Below are positions 1 to 64,000 of a stretch of DNA of 64,000 bases, in pieces. Within the stretch, counting starts at the first letter, position 1; the number at the start of each line of letters is the position of its first letter. Below the pieces are notes generated by a model. That model made no database searches and had not been told where the DNA came from. It worked only from the letters and a program-made list of their open reading frames with translations. This stretch comes from Kocuria carniphila (GTDB lineage Bacteria > Actinomycetota > Actinomycetes > Actinomycetales > Micrococcaceae), in contig NZ_NOIT01000007.1 of assembly GCF_004136555.1 (NCBI RefSeq), positions 1 to 64,000 of the forward strand, read 5' to 3'. The translations under genes and the position numbers were made by a program.

Positions 1-122
1 TGGGGATCGATCCTCTTCGGCATACTGTCCATCCTTCCGGACTCAAACAGTAGCGGCATCAAACCCGGGCCGGTTCAGGGTGTGTCATGGGTGGTTTCGG
101 CCGCCCCAGCCGTGTTGGATGC

Positions 123-160
123 GGGTTATAGGCCAGAAACGGGGTTATAGGCCAGAAACG
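123..160 (+). repeat. Perfect 19-bp tandem duplication
   Basis: Bases 123-141 and 142-160 are identical 19-mers beginning GGGTTATAGGCC and ending AGAAACG, joined head to tail with no spacer. It lies between the two copies of a 20-21 base dispersed motif (72-92 and 168-187), so the block looks built by local duplication. Confidence 0.9.
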
Positions 161-332
161 TGGTGCTGGTTCGGGTGTGTCATGGGTTCTGCCCACATCT
201 GAGGGGCCGTTGGAACCCTCTACAACACTTCAGGCGTCGTTAGAGCCTTTTTCGGCGACCGGGAGGGTTCTTACAGTGCACCAGGTGGGTCGGAGGGTTC
301 TCGCGGCCCCCGGGATGTGGGTGACGCTGCCC

Positions 333-378
333 GAGGAGGCGAGGAGGCGAGGAGGCGAGGAGGCGAGGAGGCGAGGAG
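333..378 (+). repeat. 8-bp tandem array (GAGGAGGC)n
   Basis: Five perfect copies of GAGGAGGC run from 333 to 372 and a sixth partial copy GAGGAG follows to 378. The array ends about 40 bases before the -10-like hexamer of the GNAT gene. An 8-bp unit is prone to slipped-strand length change. It lies outside any credible coding frame, so variation would alter spacing upstream of the promoter and not a protein. Confidence 0.9.
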
Positions 379-418
379 CCGGCGTCGTCGGCTGGATGTA
401 CGATTTTCGGTCGGTTCA

Positions 419-430
419 TAGACTGATGGC
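419..430 (+). promoter_or_regulatory. -10 hexamer of a leaderless GNAT transcript
   Basis: TAGACT at 419-424 matches TANNNT and is followed by exactly six bases before the ATG at 431. No Shine-Dalgarno sequence lies upstream of the ATG. This geometry places transcription start at or beside the A of the start codon. The same hexamer and spacing recur before the aminotransferase ending at 21489. Confidence 0.5.
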
Positions 431-934
431 ATGATCTTTCGCGTTTCCGACCTCACCTCCGATGACCTCGAGGCGCTCACCGGCCTGATCATGGACGACG
501 ACGGGTACTCCATGCGCGTGTTCGGGCGGCCACCCAAGGCCGACGCCGCTCGAGACGTTCTCCACGCTCGGCCACCTAGTCTTGGCCCCGAGTCCAAGAT
601 CACCCTGGGGTTGTGGGACGATGACCGACTTATTGGGGTGGCAGATGCTGTGCGCGACTACCCGCAAGCACATGTCATGTACGTGGGTCTGCTTCAGGTG
701 GCCCCCGACAGCCACGGCAAGGGGGCCGGGCGAGCCCTTCATGATGCTCTGGTGGACCAGGCACGGAACTCTTCCGGGATCGCCACACTCCGGCTGTCGA
801 TCGTGGCGACCAATGCGGAGGCCGCGGAAGGGTTTTGGCGCCGGCTCGGATACGAACCCACGCGTGAGGCCAAGGAATGGGTGCGTGAGGACGGCGTGAT
901 CACCACCGCCCACATCTATGAAAAGGCGGTGTGA
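431..934 (+). CDS. GNAT-family N-acetyltransferase
   Basis: A 167-residue protein of the GNAT fold, expected to move an acetyl group from acetyl-CoA to an amine. The acetyl-CoA loop is visible at about residues 87-101 (YVGLLQVAP followed by HGKGAGR at 95-101), matching the Q/RxxGxG/A signature, and the typical C-terminal N...FWRRLGYE motif follows at about 128-142. The length is normal for a single-domain GNAT. The ATG at 431 is chosen because a TAGACT -10 sits six bases upstream; there is no ribosome binding site. The substrate cannot be inferred. It is convergent with arsC, with a 24-base gap. Family membership is firm, function unknown. Confidence 0.85.
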   Translation: MIFRVSDLTSDDLEALTGLIMDDDGYSMRVFGRPPKADAARDVLHARPPSLGPESKITLGLWDDDRLIGVADAVRDYPQAHVMYVGLLQVAPDSHGKGAGRALHDALVDQARNSSGIATLRLSIVATNAEAAEGFWRRLGYEPTREAKEWVREDGVITTAHIYEKAV

Positions 935-958
935 CTCGACCCGGCCATGATCAAACCG

Positions 959-1387
959 CTACGAAGATTCCGTACCAGTCGGCACCAGTTCGTCGATCAA
1001 GTGCTCGACCCGTGCCCGGATCTCATCACGAATGGGCCGGACGGCGTTGATGCCCTGACCTGCGGGATCGTCGAGCTGCCAGTCCTCATAGCGTTTGCCG
1101 GGGAAGATCGGGCAGGCATCTCCGCAGCCCATGGTGATGACCACGTCGGACTCCTTGACGGCTTCCGTGGTGAGGATTTTCGGCTGAGCCGCGCTCATGT
1201 CGATGCCTTCTTCCGCCATGGCGTCGACGGCAACAGGATTGACCGAATCTCCCGGTGCTGATCCGGCGGAGCGAACCTCCACTCTGCCTTGAGAGAGGTG
1301 TGACAGGTACGCGGCCGCCATCTGGGAGCGACCCGCGTTGTGGACGCACACGAACAGGACGCTGGGTTTCGAGGATTCAGTGCTCAC
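959..1387 (-). CDS. arsC: Arsenate reductase, low-molecular-weight phosphatase type
   Basis: A 142-residue protein that reduces arsenate to arsenite in the cytoplasm. The N-terminal catalytic loop CX5R is C14-VHNAG-R20 followed by Ser, the LMW-PTP/ArsC hallmark; two more cysteines at 88 and 92 could form the disulfide relay of thioredoxin-type enzymes, and the Asp-Pro general-acid motif is at 107-108. Related actinobacterial enzymes can instead use mycothiol; the sequence does not settle which. The GTG at 1387 is preferred over an upstream ATG because the longer frame adds basic, non-homologous residues and because TAATCT (1395-1400, reverse strand) lies seven bases upstream. It is divergent from arsR. 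No arsenite exporter gene lies nearby. Confidence 0.88.
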   Translation of the reverse strand: MSTESSKPSVLFVCVHNAGRSQMAAAYLSHLSQGRVEVRSAGSAPGDSVNPVAVDAMAEEGIDMSAAQPKILTTEAVKESDVVITMGCGDACPIFPGKRYEDWQLDDPAGQGINAVRPIRDEIRARVEHLIDELVPTGTESS

Positions 1388-1394
1388 GATCCCG

Positions 1395-1431
1395 AGATTA
1401 CGGATCACATCGACACTCGTCAATGTAAGAT
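1395..1431. promoter_or_regulatory. Divergent arsC/arsR promoters with ArsR-type dyad
   Basis: The 50-base gap between the two start codons carries an imperfect inverted repeat at 1407-1426 with arms ACATCGAC and GTCAATGT around ACTC (seven of eight pairs). A reverse-strand -10 (TAATCT, 1395-1400) serves arsC and a forward -10 (TAAGAT, 1426-1431) serves arsR. The dyad lies between them and abuts both, so a dimeric repressor could silence both genes at once. Assigning it to ArsR is inference from position and symmetry. Confidence 0.55.
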
Positions 1432-1437
1432 GGACGA

Positions 1438-1815
1438 ATGACCGCCACATCAGAGCCCTTGGACGTCGCCTCCTCTGCGTGCTGCACACCCACCCCGGAG
1501 AGCAGCGAATGCTGCTCGCTGTCCCAGGGCGTTTTGAGCGCCCAGGATGCTCAGCGAGTGGCCGGGGTGCTCAAGGCGCTCGCGGATCCCATGCGTTTGC
1601 GGCTGCTGTCCCACATGGCGGCGCAGGGTTGCGACAGCGTGTGCTCGTGCAACTTCACGGATGAGCTGGGCATCAGCCAGCCCACGGTCAGTCACCACAT
1701 GAAAAAACTCGTGGACGCGGGGTTGATCACGCGCGAGCAACGGGGGAAATGGGCGCATTACAGTGTGGTCCCGCAAGCGTTTGCGGAGGTTCGCACGCTG
1801 CTCGACCTGCGCTGA
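1438..1815 (+). CDS. arsR: ArsR-family metalloregulatory repressor
   Basis: A 125-residue winged-helix repressor of the ArsR/SmtB family, expected to leave DNA when it binds arsenite or antimonite. The core runs from about residue 36 (LKALADPMRLRLL) through the recognition helix (ISQPTVSHHMKKL, about 85-97) to the wing (GKWAHY). It is cysteine-rich: Cys15-Cys16, Cys25-Cys26, Cys65, Cys69 and Cys71. Corynebacterium glutamicum ArsR uses an N-terminal Cys15-Cys16 pair with a later cysteine, so this architecture fits an actinobacterial As(III) sensor; the extra pair at 25-26 is notable. The ATG at 1438 follows TAAGAT by six bases, suggesting a leaderless mRNA. Confidence 0.9.
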   Translation: MTATSEPLDVASSACCTPTPESSECCSLSQGVLSAQDAQRVAGVLKALADPMRLRLLSHMAAQGCDSVCSCNFTDELGISQPTVSHHMKKLVDAGLITREQRGKWAHYSVVPQAFAEVRTLLDLR

Positions 1816-1833
1816 GCCACGGTGCGTGGCGTT
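1816..1833 (+). terminator. Short hairpin after arsR
   Basis: GCCACG and CGTGGC pair around a GTG loop immediately after the arsR stop codon, followed by GTTT. The 6-bp stem is short but well placed as the arsR terminator. Confidence 0.45.
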
Positions 1834-1868
1834 TCCCGTGATACGCCGCGCAAGCGCCTGAACACTGG

Positions 1869-1880
1869 CACAATGGCGGC
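1869..1880 (+). promoter_or_regulatory. -10 hexamer of a leaderless GTPase transcript
   Basis: CACAAT at 1869-1874 is followed by six bases and the GTG at 1881, with no Shine-Dalgarno sequence. The spacing repeats that of the GNAT and arsR genes. Confidence 0.45.
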
Positions 1881-3635
1881 GTGAGCACCGAAAACGCATC
1901 TGCCACTCCGCTGATCGAAGCGCTTGAGCAGACCCGAGACCTGTTGAGCTCCACCACGTTGCCCCTCGCCACGGCCAGTGCGCCGCAGCAGCGCGAGACC
2001 GTCGGCCGGGCCGTTGCCCAGCTTGACGACTACGTGCTGCCGCGCGTTCGTTCCCTGGACGCCCCGCTGCTCGCGGTGGTCGGCGGCTCCACCGGCGCGG
2101 GTAAATCCACGCTGGTCAACGCACTCGTGGGGCATCCGGTGACCCGTTCCGGTGCCATCCGCCCCACCACGCGCCGACCGCTCCTGATCCATCATCCCAA
2201 CGACGCCGCTGCGTTCACTTCCCAGCGCGTCCTCCCGCACCTGGCGCGCGTCCGCGGCAAGCTCATGGATCCCACCGTCACGGCTCCTGCCCCCAACGAC
2301 GGTGATCGTCCGGTCGAGGACACCGGCTCCCTGGTGTTGCTCGCTGACGAGAAGATCCCGCAGGGCCTCGCGGTGCTCGATGCTCCGGACGTCGACTCCG
2401 TCTCGGACGACAACCGGGCGCTTGCCGCTCAACTGCTCTCCGCGGCTGACCTGTGGCTGTTCGTCACGACCGCCAATCGCTATGCGGATGCGGTGCCGTG
2501 GCAATTGCTGCGCAATGCGGCCGGCCGCGACATCACCGTGGCCGTGGTGCTGGATCGTGTGCAGGCGGCGTCGGCGGTGGAAATCCAGGATGACCTGCGC
2601 CGGATGCTGAACCAGGAAGGCCTGTCGCACGCGCCCATTTTCGTGGTGGAGGAATCTCCGCTCAACGAACTGGGCATGCTGCCGCCACACGTGGTGGCAC
2701 CGTTGCGGGGCTGGCTCGAAGAGCTCGGGGCCGACGCCCAAGCACGCTCGGATATTGCCGCGCGCACCCTGGGTGGAGCCGTGCGCGAACTCGCGGACAC
2801 CACCGATCGCACCGCGGACGCGGTGGAGGGCCAACAGCGCACGGAGGATCATTTGCGCCGTGAGGTGACCACCGCCTTCGATGATGCGCTGGAGGCCATT
2901 ATCGACTCGACCCGTGACGGCACTCTGCTGCGCGGGGAGGTGCTCGCGCGCTGGCAGGACTTCGTGGGAACCGGCGAGTTCTTCCGCAACCTGGAGGCCG
3001 GGATCGGGCGGGTGCGCGACCGGATCACCGCGTTCTTCAAGGGCGAGCCCGCCCCGGAGGTTCAGGTCGAAGAAGCCATTGAAACCGGACTCCAGGCGGT
3101 GATCGTCGAGCATACGGCCCGGGCATCGGAGCTGGCCGAGCGGCGCTGGCGTGATGAAACCTCGGGGCAGGTTTTGCTTGCGGGTCGCGACTTGTCCGCA
3201 CTGCCGGAGAACTATCCCGAGACCGCGGCCGAACACATCCGTGCGTGGCAGTCGGATGTCATGCTCATGATCCAGCAAGAAGGTGCGGGTAAGCGCACGC
3301 AGGCCCGTGCCATGTCCCTGGGCGTCAACGCGCTGGCCGTGATCCTGATGATCGGCGTGTTCTCCATGACGGGTGGCCTCACGGGCCTGGAAGTCGGCAT
3401 TGCCGGTGGCTCCGGCGTGGTCGGCACCAAGCTGCTCGAGGCGGTTTTCGGCGAGGACGCCGTACGACGCATGAGCCAGAAGGCCCGCGAGAACCTGGAA
3501 ACCCGCATCAAGCACCTGTTGGATCAGCGGGCCAAAGCGTTCCTGGACCGCGTGGACGAACTGGGCGAACACCCCACCGCGGGCGAGTTGCGCTCCGCTG
3601 CCCAGCACATTCGCACGGCCGGTGAAGCCCTGTGA
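1881..3635 (+). CDS. Dynamin-like membrane GTPase, first of a pair
   Basis: A 584-residue GTPase with the G1 loop GGSTGAGKST at 68-77, a switch region rich in Arg and Thr (about 97-102), a G3-like LDAPDVDS and a G4-like VVLDRV. The middle is a long charged helical region and a hydrophobic Gly-rich segment lies near residues 465-510, suggesting membrane association. This layout fits bacterial dynamin-like proteins or YfjP-type GTPases. The stop overlaps the GTG of the next gene by four bases, so the two are translationally coupled. Paired dynamin-like proteins act together on membranes in Streptomyces (DynA/DynB at the division septum); a similar partnership here is inference. The role is otherwise unknown. 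Confidence 0.72.
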   Translation: MSTENASATPLIEALEQTRDLLSSTTLPLATASAPQQRETVGRAVAQLDDYVLPRVRSLDAPLLAVVGGSTGAGKSTLVNALVGHPVTRSGAIRPTTRRPLLIHHPNDAAAFTSQRVLPHLARVRGKLMDPTVTAPAPNDGDRPVEDTGSLVLLADEKIPQGLAVLDAPDVDSVSDDNRALAAQLLSAADLWLFVTTANRYADAVPWQLLRNAAGRDITVAVVLDRVQAASAVEIQDDLRRMLNQEGLSHAPIFVVEESPLNELGMLPPHVVAPLRGWLEELGADAQARSDIAARTLGGAVRELADTTDRTADAVEGQQRTEDHLRREVTTAFDDALEAIIDSTRDGTLLRGEVLARWQDFVGTGEFFRNLEAGIGRVRDRITAFFKGEPAPEVQVEEAIETGLQAVIVEHTARASELAERRWRDETSGQVLLAGRDLSALPENYPETAAEHIRAWQSDVMLMIQQEGAGKRTQARAMSLGVNALAVILMIGVFSMTGGLTGLEVGIAGGSGVVGTKLLEAVFGEDAVRRMSQKARENLETRIKHLLDQRAKAFLDRVDELGEHPTAGELRSAAQHIRTAGEAL

Positions 3636-5299
3636 AACTTCGCAACAAACAACCCGAGATCACACTGTCCGACCGGATCAAGGGTCTCGCGGAAGCCACG
3701 GAATTGGCCGGGGGTCGCCTCGATCAGGATGCCGTGACGGCAGCCCGTGACGCACTGGATCGTGCGGGGGAGCGGCGGGCCCTGTCCGCCGATCACACCG
3801 TGGTCGGTTTCTTCGGGGCCACCGGTTCCGGCAAATCCACGCTGTTCAACGCGGTGGTTGGACAGGAGTTGGCGCGCACCGCTGCGCGCCGACCGACGAC
3901 CTCTCAACCGCTCGCCGCCATTTGGGGTGACGAGGGTAGCGAAGCCCTGCTCGACTGGTTGGACGTCAGCGATCGCCACGTCGTGGGGCCGGCGCTGAGC
4001 ATCAGCACCGGTAAGGGTCGCAAGGCCAGCACCACGAGTGGCGGACTGGTCCTGCTGGATCTGCCCGACTTCGACTCGGTCACTCGAGAACATCGGGAGA
4101 TCGTGGACCGCATGGTCGGCCTGGTCGATGTGGTCGTCTGGGTGGTCGACCCGCAGAAGTACGCGGACGCCGTACTGCACCAGGATTTCGTGCAACCGCT
4201 GTCCCGCCACGGAGCGGTGACCATGGTGGTGCTCAACCAAGCCGACCGTTTGGCGCCGTCGGACCTGCCCAATGTGTTGGCCTCGCTGCGAGAACTGCTC
4301 GCCCAGGACGGACTGCCCACCTCGGGGCCCAGCACCCCGGTGGCCGTGTCCGCACTGGCCGGTGACGGTGTTCCCGAATTGCGTGAGCGCATCCACGGGA
4401 TCGCCGCGCACCGGGCGGCCGCGGGACAGCGGCTCGAAGCGGACGTGGTTCACGCCGGGCAAATGCTCGCGGAAGCAGCCGGTGAAGGCGATCCGCGTGG
4501 CATCACGCGCGAGGCGAGTGAGCGTTTAACCGCGGGCCTCGTTCGGGCCGCCGGCGTGGACCTCATTGCCGACGCCGCCGCACGCTCCTATCGCTTGCGC
4601 GCGGGCAAACACACCGGCTGGATCGCCACGCGCTGGCTCGCGAAGTTCCGCAAGGACCCGCTCAAGCGGCTGCACATCGAAAGCCATGACAAGGGCTCGG
4701 ACCCCTCGGTCCACCGCACCTCACTGCCTCCCATGAACGCCGCGCAGAAGGCCGCAGCGGATTCGGCGGTCCGTAACTACGCGGACGCCGTGTCCGAGGG
4801 CGCCGGGGCACCGTGGCGACGCAGCGTGCGCGTGGCCGCCCGCTCCCACGAATCGCGTCTTCCGGATGCGCTCGACCAGGCTGTGGCCCGCACCAAGTTC
4901 TCCGCACGCTCCGCGTCCTGGTGGTGGATCATTTTCGACGTGCTGCAGTGGATTGCGATGGCGATGACCGTTCTGGGACTGCTCTGGCTGCTGGGCCTGT
5001 TCGCCGCCGAATATTTCCAGATTCCGCTGCCCCCGCCACCCACGGTCGAAGGCTTCCCGCTTCCGGTGCCCACGCTCATGGTCATCACGGGCGTGGTGGT
5101 TGCGATCTTCTTGGCCATCACGGGCGGGGTGGTCGCCTCGATCGCCTCCCGCATGCGGGCCTCCCGACTACGACGCCGCCTGGGCGAGTCGGTGCGCGAG
5201 ACCGCGCGCGAGCTCGTGGAGACCCCGGTGGAACGCGAACTCGAAGCGCATCGCCGCTTTGGAGACTCACTGGCCACGACCACGAGTCCCGTGGCCTAG
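3632..5299 (+). CDS. Membrane GTPase, second of a pair (YfjP-like)
   Basis: A 555-residue GTPase with G1 loop GATGSGKST at 62-70, G3 in LLDLPDFDSV and a canonical-like G4 NQAD (VVLNQADRL). A basic linker is followed by two strong membrane segments, roughly 430-465 (Trp-rich start) and 480-507, and a charged cytosolic tail. Translation is coupled to the upstream GTPase by a GTGA overlap. The upstream partner has one diffuse hydrophobic region and this one a clear helical pair, so they are not simple duplicates. A membrane-remodelling or stress role is possible; nothing local identifies a cargo. The 29-base gap to the convergent WYL gene holds no clear terminator. Confidence 0.72.
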   Translation: MKLRNKQPEITLSDRIKGLAEATELAGGRLDQDAVTAARDALDRAGERRALSADHTVVGFFGATGSGKSTLFNAVVGQELARTAARRPTTSQPLAAIWGDEGSEALLDWLDVSDRHVVGPALSISTGKGRKASTTSGGLVLLDLPDFDSVTREHREIVDRMVGLVDVVVWVVDPQKYADAVLHQDFVQPLSRHGAVTMVVLNQADRLAPSDLPNVLASLRELLAQDGLPTSGPSTPVAVSALAGDGVPELRERIHGIAAHRAAAGQRLEADVVHAGQMLAEAAGEGDPRGITREASERLTAGLVRAAGVDLIADAAARSYRLRAGKHTGWIATRWLAKFRKDPLKRLHIESHDKGSDPSVHRTSLPPMNAAQKAAADSAVRNYADAVSEGAGAPWRRSVRVAARSHESRLPDALDQAVARTKFSARSASWWWIIFDVLQWIAMAMTVLGLLWLLGLFAAEYFQIPLPPPPTVEGFPLPVPTLMVITGVVVAIFLAITGGVVASIASRMRASRLRRRLGESVRETARELVETPVERELEAHRRFGDSLATTTSPVA

Positions 5300-5328
5300 G
5301 TGCTCATCGGAGAGGGGGACCGAGGCAG

Positions 5329-6027
5329 TCACTCGTCTCCGCCGTGCACTGGCCTGGTGTTCTCTGGAGGCTCTCCGACCTCGTGGACGGCATGGCCATT
5401 GCTGGCCGTCTTGGTGTCGCTTGCCCGTTCGATGCGTGATACGGCGAACCATCGCATCGCGTCGCGCAAACGGCACCACCCGACCAGGTACCACCTCCCA
5501 CTCGCCGAAGCGAACAGCACCGGCTCGACGTCACGAATCGTCGTGTTGCCGTCTCGTGATGTGTAGCGGATACGAATCACCCGTTGCTCGGCCATCGCCT
5601 CCTCCACCGCTGACCTGACGGCGCGAGAGGAGGCGGGAAGCGCGTCGACCCAGATTCGGTTGGCCAGCTCGTATGCATGCGCTCGGGTCCTGGAGTCGAG
5701 GACGTCCATGATCTTCCGGATGCCGGCCGCAGCCAGATCCGCGTAGGGAGCGTCGGGCGCGGCAGACACAGCCGCCATGAGCGCCACGGCCTGAGACGAG
5801 GACAGGGTGACGGGAGGCAGCGACCCGCTTTTGGCCAGCCCATACCCACCGCCCGGGCCCGGACGAGACCAGATCGGCTCACCACTGTTCTCCAGGGCAC
5901 TGAGGTCTCGTTTGACAGTCCGCACCGACACCTCGAACTCTCGCGCCAACCGCTCAGCGGTGACGCCCCGCGCGCCGCTGCGACGCAACATCTCGGACAG
6001 GGCATGAAGACGTTCGGATCGCCTCAC
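5329..6027 (-). CDS. WYL-domain transcriptional regulator (YafY type)
   Basis: A 232-residue one-component regulator. Residues 1-60 form a DeoR-like helix-turn-helix (LAREFEVSVRTVKRDLSALE), and residues about 135-215 form a WYL domain ending in the ligand-sensing strand (RWYLVGWCRLRDAMRWFAVSRIE). WYL domains are thought to bind ligands or nucleic acids; the effector here is unknown. The start is GTG at 6027. It is transcribed away from an alpha/beta hydrolase across a 73-base gap, the usual arrangement for a regulator controlling its neighbour. Base composition of this pair looks slightly less GC-rich than the backbone. Confidence 0.85.
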   Translation of the reverse strand: MRRSERLHALSEMLRRSGARGVTAERLAREFEVSVRTVKRDLSALENSGEPIWSRPGPGGGYGLAKSGSLPPVTLSSSQAVALMAAVSAAPDAPYADLAAAGIRKIMDVLDSRTRAHAYELANRIWVDALPASSRAVRSAVEEAMAEQRVIRIRYTSRDGNTTIRDVEPVLFASASGRWYLVGWCRLRDAMRWFAVSRIERASDTKTASNGHAVHEVGEPPENTRPVHGGDE

Positions 6028-6100
6028 AGCTCAGGCCTTGGCCAATTCATGCCATAAATAGTGACACACTCTTGTCCATCTGGGCTGGGAGGGTAGCCAC

Positions 6101-6832
6101 ATGACAACTACTAAGAGCAGTCCAACCATCGTTCTCATCGCCGGCCATTGGCTGGGAGCGTGGGCATGGGACGAAACCCTTGAACACCTCGAAGCCGCCG
6201 ACATTCGTGCAGTCGCGATGACTCTGCCTGGTCTCGACGGAGACGACAACAACCGTGCGGCTAAGACTCTCGAGGACCAAGCAGCAGCGATCCGGGACGT
6301 CATCACTCGGCGAGGCGATCAGCCTGCGATTCTCGTCGCTCACAGCGGCGCCAACGCCCCCGTCAGCCTCGTCCTTGACCGGCACCCCGAGCTCGTCGCC
6401 CGGGTGATGTGGGTTGATTCCGGCCCCGTGGCGGACGGCACCGTCTTTGCCCCTGACTTCCCGGCTGAGCTCGATGAGCTACCTCTGCCGTCGTTCGATG
6501 CCCTCGGACAGCAGGCGAGTCTCGAAGGCTTGAGCGCCGAGGCCCTTGAGCGATTCCGGACGAGGGCTGTCCCGGAGCCTGCCTCAGTGCTCCGTCAACC
6601 CGTCGAGCTGGTGAACGAGTCCCGCCACGGCGTCCCCACGACCTTAGTGTGCTGCTCAATCTCGGGCGAGCAGGTAACGGAACTGGTCCAGGCAGGTCAC
6701 CCCATGTTTGCCGAGGTCGCGAATCTCGAACACGTCGACATCATCGACCTCCCCACGGGACACTGGCCCATGTGGAGCCGACCGCGCGACCTCGCCGAAA
6801 TCATCCGATCCGCGGCATCGCAGACCAGCTGA
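6101..6832 (+). CDS. Alpha/beta hydrolase
   Basis: A 243-residue alpha/beta-hydrolase-fold enzyme. The oxyanion-hole segment LIAGHWLGAW (12-21), nucleophile elbow AHSGA with Ser82, and C-terminal catalytic His221 in the context GHWPMW are visible; an acid residue is expected between about 110 and 200. The family covers esterases, lactonases and amide hydrolases, so the substrate cannot be named. A GGGAGGG ribosome binding site (about 6087-6093) precedes the ATG by seven bases. It is divergent from the WYL regulator, its probable controller, and is followed by a strong terminator. Confidence 0.82.
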   Translation: MTTTKSSPTIVLIAGHWLGAWAWDETLEHLEAADIRAVAMTLPGLDGDDNNRAAKTLEDQAAAIRDVITRRGDQPAILVAHSGANAPVSLVLDRHPELVARVMWVDSGPVADGTVFAPDFPAELDELPLPSFDALGQQASLEGLSAEALERFRTRAVPEPASVLRQPVELVNESRHGVPTTLVCCSISGEQVTELVQAGHPMFAEVANLEHVDIIDLPTGHWPMWSRPRDLAEIIRSAASQTS

Positions 6833-6851
6833 ATTGCACTCGCGACCTGAT

Positions 6852-6880
6852 GGGACCAGCCGATTCGGCTGGTCCCTTTT
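6852..6880 (+). terminator. Intrinsic terminator of the hydrolase gene
   Basis: An 11-bp perfect GC-rich stem (GGGACCAGCCG pairing with CGGCTGGTCCC, loop ATT) is followed by TTTTCGTTT. It starts about 20 bases after the hydrolase stop. Confidence 0.85.
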
Positions 6881-7008
6881 CGTTTCGAGGCCGAGCGCCG
6901 CGGTGAACTCGAGGGGCGGCTGCACTATGACAACCATCACCACCGCGATACTGCCTGCGAGAATCTGCCGCCGTACTCACGATTGACCAAAGCGTCCGGT
7001 GAGTACAC

Positions 7009-7821
7009 CTAGGCGGCGCTCACCCGCACCGCCTCGGTTAGCTGACGGGCGGCCTGCACGACTACTTCCGCGTGCTTCTGTCCAGGCTGCTTGGACAGCC
7101 GTTCAATGGGACCGGAAATCGACACGGCCGCGATGACCCGCCCGGAAGGCCCGCGCACCGGCGCCGAGACCGAGGCGATGCCCGGCTCGCGCTCGCCGAT
7201 CGACTGGGCCCAGCCGCGGCGTCGTACGCCGGCCAAGGTGGTGGCCGAGAAGCGAGCGTGCGCGAGGCCCTCGATCAATCGGGCGTGGTCCTCCCATGCG
7301 ATCAGAACCTGCGCGGCGGAACCGGCCTTCATGGACAGTTGAGTGCCCACAGGAATCGTGTCGCGCAGGCCGATGGGGCGTTCGGCGGAGGCCACGCACA
7401 CGCGCCATTCACCCTGACGACGGAACACCTGCGACGACTCCCCGGTGGCATCGCGCAGTTGGAGCAACACCGGTGCCGAGGCGGAGATGAGACGGTCCTC
7501 GCCCGCGGCCGATGCAAGCTCGACGACGCGCGAGCCCAGGACGAACCGGCCTTGGACATCACGTCCGACGAATCGGTGATGGGCCAAGGCCACCGCCAGT
7601 CGATGCACGGTGGGGCGGGCCAGACCCGTGGCCTCCACGAGATCCGCGAGCGAAGCGGGTCCGGCTTCGAGCGCGTCCAGAATGAGAGACGCCTTGTCGA
7701 TGACACCCACCCCCGACGGCGAGAAGGACGACTCCACGGGCATGCCCGCACCCGTGCCCCGTCCGCCGAGCGGAGTTCCGAGGAGTGCGCCGGTGGGATC
7801 CATCGCATCAAGATTGTCCAT
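7009..7821 (-). CDS. IclR-family regulator of leucine biosynthesis (LtbR/NdgR-like)
   Basis: A 270-residue IclR-type repressor. After a variable, Gly-rich N-terminus, the winged helix starts near residue 38 (VIDKASLILDALEAG) with recognition helix ARPTVHRLAVAL, and the C-terminal effector domain spans about 105-260. IclR proteins divergent from leuCD in actinobacteria are the LtbR (Corynebacterium) and NdgR (Streptomyces) regulators of leucine and amino-acid metabolism, and this gene has exactly that position. ATG at 7821 is the first start; Met7 or Met27 are alternatives. A dyad overlaps the leuC -35 region in the shared gap. Confidence 0.85.
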   Translation of the reverse strand: MDNLDAMDPTGALLGTPLGGRGTGAGMPVESSFSPSGVGVIDKASLILDALEAGPASLADLVEATGLARPTVHRLAVALAHHRFVGRDVQGRFVLGSRVVELASAAGEDRLISASAPVLLQLRDATGESSQVFRRQGEWRVCVASAERPIGLRDTIPVGTQLSMKAGSAAQVLIAWEDHARLIEGLAHARFSATTLAGVRRRGWAQSIGEREPGIASVSAPVRGPSGRVIAAVSISGPIERLSKQPGQKHAEVVVQAARQLTEAVRVSAA

Positions 7822-7836
7822 GCTCTAAGACTGCCG

Positions 7837-7867
7837 TCTCACAATGCGAGAAGCAAGCGAGTACACT
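7837..7867. promoter_or_regulatory. leuC promoter and candidate LtbR/NdgR operator
   Basis: A dyad at 7837-7851 (TCTC-A-CA-A-TG-C-GAGA, six of seven paired positions per arm) sits 10 bases upstream of TACACT (7862-7867), a good TANNNT -10. The -35 position (about 7839-7844) falls inside the dyad, so a bound repressor would block RNA polymerase. The assignment to the divergent IclR protein is inference from position. Confidence 0.55.
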
Positions 7868-7873
7868 GGAACT

Positions 7874-7917
7874 GCTCGGCGTGTCCCGTGGACCATAGAG
7901 AAAACACGGTGCCGAGC
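7874..7917 (+). promoter_or_regulatory. 5'-terminal stem-loop of the leuCD leader
   Basis: GCTCGGC (7874-7880) pairs perfectly with GCCGAGC (7911-7917) and the stem can extend inward through G-U pairs. The left arm begins at the position predicted for the transcription start from the -10 at 7862-7867, so the leuCD mRNA would start with this hairpin. A further CCGG-TTCA-CCGG hairpin follows near 7940. I saw no leucine-rich leader peptide. Confidence 0.4.
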
Positions 7918-7978
7918 GATCCACGCGAGGTACCCCGCGACCGGTTCACCGGCGCAGCCATGATCAGGAGAGGTTTAG

Positions 7979-9445
7979 ATGTCAGAAACCACCGGAGCCC
8001 GCACCACTGCGCAGGATTCCAGCGCCACTCCGCGCACGCTCGCCGAGAAGGTCTGGACGGATCACCTGGTGCGCCAGGGCGAGAACGGCCAGCCCGACCT
8101 GATCTACATCGATCTTCACCTCGTCCACGAGGTCACCAGCCCCCAGGCCTTCGAGGGTCTGCGCCTGGCCGGCCGTGGCCTGCGTCGCCCCGATCTGACG
8201 ATTGCAACCGAGGACCACAACACGCCCACCGAAGATATTTTCTCGACCATCAAGGACGAGACTTCCCGCAAGCAGATCGACACCCTGCGTGCCAACTGTG
8301 AAGAATTCGGTGTTCGACTGCACTCCCTGGGAGACGCGGAACAGGGCATCGTGCACGTGGTGGGACCGCAGCTGGGTCTGACCCAACCGGGCATGACCGT
8401 GGTGTGCGGTGACTCCCACACCTCGACCCACGGTGCGTTCGGCGCGCTGGCTTTCGGTATCGGCACCTCCGAGGTCGAGCACGTCATGGCCACCCAGACT
8501 CTGTCGTTGGCTCCGTTCAAGACCATGGCCATCACGGTGGAAGGCACGCTCAAGCCGGGCGTGACCTCCAAGGACATCATCCTGGCGGTGATTGCCAAGA
8601 TCGGCACCGGTGGTGGTCAGGGTTACGTGCTGGAATTCCGGGGCTCGGCCATTCGGTCGCTGTCGATGGAAGCCCGCATGACCATTTGCAACATGTCGAT
8701 CGAGGCCGGTGCCCGCGCGGGCATGATCGCTCCGGACCAGACCACGTTCGATTACGTCCAGGGCCGACCGCATGCGCCGCAGGGCGAGGACTGGGATGCC
8801 GCGGTCGAGTACTGGAAGACCCTGCACACCGATGAGGGCGCCGAGTTCGACAACGAGGTGTTCATCGACGCGGACGAGCTGGAACCGTTCGTCACGTGGG
8901 GCACCAACCCCGGCCAGGGTGTGCCGCTGTCCGAGCCCGTGCCCAACCCGGAGGACGCGGGGGACGACAACGCCAAGGACGCCGCCCGCCGCGCCCTGGA
9001 GTACATGGGCCTGGAAGCCGGGACTCCGATGAAGGAGATCCCCGTGGACACCGTATTCCTGGGGTCGTGCACCAACTCACGCATCGAGGACCTGCGGATC
9101 GCCGCGGACATTGTGAAGGGCCGGACCAAGGCCGAGAACGTGCGCATGATGGTGGTCCCCGGTTCCGCCAAGGTCCGCTTGCAGGCCGAGGCCGAGGGCC
9201 TGGATCAGGTGTTCAGGGACTTCGGTGCGGACTGGCGCTTTGCTGGTTGCTCCATGTGCCTGGGCATGAACCCGGATCAGCTGGCACCGGGGGAGCGCTG
9301 CGCCTCGACCTCCAACCGCAACTTCGAAGGACGCCAGGGTAAGGGTGGTCGCACCCACTTGGTCTCGCCCGTGGTCGCCGCCGCGACCGCCGTGCGCGGA
9401 ACCCTCAGCGCGCCGTCGGACCTGGAATCCGTGCCCGCCGTCTAA
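7979..9445 (+). CDS. leuC: 3-isopropylmalate dehydratase large subunit
   Basis: A 488-residue aconitase-family subunit that, with LeuD, isomerises 2-isopropylmalate to 3-isopropylmalate in leucine synthesis. The three [4Fe-4S] ligands are Cys364 (in CTNSR), Cys424 and Cys427 (GCSMC). The aconitase signatures [22 protein letters not shown] and EDHNTPT are present in the first third (quoted in part: GDSHTSTHG). The length is normal. The start ATG has a strong AGGAGAGG ribosome binding site. leuD follows after 62 bases in the same operon. Confidence 0.97.
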
Positions 9446-9507
9446 ATCGATTCTCGGCGCCCGGCCGGACCGGCAGGCGGCCCAGTAACTGTAGTAAGGA
9501 CCTCACC

Positions 9508-10107
9508 ATGGAGAAATTCATTACCCACCGCGGCACGGGTGTGCCGCTCAAGCAGTCGAACGTGGACACGGACCAGATCATCCCGGCCGTCTACCTCAAG
9601 CGCATCACCAAGACCGGCTTCGACGACGCGCTCTTCGCCGGTTGGCGGAAGAACCCTGACTTCGTGCTCAGCCAGGACGTCTACAAGGACGGTTCCGTGC
9701 TGGTCGCTGGGTCTGACTTCGGCACGGGTTCCTCCCGTGAGCACGCCGTGTGGGCGCTGCGCGACTACGGCTTCAACGTGGTGATTTCCTCCCGTTTCGC
9801 CGACATTTTCCGCGGTAACTCCGGCAAGCAGGGTCTGCTGGCGGCGCAGGTGGACCAGTCGGACGTGGAACTGCTGTGGAAGCTCATGGACGAACAGCCC
9901 GGCATCGAGATCGAGGTGGACCTCGAGTCCAAAACCATCACGTGCGACACCGTCACGGTCCCGTTCCAGATCGACGACTACACCCGGTGGCGTCTGATGG
10001 AAGGACTGGATGACATTGGTCTCACTCTTCAGCATGACGAAGACGTCAAGGCCTACGAAGACGGCCGACCGGCGTTCAAGCCCGTCACGCTCCCGGCAAA
10101 AAGCTGA
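9508..10107 (+). CDS. leuD: 3-isopropylmalate dehydratase small subunit
   Basis: A 199-residue swivel-domain partner of LeuC. It carries the family motifs DTDQIIPA near residue 21 and [17 protein letters not shown] near 69-85, which help form the substrate pocket. The length is typical. A GTAAGGACC-type ribosome binding site lies before the ATG. It is the last gene of leuCD; murA, 99 bases on, has its own -10. Confidence 0.97.
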
Positions 10108-10140
10108 GAACTCAGTGCGCTGATAAGTCTGTCGACTCGT

Positions 10141-10146
10141 TAGAAT
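10141..10146 (+). promoter_or_regulatory. murA -10 element
   Basis: TAGAAT matches the -10 consensus in four of six positions, including TA...T, and would start a leader of about 55-60 bases before the murA ATG. No convincing -35 is seen. Confidence 0.4.
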
Positions 10147-10206
10147 AGCCAGGTTCCGTACTGCGCTATGCGATGGAATGTTAGCTTCCCCCGAGATCGG
10201 TAGGTC

Positions 10207-11526
10207 ATGAGTTCTTTACGAATCACCGGCGGAGTTCCGCTGTCAGGTCAGGTAACCGTCCGCGGAGCCAAGAACCTGGTTCCCAAGGCCATGGTCGCTG
10301 CGCTGCTCGGTTCCACACCGTCAGTTCTCGGCAACGTCCCCGAGATCAAGGACGTGTCCGTGGTGACCAACCTCCTTGGTCTGCACGGGGTCTCGGTCAC
10401 TCGTGATGGCGCCGACGGCGTTCTCACCCTCGATCCGTCCAACGTCACCCAGGCGCGCCACGCGGACATCGACGCGCACGCGGGGGATTCTCGAATCCCG
10501 ATCCTTTTGTGCGGCCCGCTGCTGCACGCGTTGGGTGAGGCGTTCATTCCCGACCTGGGTGGCTGCCGCATCGGTGACCGACCCATCAACTACCACCTGG
10601 AAGTGCTGCGCAACTTCGGTGCGCGTGTCGAGAAGCTGGAATCCGGCATCCGCATGAGTGCACCACACGGGTTGCAGGGCGCCAAGATCGATCTGCCCTA
10701 CCCGTCCGTGGGCGCCACCGAACAGGTCCTGCTCACCGCGACCCGCGCCGAGGGTCACACCGAACTGCGGGGGGCCGCGACCGAACCCGAGATCATGGAC
10801 CTGATCGCCATTCTGCAGAAGATGGGCGCGATCATCACGGTCCAGACCGACCGCGTGATCCGCATCGAGGGTGTTCCTGAGCTGCGCGGCTACAAGCACC
10901 GTGCCCTGCCGGACCGTATCGAGGCGGCGTCGTGGGGTTCCGCGGCACTGTCCACCGGCGGTGACATCTTTGTGGCCGGGGCCAAGCAGGCGGACATGAT
11001 GGCCTTCCTCAACACCTACCGCAAGCTCGGTGGCGGCCTGGACATACAGGACGAGGGCATCCGCTTCTACCACCCGGGTGGCGATCTGAACCCGCTCATC
11101 GTGGAAACCAACGTGCACCCCGGATTCATGACCGACTGGCAGCAGCCCCTGGTGGTCGCTCTGACCCAGGCCAAGGGCGTGTCGATCGTGCACGAGACGG
11201 TCTACGAGAATCGTTTCGGTTTCACCCGCGCGCTCAACCGCATGGGTGCCGGAATCCAACTGCACCGCGAGTGCCTGGGGTCCGTGCCGTGCCGCTTCGG
11301 TCAACGCAACTTCCTGCACTCCGCCGTAATTTCCGGCCCCACGCCTCTGAAGGCCACGGACATCAACATCCCCGACTTGCGCGGTGGCTTCTCGCACCTG
11401 ATCGCGGCCATGGCGGCGGACGGCGTTTCACACGTGACCGGTATCGAACTGATCAAACGAGGCTACGAGCACTTCACCGATAAGCTGGCGGGACTGGGCG
11501 CGGACTTCGATCTCGAAGAACGCTGA
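10207..11526 (+). CDS. murA: UDP-N-acetylglucosamine 1-carboxyvinyltransferase
   Basis: A 439-residue cytoplasmic enzyme that transfers enolpyruvate from PEP to UDP-GlcNAc, the first committed step of peptidoglycan synthesis. Two inside-out alpha/beta domains are expected; the Lys-Asn pair of the active site is in RGAKNLVP (19-26). The catalytic loop GGCRIGDRP keeps Cys120, the residue alkylated by fosfomycin; mycobacterial MurA has Asp there, so by that criterion this enzyme should be fosfomycin-sensitive (inference). The start is supported by a weak GGTAGG upstream. It heads a cell-envelope block continuing with plsC, gpsA and ddl. Confidence 0.96.
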   Translation: MSSLRITGGVPLSGQVTVRGAKNLVPKAMVAALLGSTPSVLGNVPEIKDVSVVTNLLGLHGVSVTRDGADGVLTLDPSNVTQARHADIDAHAGDSRIPILLCGPLLHALGEAFIPDLGGCRIGDRPINYHLEVLRNFGARVEKLESGIRMSAPHGLQGAKIDLPYPSVGATEQVLLTATRAEGHTELRGAATEPEIMDLIAILQKMGAIITVQTDRVIRIEGVPELRGYKHRALPDRIEAASWGSAALSTGGDIFVAGAKQADMMAFLNTYRKLGGGLDIQDEGIRFYHPGGDLNPLIVETNVHPGFMTDWQQPLVVALTQAKGVSIVHETVYENRFGFTRALNRMGAGIQLHRECLGSVPCRFGQRNFLHSAVISGPTPLKATDINIPDLRGGFSHLIAAMAADGVSHVTGIELIKRGYEHFTDKLAGLGADFDLEER

Positions 11527-11582
11527 GCACCTGTCGGCCCAGCGAGTGTCTGTCACGAGCGGTGTAGGGAGAGAATGCTCGA

Positions 11583-12326
11583 GTGAGTAGAACGTCGCAG
11601 CGGTCCACGTACCGGGTCTTGGCGGGGATCGCCATTCCCCTCTACCGTTTGGTCGCCAAGATCTCCTGGAGGGGGACCGAGAACTTTCCGGACTCCGGGG
11701 GGTTCGTGGTCGCGGCCAATCACCTCACCGAGATCGACCCCATCACGGTGGCGTACCCGGTCTACAAGTCGGGCATCATGCCCAGGTTTCTGGCCAAGGA
11801 GTCCTTGTTCCGGGTCCCCGTCATTGGTCGGCTGCTCACCCACATCCGCATGGTTCCCGTGTATCGCGGGACCACGCGCGCCAAGGATTCGTTGGAAGCC
11901 GCGTTCATTGAGCTCAATGACGGTGGTGCCATCCTGGTGTATCCGGAAGGCACCGTGACTCGTGACCCCCGCATGTGGCCCATGCGCGCCCACACGGGAG
12001 CGTCGCGGCTGTCGCTGCAGGGCCAAGTTCCCGTGGTGCCCATGGCCCACTGGGGCGACCAGGAGGTGCTGTACCGGGACCCGCAGGGGAAACGGACCTT
12101 CAACCTGTTCCCGCCCAAGAAGGTCCGCGTGCTCATTGGGGAACCCCTCCTTCCGCAGGACCTCATGCGTCCCGGGAAACACTCCACGGATCAACCCACC
12201 GCGGATGACCTCAATTACGCGACCACCGTGATCATGGATCGCATCACCGATCTCCTGGCCGAGTTGCGTGCTGAAGTAGCGCCCGCGGACCGCTTCAACC
12301 CTCGCGTTCGCAAGGAATCCCGATGA
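11583..12326 (+). CDS. plsC: 1-acylglycerol-3-phosphate acyltransferase
   Basis: A 247-residue lysophosphatidate acyltransferase that makes phosphatidic acid at the membrane. Catalytic HX4D is His47-LTEI-Asp52, the glycerol-phosphate binding PEGT is at 121-124, and a hydrophobic N-terminal stretch (about 11-27) anchors it. The start is GTG with AGGGAGAG about nine bases upstream; a nearer ATG at 11575 is out of frame and stops after three codons. The stop overlaps gpsA by ATGA, coupling two steps of phospholipid synthesis. Confidence 0.93.
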   Translation: MSRTSQRSTYRVLAGIAIPLYRLVAKISWRGTENFPDSGGFVVAANHLTEIDPITVAYPVYKSGIMPRFLAKESLFRVPVIGRLLTHIRMVPVYRGTTRAKDSLEAAFIELNDGGAILVYPEGTVTRDPRMWPMRAHTGASRLSLQGQVPVVPMAHWGDQEVLYRDPQGKRTFNLFPPKKVRVLIGEPLLPQDLMRPGKHSTDQPTADDLNYATTVIMDRITDLLAELRAEVAPADRFNPRVRKESR

Positions 12327-13468
12327 ACGCCTCTGCCGGCCGCCCGATCGACCGCGAGGCACCCCCGGAAGCCGCCGCGGCGTCGTCGTTGATCGCCCTG
12401 GCCGAGGAACCCAACGGGCCGAGCAAAGTCGCCGTGCTGGGCGCGGGTTCGTGGGGCACCACGTTCGCCAAGGTCCTCGCCGACGCCGCTCGCGACGCCG
12501 GTGCCGAACGCACCGTCCACTTGTGGGGCCGCAATCCCGAATCGATGGAGCGGATCCGCGAGACCGGCCGCAACGAGCGCTACGTGCCCGACATCCATCT
12601 GCCGAACCAGATTCATTTCTCCTCCGATCTGCGCGACACCCTGAGGGGGGCGCGTTTGGTCGTGGCCGCGATCCCGGCGCAGTCACTGCGCGCGCAACTG
12701 GCTGCGGTGGCCGAGCTGATCGACCCGGACGCTGTGGTGTTGTCACTGGCCAAGGGCCTGGAATCCGCGACCGGACTGCGCATGACCGAGGTGATTGCGC
12801 AGGCTCTGGCCGAGCACACCGAGAGCAGTCATGACGATTGGGCGCGCCGCTCGTGCGTGCTCTCGGGTCCGAACCTGGCCATGGAAATCGCGCGGGAAGA
12901 GCCCACCGCATCCGTGGTGGCGGCCCCGGAACTGACCACCGCCGCGTGGGTGGCCCGTTGCTGCGCCGCCCCGTACTTCCGTCCGTACACGAATACCGAT
13001 GTCACCGGCACAGAGATCGGCGGCCTGGTGAAGAACGTGATCGCCCTGTGCGTCGGCATCTGTGACGGCCGCGGCTACGGCGACAATTCCAAGGCCTCCG
13101 TGATGACCCGTGGGCTGGCCGAAACCACCCGCCTGGCCCTGGCGCTGGGCGGTGACCTGACCACGCTGTCCGGGCTGTCCGGCATGGGAGACCTGGTCGC
13201 CACGTGTTCGTCTTCGCTGTCCAGGAACCACACGGCGGGTAAGCTGCTGGGTTCGGGACTGAGTATCGCTCAGGTCCAGGACGCCATGACCCAAACCGCG
13301 GAGGCCATCAGGTCGGCCCCCGCCGTGTTGGCTCTGGCCCAAGAACACGACGTGGAAATGCCCATCACGGAGGCTGTGGTGGGTGTGCTGCGCGGCGACA
13401 TTCCGGTAGATCAGCTGGCACCCAAGCTGCTCGGCCGCGATCTCAAATCCGAAGGGAACAGCGCATGA
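12323..13468 (+). CDS. gpsA: NAD(P)H-dependent glycerol-3-phosphate dehydrogenase
   Basis: A 381-residue enzyme that reduces dihydroxyacetone phosphate to sn-glycerol-3-phosphate for phospholipids. The Rossmann motif VLGAGSWGTTFAKVLA starts near residue 38 and the catalytic Lys lies in GLVKNVIAL near residue 235, followed by DNSKAS. It has about 35 extra N-terminal residues (Ala/Glu-rich) relative to the usual start; the ATG is retained because it overlaps plsC by four bases (ATGA). It is also coupled to ddl by a second ATGA overlap. Confidence 0.96.
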   Translation: MNASAGRPIDREAPPEAAAASSLIALAEEPNGPSKVAVLGAGSWGTTFAKVLADAARDAGAERTVHLWGRNPESMERIRETGRNERYVPDIHLPNQIHFSSDLRDTLRGARLVVAAIPAQSLRAQLAAVAELIDPDAVVLSLAKGLESATGLRMTEVIAQALAEHTESSHDDWARRSCVLSGPNLAMEIAREEPTASVVAAPELTTAAWVARCCAAPYFRPYTNTDVTGTEIGGLVKNVIALCVGICDGRGYGDNSKASVMTRGLAETTRLALALGGDLTTLSGLSGMGDLVATCSSSLSRNHTAGKLLGSGLSIAQVQDAMTQTAEAIRSAPAVLALAQEHDVEMPITEAVVGVLRGDIPVDQLAPKLLGRDLKSEGNSA

Positions 13469-14628
13469 TGAACAGTGCGGACAACGCTCAAGCGACCGCG
13501 GAGGGGGCCGGTTCGGCCACGAAACCCTGCGTCGCCGTGGTGTTCGGGGGCCGTTCCTCCGAGCACTCGGTGTCCTTGATCACCGCGCGTTCGGTGCTGC
13601 GTGCCATTAACCGCGACCGGTGGGACGTGGTGAGCGTGGGCATCTCCACGGACGGCGCCTGGTTCCTGTACTCCCAGGACGAGTTGGAAGCACTTCTGGA
13701 TCATCAGCCCCTGGCCACGTTGCCCGTGGGTGATCAGCGCGTCACCTTGCCGCTGCAGGTGGGGGAGAACGAGCTACTCGTCCACGACCTCAATTCCGAA
13801 GGCGGCACCATCACCCGGGGCCGCCACATCGACGCCGTGTTCCCGCTGCTGCACGGGCCCTTCGGTGAGGACGGAACCCTGCAGGGTCTGTTGGAGTTGG
13901 CCGACCTGCCGTACGTGGGCTGCGGTGTCTCGGCCTCTGCCATTGGCATGGACAAGCACTTCATGAAGGTCGCCTTCGAGGCCGCCGGACTGGAGGTCGG
14001 CCCGTACACGGTGGTGCACAACCGCGACTGGCTGACCAACTCGGAGCAGGTCCGGGAGAACGTGGCCGCGCTCGGGTTCCCGGTGTTCGTCAAACCCGCC
14101 CGCGCGGGTTCATCGTTCGGAATCACCCGCGTCGACAGGGCAGAGGACCTCGACGTCGCCATCGAGACAGCCCGCGAGCACGACCTCAAGCTCGTGATCG
14201 AGGCGGGGATCGAGGGCCGCGAAATCGAGTGTGCCGTGCTGGGCGGCCATGAGTGGTCCGCGCCGCGCGCGTCCCTGCCCGGCGAGATCGAGGTCCAGGG
14301 CCACGACTTCTACGACTTCGAGGCCAAGTACGTCGAGGACGACGGCGCTCGGCTGTCCTGCCCCGCGAATCTCCCGGGCGACGTGATCGAGACTCTGCGG
14401 GAGAAGGCCGTTCAGGCGTTCGATGCCATCGACGGTGAAGGTCTGTCGCGCTGCGATTTCTTCGTGACGCCCGATCACGGGGTGGTTATCAACGAGATCA
14501 ACACGATGCCCGGCTTCACGCCCATTTCCATGTACCCGCGGATGTGGGCGGCGTCCGGACTGGAGTACCCGGACCTGATCGACGAGCTGATTTCGCTGGC
14601 TCTCGAACGTCCCGTGGGACTGCGCTAA
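13465..14628 (+). CDS. ddl: D-alanine-D-alanine ligase
   Basis: A 387-residue ATP-grasp enzyme joining two D-alanines for peptidoglycan. Visible landmarks are the N-terminal VVFGGRSSEHSVSLITARSV (about 24-43), the ATP-grasp loop KPARAGSSFGITRV, and the metal site INEINTMPGFTPISMYPRM near the C-terminus. The start is ATG overlapping gpsA; an adjacent second ATG (ATGATG) could also serve. It ends the murA-plsC-gpsA-ddl run and is followed by a bidirectional terminator. Confidence 0.96.
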   Translation: MMNSADNAQATAEGAGSATKPCVAVVFGGRSSEHSVSLITARSVLRAINRDRWDVVSVGISTDGAWFLYSQDELEALLDHQPLATLPVGDQRVTLPLQVGENELLVHDLNSEGGTITRGRHIDAVFPLLHGPFGEDGTLQGLLELADLPYVGCGVSASAIGMDKHFMKVAFEAAGLEVGPYTVVHNRDWLTNSEQVRENVAALGFPVFVKPARAGSSFGITRVDRAEDLDVAIETAREHDLKLVIEAGIEGREIECAVLGGHEWSAPRASLPGEIEVQGHDFYDFEAKYVEDDGARLSCPANLPGDVIETLREKAVQAFDAIDGEGLSRCDFFVTPDHGVVINEINTMPGFTPISMYPRMWAASGLEYPDLIDELISLALERPVGLR

Positions 14629-14642
14629 CTAGTCGTCGATTC

Positions 14643-14679
14643 GAACACCCCCTGGCCCGACTCGGGTTAGGGGGTGTTC
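14643..14679. terminator. Bidirectional terminator between ddl and the DUF3515 gene
   Basis: A perfect 11-bp stem (GAACACCCCCT pairing with AGGGGGTGTTC) encloses a loop that itself can pair (CCCGA with TCGGG). It serves convergent genes; the stop codon of the reverse-strand gene (14667-14669) lies inside the structure, so its last codons are part of the loop and right arm. Confidence 0.75.
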
Positions 14680-15203
14680 TGCAAGTCCAGAGTGTCGGAG
14701 ACGGACAGGCACGTGCTCTCCTGCGGGATCTGTGCCACGGCGCTGCCGGCCTCCACGATTGCGGTGGATGAGGGGACGCGACCGGTGTCGAAGAGCATTT
14801 CCACCGCGGGGGAGCGACCGTAACTGACGGCTCGCCACTGGTTTTCCTGGCCCTCGACCTCGGAGATGAGCCAGTCGACGCCGTTGACGTTGGTGCACGG
14901 GTCGGTGGTGGGTGCGGGCGGTTCCACACCGCAGCGCACGATCACGCCCGAGGGTTCGCCGTAGGCGGTGGTGCCCTGGCTCGTGGTGGCCCGCTGATCC
15001 AGGTCACCCATGGTCTCGGGCATGGCCAGCATGGCGGACGCGCACGCGGGGTCCGTATTGTGCGGTGCGCCTTCGACCGAGACGGGGGAGCCGCAACCGG
15101 TGAGCAACAATCCGCTCAGTGCCATGGTCGCCAGGGCCGCGCGGCGGGTGGAGATGTGGAGTCCGTGAGATCCGTCCTGGGAGCGCGCGCGGGAGAAGAA
15201 CAT
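14667..15203 (-). CDS. DUF3515-family lipoprotein
   Basis: A 178-residue predicted lipoprotein. From the chosen ATG at 15203 the signal sequence runs through basic residues (STRRAALATMALSG) to the lipobox LLTGC, so the mature protein would be lipidated at that Cys and held on the outer face of the membrane. The remainder matches the actinobacterial DUF3515 pattern, with several cysteines likely to form disulfides. This start has GGAGGT directly upstream and a TACAGT -10 seven bases away; a longer upstream frame lacks support. DUF3515 commonly lies between ddl and thiL in actinobacteria. The function is unknown. Confidence 0.78.
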   Translation of the reverse strand: MFFSRARSQDGSHGLHISTRRAALATMALSGLLLTGCGSPVSVEGAPHNTDPACASAMLAMPETMGDLDQRATTSQGTTAYGEPSGVIVRCGVEPPAPTTDPCTNVNGVDWLISEVEGQENQWRAVSYGRSPAVEMLFDTGRVPSSTAIVEAGSAVAQIPQESTCLSVSDTLDLQNTP

Positions 15204-15210
15204 GACCTCC

Positions 15211-15268
15211 ACTGTAGACGTGCTGACCGGGTGGCTTCTGCGAACCAGGGTGTGCCGCTCGTTACGCT
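15211..15268. promoter_or_regulatory. Divergent -10 elements for the lipoprotein and thiL
   Basis: On the reverse strand TACAGT (15211-15216) is seven bases from the DUF3515 ATG; on the forward strand TACGCT (15263-15268) is six bases from the thiL ATG. Both fit the leaderless geometry seen elsewhere in the window, although the lipoprotein start also has a GGAGGT sequence. Confidence 0.45.
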
Positions 15269-15274
15269 GAACCC

Positions 15275-16348
15275 ATGACCGTTTCCCCCACACCGACCCC
15301 CGCAGCCACGGTGGAGCAGGTCTCCGAATCCGAGCTGCTGTCAGTGTTCCTGCCGCTGTCCAAAACCGCGTCCTCGTATGTCGAGGTGGGGCCTGGGGAC
15401 GATTGCGCTGTGGTGGCGGTTCCGCAAGGGCGAGTCGTCATCACGACCGACACACAAGTGGTTGACCAGGATTTCCGGGTGCGCTGGCCCAACGGCTACG
15501 AAACCACGGGAGCGGATACCGCCCACAAATGCGCGGCGCAAAACCTTGCGGACATCGCCGCGATGGGCGCGGTTCCAACCTCCATGGTCGTGTCGATGAC
15601 CTTGCCCGGGAACACCCCGGTGCAGTGGGTGCAGGACTTCGCCACCGGGCTGGCAGAAGCGTTCGACAGACTCGGTGCCACCGATTGTGCCCTGGTGGGC
15701 GGTGATTTGGGTCGCGGCCGTGAGTTGTCCGTGACCGCAACGGTGCTGGGCGTCATGGAGGATGGAAACCCAGTGCTGCGGTCGGGGGCCGGTGCCGGTG
15801 GGACGTTGGTGCACGTCGGCGCTCTCGGACTTGCTGCCGCGGGGCTCAGCGCTCTGGAGGCCCCGCCCGGCAGCGGCTGGGACCGGGTACCCGAGCACAA
15901 TCGACGAGAACTCGAGCGCGCACAGTTGCGTCCCCTTGCACCGATTCTTACTGGGCCGAAAGCTGCCCGCGCCGGCGTGAGCGCCATGATCGACATCTCG
16001 GACGGACTGTTACGTGATGCGGGCCGTGTGGCGCGAGCGAGCGGCGTCGTCGTCGACCTGGACCCGGCTGCCCTGGAAGAGGCCGTGGCGCAGCTGGCGG
16101 AGGCCGGCAATGCCGCCGGTGTGGACCCGTGGCGCTGGGTGCTGACCGGGGGAGAGGACCACGGTTTGCTCGCTGTGCTTCCGCCCGGTGTTCAGGTTCC
16201 CCCGGGGATGCGTGCGATAGGCTCGTGTGCGCCCGCAGACCGCCGACCGGCGGATATCGGGGACACCGCCGTCACCATTGCCGGGCAGGATCCGGGCCAA
16301 TGGCTCGGCTACGACGTGGGTGAAGGATGGGATCATTTTGAGCCATAA
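15275..16348 (+). CDS. thiL: Thiamine-phosphate kinase
   Basis: A 357-residue enzyme of the PurM/ThiL fold that phosphorylates thiamine monophosphate to the cofactor thiamine diphosphate. The ATP/metal motif GPGDDCAVV near residue 41 is diagnostic, followed by TDTQVVDQDF, the NLADIAAMGA segment and the second glycine-rich DISDGLLRDAGRVA near residue 240. The length is slightly above the 325-340 typical. ATG at 15275 has TACGCT six bases upstream and no ribosome binding site. Confidence 0.93.
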   Translation: MTVSPTPTPAATVEQVSESELLSVFLPLSKTASSYVEVGPGDDCAVVAVPQGRVVITTDTQVVDQDFRVRWPNGYETTGADTAHKCAAQNLADIAAMGAVPTSMVVSMTLPGNTPVQWVQDFATGLAEAFDRLGATDCALVGGDLGRGRELSVTATVLGVMEDGNPVLRSGAGAGGTLVHVGALGLAAAGLSALEAPPGSGWDRVPEHNRRELERAQLRPLAPILTGPKAARAGVSAMIDISDGLLRDAGRVARASGVVVDLDPAALEEAVAQLAEAGNAAGVDPWRWVLTGGEDHGLLAVLPPGVQVPPGMRAIGSCAPADRRPADIGDTAVTIAGQDPGQWLGYDVGEGWDHFEP

Positions 16349-16370
16349 AGGAGGCTCTACGGTATCGGCC

Positions 16371-17297
16371 GTGCGCGATTGGTTGGACTGCGCGCACCGT
16401 GCTCTGGTCGAGCACACGGACGTCCTCAATGATCTCAATGTCTTTCCCGTGGCCGATTCCGATACCGGCGTCAATCTCAGCACCACGGTGGGCTACGCGA
16501 CCGAGGCGGCCCAGCTGATCGAGGGCAACGACATTGGCGAGCTGCTGCAGCATGCCGGCCGTGCCGCCCTGGAACAGGCTCGAGGGAACTCCGGTGTGCT
16601 CGTGGCCCTGACGCTCACCGCCATGGGAACATCCCTCGAAGGTTCCACGCGCATGACGGCCGGTGAACTCCGAGATGCGTTTTCCGCCGCGCAGGTGCGT
16701 TGTTGGTCGGCACTCACCGATCCGGTGGACGGCACGTTGATTTCCGTCCTTGAGGCCGTGAGCAAGGTGTCTCTCCCGGAGAATTCCCAGGACGGCTCCA
16801 ACCAACAACTCTCCGACTGGATGGACCTGGTCATCGCCCGCGGCAGCCACGCCGTGATCGAGACCGTGGACCAACTTCCGGTACTGCACGAACGCGGCAC
16901 CGTGGATTCGGGTGCGCTCGGCATGTTGATCGTACTGGTCGAACTCAGGGCGGCCCTGACCGGTGACCTGACCCGGCACAATCCGGTCCCGGACATCATT
17001 CGCGACTACTCCGACCACACCGGGCACAAGGACAAACACGATTCCGTTGGCTTCGAGGTCATGTGCACGGTGGAGCTTTCCGCCCTGGACGCCGCCGAAC
17101 TGCGCCACGAACTGGACAGTGCCGGGGACAGCGTCTTGGTCAGTGCAGTGAGTGAAACGGACAACGGCTACACGTGGCGCGTGCACGTGCACGTGGAAGA
17201 TCCCGAGGAAGCACTGGAACTCATGCGCGCACGCGGCCAGGCGGTCAACGTGAGCGTGACGTCACTCGGTTCTGACGAGCCCCAGGTTTCTCCGTGA
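16371..17297 (+). CDS. DAK2-domain protein (DhaL-like, short YloV/FakA relative)
   Basis: A protein of about 308 residues whose first 200 form a DAK2 domain: the nucleotide/Mg site NVFPVADSDTGVNLSTT and the loop ARGNSGVLVALTL are clear. Full-length YloV/FakA proteins bind fatty-acid carrier protein and run to about 550 residues; this one stops much earlier, so the C-terminal part is reduced. The start is uncertain: a near-perfect AAAGGAGG at 16347-16354 overlaps the thiL stop but no ATG, GTG or TTG follows at normal distance. GTG at 16371 (16 bases away) and TTG at 16338 are candidates; homology begins at RDWLD, favouring GTG. Its stop overlaps recG. Confidence 0.72.
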   Translation: MRDWLDCAHRALVEHTDVLNDLNVFPVADSDTGVNLSTTVGYATEAAQLIEGNDIGELLQHAGRAALEQARGNSGVLVALTLTAMGTSLEGSTRMTAGELRDAFSAAQVRCWSALTDPVDGTLISVLEAVSKVSLPENSQDGSNQQLSDWMDLVIARGSHAVIETVDQLPVLHERGTVDSGALGMLIVLVELRAALTGDLTRHNPVPDIIRDYSDHTGHKDKHDSVGFEVMCTVELSALDAAELRHELDSAGDSVLVSAVSETDNGYTWRVHVHVEDPEEALELMRARGQAVNVSVTSLGSDEPQVSP

Positions 17298-19561
17298 CCA
17301 CCGCGGCTCAGCCGGTCTCGGCCTTCGCCGGACTTCTGTACCAGCCACTGACCCGTTACATCCCGGGTAATTCCCCCACGAGCACGGTCAAGCTGCTCGA
17401 GAAGGATCTGGGCGTCACCACGGTGGGCGAGTTATTGGACTACGCGCCGCGCCGCTACATCCGTCGCGGCCACCTGCAACTGCTGGGCGACCTGGTCGCC
17501 GGGGAGCGCACGTCGTTCGTGGCCCGCGTGGAATCTTCGTCCACGCGGCGCATGCAGCGAGATCCGCGCCGCAGCCTGACGGACGTGATCGTTTCGGACG
17601 GCACCGGAGCCAGCCTCAAGATCACGTTCTTCAACGCGTACACGGCGCAAAAGGAACTGCCCGTGGGCACGCACGCCCTGTTCACCGGAAAACCCGAGCT
17701 CTACCGCGGGAACCTGTCCATGACGGGTGCAGACTACGCGGTGGTGGACACCCCGGACTCCGTCACGGACTTCACGTCCCAGTCCGGCGAGGTCTATCCG
17801 ATCCCGGTGTATCCGGAGAGCGGCAAGCTCACCACCCCGCGCATCACGCGCGCCGTCCAGCAACTGCTGCTGACCGCGGATCTGGACTCACTGACCGATC
17901 CGATCCCGCACCACATCCTGGAACGCGAAAAACTCGTTGGCCTCGCACAGGCTTATCGTGACCTGCACCGCCCGGAGTCAGTGGACGCGTTCCAAAAGGC
18001 ACAGGAGCGGTTCCGCTACCAAGAGGCCTTCGTACTCCAAACGGAACTCGCGCGGCGTCGTCATGAACACGCATCCCAACCCGTCGAGGAGCGCCCCGCC
18101 CGCGCGGACGGCCTGCTGTCCCGCTACGACGCCGCCCTGCCGTTCACCCTGACGGACGGCCAGCGAACGGTGGGCGAGCAGATCCAGGCCGAGCTGGCAG
18201 GCACCGCGCCCATGAACCGGCTGCTCCAGGGCGACGTGGGTTCCGGTAAGACCGTGGTGGCCCTGCGTGCGATGCTGCAGATCGTGGACACTGGCGGACA
18301 GGCGGCCATGCTGGCGCCCACCGAGGTGCTCGCCCAGCAGCACTACGACAAGATCGTGGCCTCACTCGGCCCTCTCGCCCGACCCGATCAGCTGGACGGC
18401 GATCCGGACGGCACCAAGGTCGTGTTGCTGACCGGCTCACTGCCCACCGCGGCCAAACGCGCCGCGTTGTTGGACATCGCGAGCGGTGCTGCCGGCATCG
18501 TGGTGGGCACACACGCGCTGATTCAGGAGAAGGTCCAGTTCGCCGATCTCGGCCTGGCGGTCGTGGACGAACAGCACCGTTTTGGCGTGGAACAGCGCGA
18601 CGCCCTGCGTGACAAGGCAGGACACACGCCCCACACCCTGGTCATGACCGCGACGCCCATCCCGCGCACGGTGGCCATGACGGTCTTCGGCGACCTGGAC
18701 GTCAGCACCCTGCGCGAGCTGCCCGGCGGCCGCCGCCCCATCCACACGCACGTGGTGGGCCTGGCCGAACACGGTCCCTCCTGGGAACGGCGCGTGTGGG
18801 CGCTCGCGGGCGAGCACATTTCGCGCGGCCGTCAGGTCTACGTGGTGGCGCCCAAGATCGGCGACGACGCCGCCCTCCCGCCCTTCGATTCCCTGCGAGA
18901 CTCGTTGCTCGCGGCCCAGGAACAAGGCGCTGACGGGGACGGCCCCGAGCCGGCCACGGTCCAGTGGCTCGAGCGCCTGATCAGTGCGCAACCGGAGCTG
19001 CGGGATGCTCGGATCGCCGTGCTGCATGGCCGACAGGATCCGCTCGTGAAGACCGAAACGATGAACCGGTTCGCGGCTGGTGAGATCGACGTGCTGATCT
19101 CCACCACCGTAATTGAAGTGGGCGTGGACGTTGCCAACGCGTCACTCATGATCATGGTGGATCCCGAGCGGTTCGGAATTTCCCAGTTGCATCAGCTGCG
19201 CGGACGCATCGGCCGTGGCGAGCACGAAAGCACGTGCTTGTTGGTCACGCGCAGCCGTCCGGATCATCCGGGCCGGGAACGACTGGCCGCGGTCGCCTCC
19301 ACCACGGACGGTTTCGAACTTGCAGAAGTGGACCTCAAACTGCGCCGCGAAGGCAACATCCTGGGGGCCTCGCAATCCGGGCGGAAGTCCGGCCTGCGCT
19401 GGATCAGCGCGCTACGCGATGAAGCCCTGGTCACCCGTGCCCGAGAGGACGCCGAAGTCGTCATTTCCGAAGACCCGCAATTGGCCCAGCACACAGAACT
19501 GCTCGCTGCCATCGGACGAGTGGTGGACGAGAACAGCCAAGCATTTTTGGAGCGCGGATGA
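17294..19561 (+). CDS. recG: ATP-dependent DNA helicase RecG
   Basis: A 755-residue superfamily 2 helicase that remodels stalled forks and Holliday junctions. An N-terminal OB/wedge domain (about 60-160) is followed by the helicase core: Walker A GDVGSGKT at 313-320, the DEQH box in VVDEQHRFGVEQRD, motif III TATPIPRT, and motif VI QLRGRIGRG. The length is typical for actinobacterial RecG. The GTG start overlaps the preceding gene (GTGA) and the stop overlaps rsmD (ATGA), giving a coupled DAK2-recG-rsmD run. Confidence 0.97.
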   Translation: MTTAAQPVSAFAGLLYQPLTRYIPGNSPTSTVKLLEKDLGVTTVGELLDYAPRRYIRRGHLQLLGDLVAGERTSFVARVESSSTRRMQRDPRRSLTDVIVSDGTGASLKITFFNAYTAQKELPVGTHALFTGKPELYRGNLSMTGADYAVVDTPDSVTDFTSQSGEVYPIPVYPESGKLTTPRITRAVQQLLLTADLDSLTDPIPHHILEREKLVGLAQAYRDLHRPESVDAFQKAQERFRYQEAFVLQTELARRRHEHASQPVEERPARADGLLSRYDAALPFTLTDGQRTVGEQIQAELAGTAPMNRLLQGDVGSGKTVVALRAMLQIVDTGGQAAMLAPTEVLAQQHYDKIVASLGPLARPDQLDGDPDGTKVVLLTGSLPTAAKRAALLDIASGAAGIVVGTHALIQEKVQFADLGLAVVDEQHRFGVEQRDALRDKAGHTPHTLVMTATPIPRTVAMTVFGDLDVSTLRELPGGRRPIHTHVVGLAEHGPSWERRVWALAGEHISRGRQVYVVAPKIGDDAALPPFDSLRDSLLAAQEQGADGDGPEPATVQWLERLISAQPELRDARIAVLHGRQDPLVKTETMNRFAAGEIDVLISTTVIEVGVDVANASLMIMVDPERFGISQLHQLRGRIGRGEHESTCLLVTRSRPDHPGRERLAAVASTTDGFELAEVDLKLRREGNILGASQSGRKSGLRWISALRDEALVTRAREDAEVVISEDPQLAQHTELLAAIGRVVDENSQAFLERG

Positions 19562-20169
19562 CACGCATCATTTCCGGGACCGCGGGCGGACTGCGCATCA
19601 AGTCAGTGCCCGGTTCGGCCACCCGCCCCACGACCGATCGCGTCAAGGAATCGCTGTTCGCACGCTTGGAGGCGTGGGGCATGTGCGAAGACTCCCGCGT
19701 GCTCGACCTCTTCGCCGGTTCCGGAGCCCTCGGTCTGGAGGCCGCGAGCCGGGGAGCACGAGAGGTGACCCTGGTGGAAAAGGCGGCCGGAGCGGCGTCG
19801 GTGTGCCGAGCGAACGCGCAAGTGCTTGCCGGTGCCCGACCGGATATCGAGATCACCACGGTGCAGTCCCCGGTGGCCACCTTTCTGGCCCGGCAGGGAA
19901 ATCATCGTTGGGATCTGGTGTTGGTCGATCCGCCGTACCCGCTGCCCAACGAGGACCTGACCGCGCTACTGGCGCGACTGGTGGGGCACCTCGGCCCGGG
20001 GGCGGTCATTGTGGTGGAACGCTCCGCGCGCACCGAGGAACCGGTGTGGCCGGAGGGGCTGCAGCGGTTTGAACGCAGCGCCCACGGCGAGACCGTCCTG
20101 TGGTACGTGGAGGAGACCCCAAGTGAGGAGTCCGCCGCCGAGCATCCCGAGGACGCGGAATCCGCTTAG
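19558..20169 (+). CDS. rsmD: 16S rRNA (guanine-966-N2)-methyltransferase
   Basis: A 203-residue SAM-dependent methyltransferase that modifies G966 of 16S rRNA. The SAM-binding motif DLFAGSGALGLEA is at 50-62 and the catalytic DPPY at 124-127. The N-terminal GGLRIKSVPG...TRPTTDRVKESLF matches the RsmD family. The C-terminal 20 residues are acidic and probably disordered. It is coupled to recG by ATGA. In most actinobacteria coaD follows directly; here a reverse-strand aminotransferase intervenes. Confidence 0.93.
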   Translation: MTRIISGTAGGLRIKSVPGSATRPTTDRVKESLFARLEAWGMCEDSRVLDLFAGSGALGLEAASRGAREVTLVEKAAGAASVCRANAQVLAGARPDIEITTVQSPVATFLARQGNHRWDLVLVDPPYPLPNEDLTALLARLVGHLGPGAVIVVERSARTEEPVWPEGLQRFERSAHGETVLWYVEETPSEESAAEHPEDAESA

Positions 20170-20244
20170 AGGCCGGTTGAGCAGTGCTCGTGGGGCGGAG
20201 GGTTCTCGTTTCCGAGCTTCCTCAGGGCTACATGGTTCTGGACC

Positions 20245-21489
20245 TCAGAGCGACAACGTGAGATCGGCCATCGCCTTGCGCAGCACGTCGGTGCGCTTGC
20301 AGAAAGCCAAACGAAGCCAGTCCGTGTAGAGATCCCGGTTGGCTTCACCCACGAACGCGGAGACGGGAATCCCGACCACGCCGGCGTTCTCGGCCCAGTG
20401 CTCGCCCAACTCACGGGCGTTACTCACGCCCGCCAGGGGGTAAAGATCGCTCACGTCGGTCACGGCGAAGAACGTGCCCTGCGGTTCCGGCGGGTTCAGC
20501 CCGGCCTCGCGCAGGCCGTTGATCAGGACGTCGCGGCGCGCGCGGTAATTGTCCAGCAGGTGCTCGTAGAACTCGGGCGGGAAGCCGACGGCCTCCGCAA
20601 CGGCGTGCTGCAGGGGAGCGGCGGCGCTGTGGGACATGTAGGACTTCACCGCGGTCACGCCGCGGATCAGGTGCTCCGGACCGCTGACCCAGCCCACGCG
20701 CCAACCCGTGGCGGAGAACGTCTTGCCCGCCGATGACACGGTCAGGGTGCGCTCGAAGGCACCGGGCAGGGTGGCGATCGGGATGTGTTGCCCGTTGAAG
20801 CGCAAGTGTTCGTAGACCTCGTCGGTGACGATCACGGCGTCGAACTCGGTGGCCAACTCGACCAGCTGCGTGAGGAACTCGCGCGACGCCACGGTGCCCG
20901 TGGGGTTGTGCGGATCGTTGAGGATCACGGCGCGGGTGCGGGGCGAGAAGGCGGCGCGAACGTCGTCGGGATCGGGTGTGAACGCGGGCGGCAGCAGCGG
21001 AACCGGGACCGCCGTGGCGCCGGCGAAACGGACCACCGCGCCGTAGAGGTCGTAGTGGGGTTCGAACACGACCACCTCGTCTCCGGGCTCCAGGAAGGAC
21101 AACAGGCTGGCCGTTAGTCCCTCGGTGGCACCGGCACTGACGATGATCTGGGACTCGGTGTCCAGCTCCTGGGCATAGAAGTGACGCTGGTGCTCGGCAA
21201 TGGCGGTACGGAGCGCCGGGATGCCCTTGATGGGCGCGTACTGGTTGTGGCCGGCGGCCAGCGCCTCGGAGGCGGCGTCGACCATGCGTTCGGGTGCGGG
21301 GAAATCCGGGAAGCCCTGGCCAAGGTTCACGGCACCGGTGCGTTGGGCCAGCGCCGTCATTTCCTCGAAGACCGTGGAACGCAGCTGTCCGGACGCATCC
21401 AGGAGTCCGCCGCCGGCGGCCATGCGCTGCCAGGGTGTTTCGGCCGAGCCGGTGGTGGGGGACTGGGAACCAGAGGTGTGCGCTGTCAT
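20245..21489 (-). CDS. Class I/II PLP-dependent aminotransferase
   Basis: A 414-residue fold-type I aminotransferase. The PLP Schiff-base lysine is Lys256 in VSSAGKTFSATGWRVGW; substrate-side motifs NLGQGFPDF (55-63), NDPHNPTG (191-198) and TDEVYEH are visible. The GQGFPDF and DEVYEHL sequences resemble the kynurenine/glutamine transaminase and DapC subgroup, so a role in amino-acid or keto-acid transamination is likely but the substrate is not fixed by sequence. ATG at 21489 has TAGACT six bases upstream. It interrupts the usual rsmD-coaD adjacency on the opposite strand. Confidence 0.88.
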   Translation of the reverse strand: MTAHTSGSQSPTTGSAETPWQRMAAGGGLLDASGQLRSTVFEEMTALAQRTGAVNLGQGFPDFPAPERMVDAASEALAAGHNQYAPIKGIPALRTAIAEHQRHFYAQELDTESQIIVSAGATEGLTASLLSFLEPGDEVVVFEPHYDLYGAVVRFAGATAVPVPLLPPAFTPDPDDVRAAFSPRTRAVILNDPHNPTGTVASREFLTQLVELATEFDAVIVTDEVYEHLRFNGQHIPIATLPGAFERTLTVSSAGKTFSATGWRVGWVSGPEHLIRGVTAVKSYMSHSAAAPLQHAVAEAVGFPPEFYEHLLDNYRARRDVLINGLREAGLNPPEPQGTFFAVTDVSDLYPLAGVSNARELGEHWAENAGVVGIPVSAFVGEANRDLYTDWLRLAFCKRTDVLRKAMADLTLSL

Positions 21490-21495
21490 GGACTC

Positions 21496-21628
21496 AGTCT
21501 AGGGAAGGCACCTCGCCTGGCCGAGCTGCGCCGTCACGATTGCTGTGCGGCACGATGGCCGGGCGGTGGGGCTGCGGCGGGGCTGGTTGGTGCGCGAGCG
21601 CCGTCGGTGTGCTTCCGGCGGTTAGGGT
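21496..21628. promoter_or_regulatory. Divergent -10 elements for the aminotransferase and coaD
   Basis: TAGACT on the reverse strand (21496-21501) is six bases from the aminotransferase ATG. TAGGGT on the forward strand (21623-21628) is six bases from the coaD ATG; the six bases between are GGAGGA, which could act as a Shine-Dalgarno sequence if transcription starts farther upstream. Confidence 0.45.
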
Positions 21629-21634
21629 GGAGGA

Positions 21635-22117
21635 ATGCGACGCGCAATCTGCCCCGGCTCCTTCGACCCGATCCACCTGGGCCACGTGGCCGTGATCCGC
21701 CGCGCTTGTCGGCTCTTCGACGAGGTGATCGTGGCGGTGTCCACGAACCCCAACAAGAAGCACCGGTTCGACGAGCAAACGCGACTGCGGCTCGTGCGCG
21801 AGGTCTTCGCGGATGAACCGTCGGTGGTCGTGGAGCCGCTGGAATCCGGTTTGATCGCAGATTATGCAGCGAGCCGTAAGGCCGTGGCGCTGGTCAAGGG
21901 GCTGCGCAACGGTGCGGACTACGACTACGAACTGCCCATGGCCACCATGAATCGCACCCTCACCGGCGTGGAGACCGTGTTCATCCCGGGGGAGCCGTCG
22001 CTGTTGCATTTATCCTCTACGCTCGTGATGGAAGTCCACGGCCTGGACGGGGACGTCAGCGGGTTCGTCTCGCCCCAGGTATTGGACGCCATCAAGGAAC
22101 GCGACCGAGCGTCATAG
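21635..22117 (+). CDS. coaD: Phosphopantetheine adenylyltransferase
   Basis: A 160-residue nucleotidyltransferase making dephospho-CoA from 4'-phosphopantetheine and ATP. The family T/HxGH motif is HLGH at 14-17 after GSFDP, the KGLRNGADYDYELPMA segment is the usual substrate-binding helix, and LSSTLVMEV replaces the more common ISSSLVKEV. The length is standard. It supplies CoA used by the fatty-acid genes at the end of the window. Confidence 0.96.
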   Translation: MRRAICPGSFDPIHLGHVAVIRRACRLFDEVIVAVSTNPNKKHRFDEQTRLRLVREVFADEPSVVVEPLESGLIADYAASRKAVALVKGLRNGADYDYELPMATMNRTLTGVETVFIPGEPSLLHLSSTLVMEVHGLDGDVSGFVSPQVLDAIKERDRAS

Positions 22118-22270
22118 CCGCGTTCCGCCCCACCATTCATCGGCTCGCACCGAGCTTCGTCAGTCACCGCCCAACTTGGCGACGACGTCGCTCGGCGGGC
22201 CCCGCGTGGCCCGTCACCTTGGGTGCGTGCTACCATGATCTGTCGGCCCATGTCGTCAGCCAGGAGTTTC

Positions 22271-22864
22271 GTGAATAACCGCAATAGTTCAGCCCTTACG
22301 CACAGCGTCCGGGATCTCGAACACCGTCCGGGGACCATGCGAAACCTGGAGATTGAGGTTCCCGCGCCAAAGGACTTTGGCACGGAGGTCATAGGTTCGC
22401 CAGAAGGCGCGCCCATGGATCTGCAGCTTCGACTCGAATCCGTGCACGACGGTATTCTGGTATCCGGAACCGTCATAGTCAGTATTCACGGTGAGTGCAG
22501 CAGATGTCTCGATCCGATTGACTATGATTTACCGGTCGACGTACAAGAACTTTTCGTGTTCGATGCCTCTCCCGAAGGTGACGAGGACATCGAGGACGAG
22601 CAAGTGTATGAAGTGCGGGACGAGGAAATCGATCTCGAACCCATGCTTCGGGACGCAGTGATCATTCAGCTGCCGTTCCAACCGGTGTGCCGGGCTGACT
22701 GCCCGGGTCTGTGTGCCCAGTGCGGTGCGCGACTCGAGAAAGACCCGGATCACCACCACGAAGTGCTTGACCCACGTTGGTCCGCTCTGGGAGGGCTGTT
22801 GAGCAGCACTGACCAGGGTTCTGACACTTCGGACCAGACAACCGAGACGAGAGAAGAGAGATAG
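22271..22864 (+). CDS. DUF177 (YceD-like) protein
   Basis: A protein of about 197 residues in the YceD/DUF177 family, a widespread protein encoded just before rpmF and linked to rRNA/ribosome biogenesis. It has a CSRC pair in the middle ([12 protein letters not shown]) and a second set, [16 protein letters not shown], probably a zinc site, followed by DPRW typical of the family C-terminus. The GTG at 22271 is chosen because AGGAG precedes it by four bases; an upstream ATG adds 16 residues without support. It is two bases from rpmF, so the two are surely cotranscribed. Confidence 0.85.
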
Positions 22865-22866
22865 CC

Positions 22867-23070
22867 GTGGCTGTTCCCAAGCGGAAACTTTCCCGTGCGA
22901 ATACCCGGATGCGCCGCTCCCAGTGGAAGGCTAACGCCCCCAAACTGGTGAAGACTGTCGAAAACGGCAAGGTGAGCTACAGCCTGCCGCACCAGGCTAA
23001 GGTCGTTTCCGATTCCGCCGGTACCCCCTTGTTCTACGAATACAAGGGACGCAAGGTAGCTGACGCGTAA
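22867..23070 (+). CDS. rpmF: 50S ribosomal protein L32
   Basis: A 67-residue L32 with the conserved start [20 protein letters not shown]. It lacks the CXXC pairs of zinc-ribbon L32 forms, so it is a zinc-independent type. The start codon is GTG with GAGAGAGAT upstream. It lies between DUF177 and rnc with two-base gaps on both sides. Confidence 0.97.
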
Positions 23071-23072
23071 GC

Positions 23073-23777
23073 GTGACTACCATGCCGGATCCCGGTGCAT
23101 TGCTTGAGCGTCTCGGTGTCGATATCGACACCGAGACGCTTCGCATTGCGCTGACACATCGCTCCTACGCGTACGAACACGAGGGCGAGAAGCACAACGA
23201 ACGTCTCGAGTTCCTGGGGGACGCGGTCCTTCAGCTGGCTGTGACGGACGAAATCTTTCACCGCTACGGCGACTGGAGTGAGAGCCAACTGGCCAAACTC
23301 CGTGCCTCCGTGGTTTCCTCACGCACTCTCGCGGACATTGCACGGTCCCTGGACCTCGGTCCGCACATTCGCCTGGGCAAGGGGGAGATCCGAACTCGGG
23401 GCAGCGAAAAGCCCTCGATCCTCGCGGACACCATGGAAGCCCTGATCGGTGCCACTTACGAGTCCGCCGGTGACAAACCAGCCCGGAACTTGGTGCTCCG
23501 CCTCATCATTCCGCTACTCGAAGACTCCCACGTGCTCCATGAGGGCCGTGACTGGAAGACCGAGATCAGCGAGCTCGCCGCCCACCACGGGCTGGGCCCC
23601 GTCCGCTACGACGTCGCTGGCACCGGTCCCGATCACGCGCGCCACTTCGAGGCGTCGGTGTCCCTGAACGGCAAGGTCATGGGCCACGGCGAAGGTACCT
23701 CTAAGAAGGCCTCCGAACGCTCGGCCGCTGCTGCGGCTTGCCAGGCCATCTACGACCGTTACGGACGCAAGGCCTAA
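23073..23777 (+). CDS. rnc: Ribonuclease III
   Basis: A 234-residue double-strand-specific endonuclease for rRNA and mRNA processing. The nuclease signature NERLEFLGDAVLQL carries catalytic Glu46 and Asp50, with the second acidic pair in ADTMEALIGATY; a double-stranded-RNA-binding domain fills about 160-230 and ends with the GTSKKASERSAAAAAC helix. GTG at 23073 begins two bases after rpmF; ATG at 23082 is a possible alternative. Codons 12-23 are encoded by a perfect 34-base palindrome, which in the mRNA would form an uninterrupted duplex of about 15 bp, a potential substrate of the enzyme itself. Confidence 0.96.
   Translation: MTTMPDPGALLERLGVDIDTETLRIALTHRSYAYEHEGEKHNERLEFLGDAVLQLAVTDEIFHRYGDWSESQLAKLRASVVSSRTLADIARSLDLGPHIRLGKGEIRTRGSEKPSILADTMEALIGATYESAGDKPARNLVLRLIIPLLEDSHVLHEGRDWKTEISELAAHHGLGPVRYDVAGTGPDHARHFEASVSLNGKVMGHGEGTSKKASERSAAAAACQAIYDRYGRKA
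23107..23140. repeat. Perfect 34-bp palindrome inside the rnc coding region
   Basis: Bases 23107-23123 (beginning AGCGTCTCGG and ending TCGAT) are the exact reverse complement of 23124-23140. All 34 positions pair, and a G-U pair can extend the base. It falls within rnc codons 12-23. RNase III genes of Escherichia coli and Streptomyces coelicolor are autoregulated by cleavage of stem-loops in their own transcripts, so this is a strong candidate for a cis-acting cleavage site. The palindrome is seen directly; the function is inferred. Confidence 0.95.
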
Positions 23778-23781
23778 GAAC

Positions 23782-24684
23782 GTGCCCGAACTTCCCGAGG
23801 TCGAAGTAGTACGACGCGGCGTGGCCAACTGGGTGGTCGGCCGCACCATCGAACACGTCACCGTCAACGATGAGCGCTCCCTGCGCCGTCATGTGGCCGG
23901 GCCCCAGGACTTCATGGACCGGGTGACCGGTCTGACCGTCACGGACGCCCAGCGCCGCGGAAAATTCCTGTGGCTGCCAGTTAGAACTTCTGACGAAACC
24001 GAAGCGTCCCGAGCGCTGCTCGTGCATCTGGGGATGAGCGGTCAGCTCTTGGTGGCCTCCAGCGGCCAGCCCGCACCCCGCCACGAGCGGTTGCGCTTCG
24101 AACTGTCTTCGGCTGTGTCCGACGAGACGGGGGAATCTCTGCCGGAGCAGCTACGCTTCGTGGATCAGCGTATCTTCGGCGGCATGCTCCTCGACCCGCT
24201 GGTGCCCAGCCCACAGGGCGGGGACCCAGTGCCCGAACATGCTGCCCACATCGCGCTGGACCCCTTGGACCCCGCCTTCGATCCAGCTGTCTTCCACGCT
24301 TCTCTGCGGCGCAAGAAGACCGGTATCAAGCGCGCCCTGCTGGACCAGGGACTGATCTCCGGGATCGGCAATATCTACGCGGACGAAACCCTGTGGGCGG
24401 CTCAGGTGCACTGGGCTACCCGCACGGAGACTATTAGCGCTGCCACAACCGAGCGGCTGGTCCAGGCGTGCAAGGACGTGATGCGTCGCGCCCTGGACGC
24501 GGGCGGGACGAGTTTTGATTCTCTCTACGTCAACGTGAACGGTGAGTCCGGGTACTTCGCTCGCTCACTGAATGCCTACGGGCGGGCGGGGGAACCGTGC
24601 GACAGGTGTGGCGCGCCCATCGAGCGGGTCAAGTTCATGAACAGGTCGAGTTACTTCTGCCCGGAGTGCCAGCGTCAACAATAG
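23782..24684 (+). CDS. mutM: Formamidopyrimidine-DNA glycosylase
   Basis: A 300-residue base-excision repair enzyme removing 8-oxoguanine and nicking the strand. The mature N-terminus PELPEVE supplies the catalytic Pro and Glu; the helix-two-turn-helix LLDQGLISGIGNIYADE is present; the C-terminal zinc finger is C-X2-C-X16-C-X2-C (CDRCGAP...FCPEC). It is about 30 residues longer than the E. coli enzyme owing to inserts around 70-100. The GTG start follows rnc by four bases. smc usually follows mutM in actinobacteria; here hipBA and the ole cluster intervene. Confidence 0.96.
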   Translation: MPELPEVEVVRRGVANWVVGRTIEHVTVNDERSLRRHVAGPQDFMDRVTGLTVTDAQRRGKFLWLPVRTSDETEASRALLVHLGMSGQLLVASSGQPAPRHERLRFELSSAVSDETGESLPEQLRFVDQRIFGGMLLDPLVPSPQGGDPVPEHAAHIALDPLDPAFDPAVFHASLRRKKTGIKRALLDQGLISGIGNIYADETLWAAQVHWATRTETISAATTERLVQACKDVMRRALDAGGTSFDSLYVNVNGESGYFARSLNAYGRAGEPCDRCGAPIERVKFMNRSSYFCPECQRQQ

Positions 24685-24717
24685 TTGAAGGTGGTATGAA
24701 AAAAGTGTGACGATAGT

Positions 24718-24762
24718 GCTCGCCATAACGTTCAGATAAGCCTGTTAGGCTCGCCATAGCGA
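24718..24762 (+). promoter_or_regulatory. hipBA promoter with repeated operator half-sites
   Basis: GCTCGCCATA occurs at 24718-24727 and again at 24749-24758, a 31-base period (about three helical turns). The second copy is part of a perfect dyad TCGC-CATA-GCGA (24751-24762); the first is a degenerate version of it. A TAGGCT -10 at 24746-24751 abuts the second site. Two in-phase sites overlapping the promoter fit HipB-type autorepression. Confidence 0.5.
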
Positions 24763-24775
24763 AGGGGTGGCCACC

Positions 24776-25063
24776 ATGAACGGATATCGGATCGAACGCG
24801 AGTTGACCGAGTTCGGACAGCATGTGCGTGGCTGGCGCATGGTGCTCGGTCTTACCGCGCAGCAGGTCGCCGAGCGCGCCGGAATAACACGGGACACCCT
24901 GCGGAAGATCGAGGCCGGAGACCCCGGTGTGGGATTCGGCAATGTTGCACAGGTGCTGCGCGCCCTCGGTGTTCTCGATCAGGTCGTCAATGCCATCGAC
25001 CCGCTCGGCAGTGACATTGGTCGTCTGCGCGCCGGCAACCTATCGAAGAAGCGTGCACGATGA
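24776..25063 (+). CDS. hipB: HipB-like antitoxin, XRE helix-turn-helix
   Basis: A protein of about 95 residues with a Cro/C1-type helix-turn-helix (LTAQQVAERAGITRDTLRKIE) in its centre and a short basic tail (RAGNLSKKRAR). It should bind its own promoter and neutralise the HipA-like kinase encoded next. ATG at 24776 is preferred because GAAGGGG (24761-24767) is a well-spaced ribosome binding site; a GTG at 24767 overlaps that site. The stop overlaps hipA by ATGA, the usual coupling of antitoxin and toxin. Confidence 0.85.
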   Translation: MNGYRIERELTEFGQHVRGWRMVLGLTAQQVAERAGITRDTLRKIEAGDPGVGFGNVAQVLRALGVLDQVVNAIDPLGSDIGRLRAGNLSKKRAR

Positions 25064-26295
25064 CCACCGTCGAGGTTTTTATGGACCGAGACGGGGACCC
25101 GATCCTGGTGGGGCAGGCGCACTTCACTCGACACCGCAGTCAGATTTCCACAACGTTCCTCTATGATCCGACGTATTTGGTCCATGGCGGGACCAGTATC
25201 GACCCCGCGCTGCCCCTTGTCTCTGGGGCCCAACATCAGGTCGGTCTCGTGCGGGCCTTTGCCGATAGCGCACCCGATCGCTGGGGTAGGAATCTCATCG
25301 AGAAGGCGGAGCGCGTTCGTGCCCGCAGGGAGCACCGATCGCTGCGCAGGCTGGACGATTTGGACTTCCTCCTGGGGGTCAGCGACGACACCCGCCAGGG
25401 TGCCCTGCGGTACCGGATTGACGGCGACGGATCATTTGTCGGTGAGCCGTCGCGCGTTCCTCAACTGATCGCCCTCCCAGAGCTGCTGAGTGCCTCTGAC
25501 CGGCTCTCATCGGAGGACGATCCCAGTGCGGCGGTGAAGCAACTGCTCGAGACCGGTACAACCGGCTTGGGAGGCGCACGGCCCAAGGCATCCGTGCGTC
25601 TCGAAGACGGTGCGCTGGCTATTGCCAAATTTCCTCACTCAAGTGACCGGTGGGATATGATGGCCTGGGAAATGACAGCGCTCGATTTGTTGGAAGCCGT
25701 CGGAATTCGAACGCCCGCTCGGCGTCTGACTGCGGTGGGGGATCGAAACGTGCTTATTCTGCGACGGTTCGACCGCACTGACCATGGGCACAGGATTGGG
25801 TACATCAGTGCCATGACGGCACTTGGTGCCAATGACGGCGATCATCGCGATTACGCAGAGATCGCCGAGGCCATCCGAGATCTTTCACTCTCCCCGAAGA
25901 GTGACCACCGAGAGCTCTTCGACCGCGTCGTTGCATCGGTTGTTCTGGGCAACACGGACGATCATCTCCGCAACCACGGTTTTCTTGCCGATCACGGGTC
26001 TTGGACGCTCAGCCCCGCCTTCGACGTGAACCCTAACCCTGACCCGTGGCGGCCACGCGCAACGTCGATCATGGGGGCCGAGGCGCTCACCGATGAAGCC
26101 GATGCATTGCTACCGCTGGCCGAAGAGTGTGGCATACGCGTTCACCAGGCCCGGGAGCGGATTAGAAGTATGTTGTTGGTGATGACCGACTGGCGCGATG
26201 TTGCACGTAGGCATGACATTCGCGAGCAGGAAATCGGAACAATGGAAGAGTCTATCGACTCGCGCATCGCCGCGGTGTCTGCGGCGATGCGCTGA
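25060..26295 (+). CDS. hipA: HipA-like serine/threonine kinase toxin
   Basis: A 411-residue HipA-family kinase. In Escherichia coli HipA phosphorylates glutamyl-tRNA synthetase and causes persistence; the target of this relative is unknown. Kinase landmarks: Gly-rich loop TGLGGARPKAS at about 168-178, ATP Lys190 in IAKFPHSSD, catalytic loop NTDDHLRNHGF at 298-308 with Asp300 and Asn305, and metal-binding Asp322 in LSPAFDVNP. All appear intact, so the toxin looks functional. Codon third positions look more AT-rich than in flanking genes, in line with acquisition by transfer. It is convergent with oleD across 70 bases. Confidence 0.9.
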   Translation: MTTVEVFMDRDGDPILVGQAHFTRHRSQISTTFLYDPTYLVHGGTSIDPALPLVSGAQHQVGLVRAFADSAPDRWGRNLIEKAERVRARREHRSLRRLDDLDFLLGVSDDTRQGALRYRIDGDGSFVGEPSRVPQLIALPELLSASDRLSSEDDPSAAVKQLLETGTTGLGGARPKASVRLEDGALAIAKFPHSSDRWDMMAWEMTALDLLEAVGIRTPARRLTAVGDRNVLILRRFDRTDHGHRIGYISAMTALGANDGDHRDYAEIAEAIRDLSLSPKSDHRELFDRVVASVVLGNTDDHLRNHGFLADHGSWTLSPAFDVNPNPDPWRPRATSIMGAEALTDEADALLPLAEECGIRVHQARERIRSMLLVMTDWRDVARRHDIREQEIGTMEESIDSRIAAVSAAMR

Positions 26296-26365
26296 GCCTG
26301 ACTACAGGGCTGGATCCGGGGGTCCCGCCTGACGCTGGCCCTGGGGCCGCTCAACCAGCCCCGGT

Positions 26366-27709
26366 CTATTCCGAACGAACGTTTTGCAAATCGTTCATCG
26401 TATCGCTGCGACCGCTGCCGGCGGCGTCCGCGGCGCGCTCGGCCCTGACGCGCTGATCGTCGGCAACCTCCAGGACCCGTTCCGCCGCCACCGAGCCGGT
26501 GTTGCGTTCCGGGCGCGGGTGGTCCTTGTAATGCTGGGACAGACGCTGCATGCCGTCGTCCAGGCTCACGGACGGCTTCCAATTGAGCAGCTCGTGAGTC
26601 TCCTTCTGATCGAACCAGTGCGCGGTAGACATCTGCTCGGCCAGGAATTCGGTCATGGGCGGCTCGGAATCGTGTCCGCGCAGCTTGGCCGGAATGTGGG
26701 GCCAGACCTTCTCGATGACCTTGCCCGCGACACGGGCGACCTTGCCGGGAACGGAGCGCGTGGGGGCATCCACTCCGGCGGCGGCGCACATGCGCGCGAC
26801 CAGCTCACCCACGGGGCGGGGCTCACCGTTGGTCACCACAATGGCCTTGCCGTGGGTGAAGTCGATGCGCTCCAGGCAACGAGCAATCGCCTCGGAAGCG
26901 TTGTCGATGTAGGTCGTGTCGATCATGGCCGCACCGTGATCCAAGTTGGGCAGTCGACCAGCGGCTGCACGGTCCACGATCCGCTCCACGAGCTGGGTGT
27001 CACCCGGTCCCCACACGATGTGCGGGCGAATGGCTGCGACGCGCAGGCCGCGGCCATCGGTTTCAAGGGCGAGCAGCTCGGCGGCCGCCTTGGATCGGGC
27101 ATAGTTGCCGCGGGCGGTGCGAGGGTTGGCGGGCTCCGCGCCCACACCCTCGATCGAGGTGCCGGCGTGCGCCACGGACGGCGAGGAGACGAACACGACG
27201 TTCTGCACGCCGAGTTCCTGCGCGACGGTCAGCAGCACGCGGGTGCCCGTGATGTTCACGTGCACGAAGTCTTCCCAGTCACCGGCGAACGAGACCTTGG
27301 CGGCCAGGTGCACCACGTCGTCCACGCCTTCGAGGGCCTTGGCCACGGCGTCAGGGTCGGTCACGGAGCCAAGTACCTCGTCCACGCCCTCGCGATTGGC
27401 CACGGCGGCGTGTCCGCGCTGGAACACGCGCACGCGCCAGCCCTTTTCGAGCAGGGTGCGAGCAACCTCGCCGCCCAGCATGCCGGAAGCACCGGTCACC
27501 AGAACGGTGCGGCCCTTGCCGGTCAGTTCGCCTTCGGTCGCGGTGGAGCCGATCTCGTCGCGGCGGGACGTGTTCGTCGATCCCGGGCCCGACGACGTCG
27601 CTGTCGTCGCCTTGGTCTCGCGGTCGCCCGTGACGTCCGCGGGGGTGTCCGCGCGGTGGCGGCCGGTGCGGGATACGGGGTCGGGGGTGATGTCTGGGGA
27701 TTTGCTCAC
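26366..27709 (-). CDS. oleD: OleD, 2-alkyl-3-ketoacid reductase of olefin synthesis
   Basis: A 447-residue extended short-chain dehydrogenase. Nucleotide motif TGASGMLGG is at 72-80 and catalytic Tyr203/Lys207 in YARSK. OleD reduces the beta-keto acid made by OleA to a beta-hydroxy acid that OleC turns into a beta-lactone. Sequence flanking the core is unusual: about 65 N-terminal residues rich in Thr/Ser/Asp and about 50 charged C-terminal residues look disordered. The start overlaps the oleBC stop by ATGA, so oleA-oleBC-oleD form one transcript. A different 3-beta-hydroxysteroid dehydrogenase-like role is possible by family alone, but the context decides for OleD. Confidence 0.88.
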   Translation of the reverse strand: MSKSPDITPDPVSRTGRHRADTPADVTGDRETKATTATSSGPGSTNTSRRDEIGSTATEGELTGKGRTVLVTGASGMLGGEVARTLLEKGWRVRVFQRGHAAVANREGVDEVLGSVTDPDAVAKALEGVDDVVHLAAKVSFAGDWEDFVHVNITGTRVLLTVAQELGVQNVVFVSSPSVAHAGTSIEGVGAEPANPRTARGNYARSKAAAELLALETDGRGLRVAAIRPHIVWGPGDTQLVERIVDRAAAGRLPNLDHGAAMIDTTYIDNASEAIARCLERIDFTHGKAIVVTNGEPRPVGELVARMCAAAGVDAPTRSVPGKVARVAGKVIEKVWPHIPAKLRGHDSEPPMTEFLAEQMSTAHWFDQKETHELLNWKPSVSLDDGMQRLSQHYKDHPRPERNTGSVAAERVLEVADDQRVRAERAADAAGSGRSDTMNDLQNVRSE

Positions 27710-30447
27710 AGTGCGCTCATCTTTCCGCCGGAAAGTACGCGCTCAGCCCACTGGCTCAACGCGGCCCGATCAATCTTGGAATTGTGTCGGATATCGGTGG
27801 GGTGTTCGGGAATCACCATAACCGCGCTCGGGCGGATTCCGGTGGCGAATTCCACTGTGGATCGCACCCGATCCGCGAGGTCAGCCGGGGCAAGACCTGG
27901 TTTCTGGGGTGCGGGGTCGGTTTCGATCACGGCCACGGTGGTCTGCGAACCCTGCGGGCCCACTCCGACCAGTGCCGTGCGGCCCACACCCGGAACCGAT
28001 TCGGCCGCGTGTTCGGCGGCCACCGGGGTGACCGGTCCGCGGGAGGTGTTGATCACGTGTGCCAGACGGCCCTCGACCCACAAACGTTCTTTGGCGTCGA
28101 AATGTCCGACGTCCCCGGTGCGGTGCCAGCCGGGTGTCTGGTCCGAGACTCGCTCGGTGATCCACAGCCGGTCGTAGTGATCCTTGGCGTGGGGAGCCCG
28201 GGCCACGATCTCACCGGTCACACCCGGTTCCGTGGTGATCTCTTCGGTCACATCACCGGCCGCGTTGAGCGGTAGGACGCCCAACTGAGCACCGTGCACG
28301 GGAGTACCCACGCACACACCGTTACCGGCACCGGGGAGGCTCATTTGGGCGTCCTCCCGTGCGGCTCGGATGACATCCAGGCTGACATCGGTGAGCGGCA
28401 GGGCCTCGGTCATACCGTACGGCGTGTGCAACTCGGCGGCGGGGAGCAATGTCTGGAGGCGCTCCAACAGTGCCTCCGGAATCGGGGCGCCGGCCGAGAG
28501 CATCAAGTTCACGCGGGACAGCGCATCGCGCTGCGCCGGCGCGAGTTCATCCGCCGTGGCCAGCACGTTGGAGATGGCCGCCGGTGAAGCGAAGATCGCG
28601 GTGGCGTCGATGGCCATGACGGCTTCGGCCAGTGCGCGTGCCGTGAGCGTCTTGGGCTGGGTCACGTCCATGTCCGGGGTGACCGAAGCGGCTCCCAGTG
28701 CGGGGCCCAGCAACGCGAACGGAGCGAATCCAGCCACTAGACCGGTCCCGGCCCGCAGCCCGTAGGTCACGCGAATGGCGTCGCGCATGCCCGCCATCTG
28801 ACGGTGGGTGTACACCACACCCTTGGCGGGACCGGTGGAACCGGAAGTGAACAGCACGGCGGCCTCTGCATCGGGATCCACGAGCGGCAGTTCGCCGGTG
28901 TTCACGGTGGTGACAGAGTCCAAGAGTTCCGGAATGGTGTGCTCGACTCCTAGTGCCTTCTTGGTCACGGGGTCCAGGTTCGCGGCGGAGATCTTGCGTC
29001 CGGGCCAGCCGAGGGCCTTGGCTCCGACCAGGGCCTTGCGGATACCGATGAACCAGTCCGGGGAGGAACCCTTGAGCGCGCGGGTCAGACCCTTGCGTCC
29101 AAGCCCCTGGTCCGCGACCACGATGACGGCACCGATGCGCAGACACGAGTAGATCAGGGTGGTCAGCAGCGAACCCGGGGGAACCATGAGGTTCACACGA
29201 TCACCGGGGCGCACACCGGTGCGCAACAGGGCGGCACCCAAGCGGTCGACCGCGGAGCTCAATTGCGCCCAGGACACCGTGCGTTCCACGTTCAGCTCGG
29301 GAGCGGTGCCGTCCACGGTTCCCGCAACGGGTCCCATGTCCACCACGGCTGGGGAATCGTCGCTGCGCCGGGCCTCGAGCTCGGCGAAGAACGGGGAGAA
29401 GTTGTCGGACGCATTCGCGCGCTTTTCGCGGTGCTGCTGGGTGATCGGGAGACCATCGCCGAAGTGCTCGTTGAGCCACGTGATGATGGGCGTTGCGATG
29501 TCGCGGGATTCACCGACCAGGTGCTTGGCACCCTCGAATCGGTGCACGTCCGCGTGGGGAGCTCGACGCAACAGGTCGTCCAGGTAGCGCTGCTGGAATA
29601 CCGGGTCATTGGTGCCCCACAAAAGCAGCGTGGGAACCTCGCGCGCACTCATGCGACCGGCAATGCGCTCGTAGGCCGCGTGTGAGGGGTGATCCTCCGG
29701 TGCGGGGATATCCGCCACGAAATTGGCAATGGCCTGGCGGCGCTCGCGGGAACGGTACGGAGCTTTGAAAGCCTTCTTGACGTCGCTGCTCGGAGCGGGT
29801 TCGGCCAAGGCGAGCGTGGTGTCCAGGAAGGCGGTGGTCTGCTTGGTGAGCGGTTCATGCAACGCGGAGTTGAGGGCCACCTGCAGGGCGGTGGGGATGG
29901 GCTCCGAGTTGTCGTGGTGAACCGCGGTGTTGGTCAGGATGGTGGCCGCGTGGATGCCCGGATGTTCCTGCGCCCACCCCTGGGAAATCAATCCGCCCCA
30001 GTCGTGAGCCAGGGTGACCACGGGGACGTCCGCGGAATCAACGCCGAGTTCGGCGGTGAGGTCGCTCAGGTCCTGGACCCGGTCCTCCAAACGGCGGAAC
30101 AACCCGGTGCGTTCGGAGAAACCCATGTCCAACTGGTCCACGGCAATTACGCGCCACGGCTGGTCGGAATCGGTCGCGGCTTCAAGCACGCTGCGCCACA
30201 GGTAGGACCACGTGGGATTACCGTGCACCGCCAGGATGATGCCGCGCGGTGACTTTGCGGCCTTCTCCAGGACGGGACCGTTATCCAACAGGTGCCAGCG
30301 GCGCTTGCGACCGGGCACGGGTTCCACGGCCGCGGTGGAAGCAACCGTGACGGTGGTGGACCATGCCGGATCGACACCCGGAAGGGACACGTCACTCATT
30401 GGCAAACGAGGGCCGGTCTGGATCGATCGAGAGGTTTTCTTGCTCAC
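27706..30447 (-). CDS. oleBC: OleBC fusion: beta-lactone decarboxylase plus beta-lactone synthetase
   Basis: A 913-residue two-domain enzyme. Residues about 25-335 are an alpha/beta hydrolase of the haloalkane-dehalogenase type: oxyanion HGNPTW (75-80), nucleophile Asp149 in HDWGG, base His309 in GAKHLVGE. This is OleB, which decarboxylates the beta-lactone to the olefin. After a linker, residues about 370-913 are an acyl-AMP ligase-like domain with P-loop TSGSTGPAKG (534-543): OleC, which closes the beta-lactone with ATP. Micrococcus luteus and relatives have the same fusion, which may channel the reactive lactone. The GTG start has GGAG about eight bases upstream and lies 27 bases after oleA. 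Confidence 0.92.
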   Translation of the reverse strand: MSKKTSRSIQTGPRLPMSDVSLPGVDPAWSTTVTVASTAAVEPVPGRKRRWHLLDNGPVLEKAAKSPRGIILAVHGNPTWSYLWRSVLEAATDSDQPWRVIAVDQLDMGFSERTGLFRRLEDRVQDLSDLTAELGVDSADVPVVTLAHDWGGLISQGWAQEHPGIHAATILTNTAVHHDNSEPIPTALQVALNSALHEPLTKQTTAFLDTTLALAEPAPSSDVKKAFKAPYRSRERRQAIANFVADIPAPEDHPSHAAYERIAGRMSAREVPTLLLWGTNDPVFQQRYLDDLLRRAPHADVHRFEGAKHLVGESRDIATPIITWLNEHFGDGLPITQQHREKRANASDNFSPFFAELEARRSDDSPAVVDMGPVAGTVDGTAPELNVERTVSWAQLSSAVDRLGAALLRTGVRPGDRVNLMVPPGSLLTTLIYSCLRIGAVIVVADQGLGRKGLTRALKGSSPDWFIGIRKALVGAKALGWPGRKISAANLDPVTKKALGVEHTIPELLDSVTTVNTGELPLVDPDAEAAVLFTSGSTGPAKGVVYTHRQMAGMRDAIRVTYGLRAGTGLVAGFAPFALLGPALGAASVTPDMDVTQPKTLTARALAEAVMAIDATAIFASPAAISNVLATADELAPAQRDALSRVNLMLSAGAPIPEALLERLQTLLPAAELHTPYGMTEALPLTDVSLDVIRAAREDAQMSLPGAGNGVCVGTPVHGAQLGVLPLNAAGDVTEEITTEPGVTGEIVARAPHAKDHYDRLWITERVSDQTPGWHRTGDVGHFDAKERLWVEGRLAHVINTSRGPVTPVAAEHAAESVPGVGRTALVGVGPQGSQTTVAVIETDPAPQKPGLAPADLADRVRSTVEFATGIRPSAVMVIPEHPTDIRHNSKIDRAALSQWAERVLSGGKMSAL

Positions 30448-30474
30448 GGTTGAACTCCACTTTCTCTCAGGCGT

Positions 30475-31500
30475 TTACCAGGCCAATTCCATCAGGGTCG
30501 TGTTCAGACCGGACCCCACACCCAAACACAGCACACGGTCACCGCGCTGCAATTTCTCGGCTTCGAGAGCCAGGGTCATGGGCAGAGCGGCCGCCGCAAC
30601 GTTGCCCCAGTAAGGGAACGTCAACGGCACACGATCGGGGTCGAGTCCCATGTCCGCAATGAGCTTGTTGGTGTGCGAATTGGACACCTGGTGGGTCACG
30701 TAGCTGTCCATGTTGAGCCAGTCCCAGCCGTCCCGTTCGGCTTCCTGCATGGCCGCGACCACGAGGCCCACACCGTGGTTGAGCAGCCCGGTGGCGTTGG
30801 TGAACATACCCTCGTCACCGCCGATGCACAGTTCGTGGAACTGGGTTCCGGCGCGCGTCACGGAGCCCACGATGCGGTGGGCGTCCGGGTGCTTGTCGGC
30901 CGGCCCCACCACGGCAGCGGCAGCACCGGAGCCCAGTGTCAGGGTGGCAAATTCCTCCACGACCTGCTCGCGGGTGATGCCGGGCTTCTTCAAACGCTCG
31001 ATGGCTGCGCGGTGCCAGGGGGAGGGATCCTCACCATTGACGATCAAGGCGTACTCGATGGCTCCGGAGTCGATCATCGACGAGGCCACGGTCAGCGCAT
31101 TGATGAAGCCCAGGCACGCGTTGGTGATGTCGAAGTTCAAAGCGGAGCTGGGCATGCCGAGCCGATGGTGAATGCCCACGGCCACGGCGGGTTCAAAATT
31201 GTCCCGGGTCACGGACGAGTTGATGAACAACCCGATCTGTTCGGGCTTGATACCGGACTGTTCCAGCGCTGCCTGCCCGGCTTCGGTGGCGCCGTCCGAG
31301 AAGTGGCGGCCCGGGGCCCACATGCGACGTTCTTGAATTCCAGCCAGGCGTTCGAGGAGTCCGCGCGGCAAGCGCAGGCGCTTGAACGTATCGGCGAGCT
31401 CATCATCGAACCGCGTTGAGGGGACCACCTCGTCTGCTTCCACCTTGGTAATGGACAGCACGGCTGCATTGCGGTTTCTAATGGTTGAGTTTCCGATCAA
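30475..31500 (-). CDS. oleA: OleA, acyl-CoA head-to-head condensing enzyme
   Basis: A 341-residue thiolase-superfamily protein that joins two fatty acyl-CoAs by Claisen condensation to a 2-alkyl-3-keto acid. The nucleophile is Cys129 in NACLGF, and Glu103 in TRDNFEP matches the conserved catalytic glutamate that separates OleA from FabH; a THQ motif and GNVAAAA supply the His and Asn of the oxyanion hole. TTG at 31500 is the only start codon after the upstream in-frame stop that keeps the conserved GNSTIR N-terminus; no strong ribosome binding site precedes it. It is the first gene of the ole operon, divergent from smc. Confidence 0.9.
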   Translation of the reverse strand: MIGNSTIRNRNAAVLSITKVEADEVVPSTRFDDELADTFKRLRLPRGLLERLAGIQERRMWAPGRHFSDGATEAGQAALEQSGIKPEQIGLFINSSVTRDNFEPAVAVGIHHRLGMPSSALNFDITNACLGFINALTVASSMIDSGAIEYALIVNGEDPSPWHRAAIERLKKPGITREQVVEEFATLTLGSGAAAAVVGPADKHPDAHRIVGSVTRAGTQFHELCIGGDEGMFTNATGLLNHGVGLVVAAMQEAERDGWDWLNMDSYVTHQVSNSHTNKLIADMGLDPDRVPLTFPYWGNVAAAALPMTLALEAEKLQRGDRVLCLGVGSGLNTTLMELAW

Positions 31501-31779
31501 CGTGGCGCTTTCGAGACAGGGCTCTCCCTGCGCCGTGACGAACCGAAAGGTGATTCATCGCCGTGGGCGCTCGAGCGAGCAGGCGGGCTGGACCGACTTA
31601 GTCTATCGACCAGGTTGAACCTTGCAGCCAGCGGTTCTCGGCCGTTTCTCTGCAGGCTGACTATTGACGAGTCCCAGAACCGCAGGCCCGCACGGGTACA
31701 GTGGTGTGGTTGCGCGGGCCCGCTCACCCCCGGACGAGGGCCGCGCGGTGGTGAACATCTCACGCTAGGAGCCGTAAAC
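31501..31779. other. Divergent intergenic region between oleA and smc
   Basis: These 279 bases hold regulatory signals for both directions and no gene. On the reverse strand a TAGACT hexamer near 31600 could serve oleA with a leader of about 85 bases. On the forward strand TACAGT (31697-31702) could serve smc; a TTGACG at 31664-31669 is too far (27 bases) to be its -35. A TAGGAG ribosome binding site for smc is at 31766-31771. The reading frame that extends smc upstream is open by chance. Confidence 0.5.
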
Positions 31780-34700
31780 GTGCACTTGAAGACCCTCACC
31801 GTGCGCGGTTTCAAGTCTTTCGCTTCGGCAACCACCTTTAATTTCGAGCCCGGTGTGACCGCGGTGGTGGGCCCCAACGGCTCCGGCAAATCCAACGTGG
31901 TGGACGCACTCTCGTGGGTCATGGGCGAGCAGGGAGCCAAGTCACTGCGCGGCGGCAAGATGGAAGACGTCATCTTCGCCGGGACCTCGGGTCGTTCCGC
32001 ACTCGGGCGCGCACACGTATCGCTGACCATCGACAACGCCGACGGCGCCCTGCCGATCGAATACAGCGAAGTCACCATTTCTCGCACGCTCTTCAGGACG
32101 GGCGGTTCCGAATACGCAATCAACGGCCGCTCGTGCCGCCTGCTGGACATCCAGGAACTACTCTCCGACTCGGGTCTGGGCCGCGAGATGCATGTGATCG
32201 TGGGGCAGGGTCAGCTGGACCGGATCCTGCAGGCCACTCCCGAGGACCGCCGAGGCTTCATCGAAGAGGCCTCGGGCATTCTGAAACACCGCCGCCGCAA
32301 GGAGAAGACGCTCCGCAAACTCGATTCCCTGCAGTCCAATTTGGACCGCCTGGAGGACCTGGTGGGGGAGATCCAGCGGCAGTTGACGCCCCTCGGACGG
32401 CAGGCACGCACCGCGCGCAAGGCCCAGCGCATCCAGTACGACGTGCGCGACGCCAAATCCCGTTTGCTCGCCGATGACGTGGTGCAGGCTCGCGCCGCGC
32501 TACAGACCGACAGTGCTTCCAGCGAGAGGACGCGAACCGAAAAGCAACGCCTGGAACAACTGGTGGACCAGATTGCGGCACGCTTGCAGGAGACCGAGGC
32601 CCAGGCCGCCCGCACGGCTCCAGTCCTCAATGCCGCCCGCTCGAGCTGGTATGAACTCAGTACCGTGCGTGATCAGTTCCGTGCGCTGTCCTCGCTGGCG
32701 GGGGAGCGGCGTCGGCTCCTGGGGTCCGCCGAACCGGAACAGGACACGGGCAAGGACGCGAATCGGCTGGAGGAACAGGCCGAGCGCAGCCGGGCTGAAG
32801 CCGCCGGGCTCGAAGAACGCGTTGTCGAATCCCGGGAGCACCTGGCGTCGGTGGAGACCGCCCGGCAGGAGGCCGAGGAGGTTGCACGGGCCGCCGAGCA
32901 GCGCACCGCTCAACTTGTGCGCGAGGCCGCAGACCGCCGCGCTGGGCAAGCCAAGTTGGCCGCCGCAGTGTCATCGGCGCGGTCCGGTTTGTCCTCCGCG
33001 GAAGCCGACATCGAGCGGCTGCGCGTTGAAATCAACGATGTCATTACCCGCTCCGAAGGCGCTCGCGGCGAGCACGCCCAACTCCACGAACGAGCCGAAA
33101 CACTCCGCGCGGCCGCCGCGCGCAGTGCGGAACTCGCGGAACAGGCCCGCGAGAACGCCGATCAGGCGGAAACAGCGGCTCGCCAGGCCGAGGCCGAACG
33201 CCAGCGCGTGCTGCGCGAACACCATTCCGTGACCGTTCGCTTGGACACCCTGCAGCAGTCGATGCCGCAACCCGACGGTTCGCAGGCCGTCTCGGCGAGC
33301 CACGGAGATTCCGTGCTGGGTGCGGTCTCGGACGCGGTGCGCGTGGCCGAAGGCTGGGAACGTGCGGTGGGCGCCGCGTTGGGGCCGTGGTCCGAGGCGC
33401 TCGCGGTCCGTTCCCACACCCGTGCTGCGGACATCTTTTCCTCCCTGCGCTCCGAGGACCTCGGTCGCGTCAATGTCCTGGTCGCCTCCGGGGCCGACGG
33501 CGCTGGGGAGCCGACCGCATTGAACCTGCCTGACGGGGCGGTGCGGGCGGTCGAGGTGCTCTCCGGATCGCCTGACACCTCGAGCGATTCTGCGGCGCAA
33601 GCCATTCTCACCGCGGTGCGCGGATTGCTCGCCACCACGATCCTGGTTCCCGACGCCGCCGCGGCCGTCGCCGTGTTGGACGCGGCCTCGGAGGCGGGGA
33701 CCACCGGCATTCGAGCGGTCACCACCAACGGTGACGTCTTCGGCGCTCATCGGGCCCAGGGCGGTGCCGCGGAGGCAGCCGGCAGTCTGGAGATTCACGC
33801 GCAGATCGACAAGGCCCGCACGGAATCCGCGCGCTGGTCACGTGAACTGGACACCGTCTCGGCCGCGGCGAAGTATGCCGAAGCCCTGCGGGTAGAGGCA
33901 ACCACGAAGGCTCGCGAGGCCGGTGGCGTGGCACGTGATCAGCAGAAGGCCGCCTCGGAGGCCGCGAATGCGTTGAGCCGTGCTGAAGCTGTCTTGGCGT
34001 CCGCGGATGCGGAACTGCAGCGCCGTCGTGAGGCCGTGGCAACCGCGGAGCAGCGGCTGGGTGAGCGCGAGGCGCAACTTCAGGACGCGGTGGCCCGCGC
34101 CGAGGCCGTGGAGAGCGGCGATGAGGAAACCCTCGAGCGAGATCAGTTGGAAGCGGCGTCGGCGAAGGATCGTGCCGAGCGCGCGGCCCGTGAGGCGCGC
34201 GAAACCGAGACCCAAGCCCGACTGGCCCTGCGCGGGTTGGAAGAACAACACCGATCGGTCCAGTCCCGGGCACAGTCCCAGGCACGCGCCGCTCAGGCAG
34301 AGCGGGTAGCCCAGGCCGAGGCCGCGCGGCGCGCCGAACGGCGCCGCGTACAGGCCACCATTGCGCAGGCCGTGGTGCAGGCTTCGGACTACCTGCGGCT
34401 GCGCGCCGACGAGTCCGTGACCGAAGCTGCCCGGATCAGGGACGCGGCGGACGTGGAACGAGCCGGACTGGACGAGGCCGCCGGACGGCTGCGTGCGGAA
34501 CGGGACGAGCTGGCCAAACAGCTCAACACCGTGACCGAACAACTGCACCGGGAAGAGCTCGACCTGGCCCAGCGGCAGGCCAAGCTGGAAGCGCTAGAGA
34601 AGTCCTCCCTCGAGGAACTCGGTATGACGCTCGACTACCTGGTGGACCGTTACGGCCCGCACCTGCCCGTGCCGGACGCCGATGACGTGTTGGAAGCCGC

Positions 34701-35433
34701 CCAGGACGCGGAGGAACGTGACGAGGTCCAAAACGTGGATCGCATGCCGACCATGACGGACCCGGGCGCACCGTTCCGTCGCGAGGAGCAAGAGACCCGG
34801 CTACGCCGCGCGGAGAAACAGCTCAAGGCACTGGGCAAGGTCAACCCGCTGGCGCTCGAAGAATTCGCCGCGCTGGAAGAACGCCACAGCTTCCTGGTCG
34901 AGCAGCTCGAGGACGTCAAGAACTCCCGCGCGGATCTGCGCAACATCATTCGGCAAGTCGACGAACACGTGGAACGCGTGTTCACCGAGGCCTACCAGGA
35001 CACCGCCGAGCAATTCGTACAGGTCTTCGCGACCCTGTTCCCCGGAGGCGAGGGACGGCTGCGACTCACGGACCCGGACGACATGCTCACCACCGGCGTG
35101 GACGTGGAGGCACGACCGGCGGGCAAGAAGATCAAGCGGTTGTCCCTGCTGTCCGGTGGCGAGCGCTCGCTGACCGCACTGGCGTTGCTCGTGGCCATTT
35201 TCAAGGCCCGGCCCTCACCGTTCTACGTGATGGACGAGGTCGAGGCCGCCCTGGACGACCGCAACCTTGGCCGCCTGCTGACCATCTTCCAGCAGCTGCA
35301 GGAGAGCTCGCAGCTGATCATCGTGACGCACCAGAAGCGCACCATGGAGATCGCGGACGCCCTCTACGGAGTGTCGATGCGAGGGGACGGCGTCAGTCTG
35401 GTCGTGGGGCAGAAGCTCGCGGAACTGCGCTGA
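31780..35433 (+). CDS. smc: Chromosome partition protein SMC
   Basis: A 1217-residue condensin ATPase for chromosome organisation and segregation. Walker A GPNGSGKSN is at 31-39; long Ala/Glu/Arg-rich coiled coils flank a central hinge at roughly 515-640; the C-terminal head carries signature LLSGGERSLTALALL and Walker B FYVMDEVEAALDD. GTG at 31780 is chosen because TAGGAG lies eight bases upstream and the protein then starts with the family-standard HLKTLTVRGFKSFA. The heavy Ala/Arg coiled coil explains many long spurious frames on both strands here. ScpA/ScpB partners are not in this window. Confidence 0.96.
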   Translation: MHLKTLTVRGFKSFASATTFNFEPGVTAVVGPNGSGKSNVVDALSWVMGEQGAKSLRGGKMEDVIFAGTSGRSALGRAHVSLTIDNADGALPIEYSEVTISRTLFRTGGSEYAINGRSCRLLDIQELLSDSGLGREMHVIVGQGQLDRILQATPEDRRGFIEEASGILKHRRRKEKTLRKLDSLQSNLDRLEDLVGEIQRQLTPLGRQARTARKAQRIQYDVRDAKSRLLADDVVQARAALQTDSASSERTRTEKQRLEQLVDQIAARLQETEAQAARTAPVLNAARSSWYELSTVRDQFRALSSLAGERRRLLGSAEPEQDTGKDANRLEEQAERSRAEAAGLEERVVESREHLASVETARQEAEEVARAAEQRTAQLVREAADRRAGQAKLAAAVSSARSGLSSAEADIERLRVEINDVITRSEGARGEHAQLHERAETLRAAAARSAELAEQARENADQAETAARQAEAERQRVLREHHSVTVRLDTLQQSMPQPDGSQAVSASHGDSVLGAVSDAVRVAEGWERAVGAALGPWSEALAVRSHTRAADIFSSLRSEDLGRVNVLVASGADGAGEPTALNLPDGAVRAVEVLSGSPDTSSDSAAQAILTAVRGLLATTILVPDAAAAVAVLDAASEAGTTGIRAVTTNGDVFGAHRAQGGAAEAAGSLEIHAQIDKARTESARWSRELDTVSAAAKYAEALRVEATTKAREAGGVARDQQKAASEAANALSRAEAVLASADAELQRRREAVATAEQRLGEREAQLQDAVARAEAVESGDEETLERDQLEAASAKDRAERAAREARETETQARLALRGLEEQHRSVQSRAQSQARAAQAERVAQAEAARRAERRRVQATIAQAVVQASDYLRLRADESVTEAARIRDAADVERAGLDEAAGRLRAERDELAKQLNTVTEQLHREELDLAQRQAKLEALEKSSLEELGMTLDYLVDRYGPHLPVPDADDVLEAAQDAEERDEVQNVDRMPTMTDPGAPFRREEQETRLRRAEKQLKALGKVNPLALEEFAALEERHSFLVEQLEDVKNSRADLRNIIRQVDEHVERVFTEAYQDTAEQFVQVFATLFPGGEGRLRLTDPDDMLTTGVDVEARPAGKKIKRLSLLSGGERSLTALALLVAIFKARPSPFYVMDEVEAALDDRNLGRLLTIFQQLQESSQLIIVTHQKRTMEIADALYGVSMRGDGVSLVVGQKLAELR

Positions 35434-35552
35434 CCCGCGGTGAACTGAAACGCGGTGGACTGGACCTTGTTACCCGAACTAGGCTCACCCACCTGCACTG
35501 GACCGACCTGGAGTCACCAGACCTGGGCGGAACCGACTCCCGCTGTCCCGGA

Positions 35553-36884
35553 TCAGGCTCGCTGGTCCTGGCTGCCCGGGTTTTTGTTCTCGGGATTCTC
35601 TTCCGGGGGCAGGGTCTCTTTGGCGGGCAACCACGCGAGCGCGGCCAGCAGCATGAGGCCACCAGAGACACCGAAAGCCCACCCGAACCCGGCGGCGTCT
35701 GCCAACGCTCCGGCCAGGATGGGGCCCAGGATCTGACCGGCGTCCGCGCTCATCTGGTAGCGCGAGAGCACCTTGCCGCCGGCGCACTCCGGACCGATCA
35801 CGTCCGCCACCGCGGCCTGCTGACCGGGGTTGAGGGTGCCGGACCCCATCCCGGAGATCAGGGACAGGATCACGAACAGGGGCACGGAAGACACCAGTCC
35901 CACACCGATGGTCGCCAGGGCACACACGACCAAACCGGTGAGGATGAGCGGTTTGCGGCCCAGCTTGTCGGTGAGTCGCCCGGTGAAAGTCAGAGCCAGT
36001 GCGTTGCCGGCCGCGAACACGGCCAGCGCCAGACCGGCGACCTGCGGACCCTCGCCCACCAACTGCACGGCCAACAGCGGGATCAGCGCAACGCGCACGC
36101 CGTAGGCGGTCCAGCCTGTCGCGAAACTGGAAACCAGGGCGGAACGGTAGGCACCGACCTCGAAGGCCTCGCGGAATTTCATGGGAGGCTGCGGATTCTT
36201 GGCCTTGCGGGCCGCCAAGGTTTCGTCCTTGAGCCGGAAATACACCACGGCGGAGGCAATCAACAGCGCCACGGCGTACACGATGAAGGGGGCCTGCATT
36301 CCGAATCCGGCCAACAGGCCGCCCACGACCGGTCCCAGAATGCCACCCAGCAGGAACGCGGTGGCGTAGTAACCAGAGATCCGCCCGCGCATCCTGGGCG
36401 GCGCCAATCGAACGATCAAGCCCATGGCCGAGACGGTGAACATGGTGGAACCGATACCGCCCAAGCCGCGGAACAGCAACAGCTGCCAATAGGTCTCGGC
36501 GAACGCCGTGGCCGCAGAGGACACAGCCACGACCAACAGGCCGATCAAATAGGTGGGCCGCTCACCCAGTTTGTTCACGACCGCGCCACTGGCCGGAGCG
36601 AACAGCAACCGGCACAGCGCGAAAGCACTCACCACGGCAGAGGCAGCGGCAACACCCACGCCGAAGCTCGAGGCGAACTGCGGCAGCACCGGAGCCACGA
36701 TTCCGTATCCGATGGCGATCACGAACGCCGCCGCGATCAACACCTTGATCTGTGACGGAACCTTCTCTTTGGTGCGGTCCGAGCCACCGCCCGTGGAGTC
36801 GGCCGGGGGGACCGTGGGTTGTGGTCCGGTGGCGGGCAGATCGGAGGGATCGGTGGGCGTCGGATCTTCGTATGGGCGGGACAC
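35553..36884 (-). CDS. Major facilitator superfamily transporter
   Basis: A protein of about 443 residues with 12 predicted membrane segments in two six-helix halves. Motif A-like loops NKLGERPTY (after TM2) and TDKLGRKPLI (after TM8) are clear, and the antiporter-type GGILGPVVGGLLAG motif C lies in TM5. This pattern fits drug/proton exporters, but substrates cannot be predicted. The N-terminal 50 residues are Pro/Asp/Thr-rich and cytosolic. GTG at 36884 is chosen because TAAACT (36892-36897, reverse strand) is seven bases upstream; ATG at 36905 and GTG at 36920 are longer alternatives that would collide with the divergent ftsY start. Confidence 0.83.
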   Translation of the reverse strand: MSRPYEDPTPTDPSDLPATGPQPTVPPADSTGGGSDRTKEKVPSQIKVLIAAAFVIAIGYGIVAPVLPQFASSFGVGVAAASAVVSAFALCRLLFAPASGAVVNKLGERPTYLIGLLVVAVSSAATAFAETYWQLLLFRGLGGIGSTMFTVSAMGLIVRLAPPRMRGRISGYYATAFLLGGILGPVVGGLLAGFGMQAPFIVYAVALLIASAVVYFRLKDETLAARKAKNPQPPMKFREAFEVGAYRSALVSSFATGWTAYGVRVALIPLLAVQLVGEGPQVAGLALAVFAAGNALALTFTGRLTDKLGRKPLILTGLVVCALATIGVGLVSSVPLFVILSLISGMGSGTLNPGQQAAVADVIGPECAGGKVLSRYQMSADAGQILGPILAGALADAAGFGWAFGVSGGLMLLAALAWLPAKETLPPEENPENKNPGSQDQRA

Positions 36885-36912
36885 GTCGAACAGTTTATGG
36901 AACATTAGAAGA

Positions 36913-38037
36913 GTGACCACGACTCAATGGATTTGGATACTCGTTATAGCCGTCGTAGCGGTGGCGCTCATGGTGATCTTCGGCACCATGCTGCTCCGCA
37001 AGCCCAAGGCACCCAAGGGCGGCTACCAACAAACCAGGGACGTGGATGACGTCCCACCGGGCGAAGGCGACGTGCTCGTCGAGGAGCGCCCCACCACCAC
37101 GCTGGAACGGCCCGAATCGGCCATGGGGCGTCTCGCCCGGTTGCGCGGTCGCCTGTCCAAGTCGAACAACGTGCTGGGCAAGGGGCTATTGGCTCTGCTG
37201 ACCCGTGAGCGCATCGACCAGGACGTGTGGGACGAGATCGAGGACACGCTGCTGATGGCGGACCTCGGTACGGATGCATCCCTCGAACTGGTCGAGAACC
37301 TGCAGAAGCGCGTGCGCATCGAAGGCACTCAGGACCCTGCACACGTCAAGGCCATGCTGCGCGAAGAGCTGCTCAAGCTCGTGGATCCCACCATGGACCG
37401 CTCCATCAACTCGGTGGGCGCCCCGGGCAAGCCCGCGGTGGTTCTGGTCGTGGGAGTCAACGGGGTGGGCAAGACCACCACTGTGGGCAAGCTCGCTCGC
37501 GTTCTGGTGGCCGAGGACAAAGACGTGCTGTTAGGTGCAGCGGATACGTTCCGCGCAGCGGCTGCCGATCAGCTCGAGACCTGGGGCGCCCGGGTGGGCG
37601 TTGCCACGGTGCGTTCCGAACAGGAAGGCGCGGACCCGGCGTCGGTCGCCTTCGACGCGGTGCAGGCCGGTGTCGATCAGGAATCGGACGTGGTGCTCAT
37701 CGACACCGCCGGTCGCCTGCAGAACAAGGCCGGTCTGATGGACCAGCTGGGCAAGATCAAGCGTGTGGTGACCAAGGCCGCCGAGGTGGACGAGGTCCTG
37801 CTCGTGATCGACGCGACCACCGGTCAGAACGGGATGACCCAGGCCAAGGTCTTCGCCGAGGCCGTGAACATCACCGGCATCGTGTTGACCAAGCTCGACG
37901 GCACCGCCAAGGGCGGCATCGTGGTCGCCATTCAGCGTGCGCTGGGCGTGCCGGTCAAGCTCATCGGCTTGGGCGAGGGTCCCGATGATCTCGCTCCCTT
38001 CGATGCCGAGCAGTTCGTGGACGCGCTGCTCGACTGA
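36913..38037 (+). CDS. ftsY: Signal recognition particle receptor FtsY
   Basis: A 374-residue SRP GTPase that docks ribosome-SRP complexes at the membrane. An N-terminal transmembrane helix (WIWILVIAVVAVALMVIFG, about 6-24) replaces the acidic A domain of E. coli, as in other actinobacteria. The NG domain has G1 GVNGVGKT (181-188), DTAGRLQNK and TKLDGTAKGG. GTG at 36913 begins the membrane helix directly; an upstream extension of the frame lacks homology. A strong terminator follows. Its partner ffh lies about 2 kb downstream. Confidence 0.96.
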   Translation: MTTTQWIWILVIAVVAVALMVIFGTMLLRKPKAPKGGYQQTRDVDDVPPGEGDVLVEERPTTTLERPESAMGRLARLRGRLSKSNNVLGKGLLALLTRERIDQDVWDEIEDTLLMADLGTDASLELVENLQKRVRIEGTQDPAHVKAMLREELLKLVDPTMDRSINSVGAPGKPAVVLVVGVNGVGKTTTVGKLARVLVAEDKDVLLGAADTFRAAAADQLETWGARVGVATVRSEQEGADPASVAFDAVQAGVDQESDVVLIDTAGRLQNKAGLMDQLGKIKRVVTKAAEVDEVLLVIDATTGQNGMTQAKVFAEAVNITGIVLTKLDGTAKGGIVVAIQRALGVPVKLIGLGEGPDDLAPFDAEQFVDALLD

Positions 38038-38062
38038 GGACGACGCCGCTGCGGTAGTTCTC

Positions 38063-38095
38063 GGCGCCCGCCCCGTTTCGGGGTGGGCGCCTTTT
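38063..38095 (+). terminator. Intrinsic terminator of ftsY
   Basis: GGCGCCCGCCCCG pairs with CGGGGTGGGCGCC (one G-U) around a TTT loop and is followed by TTTTCG. Confidence 0.88.
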
Positions 38096-38167
38096 CGTGC
38101 CCGCGCTTGTCACGCGGATGTTCGTTCGGGCGGCGCCGCGTAACCGCGGGAGTTTGAACCGTGATCT

Positions 38168-38214
38168 GTAACACGGTTGTCACGAACCGTGGACAAATGA
38201 AACACGTGCGAAAC
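38168..38214 (+). promoter_or_regulatory. Candidate GlnR-type nitrogen control region upstream of amtB
   Basis: Pentamers resembling GlnR half-sites occur in two 11-base-spaced pairs: GTAAC (38168-38172) with GTCAC (38179-38183), and GAAAC (38199-38203) with GAAAC (38210-38214). An inverted repeat CACGGTT/AACCGTG (38172-38178 and 38185-38191) overlaps them. The published actinobacterial GlnR consensus alternates gTnAC and GaAAC at 11-base intervals. The match is good within pairs but the pairs are 20 bases apart, so this is a candidate only. The rest of 38096-38310 shows a second small dyad AACGG-ACAA-CCGTT at 38261-38274. Confidence 0.45.
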
Positions 38215-38310
38215 CAACCCTGAACCACAACCGAAACACGCGCGCTCTTTACTCATTACCAACGGACAACCGTTGTACGGAACTTTGAGATTGAGACGAG
38301 GTGAGCTCGC

Positions 38311-39962
<1,652 letters not shown>

Positions 39963-39992
39963 CGGCGCGGCGGCGTCGACAACCGAAGAAGA

Positions 39993-40037
39993 GCGAACGC
40001 ACCGCGGGGCAAGCAAGGAGCCCCGCGGTGCGTTCGC
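39993..40037. terminator. Strong 18-bp hairpin after glnK
   Basis: An 18-bp perfect stem (left arm 39993-40010 beginning GCGAACGC, right arm 40020-40037) closes a nine-base loop. It lies 31 bases past the glnK stop. No T-run follows, so it may act as a factor-independent terminator of the type common in actinobacteria or as a 3' stabiliser. Confidence 0.75.
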
Positions 40038-40117
40038 CTCGTTCCGGGGACCGGGCTCGGCTTGATAACCTGGGACACTGACCCCATCCGTTGACCGACG
40101 AAAGCAGCGACTGCCCC

Positions 40118-41701
40118 GTGTTCAACTCACTGTCCGACCGGCTTACAGCGACCTTCAAGAACCTGCGCGGCAAGGGTAGGTTGTCCGAAGCGGATGTGGA
40201 CGCCACCGTTCGGGAAATCCGGCGCGCCCTTCTCGAAGCGGACGTCGCCGTTCCCGTGGTCCGGGAATTCACGGCCATCATCAAGGAACGCGCTCTGGGT
40301 TCCGAGGTCTCCGAGGCGCTGAACCCCGGCCAGCAAGTGGTCAAGATCGTCAACGAGGAACTTCAGAACGTTCTGGGTGGCGAAACCCGTCGCATCAACC
40401 TGGCCAAATCCGGTCCCACCGTGATCATGCTGGCCGGTCTGCAGGGTGCCGGTAAGACCACCTTGGCGGGCAAGCTCGGTAAGTGGCTCACGGACCAGGG
40501 GCACAAGCCCGTTCTCGTGGCCTCTGACCTTCAGCGCCCCAACGCCGTGACCCAGCTCCAGGTGGTCGGTCAGCGCGCGGGCGTTCCGGTGTTCGCCCCC
40601 GAGCCCGGTGCCACCTCGGAATTCGACGACCCCACCGGTGATCCCGTGGCGGTTGCCCGCGACGGCGTGGCGCACGCGCGCGCCAAGCTCTACGACGTGG
40701 TCATCGTTGACACCGCCGGCCGCCTGGGCATCGATGAAGCCCTCATGCGCCAGGCCCGAGACATCCGCAACGCCGTGAACCCGGACGAAGTCCTTTTCGT
40801 CATCGACGCCATGGTCGGCCAGGACGCTGTCAACACCGCCAAGGCCTTCGACGACGGCGTGGACTTCACCGGCGTGGTGCTCTCCAAGCTCGACGGCGAC
40901 GCCCGCGGCGGTGCCGCACTCTCCGTTCGCTCGGTCACGGGCAAGCCCATCATGTTCGCCTCCACGGGCGAGGGCGTGCGCGACTTCGAGCAGTTCCACC
41001 CGGACCGCATGGCCTCGCGCATCCTGGACATGGGTGACGTCCTCACGCTGATCGAGCAGGCAGAGAAGCAGTGGGACAAGACCGAGGCCGAGCGCATGGC
41101 CAAGAAGTTCACCGATCAGGAGGACTTCACCTTCGAGGACTTCCTCGCGCAAATGCAGCAGCTGCGCAAGATGGGCTCGATGAAGAAGATGCTGTCCATG
41201 ATGCCCGGCGCAGCCGGTATGCGTGAGCAGCTCGAGAACTTCGACGAGCGCGAGATCGACCGTGTAGAAGCCATCGTGCGGTCCATGACCCCGCACGAGC
41301 GTGTGGCACCCAAGATCATCAACGGCTCACGCCGCGCCCGTATCGCCCGCGGTTCCGGCGTGTCCGTGTCCGAGGTCAACCAGCTCATGGAGCGTTTCGC
41401 CCAGGCACAGAAGATGATGAAGCGCCTGGCCCAGGGCAAGGGAGTTCCCGGTATGCCCGGGGGTATCCCCGGTATGGGTGGCGGCGCCGGAGGCGGCGCG
41501 GGTAAGAAGAGCAAGGCCAAGAAGAAGGGGGCCAAGGGCTCGCGTTCGGGTAACCCCGCCAAGCGCGCTCAGGAGAATGCCGCGATTGCCAGCGGTCAGA
41601 AGCCCGCGGCCAAGGGCAGTGCCTTTGGGGCACAGCAGGATCAGCCGGATCTGGAGTCCTTGAACCTTCCCAAGGGCTTTGAAAAATTCCTCAGAAAGTG
41701 A
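40118..41701 (+). CDS. ffh: Signal recognition particle protein Ffh
   Basis: A 527-residue SRP54 GTPase that binds signal sequences and SRP RNA. N domain 1-90, G1 GLQGAGKTT (107-115), DTAGRLGID, SKLDGDARGG, and a Met-rich M domain (about 300-430) with the RNA-binding SGSRRARIARGSG-type segment. A Gly/Lys-rich tail (GGGAGGGAGKKSKAKKK) extends the C-terminus. GTG at 40118 gives the standard start FNSLSDRLTATF; a TTG 27 bases upstream is less likely. No convincing ribosome binding site is seen. The SRP RNA is not in the window. Confidence 0.96.
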   Translation: MFNSLSDRLTATFKNLRGKGRLSEADVDATVREIRRALLEADVAVPVVREFTAIIKERALGSEVSEALNPGQQVVKIVNEELQNVLGGETRRINLAKSGPTVIMLAGLQGAGKTTLAGKLGKWLTDQGHKPVLVASDLQRPNAVTQLQVVGQRAGVPVFAPEPGATSEFDDPTGDPVAVARDGVAHARAKLYDVVIVDTAGRLGIDEALMRQARDIRNAVNPDEVLFVIDAMVGQDAVNTAKAFDDGVDFTGVVLSKLDGDARGGAALSVRSVTGKPIMFASTGEGVRDFEQFHPDRMASRILDMGDVLTLIEQAEKQWDKTEAERMAKKFTDQEDFTFEDFLAQMQQLRKMGSMKKMLSMMPGAAGMREQLENFDEREIDRVEAIVRSMTPHERVAPKIINGSRRARIARGSGVSVSEVNQLMERFAQAQKMMKRLAQGKGVPGMPGGIPGMGGGAGGGAGKKSKAKKKGAKGSRSGNPAKRAQENAAIASGQKPAAKGSAFGAQQDQPDLESLNLPKGFEKFLRK

Positions 41702-41708
41702 GTCGGTA

Positions 41709-42203
41709 GTGGGTTCATACCTTTCAGACCAAGAACTGCGAGAGTTCATCGGCACGCTCCCCATGCGACGGCTAGCGGCGTCGGCCGTCATTCGTGACGA
41801 GAACGGTCGCGTGCTCACGGTGGAACCCAACTACAAGTCCGAGTGGACCCTGCCCGGCGGCACGGTAGAGGCGGGGGAGGACCCCCGCAGCGCGTGCTTC
41901 CGCGAAGTGGTCGAGGAAGTAGGGCTGCACCTGCCCGAGGGTCGCATGCTGTTGATCATGCACGGACTCAACATGGGCATGTGGGGGGACTCGGTCGCAT
42001 TCCTCTACGACGGCGGTCAGATTCCCTCCGACTCGCAGATCACGGTCCAGGAGGAAGAACTGCTGTCCTACCGCTGGGTTGCTCCGCAGGATCTGGAGAC
42101 CGTGCTCTCGGCCGGCATGGCACAGCGAATCCGCGACGCACTGGAGGCCCTGGAGCAGGGCACCGTGGTCGAACACGTAATTGACGGAGGAAAGCGTTCA
42201 TGA
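41709..42203 (+). CDS. NUDIX hydrolase
   Basis: A protein of about 164 residues. The NUDIX box GX5EX7REUXEEXGU is complete (GTVEAGE, then REVVEEVGL), placing Mg and a nucleoside-diphosphate-linked substrate; the substrate is unknown. The GTG at 41709 is used because the frame upstream overlaps the end of ffh. The stop overlaps the next gene by ATGA. It is the first gene of an accessory block between ffh and rpsP. Confidence 0.82.
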   Translation: MGSYLSDQELREFIGTLPMRRLAASAVIRDENGRVLTVEPNYKSEWTLPGGTVEAGEDPRSACFREVVEEVGLHLPEGRMLLIMHGLNMGMWGDSVAFLYDGGQIPSDSQITVQEEELLSYRWVAPQDLETVLSAGMAQRIRDALEALEQGTVVEHVIDGGKRS

Positions 42204-43081
42204 CAGACCAACAACTCAATCGGGTGGCGGTCCTGGTGCACGCTGACGCGCCCGAATTGCCGTTCCTGGCCAACCTCCTGGACGCGAGTTTCACCGCGGT
42301 CACCCGCAACGGGTGGGCAGTGGTGCTGCCGGACGAGAACACCGATCCCGCATTCATCGCAGCCGTCCACCCGGGCGAGATGTGCATTGCGATCTCCTCA
42401 GACGGTGCCGAGCGCAGCCTCACCGTGTACTCGCGTACGGATCCTGACCGTGACGAAGAGGCAGAGCTCAACCATCAGATCGAGATGGGACGCATTGCGA
42501 CGCTGCGCTGGGAAGCCGAGCACAGTGACATCGCCGACATCCTGGGCGGCGAGGGCGATTCTGCGTCGCAACCGCAGGTGAGCACGGACGTCGAACGGGA
42601 CACCAAGGTCGCCGTGGAGGCCATCGCCTCGATCTGCTCCCTGGACGCCGCAGCAACCGCTCGTCTGGAAAACTACGCAGCCACGCCCAGCTCGGGCTTG
42701 CTGTTGGAATCGGTTCTGCAGCTGCTGGGCGTGCCGGTGGTGGCCGCGAAGCTGGTGGAATCCGAACGTTCCGTGGAAGACATGGACGACGCCCACCATT
42801 ACGAGCCCAAGTCCCTCGGGTTGTCCTTGGTGGATGCCATGACCACCGAGCCCTCCGGCAATGATGTGGTCTCTCGGGTTCAGCGTGCGTACTTCCGCCA
42901 CCCCGAGATCCTGTTGGCAGTGGGCGGTGCCGAACTGGTCGCGGGCTCCACGTTGGCCGCCCTCGCCCGTCGTGGTGGTCGAGGTTCGCGGGTTCTCGGA
43001 ACGGCATCCGCGGTGCTGCTGGCCGACGCCGCGGGGCAGGCCGCACTGTGGGCGGCGGTGCGGGCGCGTAAGAAATCCTAG
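42200..43081 (+). CDS. Uncharacterised protein, coupled to NUDIX and histidine kinase genes
   Basis: A 293-residue protein I do not recognise. The first 90 residues look alpha/beta (VAVLVHADAP, AVVLPDENTD), then an acidic linker (about 95-140), then a helical half ending in an Ala/Gly-rich amphipathic stretch (ILLAVGGAELVAGSTLAALARRGGRG, quoted in part: ILLAVGGAELVAG) and a basic tail RARKKS. No signal peptide is seen; the late Ala-rich helices might touch the membrane. ATGA couples it to the NUDIX gene and TAGTG to the sensor kinase, so it may be an accessory part of that signalling unit. That link rests on position only. Confidence 0.6.
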   Translation: MTDQQLNRVAVLVHADAPELPFLANLLDASFTAVTRNGWAVVLPDENTDPAFIAAVHPGEMCIAISSDGAERSLTVYSRTDPDRDEEAELNHQIEMGRIATLRWEAEHSDIADILGGEGDSASQPQVSTDVERDTKVAVEAIASICSLDAAATARLENYAATPSSGLLLESVLQLLGVPVVAAKLVESERSVEDMDDAHHYEPKSLGLSLVDAMTTEPSGNDVVSRVQRAYFRHPEILLAVGGAELVAGSTLAALARRGGRGSRVLGTASAVLLADAAGQAALWAAVRARKKS

Positions 43082-44466
43082 TGGCTCGGTTCCCCTGGGC
43101 CCGCGGGTGGGTTGCGGCGCTGTCGGATCCGGACGAACCGGATTGGCAGCGGCCGCGTCCCACATCCCACGAACTCGTCCGGGACGTGTGGTTGGCGGCG
43201 GCGGTGGCCGCCGCCTCCGTGCTTTCCTTGGCGCTGATCGAAAGCTACACGTCGTTCTCCTCAGACCAGCCCTGGTGGCTGGGCTATCTCGTGTCGGTCC
43301 TGATCGCTGTGCCGCTGGCCTTCCGGCGCCGCTACCCGGTGGCCGGGGTCTTGGCGGCCACGGCCGTGTTCGTGTGGGCCTATTACGTTGCGCCCCACGT
43401 CAACATTCAGTTGTTCTTCCAGATCGCGTCTTTCGCGAGCCTGTACTCGATGGTCGCTTGGGCCCGTTCCCGGCAGCTCGTGACCCTCATGGTGGTGGCG
43501 ATCGCGGTCTTCACCGTGGGATGGCTCATGATCGACTGGACGATCACGAACTCCTACGCTGAACTTCTGGACGACATCGAGGAGACTTCCGGTCCGTTCT
43601 CACCCGCAGTGGGCATCATGGGGTACTCCGTGATCATGAACGTCGTCTACTTCGGCGGCGCCGTCATCATGGGCAGGGCCTCGTGGCGTCGTGCACTGGA
43701 CCGCCGCAGGCTCCGCGAGCAGGCCTGGCGGATCGCCCAGCAGTCCGAGCAGCTGGCCAATCGTGCGGTGGTCGAGGAGCGGTTGCGCATTGCGCGCGAA
43801 CTCCACGACGTGGTCGCTCATCACGTCTCCGCGATCGGAATCCAGGCCGGTGCTGCTCGCACCGTGATGACCAAGAACCCGGAGGCCGCGGCGGCCGCGC
43901 TGACGACCGTGGAAGCCTCCAGCAGGCAAGCTGTGACGGAAATGCGTGAGTTGTTAGGCGTGTTGCGCGCCGAGGACGGCAGCGTGCTGCCCTCCCAGTC
44001 CCGCACACCCGAACCGGGATTGAGTGAGCTGGACGATCTGGTGGCTTCCCACGCCAAACATGGACTGGCGGTCACGTTCAACACTTCACTGGAACAACCC
44101 GACGATCTCACCCAGCTGCCCGGCTCTCTTCAGCTGACCGTTTACCGGTGCCTGCAGGAGGCCCTGGCCAACGTCACGCGACACTCCACAGCCCGTGAAG
44201 CAACGGCCGTGGTCCGCACCGGATCCACAACGGTCGATGCCGAGGAACCTCGAACCGAAGCTTGGGTTGAACTGGAAGTCACCGATCACGGGCAGTCCAA
44301 GCCGGGCACGGAGGGTTCGGGGTTCGGACTCAAAGGCATCACCGAGCGTGCGCGGCTGTACAACGGCGTTACCGAGATCGGCCCACGCACGCCCGGCCCG
44401 GGCTGGCGCGTTCGCGTGCGCATTCCCCGTCCCCTCACCCGCGCTACCCAGGAGGTCACCCCGTGA
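43081..44466 (+). CDS. NarL-type sensor histidine kinase
   Basis: A 461-residue membrane kinase. Five or so membrane segments lie between residues 35 and 200 with almost no external domain, so it senses within or at the membrane. The HisKA_3 dimerisation helix has phospho-acceptor His242 (ARELHDVVAHHVSAIG) and the ATPase domain ends with GFGLKGITERARLYNG. GTG overlaps the previous stop by one base (TAGTG) and the stop overlaps the response regulator (GTGA). Probably controls the downstream ABC exporter, as in many antibiotic- or ion-responsive NarL systems; the signal is unknown. Confidence 0.9.
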   Translation: MARFPWARGWVAALSDPDEPDWQRPRPTSHELVRDVWLAAAVAAASVLSLALIESYTSFSSDQPWWLGYLVSVLIAVPLAFRRRYPVAGVLAATAVFVWAYYVAPHVNIQLFFQIASFASLYSMVAWARSRQLVTLMVVAIAVFTVGWLMIDWTITNSYAELLDDIEETSGPFSPAVGIMGYSVIMNVVYFGGAVIMGRASWRRALDRRRLREQAWRIAQQSEQLANRAVVEERLRIARELHDVVAHHVSAIGIQAGAARTVMTKNPEAAAAALTTVEASSRQAVTEMRELLGVLRAEDGSVLPSQSRTPEPGLSELDDLVASHAKHGLAVTFNTSLEQPDDLTQLPGSLQLTVYRCLQEALANVTRHSTAREATAVVRTGSTTVDAEEPRTEAWVELEVTDHGQSKPGTEGSGFGLKGITERARLYNGVTEIGPRTPGPGWRVRVRIPRPLTRATQEVTP

Positions 44467-45182
44467 TCCAAGTTCTGTTGGCCGACGATCACGAGCTGGT
44501 GCGATCCGGTTTCGCGCTCATGCTCACCGTCGAAGAGAACGTTGAGGTGGTCGGGCAGGTCGCCAACGGCAAGGACGCCGTGGCCCAAGTGCTCGCCGAA
44601 CCGGTGGACGTGGTGCTCATGGACGTCCAGATGCCCGTGATGGACGGCATTGAAGCCACGCGCTTGATCACTGAAGCCACGGACACCAAGGTCATCATCC
44701 TCACGACCTTCGACCGCGACGACTACCTCTTCGACGCGTTGCGCGCCGGGGCCAGCGGTTTCCTGCTCAAGAACGCCTCGCCGGAGGACCTTGTCGCGGC
44801 GGTCCTCGCGGTGGTCGATGGCCACGCACTCCTCGCGCCCGAGGCCACCCTGCGAGTGGTCCAGCAACTCGCCCAGCACGACGCCGTTCGGGGACCACGC
44901 GCGGAACCGGCCGGGCCCGCGGGCGGACTGACAGCGGCGTCGTCAACCGGAACTCCCGAGCGAACAGGAGAGCAACAGCGCATCATCGACTCGCTCACGG
45001 CTCGCGAGCGAGAGGTACTCACCCTCGCGGCGGAGGGGCTGTCCAACGGGGAGATCTGCGACACGTTGGTCGTGGGACAGGCCACGGTCAAGACCCACAT
45101 CTCCAATGTGCTGGCCAAGGTGGGTGCCCGGGACCGCGTGCAAGCGGTGGTTTTCGCCTATCGATCAGGCATGGTGTCCTGA
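44463..45182 (+). CDS. NarL/LuxR-family response regulator
   Basis: A 239-residue regulator. The receiver domain has Asp9-Asp10, phospho-acceptor Asp54 (VVLMDVQMP) and conserved Lys near 107 (LLKNASP). A linker rich in Gly/Ala/Thr (about 140-175, longer than usual) precedes the LuxR helix-turn-helix (LTAREREVLTLAAEGLSNGE, then ATVKTHISNVLAKVG). Coupled to the kinase by GTGA. Confidence 0.92.
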   Translation: MIQVLLADDHELVRSGFALMLTVEENVEVVGQVANGKDAVAQVLAEPVDVVLMDVQMPVMDGIEATRLITEATDTKVIILTTFDRDDYLFDALRAGASGFLLKNASPEDLVAAVLAVVDGHALLAPEATLRVVQQLAQHDAVRGPRAEPAGPAGGLTAASSTGTPERTGEQQRIIDSLTAREREVLTLAAEGLSNGEICDTLVVGQATVKTHISNVLAKVGARDRVQAVVFAYRSGMVS

Positions 45183-45417
45183 CCCGTCACTGGTCCCACT
45201 GCGCCACGTCTGCCACGAGTCGACTGGCCCCCAAGCCGGCTCTCGTCCGGACGACAACCGGGACAGCGACACCCCACATACACCGCAGGGTGGAGCTCAA
45301 GTTCCGCCGCCGGGCTGATCTCTTCGACTGCCGGTCCTCCTAGGCTGGAATCAGCCAGCCGCGCCGCGTCGCGCACACGCTATGGCTGCGCGAACGGCAT
45401 AGATCCGAGGAGGCAGC
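45183..45417 (+). promoter_or_regulatory. Upstream region of the NatAB-like exporter
   Basis: The 235-base gap has TAGGCT at 45351-45356 (TANNNT) as a likely -10 for the ABC operon, followed by a small hairpin GGCTG-GAAT-CAGCC. The ATP-binding protein gene has a strong AGGAGG ribosome binding site just before 45418. No obvious operator dyad was found. Confidence 0.35.
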
Positions 45418-46362
45418 ATGAGGTTGAAAGAACCGGGGGCCGCGTACAGCTCCGTCCACTACTCACCACCGCGCGCCGGCGGCACGCTGGAGGCGCTGAA
45501 CCTGACGCGACGGTTCGGGGACCGGACAGTGGTGGACGAGGTGTCGTTTCGCGTGGAGCCCGGGCAGATGACGGGGTTCGTGGGCGCCAATGGTGCGGGC
45601 AAGACCACCACCATGCGAATGATTATGGGCGTACTCAACCAGCACGGCGGCACCGTGCTGTGGAACGGCCGACCGATTGACGCCCGCGCGCGCTCGCGGT
45701 TCGGGTACATGCCCGAGGAGCGAGGTCTGTACCCCAAGCAACGGATTGCCGATCAGCTGGGTTACCTGGGGCAACTCCACGGCATGGAACGCTCCCGGGC
45801 CCTCACGGAGGCCCACCGACTGCTGGACCGCTTCGGCCTGGGGGAGCGAGCCAAGGACCGGCTCGAGACACTGTCGCTGGGTAATCAGCAGCGCGTCCAG
45901 GTCGCCGCGGCCCTGCTTCACGATCCCGTGGCCCTGGTCCTGGACGAACCGTTCTCCGGGCTGGACCCGACCGCTGTCGATGCCACGGTGGGGCTGCTGC
46001 GCGAATACATGGCTCGCGGGGTACCGGTGCTGTTTTCCTCCCACCAACTGGATTTGATCGACCGACTGTGCGACGCGCTGGTGGTCCTGGACAGTGGCAC
46101 GGTGCGCCTGGCCGGGCCCGTCGAGCAATTACGCGGTGCGCGGCCCGAACAATATCGGTTGGTGTGCACCGCTGATGCGGGCTGGACCCGTGGCCAACCC
46201 GGGGTGGAGGTCGTGGACCTCGACGGCAATACGGCCATCGTTACGCCGGCGGACGCGGAAGCCCGCAATCAGCTGACCAGACAAGCGGCGGACCGCGGAA
46301 TGGTGGAATTCGCTCGGCTGCGTCCTTCGCTGGGAGATCTCTATCGGGAGGCCATCTCATGA
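45418..46362 (+). CDS. ABC exporter ATP-binding protein, NatA/DUF4162 type
   Basis: A 314-residue ATPase. Walker A GANGAGKTTT begins at 57; the signature is LSLGNQQR instead of LSGGQ, and Walker B is VALVLDEPFSGLDP. LSLGNQQ and a C-terminal domain of about 75 residues after the SSHQ switch (HQLDLIDRLCD) are features of the NatA/EcsA subgroup. ATG at 45418 has AGGAGG four to five bases upstream, although the first 22 residues are not conserved. The stop overlaps the permease gene (ATGA). Confidence 0.9.
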   Translation: MRLKEPGAAYSSVHYSPPRAGGTLEALNLTRRFGDRTVVDEVSFRVEPGQMTGFVGANGAGKTTTMRMIMGVLNQHGGTVLWNGRPIDARARSRFGYMPEERGLYPKQRIADQLGYLGQLHGMERSRALTEAHRLLDRFGLGERAKDRLETLSLGNQQRVQVAAALLHDPVALVLDEPFSGLDPTAVDATVGLLREYMARGVPVLFSSHQLDLIDRLCDALVVLDSGTVRLAGPVEQLRGARPEQYRLVCTADAGWTRGQPGVEVVDLDGNTAIVTPADAEARNQLTRQAADRGMVEFARLRPSLGDLYREAIS

Positions 46363-47567
46363 GCCACGACACGACCACCACAGCGGCCGCAGAAGAGGAA
46401 CAGACCACACAGGTGTCCGCCCCGTGGCTCACCGTCATGAATCGCGAGATCGGCGTCAAACTGCGGGACCGCGCTTTCGTGCTGTCCACTGTGCTCACGG
46501 TCCTGGGCATCATCGGACTCACCGCGTTCATGTTCTTCATGGGTGAGCGCACCACCAGCTACACCGTGGCCGCCACGGACCCGCAATCGGTCACGGTGGC
46601 GGAGGCGGCCCGGGACTCGGCCGAGGACAAGACCACGCTCGAGGTGCAATCCGCCTCGCCCGAGGAGGCTCGTGAGCTCCTGCAGAACGAAGACATCGAT
46701 GCCGCCGTGTCGCGCAGTGACAACGAATGGGTCCTGACGGCCCGCAACTCCATGGATGCTTCCCTGAGCGGAATGCTCTCGGACGCAGCCAAGGACGTGA
46801 CCGCGCAGCAGAACGCGGCGGACGCCGGAACCACCACGGAACAGCTGACGGCCGGTTCAGAGGTGCAGACGCGCACCCTCTCGGACGAACCGGATCGCGG
46901 CGTGGCGGCCAATGTACTGGGCTTCGTCTTCGCCATGCTGTTCTACACCGCCGCCATCATCTTCGGCATGGCCATTGCCAACTCGGTGCTCGAGGAGAAG
47001 CAGAACCGGGTCGTGGAGATCCTGGCCACCGCCATCCCGGTGCGCCACATCCTCTACGGCAAGGTGGCCGGTAACTGCCTGCTGGCATACGCGCAGATCA
47101 TTCTGTACGGGGCCGTGGGGTTACTGGGCGTGAATCTGCTCGGCCGGGCGGAATCGATCGGGTGGATCCTGCAAGCCTCCGGATGGTTCATCGGGTTCTT
47201 CGTGGTGGGCTTTGCCGCCCAGGCGAGCATCTGGGCGGTGCTGGGTTCGCTGGCCTCTCGCACGGAGGACCTGCAGTCCAACACCGGCCCCATCATGTCC
47301 GTGTTGATCGCGGCCCTGCTCGTGGGGTTGTTCGCCAAGGGAACCTGGCTCACCGTGGCCTCCTACGTTCCGCTGGTTTCATCGGTGGCCATGCCCGTGC
47401 GGATGTTGACCGATACCGTGCAGTGGTGGGAACCGTGGCTCGCCCTGGGGCTGTGCGCCGTGTTCGGACTGATCATGTTCCGTGTGGGGGAGCGGGTCTA
47501 CCAGCGCGCGGTGTTCCAGGGTGGTCAGGCGCTCACGTGGCGCAAGGCTCTCAGGCTCGAGAGGTAG
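46359..47567 (+). CDS. ABC exporter permease, NatB/ABC-2 type
   Basis: A 402-residue ABC-2 permease: membrane helix 1 at about 38-58, a large extracytoplasmic domain (about 60-180, rich in Ser/Thr/Glu), then five further helices. The segment [26 protein letters not shown] is the coupling motif of NatB permeases (quoted in part: ENRVVEIL-like NRVVEILAT). NatAB exports sodium in Bacillus; related pairs export drugs or peptides. With the kinase and regulator upstream it forms a probable stress-induced exporter. Confidence 0.87.
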
Positions 47568-47593
47568 ACCACGTTCCATCTGCACTCACAGGT

Positions 47594-47599
47594 TTGACA
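47594..47599 (+). promoter_or_regulatory. -35-like TTGACA upstream of rpsP
   Basis: A perfect TTGACA lies about 150 bases before rpsP in a gap without other genes. No matching -10 at 16-18 bases is convincing (GGTACT-like at 47618), so the promoter is tentative. Confidence 0.3.
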
Positions 47600-47745
47600 C
47601 GTGTGGCACAATAGACGGGTACTCGAACCGTGCGGACCCTCTCACCGCACGTGTGTCGCGTCCACAGGAAATCCCACCAAGGCCCGCCCCACGGGTGCAA
47701 GTGTGTGCATTTCCGACCACATTCGAAACAGGAGTAACCACTCAA

Positions 47746-48210
47746 GTGGCAGTTAAGATTCGTCTCAAGCGCATGGGTAAAATGCGCGATCCCCGTTACC
47801 GCGTTGTCATCGTCGACTCCCGCAAGAAGCGCGATGGTCGTGTCATCGAGGAGGTCGGCGTCTACCAGCCGACCGAGCACCCCTCTTACATCAACCTGGT
47901 TTCCGACCGGATCCAGTACTGGCTCGGCGTGGGCGCACAGCCCTCTGACGCCGTTGCAGCACTGCTGAAGATCACCGGTGACTGGCAGAAGTTCAAGGGT
48001 GAGCCCGGTGCCGAGGGTACCTATAAGGCCCCCGAGACCAAGGCTGAGTTCGTGGCACCCGACAAGGGTTCCGTGATCATCCCCGAGGCCATCACCCCCA
48101 AGGCTGACAAGGCCGAGGCTTCCGAGCAGGCCGAAGCGCCCGCCGAGGAAGCTTCCACCGAGGGTGCGGCTGAGGACTCCACGGAGGACAACGCCGAGAA
48201 GGCAGAGTGA
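47746..48210 (+). CDS. rpsP: 30S ribosomal protein S16
   Basis: A 154-residue S16. The family core occupies residues 1-80 ([20 protein letters not shown]...). A C-terminal extension of about 70 residues is Ala/Glu/Lys-rich and increasingly acidic, roughly doubling the bacterial core length but common in actinobacteria. GTG at 47746 has AGGAG eleven bases upstream; the frame is open far upstream by chance. The stop overlaps khpA (GTGA). Confidence 0.97.
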
Positions 48211-48458
48211 GCATGCTCGCCGAGGCTCTGGAACACCTGGTTCGCGGCATTGTGGACAGCCCCGAGGACGTCACCGTTCGCTCACGCGAAGGACGCCGCG
48301 GGCAGATCCTCGAGGTTCGGGTTCACCCCGATGACCTCGGCCGCGTGATCGGGCGTTCCGGACGCACCGCCAAGGCCTTGCGCACCGTCGTGACGGCCCT
48401 GGCACCCGGCGAAATTGTGCGCGTAGACGTGGTCGATACCGACCGTCGTCGTCGCTAA
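48207..48458 (+). CDS. khpA: KH-domain RNA-binding protein
   Basis: An 83-residue single KH domain with the GXXG loop GRSG in [16 protein letters not shown]. KhpA homologues bind RNA, influence cell size and lie between rpsP and rimM in most Gram-positive bacteria. The start is GTG overlapping rpsP; an ATG two codons later is an alternative. A hairpin separates it from rimM. Confidence 0.93.
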
Positions 48459-48475
48459 AGACCGCGCGTACGTGA

Positions 48476-48515
48476 ACGGCCCCTGTTTCCTGCAGTCGCG
48501 GGAGACGGGGGCCGT
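48476..48515. terminator. 18-bp hairpin between khpA and rimM
   Basis: Left arm 48476-48493 and right arm 48498-48515 pair in all 18 positions (four G-U) around the tetraloop AGTC, followed by CATCATTTGG. It begins 17 bases after the khpA stop and could partially terminate or process the rpsP-khpA-rimM-trmD transcript. Confidence 0.65.
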
Positions 48516-48566
48516 CATCATTTGGTAAAAACATCACACTGGTCCAGATCCGGCAAAGGAGATCTC

Positions 48567-49118
48567 ATGAGCGTTCGGATTGCACGCATCGGAAAGCCCC
48601 ACGGCGTGCGCGGGGAAGTCACGGTGCAACTGTTCACCGACGATCCCGAGTCGCGTTTCGCGCCCGGGTCGAGCCTGAGCGTCCAGTGGCCTCAGGGGCA
48701 GGCCGACGCCGCCGCGGGACTTCCCGAGACCCTCACGACCGCGGGTTTTCGCTGGAACAAAAAAGTGCTGATTGCCCGCTTCGAGGAGATCACCGACCGC
48801 AACCGTGCAGAAGAGATGCGCGGGGCACAGCTGTATGCCGAGGCCCACGAGGTGGAGCTCGAGGACGACGAATGGCACCAGGACGATCTGCTCGGTCTCA
48901 TGGCCGTGGACACCACCCGGGACGATCGCGAGGTCGGAAAGGTCACCGCACTGATCTCCGGAGCGGCTCAGGACCTGTTGGAAATCGAAATCGTGGGGGA
49001 GCGGCGTCGTATTCTGATCCCGTTCGTCGAAGAAATCGTGCCGGAGGTGGATCTGGAAACCGGCCGCGTGCTGTTGACCCCGCCCGCCGGTCTGCTGGAC
49101 CTGGGCTCGGAGGAGTAG
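48567..49118 (+). CDS. rimM: Ribosome maturation factor RimM
   Basis: A 183-residue 30S assembly factor acting with S19. It opens with the family start [11 protein letters not shown] and has the PRC-barrel domain from about residue 95 ([20 protein letters not shown]). ATG at 48567 has AAAGGAGA four bases upstream, so an upstream frame extension is rejected. It is followed after four bases by trmD. Confidence 0.95.
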
Positions 49119-49122
49119 CACC

Positions 49123-49935
49123 GTGCGCATCGATGTGCTGAGCATCTTCCCCGAGTACCTGGCGCCGTTGGAACTGTCATTGATCGGTAAGGCCATGACG
49201 GACGGCGTGTTGGACCTGTCCGTGACGGATCCACGGACCTTTGCCACGGACCGGCACCGCACCGTGGACGACACCCCGTACGGCGGTGGTGCCGGAATGG
49301 TGATGAAACCCGAACCGTGGGCACAGGCGCTCGAGTCCGTGACCGCGGCGTCGCCGTCGTCCCGGAAGCCCGTGCTGGTCGTGCCCTCGCCGGCCGGCGA
49401 AGTCTTCACCCAGGACGTCGCGTACGAACTGGCCGACGAGAAGCACCTGGTGTTCGCGTGCGGCCGCTATGAAGGAATCGACGAACGCTTCATCGACTGG
49501 GCCTCCGAACACGCCGTGGTGCGTCCCATGAGCCTGGGTGACTACGTGCTCAACGGGGGAGAAGTGGCCGTGCTGGCCATGGTCGAGGCCGTGACCCGGC
49601 TGATCCCCGGGGTGATCGGCAACCCGGAATCCCTCGCCGAAGAATCCCACACCGGCGGGCTGCTCGAATACCCCGTATACACCAAGCCGGCCATGTGGCG
49701 AGAGCGCGCCATCCCGGACATGCTGTTGTCCGGACACCACGGGAACATTGCCCGCTGGCGCCGTGACCAGCAACTGCACCGCACTGCTCAGCGCCGCCCG
49801 GACATGATCGAACAGCTCAACCCGGCGGACCTGAACAAGGCCGAACTGGCCATCCTGCGGGAGCACGGATTCCAGGTGGTCAACGGTTCGTTCCAGGTCT
49901 GTGCCCCTGCCCCCGCTGACGGTGCACAGGGCTAG
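49123..49935 (+). CDS. trmD: tRNA (guanine-37-N1)-methyltransferase
   Basis: A 270-residue SpoU-TrmD (trefoil knot) methyltransferase that modifies G37 of tRNA to prevent frameshifting. Signatures [36 protein letters not shown] and [12 protein letters not shown] are intact. It starts at GTG, four bases after rimM. Confidence 0.97.
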
Positions 49936-49946
49936 CCGAAATATGG

Positions 49947-50004
49947 CATAATGGGTCGCTGTGCGTGAGTTGGGCACGCCCCTGCCGCAGGGGGGAGAGC
50001 GACC
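49947..50004 (+). promoter_or_regulatory. Structured leader and promoter of rplS
   Basis: CATAAT (49947-49952) is a likely -10. Downstream, GGTCGCT (49954-49960) pairs with AGCGACC (49998-50004) and encloses two hairpins: GCGTG/CACGC (49963-49979) and CCCCTG/CAGGGG (49979-49993), giving a three-way junction in any transcript that starts upstream, for example read-through from trmD. A start set by the CATAAT would remove part of the outer stem. A further stem (50056-50091, GGCTCA/TGAGCC core) precedes the ribosome binding site. Ribosomal-protein leaders often mediate autoregulation; that is inference here. Confidence 0.5.
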
Positions 50005-50134
50005 AACAACCACGCATTCGAAATCACCACACCGGCCCGATTTCGACATACTTCTGCGCGTTGGCTCAAACCTTCATGGCTGAGCCGCGCGGACCACACG
50101 CGATCGACCTGCGGCAGTCGCGAGGAGAAAAAGC

Positions 50135-50497
50135 ATGAACCTTATCGATCAGCTTGATGCCAAGTCCCTGCGTAACGACATTCCGGATTTCCGCCCCGGC
50201 GACACCCTGAATGTCCACGTGAACATCATTGAAGGTAGCCGTTCGCGTGTTCAGGTCTTCAAGGGTTACGTCATGGGCCGCCAGGGCTCCGGCGTGCGCG
50301 AGACCTTCACCGTTCGCAAGGTCAGCTTCGGTGTTGGCGTGGAGCGTACCTTCCCGGTGCACTCCCCGATCATCGACAAGATCGAGCTCGTGAGCCGCGG
50401 TGATGTGCGTCGTGCCAAGCTCTACTACATGCGCGATCGCCACGGTAAGGCCGCTCGTATCCGCGAGAAGCGTGACTCGAGCGCTTCGAGCAAGTAA
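50135..50497 (+). CDS. rplS: 50S ribosomal protein L19
   Basis: A 120-residue L19 with the standard core: [26 protein letters not shown] (in part), [28 protein letters not shown]. It lies at the subunit interface. GAGGAGAAAAA provides the ribosome binding site. A leader of about 190 bases separates it from trmD. Confidence 0.97.
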
Positions 50498-50508
50498 GCA
50501 TTTTCCAC

Positions 50509-51192
50509 GTGCATCTGCACTCGGAACGCACGGAGGGCCCGGCATCTGCCGGGTCCTCCGCTGTACGTGCACCCCTTTCTCCGCGGCGCTGGTGGCTGCG
50601 GGTCGTCACCCTTGCCGTACTGTCGGCTCTGCTCATCGCCGCCGTGGTACGTGCTTTCGTGGTGGATGTCTACTGGGTGGGTTCCAACTCGATGGAGCCC
50701 ACGCTGCAGGGCGGGGATCGGGTGCTGGTCAGCAAGCTCGCCGACACGGATGAGCTGCAGCGCGGAGAACTCGTGGTTTTCGACGGCCGCGGTTCCCTGG
50801 ACCCGTTGCATTCCACGGACCCCTGGTACACCCAGGCGGTCAACGGTGTGGGTCGCTGGCTGGGTCTGAACGGATCGTCCACCGCGTACGTGAAGCGTGT
50901 GATGGCGGTGCCCGGAGACTCCATCGAATGCTGTGATGCTCAGGGCAAGATCACGGTCGACGGCCAGCCTCTCGAGGAGGAGTATCTGTACGCTGACGTC
51001 CGGCCCTCGGACATTCCCTTTGCCGTGCACGTTCCCGCTGATCGCGTTTGGCTCATGGGGGACCACCGCAGTGAATCTGTGGATTCGCGTTCTCTGTTGG
51101 GTGCACCCGGCGGTGGGCTGATCCGCACGGAACGCATCATCGGAACCGCAGAACGGGTGTTGTGGCCCCTGGACCGAGCCCGGGACTTGTAG
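50509..51192 (+). CDS. lepB: Signal peptidase I (first copy)
   Basis: A 227-residue membrane serine/lysine protease that removes signal peptides. One N-terminal helix (about 31-50); nucleophile Ser61 in SNSMEPTL, general base Lys129 in YVKRVMAVPGD, and GDHRSESVDSR of box E. The GTG at 50509 lies 11 bases after rplS; the rplS terminator hairpin (50532-50559) is inside codons 8-17 of this frame, so either the terminator is embedded in coding sequence or translation starts at an unrecognised later codon. A second lepB follows. Confidence 0.92.
   Translation: MHLHSERTEGPASAGSSAVRAPLSPRRWWLRVVTLAVLSALLIAAVVRAFVVDVYWVGSNSMEPTLQGGDRVLVSKLADTDELQRGELVVFDGRGSLDPLHSTDPWYTQAVNGVGRWLGLNGSSTAYVKRVMAVPGDSIECCDAQGKITVDGQPLEEEYLYADVRPSDIPFAVHVPADRVWLMGDHRSESVDSRSLLGAPGGGLIRTERIIGTAERVLWPLDRARDL
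50532..50559 (+). terminator. Hairpin at the rplS/lepB junction
   Basis: GGAGGGCCCGGC pairs with GCCGGGTCCTCC (12 bp, one G-U) around ATCT. It begins 35 bases after the rplS stop and lies in the 5' end of the lepB frame. No T-run follows. Confidence 0.6.
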
Positions 51193-51241
51193 TCTGCCCA
51201 TGGGTGCAGACACCCACCATGTCAGGAAGGAACACGGCGTA

Positions 51242-52036
51242 GTGACTGAAGAACGTCCATCAGATTCCGCGGGGGAGCAGCCGGAGCAGGAGCCGTTGCG
51301 GCCCCGCCGGTCCTCGCGTTCGTCCCGTTCCTTGGCCTCGCGGAGCGCCAAGAAGGCCAATTCGGCCTGGAGCTCCGTCAAGGAAATCCTGATCGTGGTG
51401 GTCCTGGCCATCCTGATCGCCTTCATCGTCAAGACCCTGTTCGTGCGGGGTTTCTACATTCCTTCCGGCTCCATGGAGAACACTCTGGAGTTGGATGACC
51501 GAATCTTCGTGAACGTCATGAGCGCCAATCTGGGGAACATCGACCGCGGCGACATCGTGGTCTTCGATGACACCAAGAACTGGCTCCCCTCCCAGCCGCA
51601 GGGTAGCGAGGGCCTGGGCGGAGCCATCCAGAGCGCCCTGTCCTTCGTGGGAATCCTCCCGGACAGCGGTGATCAGGCCCTCGTCAAACGCGTGATCGGT
51701 CAGGGCGGTGACCATGTGGTCTGCTGCGACGCTGACGGCAAGATCAGCGTGAACGGCACGCCGCTGGACGAGACCTACGTGTACCCGGGTGCCGTGCCGT
51801 CCGAGATCCCGTTCGACGTGATCGTTCCGGACAATCATTTCTTCGTGCTCGGCGATCATCGCAACGCCTCCGCCGACTCCCGCGTGCACCTGGCCAACAA
51901 CAACGCGTTCATCCACAAGGAAGACATCATTGGCACCGCGTTCGTGATCGCATGGCCGCTGGATCGCTTCCAGATCTTGCACCACCCGGAACAGGTCTTC
52001 GCGGACGTTCCGGCCACCGGCTCTTCCGACGACTGA
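51242..52036 (+). CDS. lepB: Signal peptidase I (second copy)
   Basis: A 264-residue type I signal peptidase. A basic Ser/Arg-rich cytosolic tail of about 45 residues precedes the membrane helix (about 48-66); nucleophile Ser77 in PSGSMENTL, Lys149 in ALVKRVIGQGGD, and GDHRNASADSR. GTG at 51242 is chosen with AGGAAGGA upstream; an ATG at 51200 would add 14 residues. The two tandem copies are about equally complete but differ in tail and in the loop between the Ser and Lys boxes, so they may serve different substrates. Confidence 0.93.
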   Translation: MTEERPSDSAGEQPEQEPLRPRRSSRSSRSLASRSAKKANSAWSSVKEILIVVVLAILIAFIVKTLFVRGFYIPSGSMENTLELDDRIFVNVMSANLGNIDRGDIVVFDDTKNWLPSQPQGSEGLGGAIQSALSFVGILPDSGDQALVKRVIGQGGDHVVCCDADGKISVNGTPLDETYVYPGAVPSEIPFDVIVPDNHFFVLGDHRNASADSRVHLANNNAFIHKEDIIGTAFVIAWPLDRFQILHHPEQVFADVPATGSSDD

Positions 52037-52038
52037 TC

Positions 52039-52725
52039 GTGGGCTCACGAGTCACGAGTGATCCCGGCATCGATCTGGAGCGCGAACTCGCCGCGCAGGG
52101 TCTGCGGTACGTGGGCGGCATGGACGAGGTGGGTCGCGGCGCATTGGCCGGTCCCGCGAGCGTCGGGCTCGTGGTGTTCGACGCCGCCGCCCTCGATAGC
52201 GCCGATCCTTCCGTTTGGCACGGGGTACGGGATTCCAAGGCACTGACGGCCAAGCGCCGCGAAGCACTGGCCCCGGCCATCGATTCGTGGGCCGCAGCCT
52301 GCACCGTGGGCCACGCTCAACCCTTCGAAATCGACCGACTGGGAATCAGCGCCGCCCTTCGACTGGCCGGACTCAGGGCACTGGCCCAAGCGGCGTCGTC
52401 GGGGATCAGCGTGGACGGGCTGATCCTGGACGGGTCCTACAACTGGTTGCGCACCGAACCAGTGCTGGGCCAGGAAACCGACCCGTGGGGCGTGCCCGCG
52501 GTGGTGCGCACCCTGGTCAAGGCCGACGCCCACTGCGTCTCTGTGGCGGCCGCATCGATTGCCGCCAAGGTGGAGCGCGACGCAATCATGCGCAACTACG
52601 CGGGGGAGTACCCGGCGTACGGCTGGGAGTCGAACAAGGGCTACGGGAGTGCGGTCCACCGGGCCGCGATAGTGGAGCACGGCGCGACCCCGCTGCATCG
52701 GGTGAGTTGGAACTTGGGCATTTAG
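52039..52725 (+). CDS. rnhB: Ribonuclease HII
   Basis: A 228-residue nuclease that cuts RNA in RNA-DNA hybrids and at single ribonucleotides. Catalytic Asp29-Glu30 lie in GMDEVGRGALAGP, and the third acidic residue in LILDGSYNW; SIAAKVERDAIM completes the signature. The GTG start is two bases after lepB. Length is typical. Confidence 0.95.
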   Translation: MGSRVTSDPGIDLERELAAQGLRYVGGMDEVGRGALAGPASVGLVVFDAAALDSADPSVWHGVRDSKALTAKRREALAPAIDSWAAACTVGHAQPFEIDRLGISAALRLAGLRALAQAASSGISVDGLILDGSYNWLRTEPVLGQETDPWGVPAVVRTLVKADAHCVSVAAASIAAKVERDAIMRNYAGEYPAYGWESNKGYGSAVHRAAIVEHGATPLHRVSWNLGI

Positions 52726-52815
52726 CTCCGTTCGGGTCGTGGCAATGTCCGGGTCAATCGAGCATGCGCACTCCACAGGCACACGTTAGCCATGTTCATG
52801 GGAGCGCTGGATCGT

Positions 52816-52827
52816 CACGATGGTTCC
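52816..52827 (+). promoter_or_regulatory. -10 hexamer of a leaderless yraN transcript
   Basis: CACGAT at 52816-52821 is followed by six bases and ATG at 52828, the same geometry as other leaderless candidates in the window. It selects that ATG over ATG at 52792. Confidence 0.4.
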
Positions 52828-53244
52828 ATGAGTATTTCTCGCGTGTCCCCAGCCGCTCCGGATCCGCCCGCGACCCACATCAGTACGGGCCGCTCCGGGG
52901 AAGATCTGATTGCCGATCTGCTGACCCGCGCCGGATGGCATGTGTTGGATCGCAACTGGCGAGCCACCCCAGCAGATCACCCGGTGCGCGGTGAATTGGA
53001 CATCGTGGCGGAACGCGCGGGCGCGGTCACGATCTTCGAGGTCAAGACCCGAACAGGGTCCGGCTTCGGTCACCCGGCTGAGGCCGTGGGACCCGAGAAG
53101 CTGCAACGTCTCCATCGGTTGGCCCGCGCATGGGCTCGGGAACACGGTTGGTCAGAGATCCCCAGTGTGGACGTGGTGTCGGTGCACTGGCCGGCCGGGG
53201 ATGCCCCGCGCGTCGAACACATGGGGTCGCTGAGCTGGCACTGA
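52828..53244 (+). CDS. yraN: YraN/UPF0102 family protein (predicted endonuclease fold)
   Basis: A 138-residue protein with the restriction-endonuclease-like fold of UPF0102: [30 protein letters not shown] and FEVKTR carry the D-EXK-type residues. Its role is unclear, although it is conserved beside rnhB and comM. ATG at 52792 is a longer alternative start. In most actinobacteria comM follows at once; here a lipoprotein gene intervenes. Confidence 0.88.
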
Positions 53245-53369
53245 TATCCAAAGGTCACAATTTGATGGACTCCCGGCGTGCTGAGTGACATCCGCAGCCC
53301 AACGTGCCACGGTAGGTCGGGGGTCGAGAACGGCACCCTGAACAGTCGATGATCAGTGGGGGTCGCTTG

Positions 53370-54347
53370 GTGACATTCTTTCTGCCACGCAGGCGCGCCA
53401 TGGGTGTGTTGATAGCCGCGGGACTTTCCGTGTCCCTCCTGACCGGCTGTAACGACGGGGACGAGCAAGTCCCGGAGGAATCGCCGTCGGTCTCGGCCGA
53501 AACGTCGAGCGCCGGTCTGCGTGGCGGAACGTTCAATGCCCGTTTGCCCTCGGGCGCATCCGTGCGGATCACCCTCCCCGCAACGCCGCCGCCCGACGAG
53601 GATGTCGACAAGCTCCGCAAGGACGCCGGGGTAGAGCGAGCGTTGTACGCGAAAATCAGCATCGACAATCGGAACGGCCGTCAGCCGGTCTCCGTGAGCA
53701 GGCTGGTGTTGACCGCCGAGGACGGTTCCATTTACCGACTCGACGCTCTTCCCAAGGTAGCGCCCGAATGGACATCCGAGCGGGGCGATAACGGGGAATG
53801 GACGAATGCCGGTGGTGATCGGGTCTCCGAAGAAAAGGCACGGGACATCGACCGTCGCGCGGATGACACCGTGGCCAAGTACACCGGCGACGTGCCGGTG
53901 GGTGGCCGAGGCGATGAAATTCTGGTGGGAGACCTGAGTCGTTTGCCGGCGACGTTCGCGAGCATGGAACTGATTCCGTCCATGGGCGACTCCGAGGAAC
54001 GAGCTGTCAGACCCAGCCCGGACAGCCGCAACGAACCTGCCGCGCCGCGCCCCGCGTCCCCGGCGGATCCAGCCGAACCGGAAGCTCCGGAGGAAGACCC
54101 CCCTCCGGGGGATCCGGGGGATGAGCCCACGGAAGAGGAACCTCCCGCCGATGGCGGCGGTTCCGAGTCGACCACCGATCCCGTTCCCGAAGAGCCCACG
54201 GATGCCCCTGCGCCGCCGCAGGAACCGGTGCCATCCGAACCCGGTACTCAGCCCACCACCGCGCCCGAGGCGGGAGCATCGGTGCCCCCTGTCGCGCCAT
54301 CTGTTCCCGCTCAGGCGGTGGGGGAGCAGCAACCTGTGCAGCCGTGA
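53370..54347 (+). CDS. Pro/Glu-rich lipoprotein of unknown function
   Basis: A protein of about 325 residues. A basic signal (PRRRAMGVLIAAGLSVS) ends in lipobox LLTGC. The mature part has a folded region to about residue 215 with beta-strand-like sequence (ALYAKISIDNRNGR, VSRLVLTAEDGSIYRLDALP), resembling DUF4352-like Ig folds only loosely, then about 110 residues of Pro/Glu/Ser/Thr/Ala low complexity, as in wall-spanning linkers. GTG at 53370 is chosen (GGGGGT six bases upstream); ATG at 53349 is possible. I do not recognise the family. It separates yraN from comM. Confidence 0.7.
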   Translation: MTFFLPRRRAMGVLIAAGLSVSLLTGCNDGDEQVPEESPSVSAETSSAGLRGGTFNARLPSGASVRITLPATPPPDEDVDKLRKDAGVERALYAKISIDNRNGRQPVSVSRLVLTAEDGSIYRLDALPKVAPEWTSERGDNGEWTNAGGDRVSEEKARDIDRRADDTVAKYTGDVPVGGRGDEILVGDLSRLPATFASMELIPSMGDSEERAVRPSPDSRNEPAAPRPASPADPAEPEAPEEDPPPGDPGDEPTEEEPPADGGGSESTTDPVPEEPTDAPAPPQEPVPSEPGTQPTTAPEAGASVPPVAPSVPAQAVGEQQPVQP

Positions 54348-54613
54348 CGGCCTGAACTCCACTCACTGATGGACCTTTTAGTCGGCGGCTCACTGAGCTG
54401 GGCCTGTGGGCCATGGCTCGTTATCCATGGATTGCTGATTGCGTTCTCCGGTCGCCGTGCGGAGCCCACTCCAGAACTGCACAGCGGGCGGTAGGCTCTG
54501 TGCCGTGTGGGCCCGCGCCGTCATGGTGGTGTCATGCCCAGACACTCGCATTCACAGCTTGTTCGTCGCCCCCAGCGACACGTCCGCCGCCCGTACCTGC
54601 GAAGTGATGCGCG
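54348..54613. other. Intergenic region before comM
   Basis: These 266 bases contain no convincing gene. No strong terminator or repeat is visible. comM starts at 54614 without a clear ribosome binding site. Confidence 0.5.
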
Positions 54614-56158
54614 ATGACCGGCTTCGCACGGACCAAGTCCGTGGCGTTGGTCGGGTTGGACGGTCACGTGGTTGACGTTGAGGCTGATATCGGCCAATCG
54701 TTGCCAGCCTTCAGCATCATCGGGCTCCCGGACCAGGCGGTGAACGAGTCACGGGAGCGTATTCGTGCGGCCGCGCGCAATGCCGGGATCAAGCTTCCCG
54801 CGCGGAAGATCACCGTCAACCTGTCGCCGGCCACGCTTCCCAAGCGCGGTTCACATTTCGACGTCGCTGTGGTCATGGCGGTGCTCACGGCGCACGGTGC
54901 CATTCGGGCTGCTTCAGACACTGTGTACCTCGCCGAACTGGGTTTGGACGGGTCATTGCGTCCCGTGCGGGGCGTGTTGCCCGCGGTGCACGCGGCGGTA
55001 CTGCACGGGCATTCCACGGTTGTCGTAGCCAGGGAAAATTACGAAGAGGCGCGGCTGGTGTCCGGTGCCGAGGTCACCGCCGTCTCGCATTTGGCGGAAC
55101 TGCTCGTGATGCACGGCGCCGACCCGCAGCTGTTGAACAGGGTGCCCGGGGGTAGCAAGTCACCGGACGGCTGCACGGACACGGCTGAGAATACGGAAGC
55201 TCCGGATCTTCGGGATGTGGTGGGGCAGATCGAAGGGCGGCAGGCGTTGGAAATCGCAGCCGCCGGGGGCCATCACCTGATGATGGTGGGACCACCGGGT
55301 GCCGGGAAGACAATGCTCGCCGAACGGCTGCCCGGAATCCTCCCGGATCTGGACGACCACCAGTCACTCGAGGTGACCTCGATCCATTCCCTGCGCGGTG
55401 ACTCGCGCTGTTCCGAACTGATCCGCAGGCCACCCTTGCAGGCCCCCCACCACAGCATTACGACGCCCGCACTGTGTGGCGGGGGCAGTGGAATCCCTAG
55501 ACCGGGCGCCATCTCACTGGCCCACCGGGGTGTGTTGTTCCTGGACGAAGCACCGGAGTTTGAACGGCGGGTGTTGGACACGCTCCGTCAGCCCCTCGAG
55601 TCCGGAACAGTGACCATTGCGCGCTCGCAGAACGTGTCCCGATATCCCGCCAAGTTCCAACTGGTTCTCGCTGCGAATCCGTGCCCGTGTGGTCAAGCAG
55701 AGGGAGTCGGGAATCGATGTACCTGTACCGCTCACCAAAGGCACCGGTATTTCAACAAGCTGTCCGGGCCACTTATCGACCGCGTGGACCTACAACTGCG
55801 GGTGCCCGCCGTGACCTATCACGAGCTGAACTCCGCGCGGGGTGAGCCTCCGGAGGACAGCGCGAGTGTGGCCGAACGGGTCGGTGCGGCAAGGGCTGCG
55901 CAACGCGAACGGTTAGCTCGCTACGGACTGCAGCTCAACAGCGATGTCCCCGGTTCTCTTCTGCGCAAAGCGTTGTCTCCCGAACGGCACACTGTTCAGT
56001 CACTGAAGAAAGCCATGGACAACCACACCCTGACCGCGCGCGGCTACATCCGGGTGCTCCGTGTCGCATGGACCCTCGCTGACTTGGCCGGTGCCGGATC
56101 TCCCAGCTCAGAGCACGTGCAACTCGCACTCTTCTTCAAGACCACGGTGACCTCATGA
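54614..56158 (+). CDS. comM: ComM/YifB family AAA+ Mg-chelatase-like ATPase
   Basis: A 514-residue AAA+ helicase-like protein. The N-terminal Lon-protease-like domain (1-190) starts with VDVEADIGQSLPAFSIIGLPD, the ATPase has Walker A GPPGAGKTML at about 228-237 and Walker B VLFLDEAPEF, and a zinc-type C-x(n) set lies in NPCPCGQ...CTCT. ComM branch-migrates D-loops during natural transformation. The stop overlaps dprA by ATGA, a DNA-uptake pairing. Confidence 0.94.
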   Translation: MTGFARTKSVALVGLDGHVVDVEADIGQSLPAFSIIGLPDQAVNESRERIRAAARNAGIKLPARKITVNLSPATLPKRGSHFDVAVVMAVLTAHGAIRAASDTVYLAELGLDGSLRPVRGVLPAVHAAVLHGHSTVVVARENYEEARLVSGAEVTAVSHLAELLVMHGADPQLLNRVPGGSKSPDGCTDTAENTEAPDLRDVVGQIEGRQALEIAAAGGHHLMMVGPPGAGKTMLAERLPGILPDLDDHQSLEVTSIHSLRGDSRCSELIRRPPLQAPHHSITTPALCGGGSGIPRPGAISLAHRGVLFLDEAPEFERRVLDTLRQPLESGTVTIARSQNVSRYPAKFQLVLAANPCPCGQAEGVGNRCTCTAHQRHRYFNKLSGPLIDRVDLQLRVPAVTYHELNSARGEPPEDSASVAERVGAARAAQRERLARYGLQLNSDVPGSLLRKALSPERHTVQSLKKAMDNHTLTARGYIRVLRVAWTLADLAGAGSPSSEHVQLALFFKTTVTS

Positions 56159-57417
56159 ACCAGCCAATGGCAGACCACGAATCCCCCGCGACGTACAGCG
56201 ATGAACTGCGCGGAGCCAGAACCCAACTCGCCCGCATGATCGAACCGGCCGATCGCGCGGGCATGGCCCTGTTGCACTGTCTGGGGCCCATCACCCTGCG
56301 GGACACCATCACCTCTCATCAGAGGCCGCCGGGGTGGCTGCTCCAAAAAGTCCAGACCGCAATGGCCACGTGGGGACTTCGCAGTAAGCCCGCCGACCTG
56401 GGGGACCGTTTCGAGGCCTGGCGCTCCCGACTGCCGGTGGTCGACCCTGACACGGATGCTCGCCATGCTCACTCCCTGGGCGCATGGGTGGTGATTCCGG
56501 AGGATCCTGACTGGCCCGAACCACTCGATGACCTGGGTCTGAACAGACCCATTGCGCTCTGGGGGCGCGGGGATCGCAGCAAACTCCCCGGTCTCGCGCA
56601 CAGCGTGGCCGTGGTCGGATCTCGTAATGCTAGTGCTTACGGCGCGGCCGTAACTCGGGACATCACGCATCACGTCAGTGGCGAGGGGTGGTGCGTGATC
56701 TCGGGCGGGGCCTACGGGATCGATGCCGCCGCGCACTCCGCGGCGCTCACCGCGGGCACTGCGGAGCCACCCACGGTCGCAGTCCTAGCCTGCGGGGTGG
56801 ACAGGTTCTATCCGAGCGCCAACGCGGGCCTGCTGAGTCGTATCGAGGAACACGGGATGCTGCTCAGCGAAGTTCCACTGGGTTGCTCACCCACGCGATA
56901 TCGGTTTCTGCAACGTAATCGGCTCATCGCTGCGCTGTCCCGGGCCACGGTGGTCACGGAGGCCGCCTGGCGGTCCGGATCACTCAACACCGCTCACCAC
57001 GCCGAATCCCTGTCGCGGGAGGTCGCGGCCGTACCCGGTGATGTCCTGAGCGGGGGTTCGGCCGGTTGTCACAAACTGATCAGAGAAGATCACGCCATCC
57101 TGGTCAACAACGGTGCCGAAGTCTTGGAACTGCTCGGCCCCCTCGGCAATGACGCAGCCCTGGGCATCCAGGCCGAGCAGGACGACGTGGCGCAGCGGCC
57201 CGAGGATTCGCTGGAGCCGCATTTGCTACGCCTCTACGACGCCCTGCCGCTGAGACAGGATGCCGATCCGTCCAATCTGTGCCGAGTGTCCGGGCTGTCA
57301 CCGACGGAAGTCATGACCGGCTTGTCCACGTTGCGATCCCGGGGACTGGCAGCAGACTCCCTGTTGGGATGGCGCCGAGTAGGCTCGAAGAATGCCCCAG
57401 GAACATCCCGCGCATGA
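56155..57417 (+). CDS. dprA: DNA-processing protein DprA
   Basis: A 420-residue protein that loads RecA onto incoming single-stranded DNA. A SAM-like N-terminal region precedes the Rossmann domain (about 145-330) with VVGSRNASAYG, SGGAYGIDAAAHSAAL and RNRLIAALSRATVVTEA; a winged-helix C-terminus (LLRLYDALP to LLGWRR) ends it. Overlaps comM by 4 and xerC by 26 bases. Confidence 0.94.
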   Translation: MNQPMADHESPATYSDELRGARTQLARMIEPADRAGMALLHCLGPITLRDTITSHQRPPGWLLQKVQTAMATWGLRSKPADLGDRFEAWRSRLPVVDPDTDARHAHSLGAWVVIPEDPDWPEPLDDLGLNRPIALWGRGDRSKLPGLAHSVAVVGSRNASAYGAAVTRDITHHVSGEGWCVISGGAYGIDAAAHSAALTAGTAEPPTVAVLACGVDRFYPSANAGLLSRIEEHGMLLSEVPLGCSPTRYRFLQRNRLIAALSRATVVTEAAWRSGSLNTAHHAESLSREVAAVPGDVLSGGSAGCHKLIREDHAILVNNGAEVLELLGPLGNDAALGIQAEQDDVAQRPEDSLEPHLLRLYDALPLRQDADPSNLCRVSGLSPTEVMTGLSTLRSRGLAADSLLGWRRVGSKNAPGTSRA

Positions 57418-58363
57418 ACCGGAACAGGACCACGAGACGGCAACGGCCCTCTCGGAGGAGATCGCGTTGTTTGCCCGGCACCTGCGACATGAGAAAGCCA
57501 GGAGCGAACACACCATCCGCTCGTACGTGGGGGACCTGGAGGAGTTGTCCGCATGGATGACGGCCCGCCGGCTCAAGGGACTCGAGGATCTTGACCGTGA
57601 ATCCCTCCGAGGCTGGCTCGCGCAGCGGCATCAACGGGGATTGGCCCGCAGTTCGGTGTCACGGGGGATCGCTTCGGTTCACACGTTCTGTCGGTGGGCG
57701 GTGGACAACGGTCGGCTGGACCATGACCCGGCCGCGTCCGTGAAAGGGCCCAAAACAGGTCAACACCTCCCCGAGGTGGTCAACTCGACCGCGTTGTCCG
57801 ACATGCTCGACGGCTTGGCCGCCGCGGCAGAACAACCCGCTGAGGATGATCGCTCCGCGGCTCTGGCGGCCCGGGATTGGGCGCTCGTCGAACTGCTTTA
57901 CGCCACGGGGGCCCGCATCAGCGAAGTCGTCAACCTCAACGATTCGGACGTAGATCGAAGCATCAAAGTGATCACCGTGACCGGCAAGGGAAACAAGCAA
58001 CGGAGAGTGCCCTTCGGCGACCGGGCAGAGCAGGCTCTGGAGGTGTGGCGGCGTCGTCGTGAGGTCGTGGCCACGGAGAAGTCGGGTGCCGCAATGTTCC
58101 TGGGTGCACGCGGCGGAAGAATCGACGCCCGGGTTGCGCGACGGGTGGTCGCCGATGCCCTGCAGGCCGTGCCGGACACGCACGCGAGCGGTCCGCACAG
58201 CCTCCGGCACAGCGCGGCCACGCACCTTCTGGACGGGGGAGCGGACCTGCGGAGCGTGCAGGAACTCCTGGGACATTCCACCGTGGCCACCACCCAGATC
58301 TACACCCACGTCTCGGTCGAACGTCTCAAGAATGCCTATGCTCAGGCGCATCCCAGAGCCTGA
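57392..58363 (+). CDS. xerC: Tyrosine recombinase XerC
   Basis: A 323-residue site-specific recombinase resolving chromosome dimers at dif. Catalytic residues Arg175, Lys199, His269, Arg272, His295 and nucleophile Tyr304 (TTQIYTHVS) are all present; the N-terminal SAM-like domain spans about 20-110. ATG at 57392 lies inside the end of dprA. dprA-xerC adjacency is normal for the group. Confidence 0.94.
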   Translation: MPQEHPAHEPEQDHETATALSEEIALFARHLRHEKARSEHTIRSYVGDLEELSAWMTARRLKGLEDLDRESLRGWLAQRHQRGLARSSVSRGIASVHTFCRWAVDNGRLDHDPAASVKGPKTGQHLPEVVNSTALSDMLDGLAAAAEQPAEDDRSAALAARDWALVELLYATGARISEVVNLNDSDVDRSIKVITVTGKGNKQRRVPFGDRAEQALEVWRRRREVVATEKSGAAMFLGARGGRIDARVARRVVADALQAVPDTHASGPHSLRHSAATHLLDGGADLRSVQELLGHSTVATTQIYTHVSVERLKNAYAQAHPRA

Positions 58364-58574
58364 CATGTTGGCGGCGCAACGGCTTTAGGTTGACCCGCAC
58401 ACGTCCCTCCTGAACAATGGGTGCCAGCAGCCACGCGAGTTGATCCACCGGCCTCGAATCCGCGAGAAGGACTCATGGTGGCTGTGAAACAACTAAATGT
58501 GTCTGCGGTGGTGAACCGAAGAACTCCGTGCAGGGCGTTGGGGAAGACGTACCTACATGACGGAGGAACAGGCT
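58364..58574. other. Intergenic region before the DUF3145 gene
   Basis: Contains no supported gene; a small frame at 58421-58687 looks spurious. A GGAGG (58562-58566) eight bases before 58575 is the ribosome binding site of the next gene. No clear -10/-35 pair was picked out. Confidence 0.5.
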
Positions 58575-59078
58575 ATGTCTTCACCAACCACCCGCGGTGT
58601 GCTGTATGTGCACTCCGCACCCCAGGCGCTGTGCCCCCACATCCAGTGGGCTCTGGAGTCCGTTTCGCGACAGCGAACGGATCTTGAGTGGACCCCTCAG
58701 AACGCCGAACCCGGTGCCATGCGCACCGAACTCGAGTGGTCCGGGGTCGCCGGTACAGGTGCCCTCTTGGCTTCCGCCCTGCGCACCCTGGGCCGCGTGC
58801 GCTTCGAGGTCACCGAGAACCCCAGCCGCGGCAACGATGGCTCGCGTTGGTCGTTCACGCCCGATTTGGGAATTTTCCATGCCACCACGGACGTAGCCGG
58901 CAATATCGTGGTCTGCGAGGACAGAATCCGCTACGCCTACGAGGCCGCCGCCGGAGATCCCACCCTGCTCCTCACGGAACTGTCGGTGGCCCTGGGTGAA
59001 GCCTGGGACGAGGAACTCGAACCGTTCCGCCACGCGGCCGAGGGCGCTCCCGTTCGCTGGTTGCACCGCGTCAGCTAG
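58575..59078 (+). CDS. DUF3145 family protein
   Basis: A 167-residue actinobacterial protein of unknown function. The start MSSPTTRGVLYVHSAPQALCPHIQWAL and the ending VRWLHRVS are typical of DUF3145, whose gene usually borders the fatty-acid (fab) operon. ATG at 58575 is selected by GGAGG at eight bases; ATG at 58557 would add six residues. It is convergent with fabF, separated by a very strong terminator. Confidence 0.86.
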   Translation: MSSPTTRGVLYVHSAPQALCPHIQWALESVSRQRTDLEWTPQNAEPGAMRTELEWSGVAGTGALLASALRTLGRVRFEVTENPSRGNDGSRWSFTPDLGIFHATTDVAGNIVVCEDRIRYAYEAAAGDPTLLLTELSVALGEAWDEELEPFRHAAEGAPVRWLHRVS

Positions 59079-59189
59079 GACACGTTCACAGGAAACACGT
59101 CCCGCAGCGCCCGGAGACAACGCCTGAGTCGATGATGCTCGGGAGTTCCCGATGGTGCCCGCACCAGTAACGTACGTCAACGCCCCACG

Positions 59190-59246
59190 ACAAAGAGCCC
59201 CGGCTCGCACCGCTTTCCGTCAGCGGTGCGAGCCGGGGCTCTTTGT
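59190..59246. terminator. Bidirectional 25-bp terminator between DUF3145 and fabF
   Basis: A perfect 25-bp stem (left arm 59190-59214 starting ACAAAGAGCC, right arm 59222-59246 ending CTCTTTGT) with a seven-base loop TTCCGTC. TTTGTTT is part of the forward exit and AAACAAAG of the reverse, so it can end both the DUF3145 and fab transcripts. Confidence 0.92.
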
Positions 59247-59267
59247 TTCTCAGTCGGTAGCCGACTC

Positions 59268-60530
59268 CTAGACGGAGCGGAAGGCCGCCACGGAGTTGTG
59301 ACCGCCAAAACCGAACGAGTTGGAAATGGCCACCATGTCACCCGAGGGCAAATCGCGGGCCGTGGTCACCACGTCCAGATCGATCTTCGGGTCCTGGTTG
59401 TCCAGGTTGATGGTGCACGGCGCAATCCGGTTCTTGAGCGCCAGGATGGTGAGCACACCTTCCACGGCACCGGAGCCACCCAGCAGGTGACCGGTCATGG
59501 ACTTGGTGGCCGAGACAGCCATGCTGTCCACCTCGGAGCCGAACGCGGCGCGGAGGGCACCGGCCTCCGGGATGTCACCCACGGGCGTGGAGGTCGCGTG
59601 TGCGTTGACGTGCTTGATCTCGGAGGGCTCGAAACCACCTGAGACCATGGACTCCCGCAGTGCGCGCGCGGGGCCACCTTCGTCGCCGATGGCCGGGGAG
59701 GTGATGTGGTGCGCGTCCGCGCTGAGACCTGCACCGGCAAGCTCGGCATAGATCTTGGCGCCGCGGGCCTTGGCATGTTCCTCTGATTCCAGGATGCATG
59801 CTCCGGCGCCCTCGCCCATGACGAAGCCGTCACGGTCGAGGTCGAAGGGGCGCGATGCAGCCTGCGGATCGTCGTTGCGACGAGACAGGGCCTGCATCGA
59901 GTTGAAGGCCGCGATGGTCACGGGGTGGATCGCACTTTCTGCGCCGCCCACGATGACCACGTCCGCCTTGCCCTCGCGGATCAAGTTGAGACCCTGGTAG
60001 AAGGCCTCGGTGCCTGAGGCGCACGCCGACACCGGGGTGATGGCGCACGCACGGGCCTTGAACTCCATACTCACGGACGAGGCATTGCCGTTGGGCATGA
60101 GCATGGGAACGGTCATGGGCTTGACGCGGCGCGCACCCTTGGCCTGCATGGTGTCCCAAGCATCCAAGAGGGTCCACACGCCACCGATACCTGTGCCGAA
60201 GGCCACGCCCACGCGGGTGGGATCCAGTTCGTCGCTGGTGTCCGCGGTGTCGCCGGAGAAACCGGCATCGTTCCAGGCTTCACGTGCGGCAGCCACGGAA
60301 AACTGTCCTGAGGGGTCCAGACGTTTGGCCTGGACGCGGGAAACCACGTCTTCCGACGGGGCGGGGGCGGTCGCGCCGATGCGGACCGCCAAGTCGTATT
60401 GTTCGACCCAGTCATTTTCCAGGGCGTGAACACCGGAGACGCCCTTGAGAGCGTTGGCCCAGGTTTCCTGGACGTTTTCACCGATGGGGGTGATGGCTCC
60501 CAAGCCGGTGACAACTACTTTGCGGGACAT
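59268..60530 (-). CDS. fabF: Beta-ketoacyl-ACP synthase II
   Basis: A 420-residue condensing enzyme elongating acyl-ACP in the type II fatty-acid system. Nucleophile Cys170 (PVSACASGTEA) with His residues in NAHATSTPVGD and KSMTGHLLGG. The start ATG at 60530 is chosen because AGGAAG precedes it by about nine bases; a GTG three codons upstream is alternative. It is the last gene of fabD-fabH-acpP-fabF. Confidence 0.95.
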   Translation of the reverse strand: MSRKVVVTGLGAITPIGENVQETWANALKGVSGVHALENDWVEQYDLAVRIGATAPAPSEDVVSRVQAKRLDPSGQFSVAAAREAWNDAGFSGDTADTSDELDPTRVGVAFGTGIGGVWTLLDAWDTMQAKGARRVKPMTVPMLMPNGNASSVSMEFKARACAITPVSACASGTEAFYQGLNLIREGKADVVIVGGAESAIHPVTIAAFNSMQALSRRNDDPQAASRPFDLDRDGFVMGEGAGACILESEEHAKARGAKIYAELAGAGLSADAHHITSPAIGDEGGPARALRESMVSGGFEPSEIKHVNAHATSTPVGDIPEAGALRAAFGSEVDSMAVSATKSMTGHLLGGSGAVEGVLTILALKNRIAPCTINLDNQDPKIDLDVVTTARDLPSGDMVAISNSFGFGGHNSVAAFRSV

Positions 60531-60600
60531 TATCTGCACTTCCTCGTGTCCGGGATCGCATGGGTTCCGGAGGCTGGCGGTGGCCAGGGGTCCGGTAGAC

Positions 60601-60652
60601 GAAGCGCGGCGTGCGGATGACCCGTGAAGGGCCGCCCAGCACGCCGCGCTTC
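60601..60652 (-). promoter_or_regulatory. 14-bp hairpin between acpP and fabF
   Basis: GAAGCGCGGCGTGC (60601-60614) is the exact reverse complement of 60639-60652. On the reverse strand this lies just after the acpP stop and 70 bases before fabF. Because ACP is needed in excess over the synthase, it may be a partial terminator or a 3' stabiliser that raises acpP output over fabF. Confidence 0.55.
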
Positions 60653-60661
60653 ATCGAAGGC

Positions 60662-60907
60662 TCAGGCCTGAGCGTTGTCGATGAAGTTGACGGCGTCCTC
60701 GACGGTCTTGAGGTTCTTGACCTCTTCGTCAGGAATGGTCACGTCGAACTTCTCCTCGGCGTTGACCACGATGGTCATCATCGAGATCGAGTCGATGTCG
60801 AGATCGTCGGTGAAGGACTTGTCGAGCTGGACAGCTTCGGTCTCCAGGCCGGTCTCTTCGTTCACGATTTCTGCCAGGCCGGCCAGGATTTCGTCTTTGC
60901 TCGCCAT
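60662..60907 (-). CDS. acpP: Acyl carrier protein
   Basis: An 81-residue ACP. The 4'-phosphopantetheine site is Ser40 in DLDIDSISMM (the family usually has DSLD). ATG at 60907 has AAAGGAAG upstream; the longer frame is discarded. It carries acyl chains for fabH and fabF in the same operon. Confidence 0.96.
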   Translation of the reverse strand: MASKDEILAGLAEIVNEETGLETEAVQLDKSFTDDLDIDSISMMTIVVNAEEKFDVTIPDEEVKNLKTVEDAVNFIDNAQA

Positions 60908-60926
60908 GGTGGCTTCCTTTCTCTGG

Positions 60927-60943
60927 GGTCGCATCACGCGACC
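60927..60943 (-). promoter_or_regulatory. Hairpin in the acpP leader
   Basis: GGTCGC-ATCAC-GCGACC, a 6-bp perfect stem with a five-base loop, immediately upstream of the acpP ribosome binding site in the 152-base fabH-acpP gap. It may protect or process the acpP mRNA. Confidence 0.4.
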
Positions 60944-61059
60944 TTGCTATTGAACGACGACGCTCTGGTGAGCTGTCGCTGTGGTTCGCACCGATTCAAC
61001 CGGAACGATCCAAGAACATAAGGTGTGCGGTCTAACCCTACGACACCTCACTGGCGGGT

Positions 61060-62127
61060 TTAGGGCAGCAGCACCACTTGGGCGCCGTAAACCAGACCCG
61101 CACCGAAACCGATTTGCAACGAGGGCTTTCCGGACAGTTCCGGGTGCTCCGCGAGCAGGCGGTGTGTGGCCAAGGGGATGGATGCGGCAGAGGTGTTACC
61201 CGCGTCCGCAATGTCGCGGGCGATGATGACCGACTCGGGCAGCTTGAGCACCTTGGCCATCTGATCGATGATCCGCATGTTCGCCTGGTGGGGCACGAAA
61301 GCGGCCAATTCCTCGGGAGCCAAACCTGCGGCGTCGAGCGCTTCCTGAGCGACGCGCGCGCCTTCCCACGAGGCCCAACGGAAGACCGTCTGGCCGTCCT
61401 GGCGCAGCGTGGGCCACAGGGTGGCGTCCGGGCGCATTTCGCCGGTCTCCGGGTCCGTGAGGTCCTTGGAGAAGGTGCGTTCGCCGCCCTGCTCCACCGT
61501 CAGGATGTCGGTGAGCGGGTGAGTCATGCGAATGGCGTCCCACTTGGAACCGTCCGAACCCCAGACGGAGGGACCAATGCCGGGCTCGTCCGAGGGGCCA
61601 ATGACCGCAGCTCCGGCGCCGTCGCCGAGCAGGAACGAAATGGAACGCTCACCGTTATCGATCACGTCCGAGAGCTTCTCGGCACCGATCACCAGAACGT
61701 TGGTGGCCGCACCGGAACGCACGAGCGCGTCCGCCTGGGCGATGCCGTAGCAGTAACCGGCGCAGGCCGCCGAGACGTCGTAGGCAGCCGCCGGGGTCGC
61801 ACCAATGCGATCCGCGAGCTTGGCCGCCAACGAGGGCGTCATGTACGGGAACGTCACGGTCGAGACGATGATCGTGCTCAACTGCTCGCCCGTGAGGCCG
61901 GCGTTCTCCAGGGCTTCACGCGCGGCGTGCTCGGCCATCTCCAGCACGGAGACTTCCTTGGGAGCACGCTTTCGGGTGTGAATACCGGTGCGCTTGACGA
62001 TCCACTCGTCCGAGGACTCGATCCACTTGCACACGTCGTCATTGGTGACCGTCACGGAAGGACGGTAGGCACCCATACCCAAGATCTTGGAATGGGCGTT
62101 CGGGGTGTTCTGCTTAATGGTCGCCAC
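61060..62127 (-). CDS. fabH: Beta-ketoacyl-ACP synthase III
   Basis: A 355-residue enzyme starting fatty-acid synthesis by condensing acyl-CoA with malonyl-ACP. Triad: Cys122 in SAACAGYCYG, His in PHQANMRI, Asn in DAGNTSAAS. GTG at 62127 is chosen with AAGGAG upstream. It is distinct from oleA in the same window, which keeps the catalytic Glu of the head-to-head enzyme. Confidence 0.95.
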   Translation of the reverse strand: MATIKQNTPNAHSKILGMGAYRPSVTVTNDDVCKWIESSDEWIVKRTGIHTRKRAPKEVSVLEMAEHAAREALENAGLTGEQLSTIIVSTVTFPYMTPSLAAKLADRIGATPAAAYDVSAACAGYCYGIAQADALVRSGAATNVLVIGAEKLSDVIDNGERSISFLLGDGAGAAVIGPSDEPGIGPSVWGSDGSKWDAIRMTHPLTDILTVEQGGERTFSKDLTDPETGEMRPDATLWPTLRQDGQTVFRWASWEGARVAQEALDAAGLAPEELAAFVPHQANMRIIDQMAKVLKLPESVIIARDIADAGNTSAASIPLATHRLLAEHPELSGKPSLQIGFGAGLVYGAQVVLLP

Positions 62128-62190
62128 GAGAGGCTGACTCCTTACTTGGTGCAAATCCGTTGCGTGCTGCGCGATGGCGAGGCACCGTTG

Positions 62191-63105
62191 TCAGCTCAGA
62201 ATACTCCGGACCGCTTCAAGATCTTCGGGTGTGTTAACCGCGGTTGCTTGTGCAGATTTCAGGCCACGCTTGGCCAGCCCCGCCAGAGTGCCGGCCGGCG
62301 GAAGCTCGATGAGCTGCTCCACGTCCAGCTCGGCCATGGTGTCCATGCAGGCGTCCCAGCGCACGGGGCGACAGACCTGCTCCACGAGGGATTCGAGAAC
62401 GTCGGTTCCCGAGGCGATGACCGAGCCGTCGAAGTTGGTCAACAACGTGTGGGCGGGGTCCTGCGGGGACAGCTGCGGAGCCAGCTCACGCAGCGGTTCC
62501 AGCGCGGGAGCCATGTGCTCGGTGTGGAAGGCCCCGGCCACCTTGAGGGGGATCACCTTGGCGCGGGCCGGGGGATTCTCCTTCAACGCAGCCAACTGCT
62601 CCAGGGTGCCGGCCGCAACGACCTGGCCACCACCATTGGCGTTGGCGGGGGAGGTGCCGGCTGCTGCGATGGCCTCGGCGACGTCGTCGGCCTTGCCGCC
62701 GAGAACTGCGGCCATGCCCGTGGGCGTTGCCGCGGCGGCCTTGGCCATTTCGGTGGCGCGAACCCGGACGAATCGCATGGCGTCCGCCTCGCTCAGTACG
62801 CCCGACAGAGCGGCGGCGGTTATCTCGCCCACGGAGTGACCCGCGAAGACGATGTCATCGCGGTCCTTGTAGGAGCTGGCCAGCAGCCGTCCGGCGATGA
62901 GTCCTGCCGCCACGATGAGCGGCTGTGCGACGGCAGTGTCCTTGATCGTTTCCTCGTCCGCTTTGGTGCCGTAATGGGCGAGATCCAGCCCGGCGGCCTC
63001 GGACAGTTGCGCTACATGCTCTGGCACACCGTCCACGGTCAGCCATTCGCGGAGGAAACCTGGTTTCTGGGAGCCCTGACCCGGGCAAACTACGGCAATC
63101 ACCAT
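62191..63105 (-). CDS. fabD: Malonyl-CoA:ACP transacylase
   Basis: A 304-residue acyltransferase. Motifs PGQGSQKPGF, nucleophile Ser91 in GHSVGE, and the active-site His in AFHTEHM are clear. It opens the fab operon; the gap to the regulator gene upstream is 88 bases. Confidence 0.95.
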   Translation of the reverse strand: MVIAVVCPGQGSQKPGFLREWLTVDGVPEHVAQLSEAAGLDLAHYGTKADEETIKDTAVAQPLIVAAGLIAGRLLASSYKDRDDIVFAGHSVGEITAAALSGVLSEADAMRFVRVRATEMAKAAAATPTGMAAVLGGKADDVAEAIAAAGTSPANANGGGQVVAAGTLEQLAALKENPPARAKVIPLKVAGAFHTEHMAPALEPLRELAPQLSPQDPAHTLLTNFDGSVIASGTDVLESLVEQVCRPVRWDACMDTMAELDVEQLIELPPAGTLAGLAKRGLKSAQATAVNTPEDLEAVRSILS

Positions 63106-63147
63106 CCTATTTCACCAAATCGTGACCGGATCGGGGGTGTTCTCGGC

Positions 63148-63159
63148 CACCAAGTGGTG
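63148..63159. promoter_or_regulatory. Candidate operator between fasR and fabD
   Basis: CACCA-AG-TGGTG is a near-perfect dyad in the 88-base gap between the regulator and fabD. A PucR-type activator next door could bind it; this is inference. Confidence 0.35.
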
Positions 63160-63193
63160 TGTGCTGCTTTGTGCGAGTCCTACAAACCCACCC

Positions 63194-64000
63194 CTATTGG
63201 GGCGAGTTCAGGCGACCCGCGACCATGGCACAGTGCAGCACGAAGGCATCTCTGGGGATCAAGGGGTCCCACCCGGTGATGTCGCAGACCCTGCGCAGCC
63301 GATAGCGCACGGTGTTGGCGTGGACGAACAGTTCGCGAGACGTGGCCTCGAGAGAATTACCCACACTGAAGTAGGTGCTGAGGGTGTCCACCAGTCCGGT
63401 AGAGGAGCTGGACAGCGGTTCCCACACGGCGTCGACCATCGCTCGCAGGGCCAGTGGATCGCCGGACATGGCGCGTTCGGGCCACACGTCCTCGGAGTCC
63501 ACCGGCCTCGGGGCCTGGGGCCACGCCGACGTCGCTCGGAACCCTGCCGACGCGCGGTCGGCGGAGTATTTCGCATCGAACACCGTGTCGACGGCGGGGC
63601 CGAAGACCACGGTCCCCTCACCGAACACGGACGCGAGTCTGGGAAGAGCGCGTCGGGGGTCCTCGACGTCACCCAGGACGAGCACCAGGCGATCGGTCTG
63701 GATCGAGACCAAGCACTCCGCGGCATGGCGGGTCGCGGAACGGCGGATCTTGTCCACACTGCCCGGCCCGGTGGTGGCCGGTGCCGTACCCACCATGACT
63801 GTGACCTGACCCTGATCCGTCCACCCGAGCGCGGCGACCCGGGAACGAAGGGAGTCGGAGCGGTCCCCGCGCAGGATCCCGTCCACCACGAGTGACTCCA
63901 ACCGGGCGTCCCACGAGCCGCGGTTCTCGGCGGCCTTGGCATAGACGTCCGCGGCGGCAAAGGCGACTTCACGCGAGAAGCGCAGCACGGCCTCGCGCAA
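63194..64000 (-). CDS. PucR-type regulator of fatty-acid synthesis (FasR-like), partial
   Basis: The C-terminal 268 residues; the N-terminus continues past the window edge. The C-terminal helix-turn-helix of the PucR family (LEATSRELFVHANTVRYRLRRV) is complete, after a poorly conserved sensor region. FasR, the activator of fabDHPF in Streptomyces coelicolor, is a PucR-like protein encoded directly upstream of fabD in the same direction, as here. Confidence 0.85.
   Translation of the reverse strand: MREAVLRFSREVAFAAADVYAKAAENRGSWDARLESLVVDGILRGDRSDSLRSRVAALGWTDQGQVTVMVGTAPATTGPGSVDKIRRSATRHAAECLVSIQTDRLVLVLGDVEDPRRALPRLASVFGEGTVVFGPAVDTVFDAKYSADRASAGFRATSAWPQAPRPVDSEDVWPERAMSGDPLALRAMVDAVWEPLSSSSTGLVDTLSTYFSVGNSLEATSRELFVHANTVRYRLRRVCDITGWDPLIPRDAFVLHCAMVAGRLNSPQ

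Follow-up and report, generated by a model that had tools for sequence, protein, structure and literature searches.

Codons 12 to 23 of the RNase III gene (rnc) of Kocuria carniphila encode an mRNA hairpin that is conserved by its pairing and not by its sequence, and that is selected as sense RNA. In the family of this bacterium, which was taken as Micrococcaceae (f1), the hairpin over-rides codon choice and some amino-acid choice. It is rather probable, by analogy with known systems, that the hairpin is a target of RNase III itself and serves negative autoregulation of the enzyme. The stretch of DNA analysed, here called the window, comprises 64,000 nucleotides (contig NZ_NOIT01000007.1, positions 1 to 64,000).

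The palindrome and its hairpin

A perfect palindrome of 34 bp at 23107-23140, noticed in a sequence-only reading of the window, was recovered exactly as described by the inverted-repeat search. Its arms, 23107-23123 and 23124-23140, are 17 nt each, 100% complementary and without spacer, and they correspond to codons 12-23 of rnc (23073-23777, + strand). The same reading had predicted an uninterrupted duplex of about 15 bp with a tetraloop. In agreement with this, the RNA of 23106-23141 folds into a stable double-stranded stem of 16 bp within the rnc coding sequence, made of 15 Watson-Crick pairs and an outer G-U pair (23106/23141) and closed by a 4-nt loop, with an energy of -30.7 kcal/mol and a z score of -10.0 compared with 200 dinucleotide shuffles. 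From the base composition of the window, about 1.7e-5 such palindromes are expected by chance per 64 kb, and in 30 Markov-1 versions of the window no loop-free palindrome exceeded a half-length of 11, whereas the real one reaches 17. The features considered here are the following, with the evidence in brackets.

22223 to 22864, + strand: YceD/DUF177 gene, presumably on the rnc transcript (open reading frame list)
22867 to 23070, + strand: rpmF, ribosomal protein L32, separated from the start of rnc by 2 nt and presumably on the same transcript (spacing and the Streptomyces coelicolor operon)
23073 to 23777, + strand: rnc, RNase III of 234 aa, host gene and probable regulated product of the hairpin (open reading frame list, protein comparison)
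23094 to 23152, + strand: outer extension predicted from the window sequence, which adds 9 pairs interrupted by small internal loops (fold)
23106 to 23141, + strand: coding-sequence hairpin of the rnc mRNA, codons 12-23, tetraloop AUAU (sequence, inverted-repeat search, fold, covariation)
23106 to 23121, + strand: 5' arm of the stem (fold)
23122 to 23125, + strand: loop AUAU, variable in relatives and of 4-6 nt in many (fold, relatives' alignment)
23126 to 23141, + strand: 3' arm of the stem (fold)

The hairpin starts 33 nt past the rnc start codon, just downstream of the initiating ribosome. Its predicted outer extension is absent from the consensus folds of the genus and family alignments. 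The covariance models of Rfam 15 gave no match between 22800 and 24000 of the window at E values up to 1.

Host gene and neighbours

A cytidylyltransferase-like gene (coaD-like by eye) is followed, in this order, by yceD/DUF177, rpmF, rnc and a Fapy-DNA glycosylase gene, and the two neighbours that had been named from the sequence, rpmF and DUF177, are correctly identified. The genes yceD, rpmF and rnc are presumably co-transcribed, considering their spacing and the three-gene operon of S. coelicolor (PMC5775266). The closest named rnc relatives belong to Kocuria (95% protein identity for the RNase III of Kocuria sp. cx-455), followed by other Micrococcaceae.

Other parts of the window deserve mention. 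Just 3' of the Fapy-glycosylase gene, 24767-26295 (+ strand) carries an HTH regulator followed by a HipA-like gene (HTH_31, HipA_C), which resemble a HipBA-type toxin-antitoxin pair. A perfect 25-bp hairpin with a 7-nt loop and A/T-rich ends is found at 59190-59246, between the end of a + strand open reading frame (59078) and a - strand one at 59268-60539 (ketosynthase-like by eye), and is probably a two-way terminator. Another perfect hairpin, of 18 bp with a 9-nt loop, lies at 39993-40037. It stands between two + strand open reading frames, one at 38311-39627 that resembles an ammonium transporter by eye and one at 40091-41701 that resembles ffh by eye.

Conservation of the pairing in Micrococcaceae

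The rnc gene was matched in 97 of 99 genomes (none in G023 and G098), and 90 of these loci were examined, 60 from the family and 30 from other families of the order; the matched loci left aside were those of G062, G063, G075, G077, G079, G093 and G095. All 60 family genes keep a 36-nt element with a stem of 15-16 bp. In their first 15 pairs, 891 of 900 cells are paired (845 Watson-Crick and 46 G-U, with 2 A-C and 7 other), while the 30 non-family loci have 285 of 450 cells paired (242 Watson-Crick and 43 G-U, with 15 A-C and 150 other). In 80 named rnc loci, whose species overlap with the 60, 13 to 16 of 16 pairs are formed in every case. The local minimum-energy fold keeps at least 13 of the 15 pairs in 59 of the 60 family loci.

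This pairing exceeds what the protein imposes. A synonymous-codon null built from the family proteins and their own rnc usage gave 10.0 of 15 pairs (sd 0.16), compared with 14.85 observed. A scan of the rnc alignment covered 6145 stems (15 bp, loops of 3-12), the best of which outside the element was 63% paired, against 98-99% for the element itself. The family alignment of the element has a constant length of 36 nt and 11 invariant columns. Of note, CGTCTT codons directly follow the element in many family loci other than Kocuria (for example L033-L059) and might draw the 3' arm into a competing duplex; these codons are not general in Kocuria.

Covariation reaches the amino acids

The sequence-only reading had suggested looking in related rnc genes for compensatory changes that keep the stem, and such changes are abundant in the window's family. 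In 47 distinct family sequences, 97.6% of cells are paired and both sides have changed at 8 of the 16 pairs. Both-side changes amount to 50 cells compared with 11 in shuffles. Not one of the five observed measures was reached in 500 shuffles. When the partner was shifted by 1-3 columns, pairing fell to 32-49%. With 73 sequences from four families, 29 of whose rows had been picked by model R1, 159 cells with both-side changes were counted against 46 in shuffles. The structure is therefore conserved by compensatory change in relatives. Broken pairing without compensation, which had been named as a finding that would speak against the idea, was seen in none of the family rnc genes read, but it does occur in two genera of the related family f8 (g81 and g245, 9 genomes).

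The element spans whole codons, and codon position 2 opposes position 2 across the arms, so that the pairing reaches the amino acids and these covary. The facing codons in the 60 family loci are CGT-ACG (Arg-Thr) in 54, CAT-ATG (His-Met) in 3, CAG-CTG (Gln-Leu) in 1 and AGT-ACT (Ser-Thr) in 1, the remaining locus having CGC-ACG with one unpaired cell. Likewise, the 80 named loci comprise 74 with Arg-Thr, 4 with Ser-Thr and 2 with Ser-Ala (AGC-GCT). At the outer pair, A faces T in 34 of 34 cases, G faces T in 14 and C in 8, and C faces G in 3 of 4. Codon choice follows the stem too: leucine is encoded elsewhere in these rnc genes by CTG (683), CTC (453) and CTT (116), and the rarer CTT is picked where it matches the stem.

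The mismatches indicate which molecule is under selection. The codon null expects 61 G-U and 83 A-C cells, and 46 and 2 were observed. At a strand-blind DNA site, G-T and A-C mismatches should fare equally; the fact that G-U is kept and A-C avoided thus shows that sense RNA is selected and not a DNA site. Antisense and strand-neutral readings are disfavoured by the same asymmetry.

Spread across the order

At an E value of 1e-5, covariance model R2 matched 235 of 245 family genomes (32 of 32 genera), 59 of 60 in f6, 104 of 121 in f8 and 9 of 100 in f19; these are genome matches, not each of them placed in rnc, and G302 and G144 among the 104 of f8 may represent non-rnc places. The genomes missed by this census in the first three families (ten from the family, one from f6 and all 17 from f8) and two f19 genomes were searched with the RNase III protein. 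The protein search gave no rnc match in the assemblies of four of the family misses and of the f6 miss. The hairpin still folds in all six family misses whose rnc could be read; structures are available for L306, L308, L310 and L315, and L314 and L316 share all 36 letters with L308. In the four family misses from genus g14, a bulge of one base separates 11 outer pairs from an inner stem. In L310 (genome G872), the otherwise constant CUC/GAG core is replaced by CGC/GCG with the pairing kept. The RNase III of L310 reads RRGG..ATR where its relatives have RLGV..ETL, which could be an extreme case of RNA prevailing over protein or a sequencing oddity.

On the other hand, all 17 f8 misses have rnc with a partly or wholly broken stem, which is broken in the genera g81 (6) and g245 (3). 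Among the 15 of them that were folded (L327 was not given and L330 was dropped for N), a fold persists in L307, L313 and L326 at z of -3.3 or lower. In the order's other families outside f6, f8 and f19, 24 loci have a mean of 8.5 of 15 pairs compared with 8.0 in the null, and 47 loci of the class have 8.15 compared with 7.3. This near-null pairing and the breakage in g81 and g245 show that the element is lineage-bound. Since the stem is on average near null level or is broken in those lineages, RNase III can do without it.

The pairing sets of f6, f8 and f19 were mostly picked by R1 (14 of 16, 12 of 14 and 9 of 11, respectively), which biases their scores upward; the f6 set does not include L192, a locus with its gene out of frame at the element. 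The f19 set has 142 Watson-Crick, 3 G-U, 3 A-C and 17 other cells out of 165. The rnc gene of the f19 locus L074 has a perfect palindrome of 30 bp, where an Arg codon replaces the usual Gly codon and the base opposite has changed with it. Model R1 at 1e-5 matched only 15 of 394 class genomes, all in the window's own order, and a class-wide presence of the same element was therefore rejected. At an E value of 0.01, R1 matched 138 of 297 order genomes, many of them weakly. Forty R1 matches were fetched, 12 of which were without rnc, all at E 1.8e-6 or weaker.

The same codons in other lineages

In f37, a single genus that we take to be Streptomyces-like, the 18 loci fetched (from 21 f37 genomes) all fold at the same rnc codons with a different sequence. 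The fold has 12 outer pairs, a one-base bulge and 6-7 inner pairs, with a second bulge in several loci and z of -1.7 to -4.4 against synonymous shuffles. The outer stem hardly varies among these 18 loci and consequently displays no covariation. Strong folds also occur in two of five f47 loci (z -3.1 and -5.9), but in none of seven f22 loci (z -0.7 to 2.2). The mean z was -0.5 (minimum -3.2) in 31 other class loci and -0.9 (minimum -5.6) in the 24 loci of other order families. A strong local fold without an in-register stem was observed in L081 (f9, z -5.6), L089 (f5, -3.2) and L259 (f30, -3.0), and these could be further independent hairpins.

In a tree of 120 RNase III proteins built with the element codons excluded, f1 (34 rows) and f6 (6 rows) were well supported, while f8 and f19 were mixed. 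The in-register stem is present in all six f6 rows and in 30 of the 34 f1 rows; the other four f1 rows, scored as lacking the stem, have 11-13 positions paired and still fold. The in-register label needs 13 changes on this tree, at least 8 of them forced by supported branches, compared with 38.4 in shuffles.

The protein motif LG..PEL is partly self-complementary when written in GC-rich codons (7-11 of 15 pairs under the codon null), which may be the reason why the site was available more than once. Tentatively, and with nearly as much to be said for it as against it, the N-terminal codons of rnc would be a recurrent and possibly ancient self-target of RNase III across the class, read in hairpins of different sequence at the same codons, with the pairing dictating several amino acids including pairs that switch together. 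The lineages concerned would be the Micrococcaceae-type family, further families of the order, the Streptomyces-like lineage and part of f47.

Other hairpins

Searched with R1 at E below 0.01, the own genome gave only the site in rnc, matched on both strands, and a single intergenic site resembling a terminator, and thus no second trans target with the hairpin beyond the latter. This second match, C33:144785-144824 (L203 1501-1540), is a terminator-like hairpin lying after a gluconate-kinase-like gene (by eye), and it has GAAGCGTCCC/GGGACGCTTC in common with the rnc element. The 330 nt upstream were scanned with 10-bp stems for another conserved one, such as S. coelicolor has, and none was found: the paired fraction was at best 0.81 in 25 genus loci and 0.80 in 59 family loci, against 0.97-1.0 for the element.

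Proposed function and alternative explanations

Codons 12-23 of rnc would have a dual use, specifying N-terminal residues of RNase III and an mRNA hairpin that would act in cis as a target of the enzyme. RNase III in excess would bind or cut the hairpin in its own mRNA and open the message to decay, so that synthesis would drop; rpmF and yceD, being presumably on the same transcript, would be affected too. A strictly kept double-stranded stem in the gene of a double-strand-specific RNase is most simply its own target, and we consider this negative autoregulation the favoured, although not a firm, explanation. RNase III as the reader, the cutting and the negative effect would each follow the precedents of Staphylococcus aureus and S. 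coelicolor. Several points count against self-cleavage. The stem, at 16 bp, is short compared with a classical RNase III substrate of about two turns of helix, and the consensus fold lacks the longer stem that is predicted from the window. The trans-target search in the own genome, the near-null pairing in other families of the order and in the class, and the broken stem in g81 and g245 weigh in the same direction.

What reads the hairpin might be something other than RNase III catalysis, namely RNase III that binds but does not cut, a different RNase, an RNA-binding protein, or a block that slows ribosomes and tunes translation or folding. The data show a selected sense-RNA hairpin and not its reader, the stem is just downstream of the initiating ribosome, and RNase III may cleave a 16-bp stem without internal loop poorly. 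There is no need, though, for a device of translation in general to be linked to rnc, where R1 found the hairpin in the own genome together with only one terminator-like site, and RNase III is reported to cut within its own coding sequence elsewhere (PMC10126417 and PMC3386247). Such a reader is less likely than self-targeting, of which it is the one serious competitor.

The remaining explanations are far weaker. Perfect dyad symmetry, the constant 36-nt length and the 11 invariant columns would suit a DNA element such as a repressor operator or another symmetric protein site, but a strand-blind site cannot tell G-T from A-C mismatches, as the family does, and the sequence varies as long as pairing is kept, even in the core of L310, which makes this very improbable. 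An even smaller chance is left to a by-product of protein and codon constraint. Random synonymous codons for the partly self-complementary LG..PEL already pair at about 10 of 15 positions and the loci of other families at about 8 of 15, yet the observed pairing is 27 sd above the null, the amino acids covary with the pairing and CTT, a rarer Leu codon, is chosen to match. Refuted as the sole cause in f1, the constraint explains where a stem could begin and not its perfection. A mobile inverted repeat, an intrinsic terminator or an assembly fold-back can also give perfect palindromes, and yet this origin has a next to negligible probability: the DNA search revealed no second copy in the own genome, as a REP-like mobile palindrome would have, the palindrome lies inside the conserved reading frame of rnc, the stem is followed by CGCATTGCG and not by a T-run, and the model matches occur in 398 genomes of three families.

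As a self-target or otherwise, this is a clear case of an RNA structure that lies wholly inside a bacterial coding sequence, that of the enzyme expected to read it, and that prevails over the choice of amino acids in many genera. It is much more general than a single window could show. Its natural compensatory variants are available for testing RNase III self-control in harmless actinobacteria. The N-terminal residues of RNase III in these taxa should moreover be interpreted with caution, as they do not reflect protein constraint alone. Among the literature matches listed, no report of an rnc hairpin was found for Kocuria, Arthrobacter or Micrococcus, which is weak evidence of absence as most subscription journals were not covered.

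Comparison with known systems

RNase III is known to control its own mRNA through a hairpin located at the mRNA 5' end, outside the coding sequence. In S. aureus, RNase III cuts a stem-loop of the rnc coding sequence at U+296, which the authors propose to lower its own mRNA, and this stem-loop is conserved among staphylococci (PMC3386247). The S. aureus and Kocuria hairpins are thus alike in lying within the rnc coding sequence. The S. aureus site is about 300 nt into the coding sequence, in a long irregular helix with bulges, whereas the Kocuria hairpin begins 33 nt in and has an uninterrupted stem. The latter also belongs to another phylum and displays amino-acid covariation, and its cleavage is only putative.

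In S. coelicolor, RNase III encoded by absB (rnc) is reported to cut the polycistronic transcript from which it is made at two stem-loops, and one of these is in the rnc cistron (Xu et al. 2008, as cited in PMC10126417). The operon there has three genes, with the L32 gene and a hypothetical protein gene before rnc (PMC5775266), and the likeness with Kocuria concerns the gene itself and the L32 and hypothetical protein genes that precede it. The Streptomyces-like f37 loci carry a bulged hairpin at the same codons as Kocuria, with a different sequence and no covariation. The published S. coelicolor site in the rnc cistron may correspond to the hairpin at these codons.
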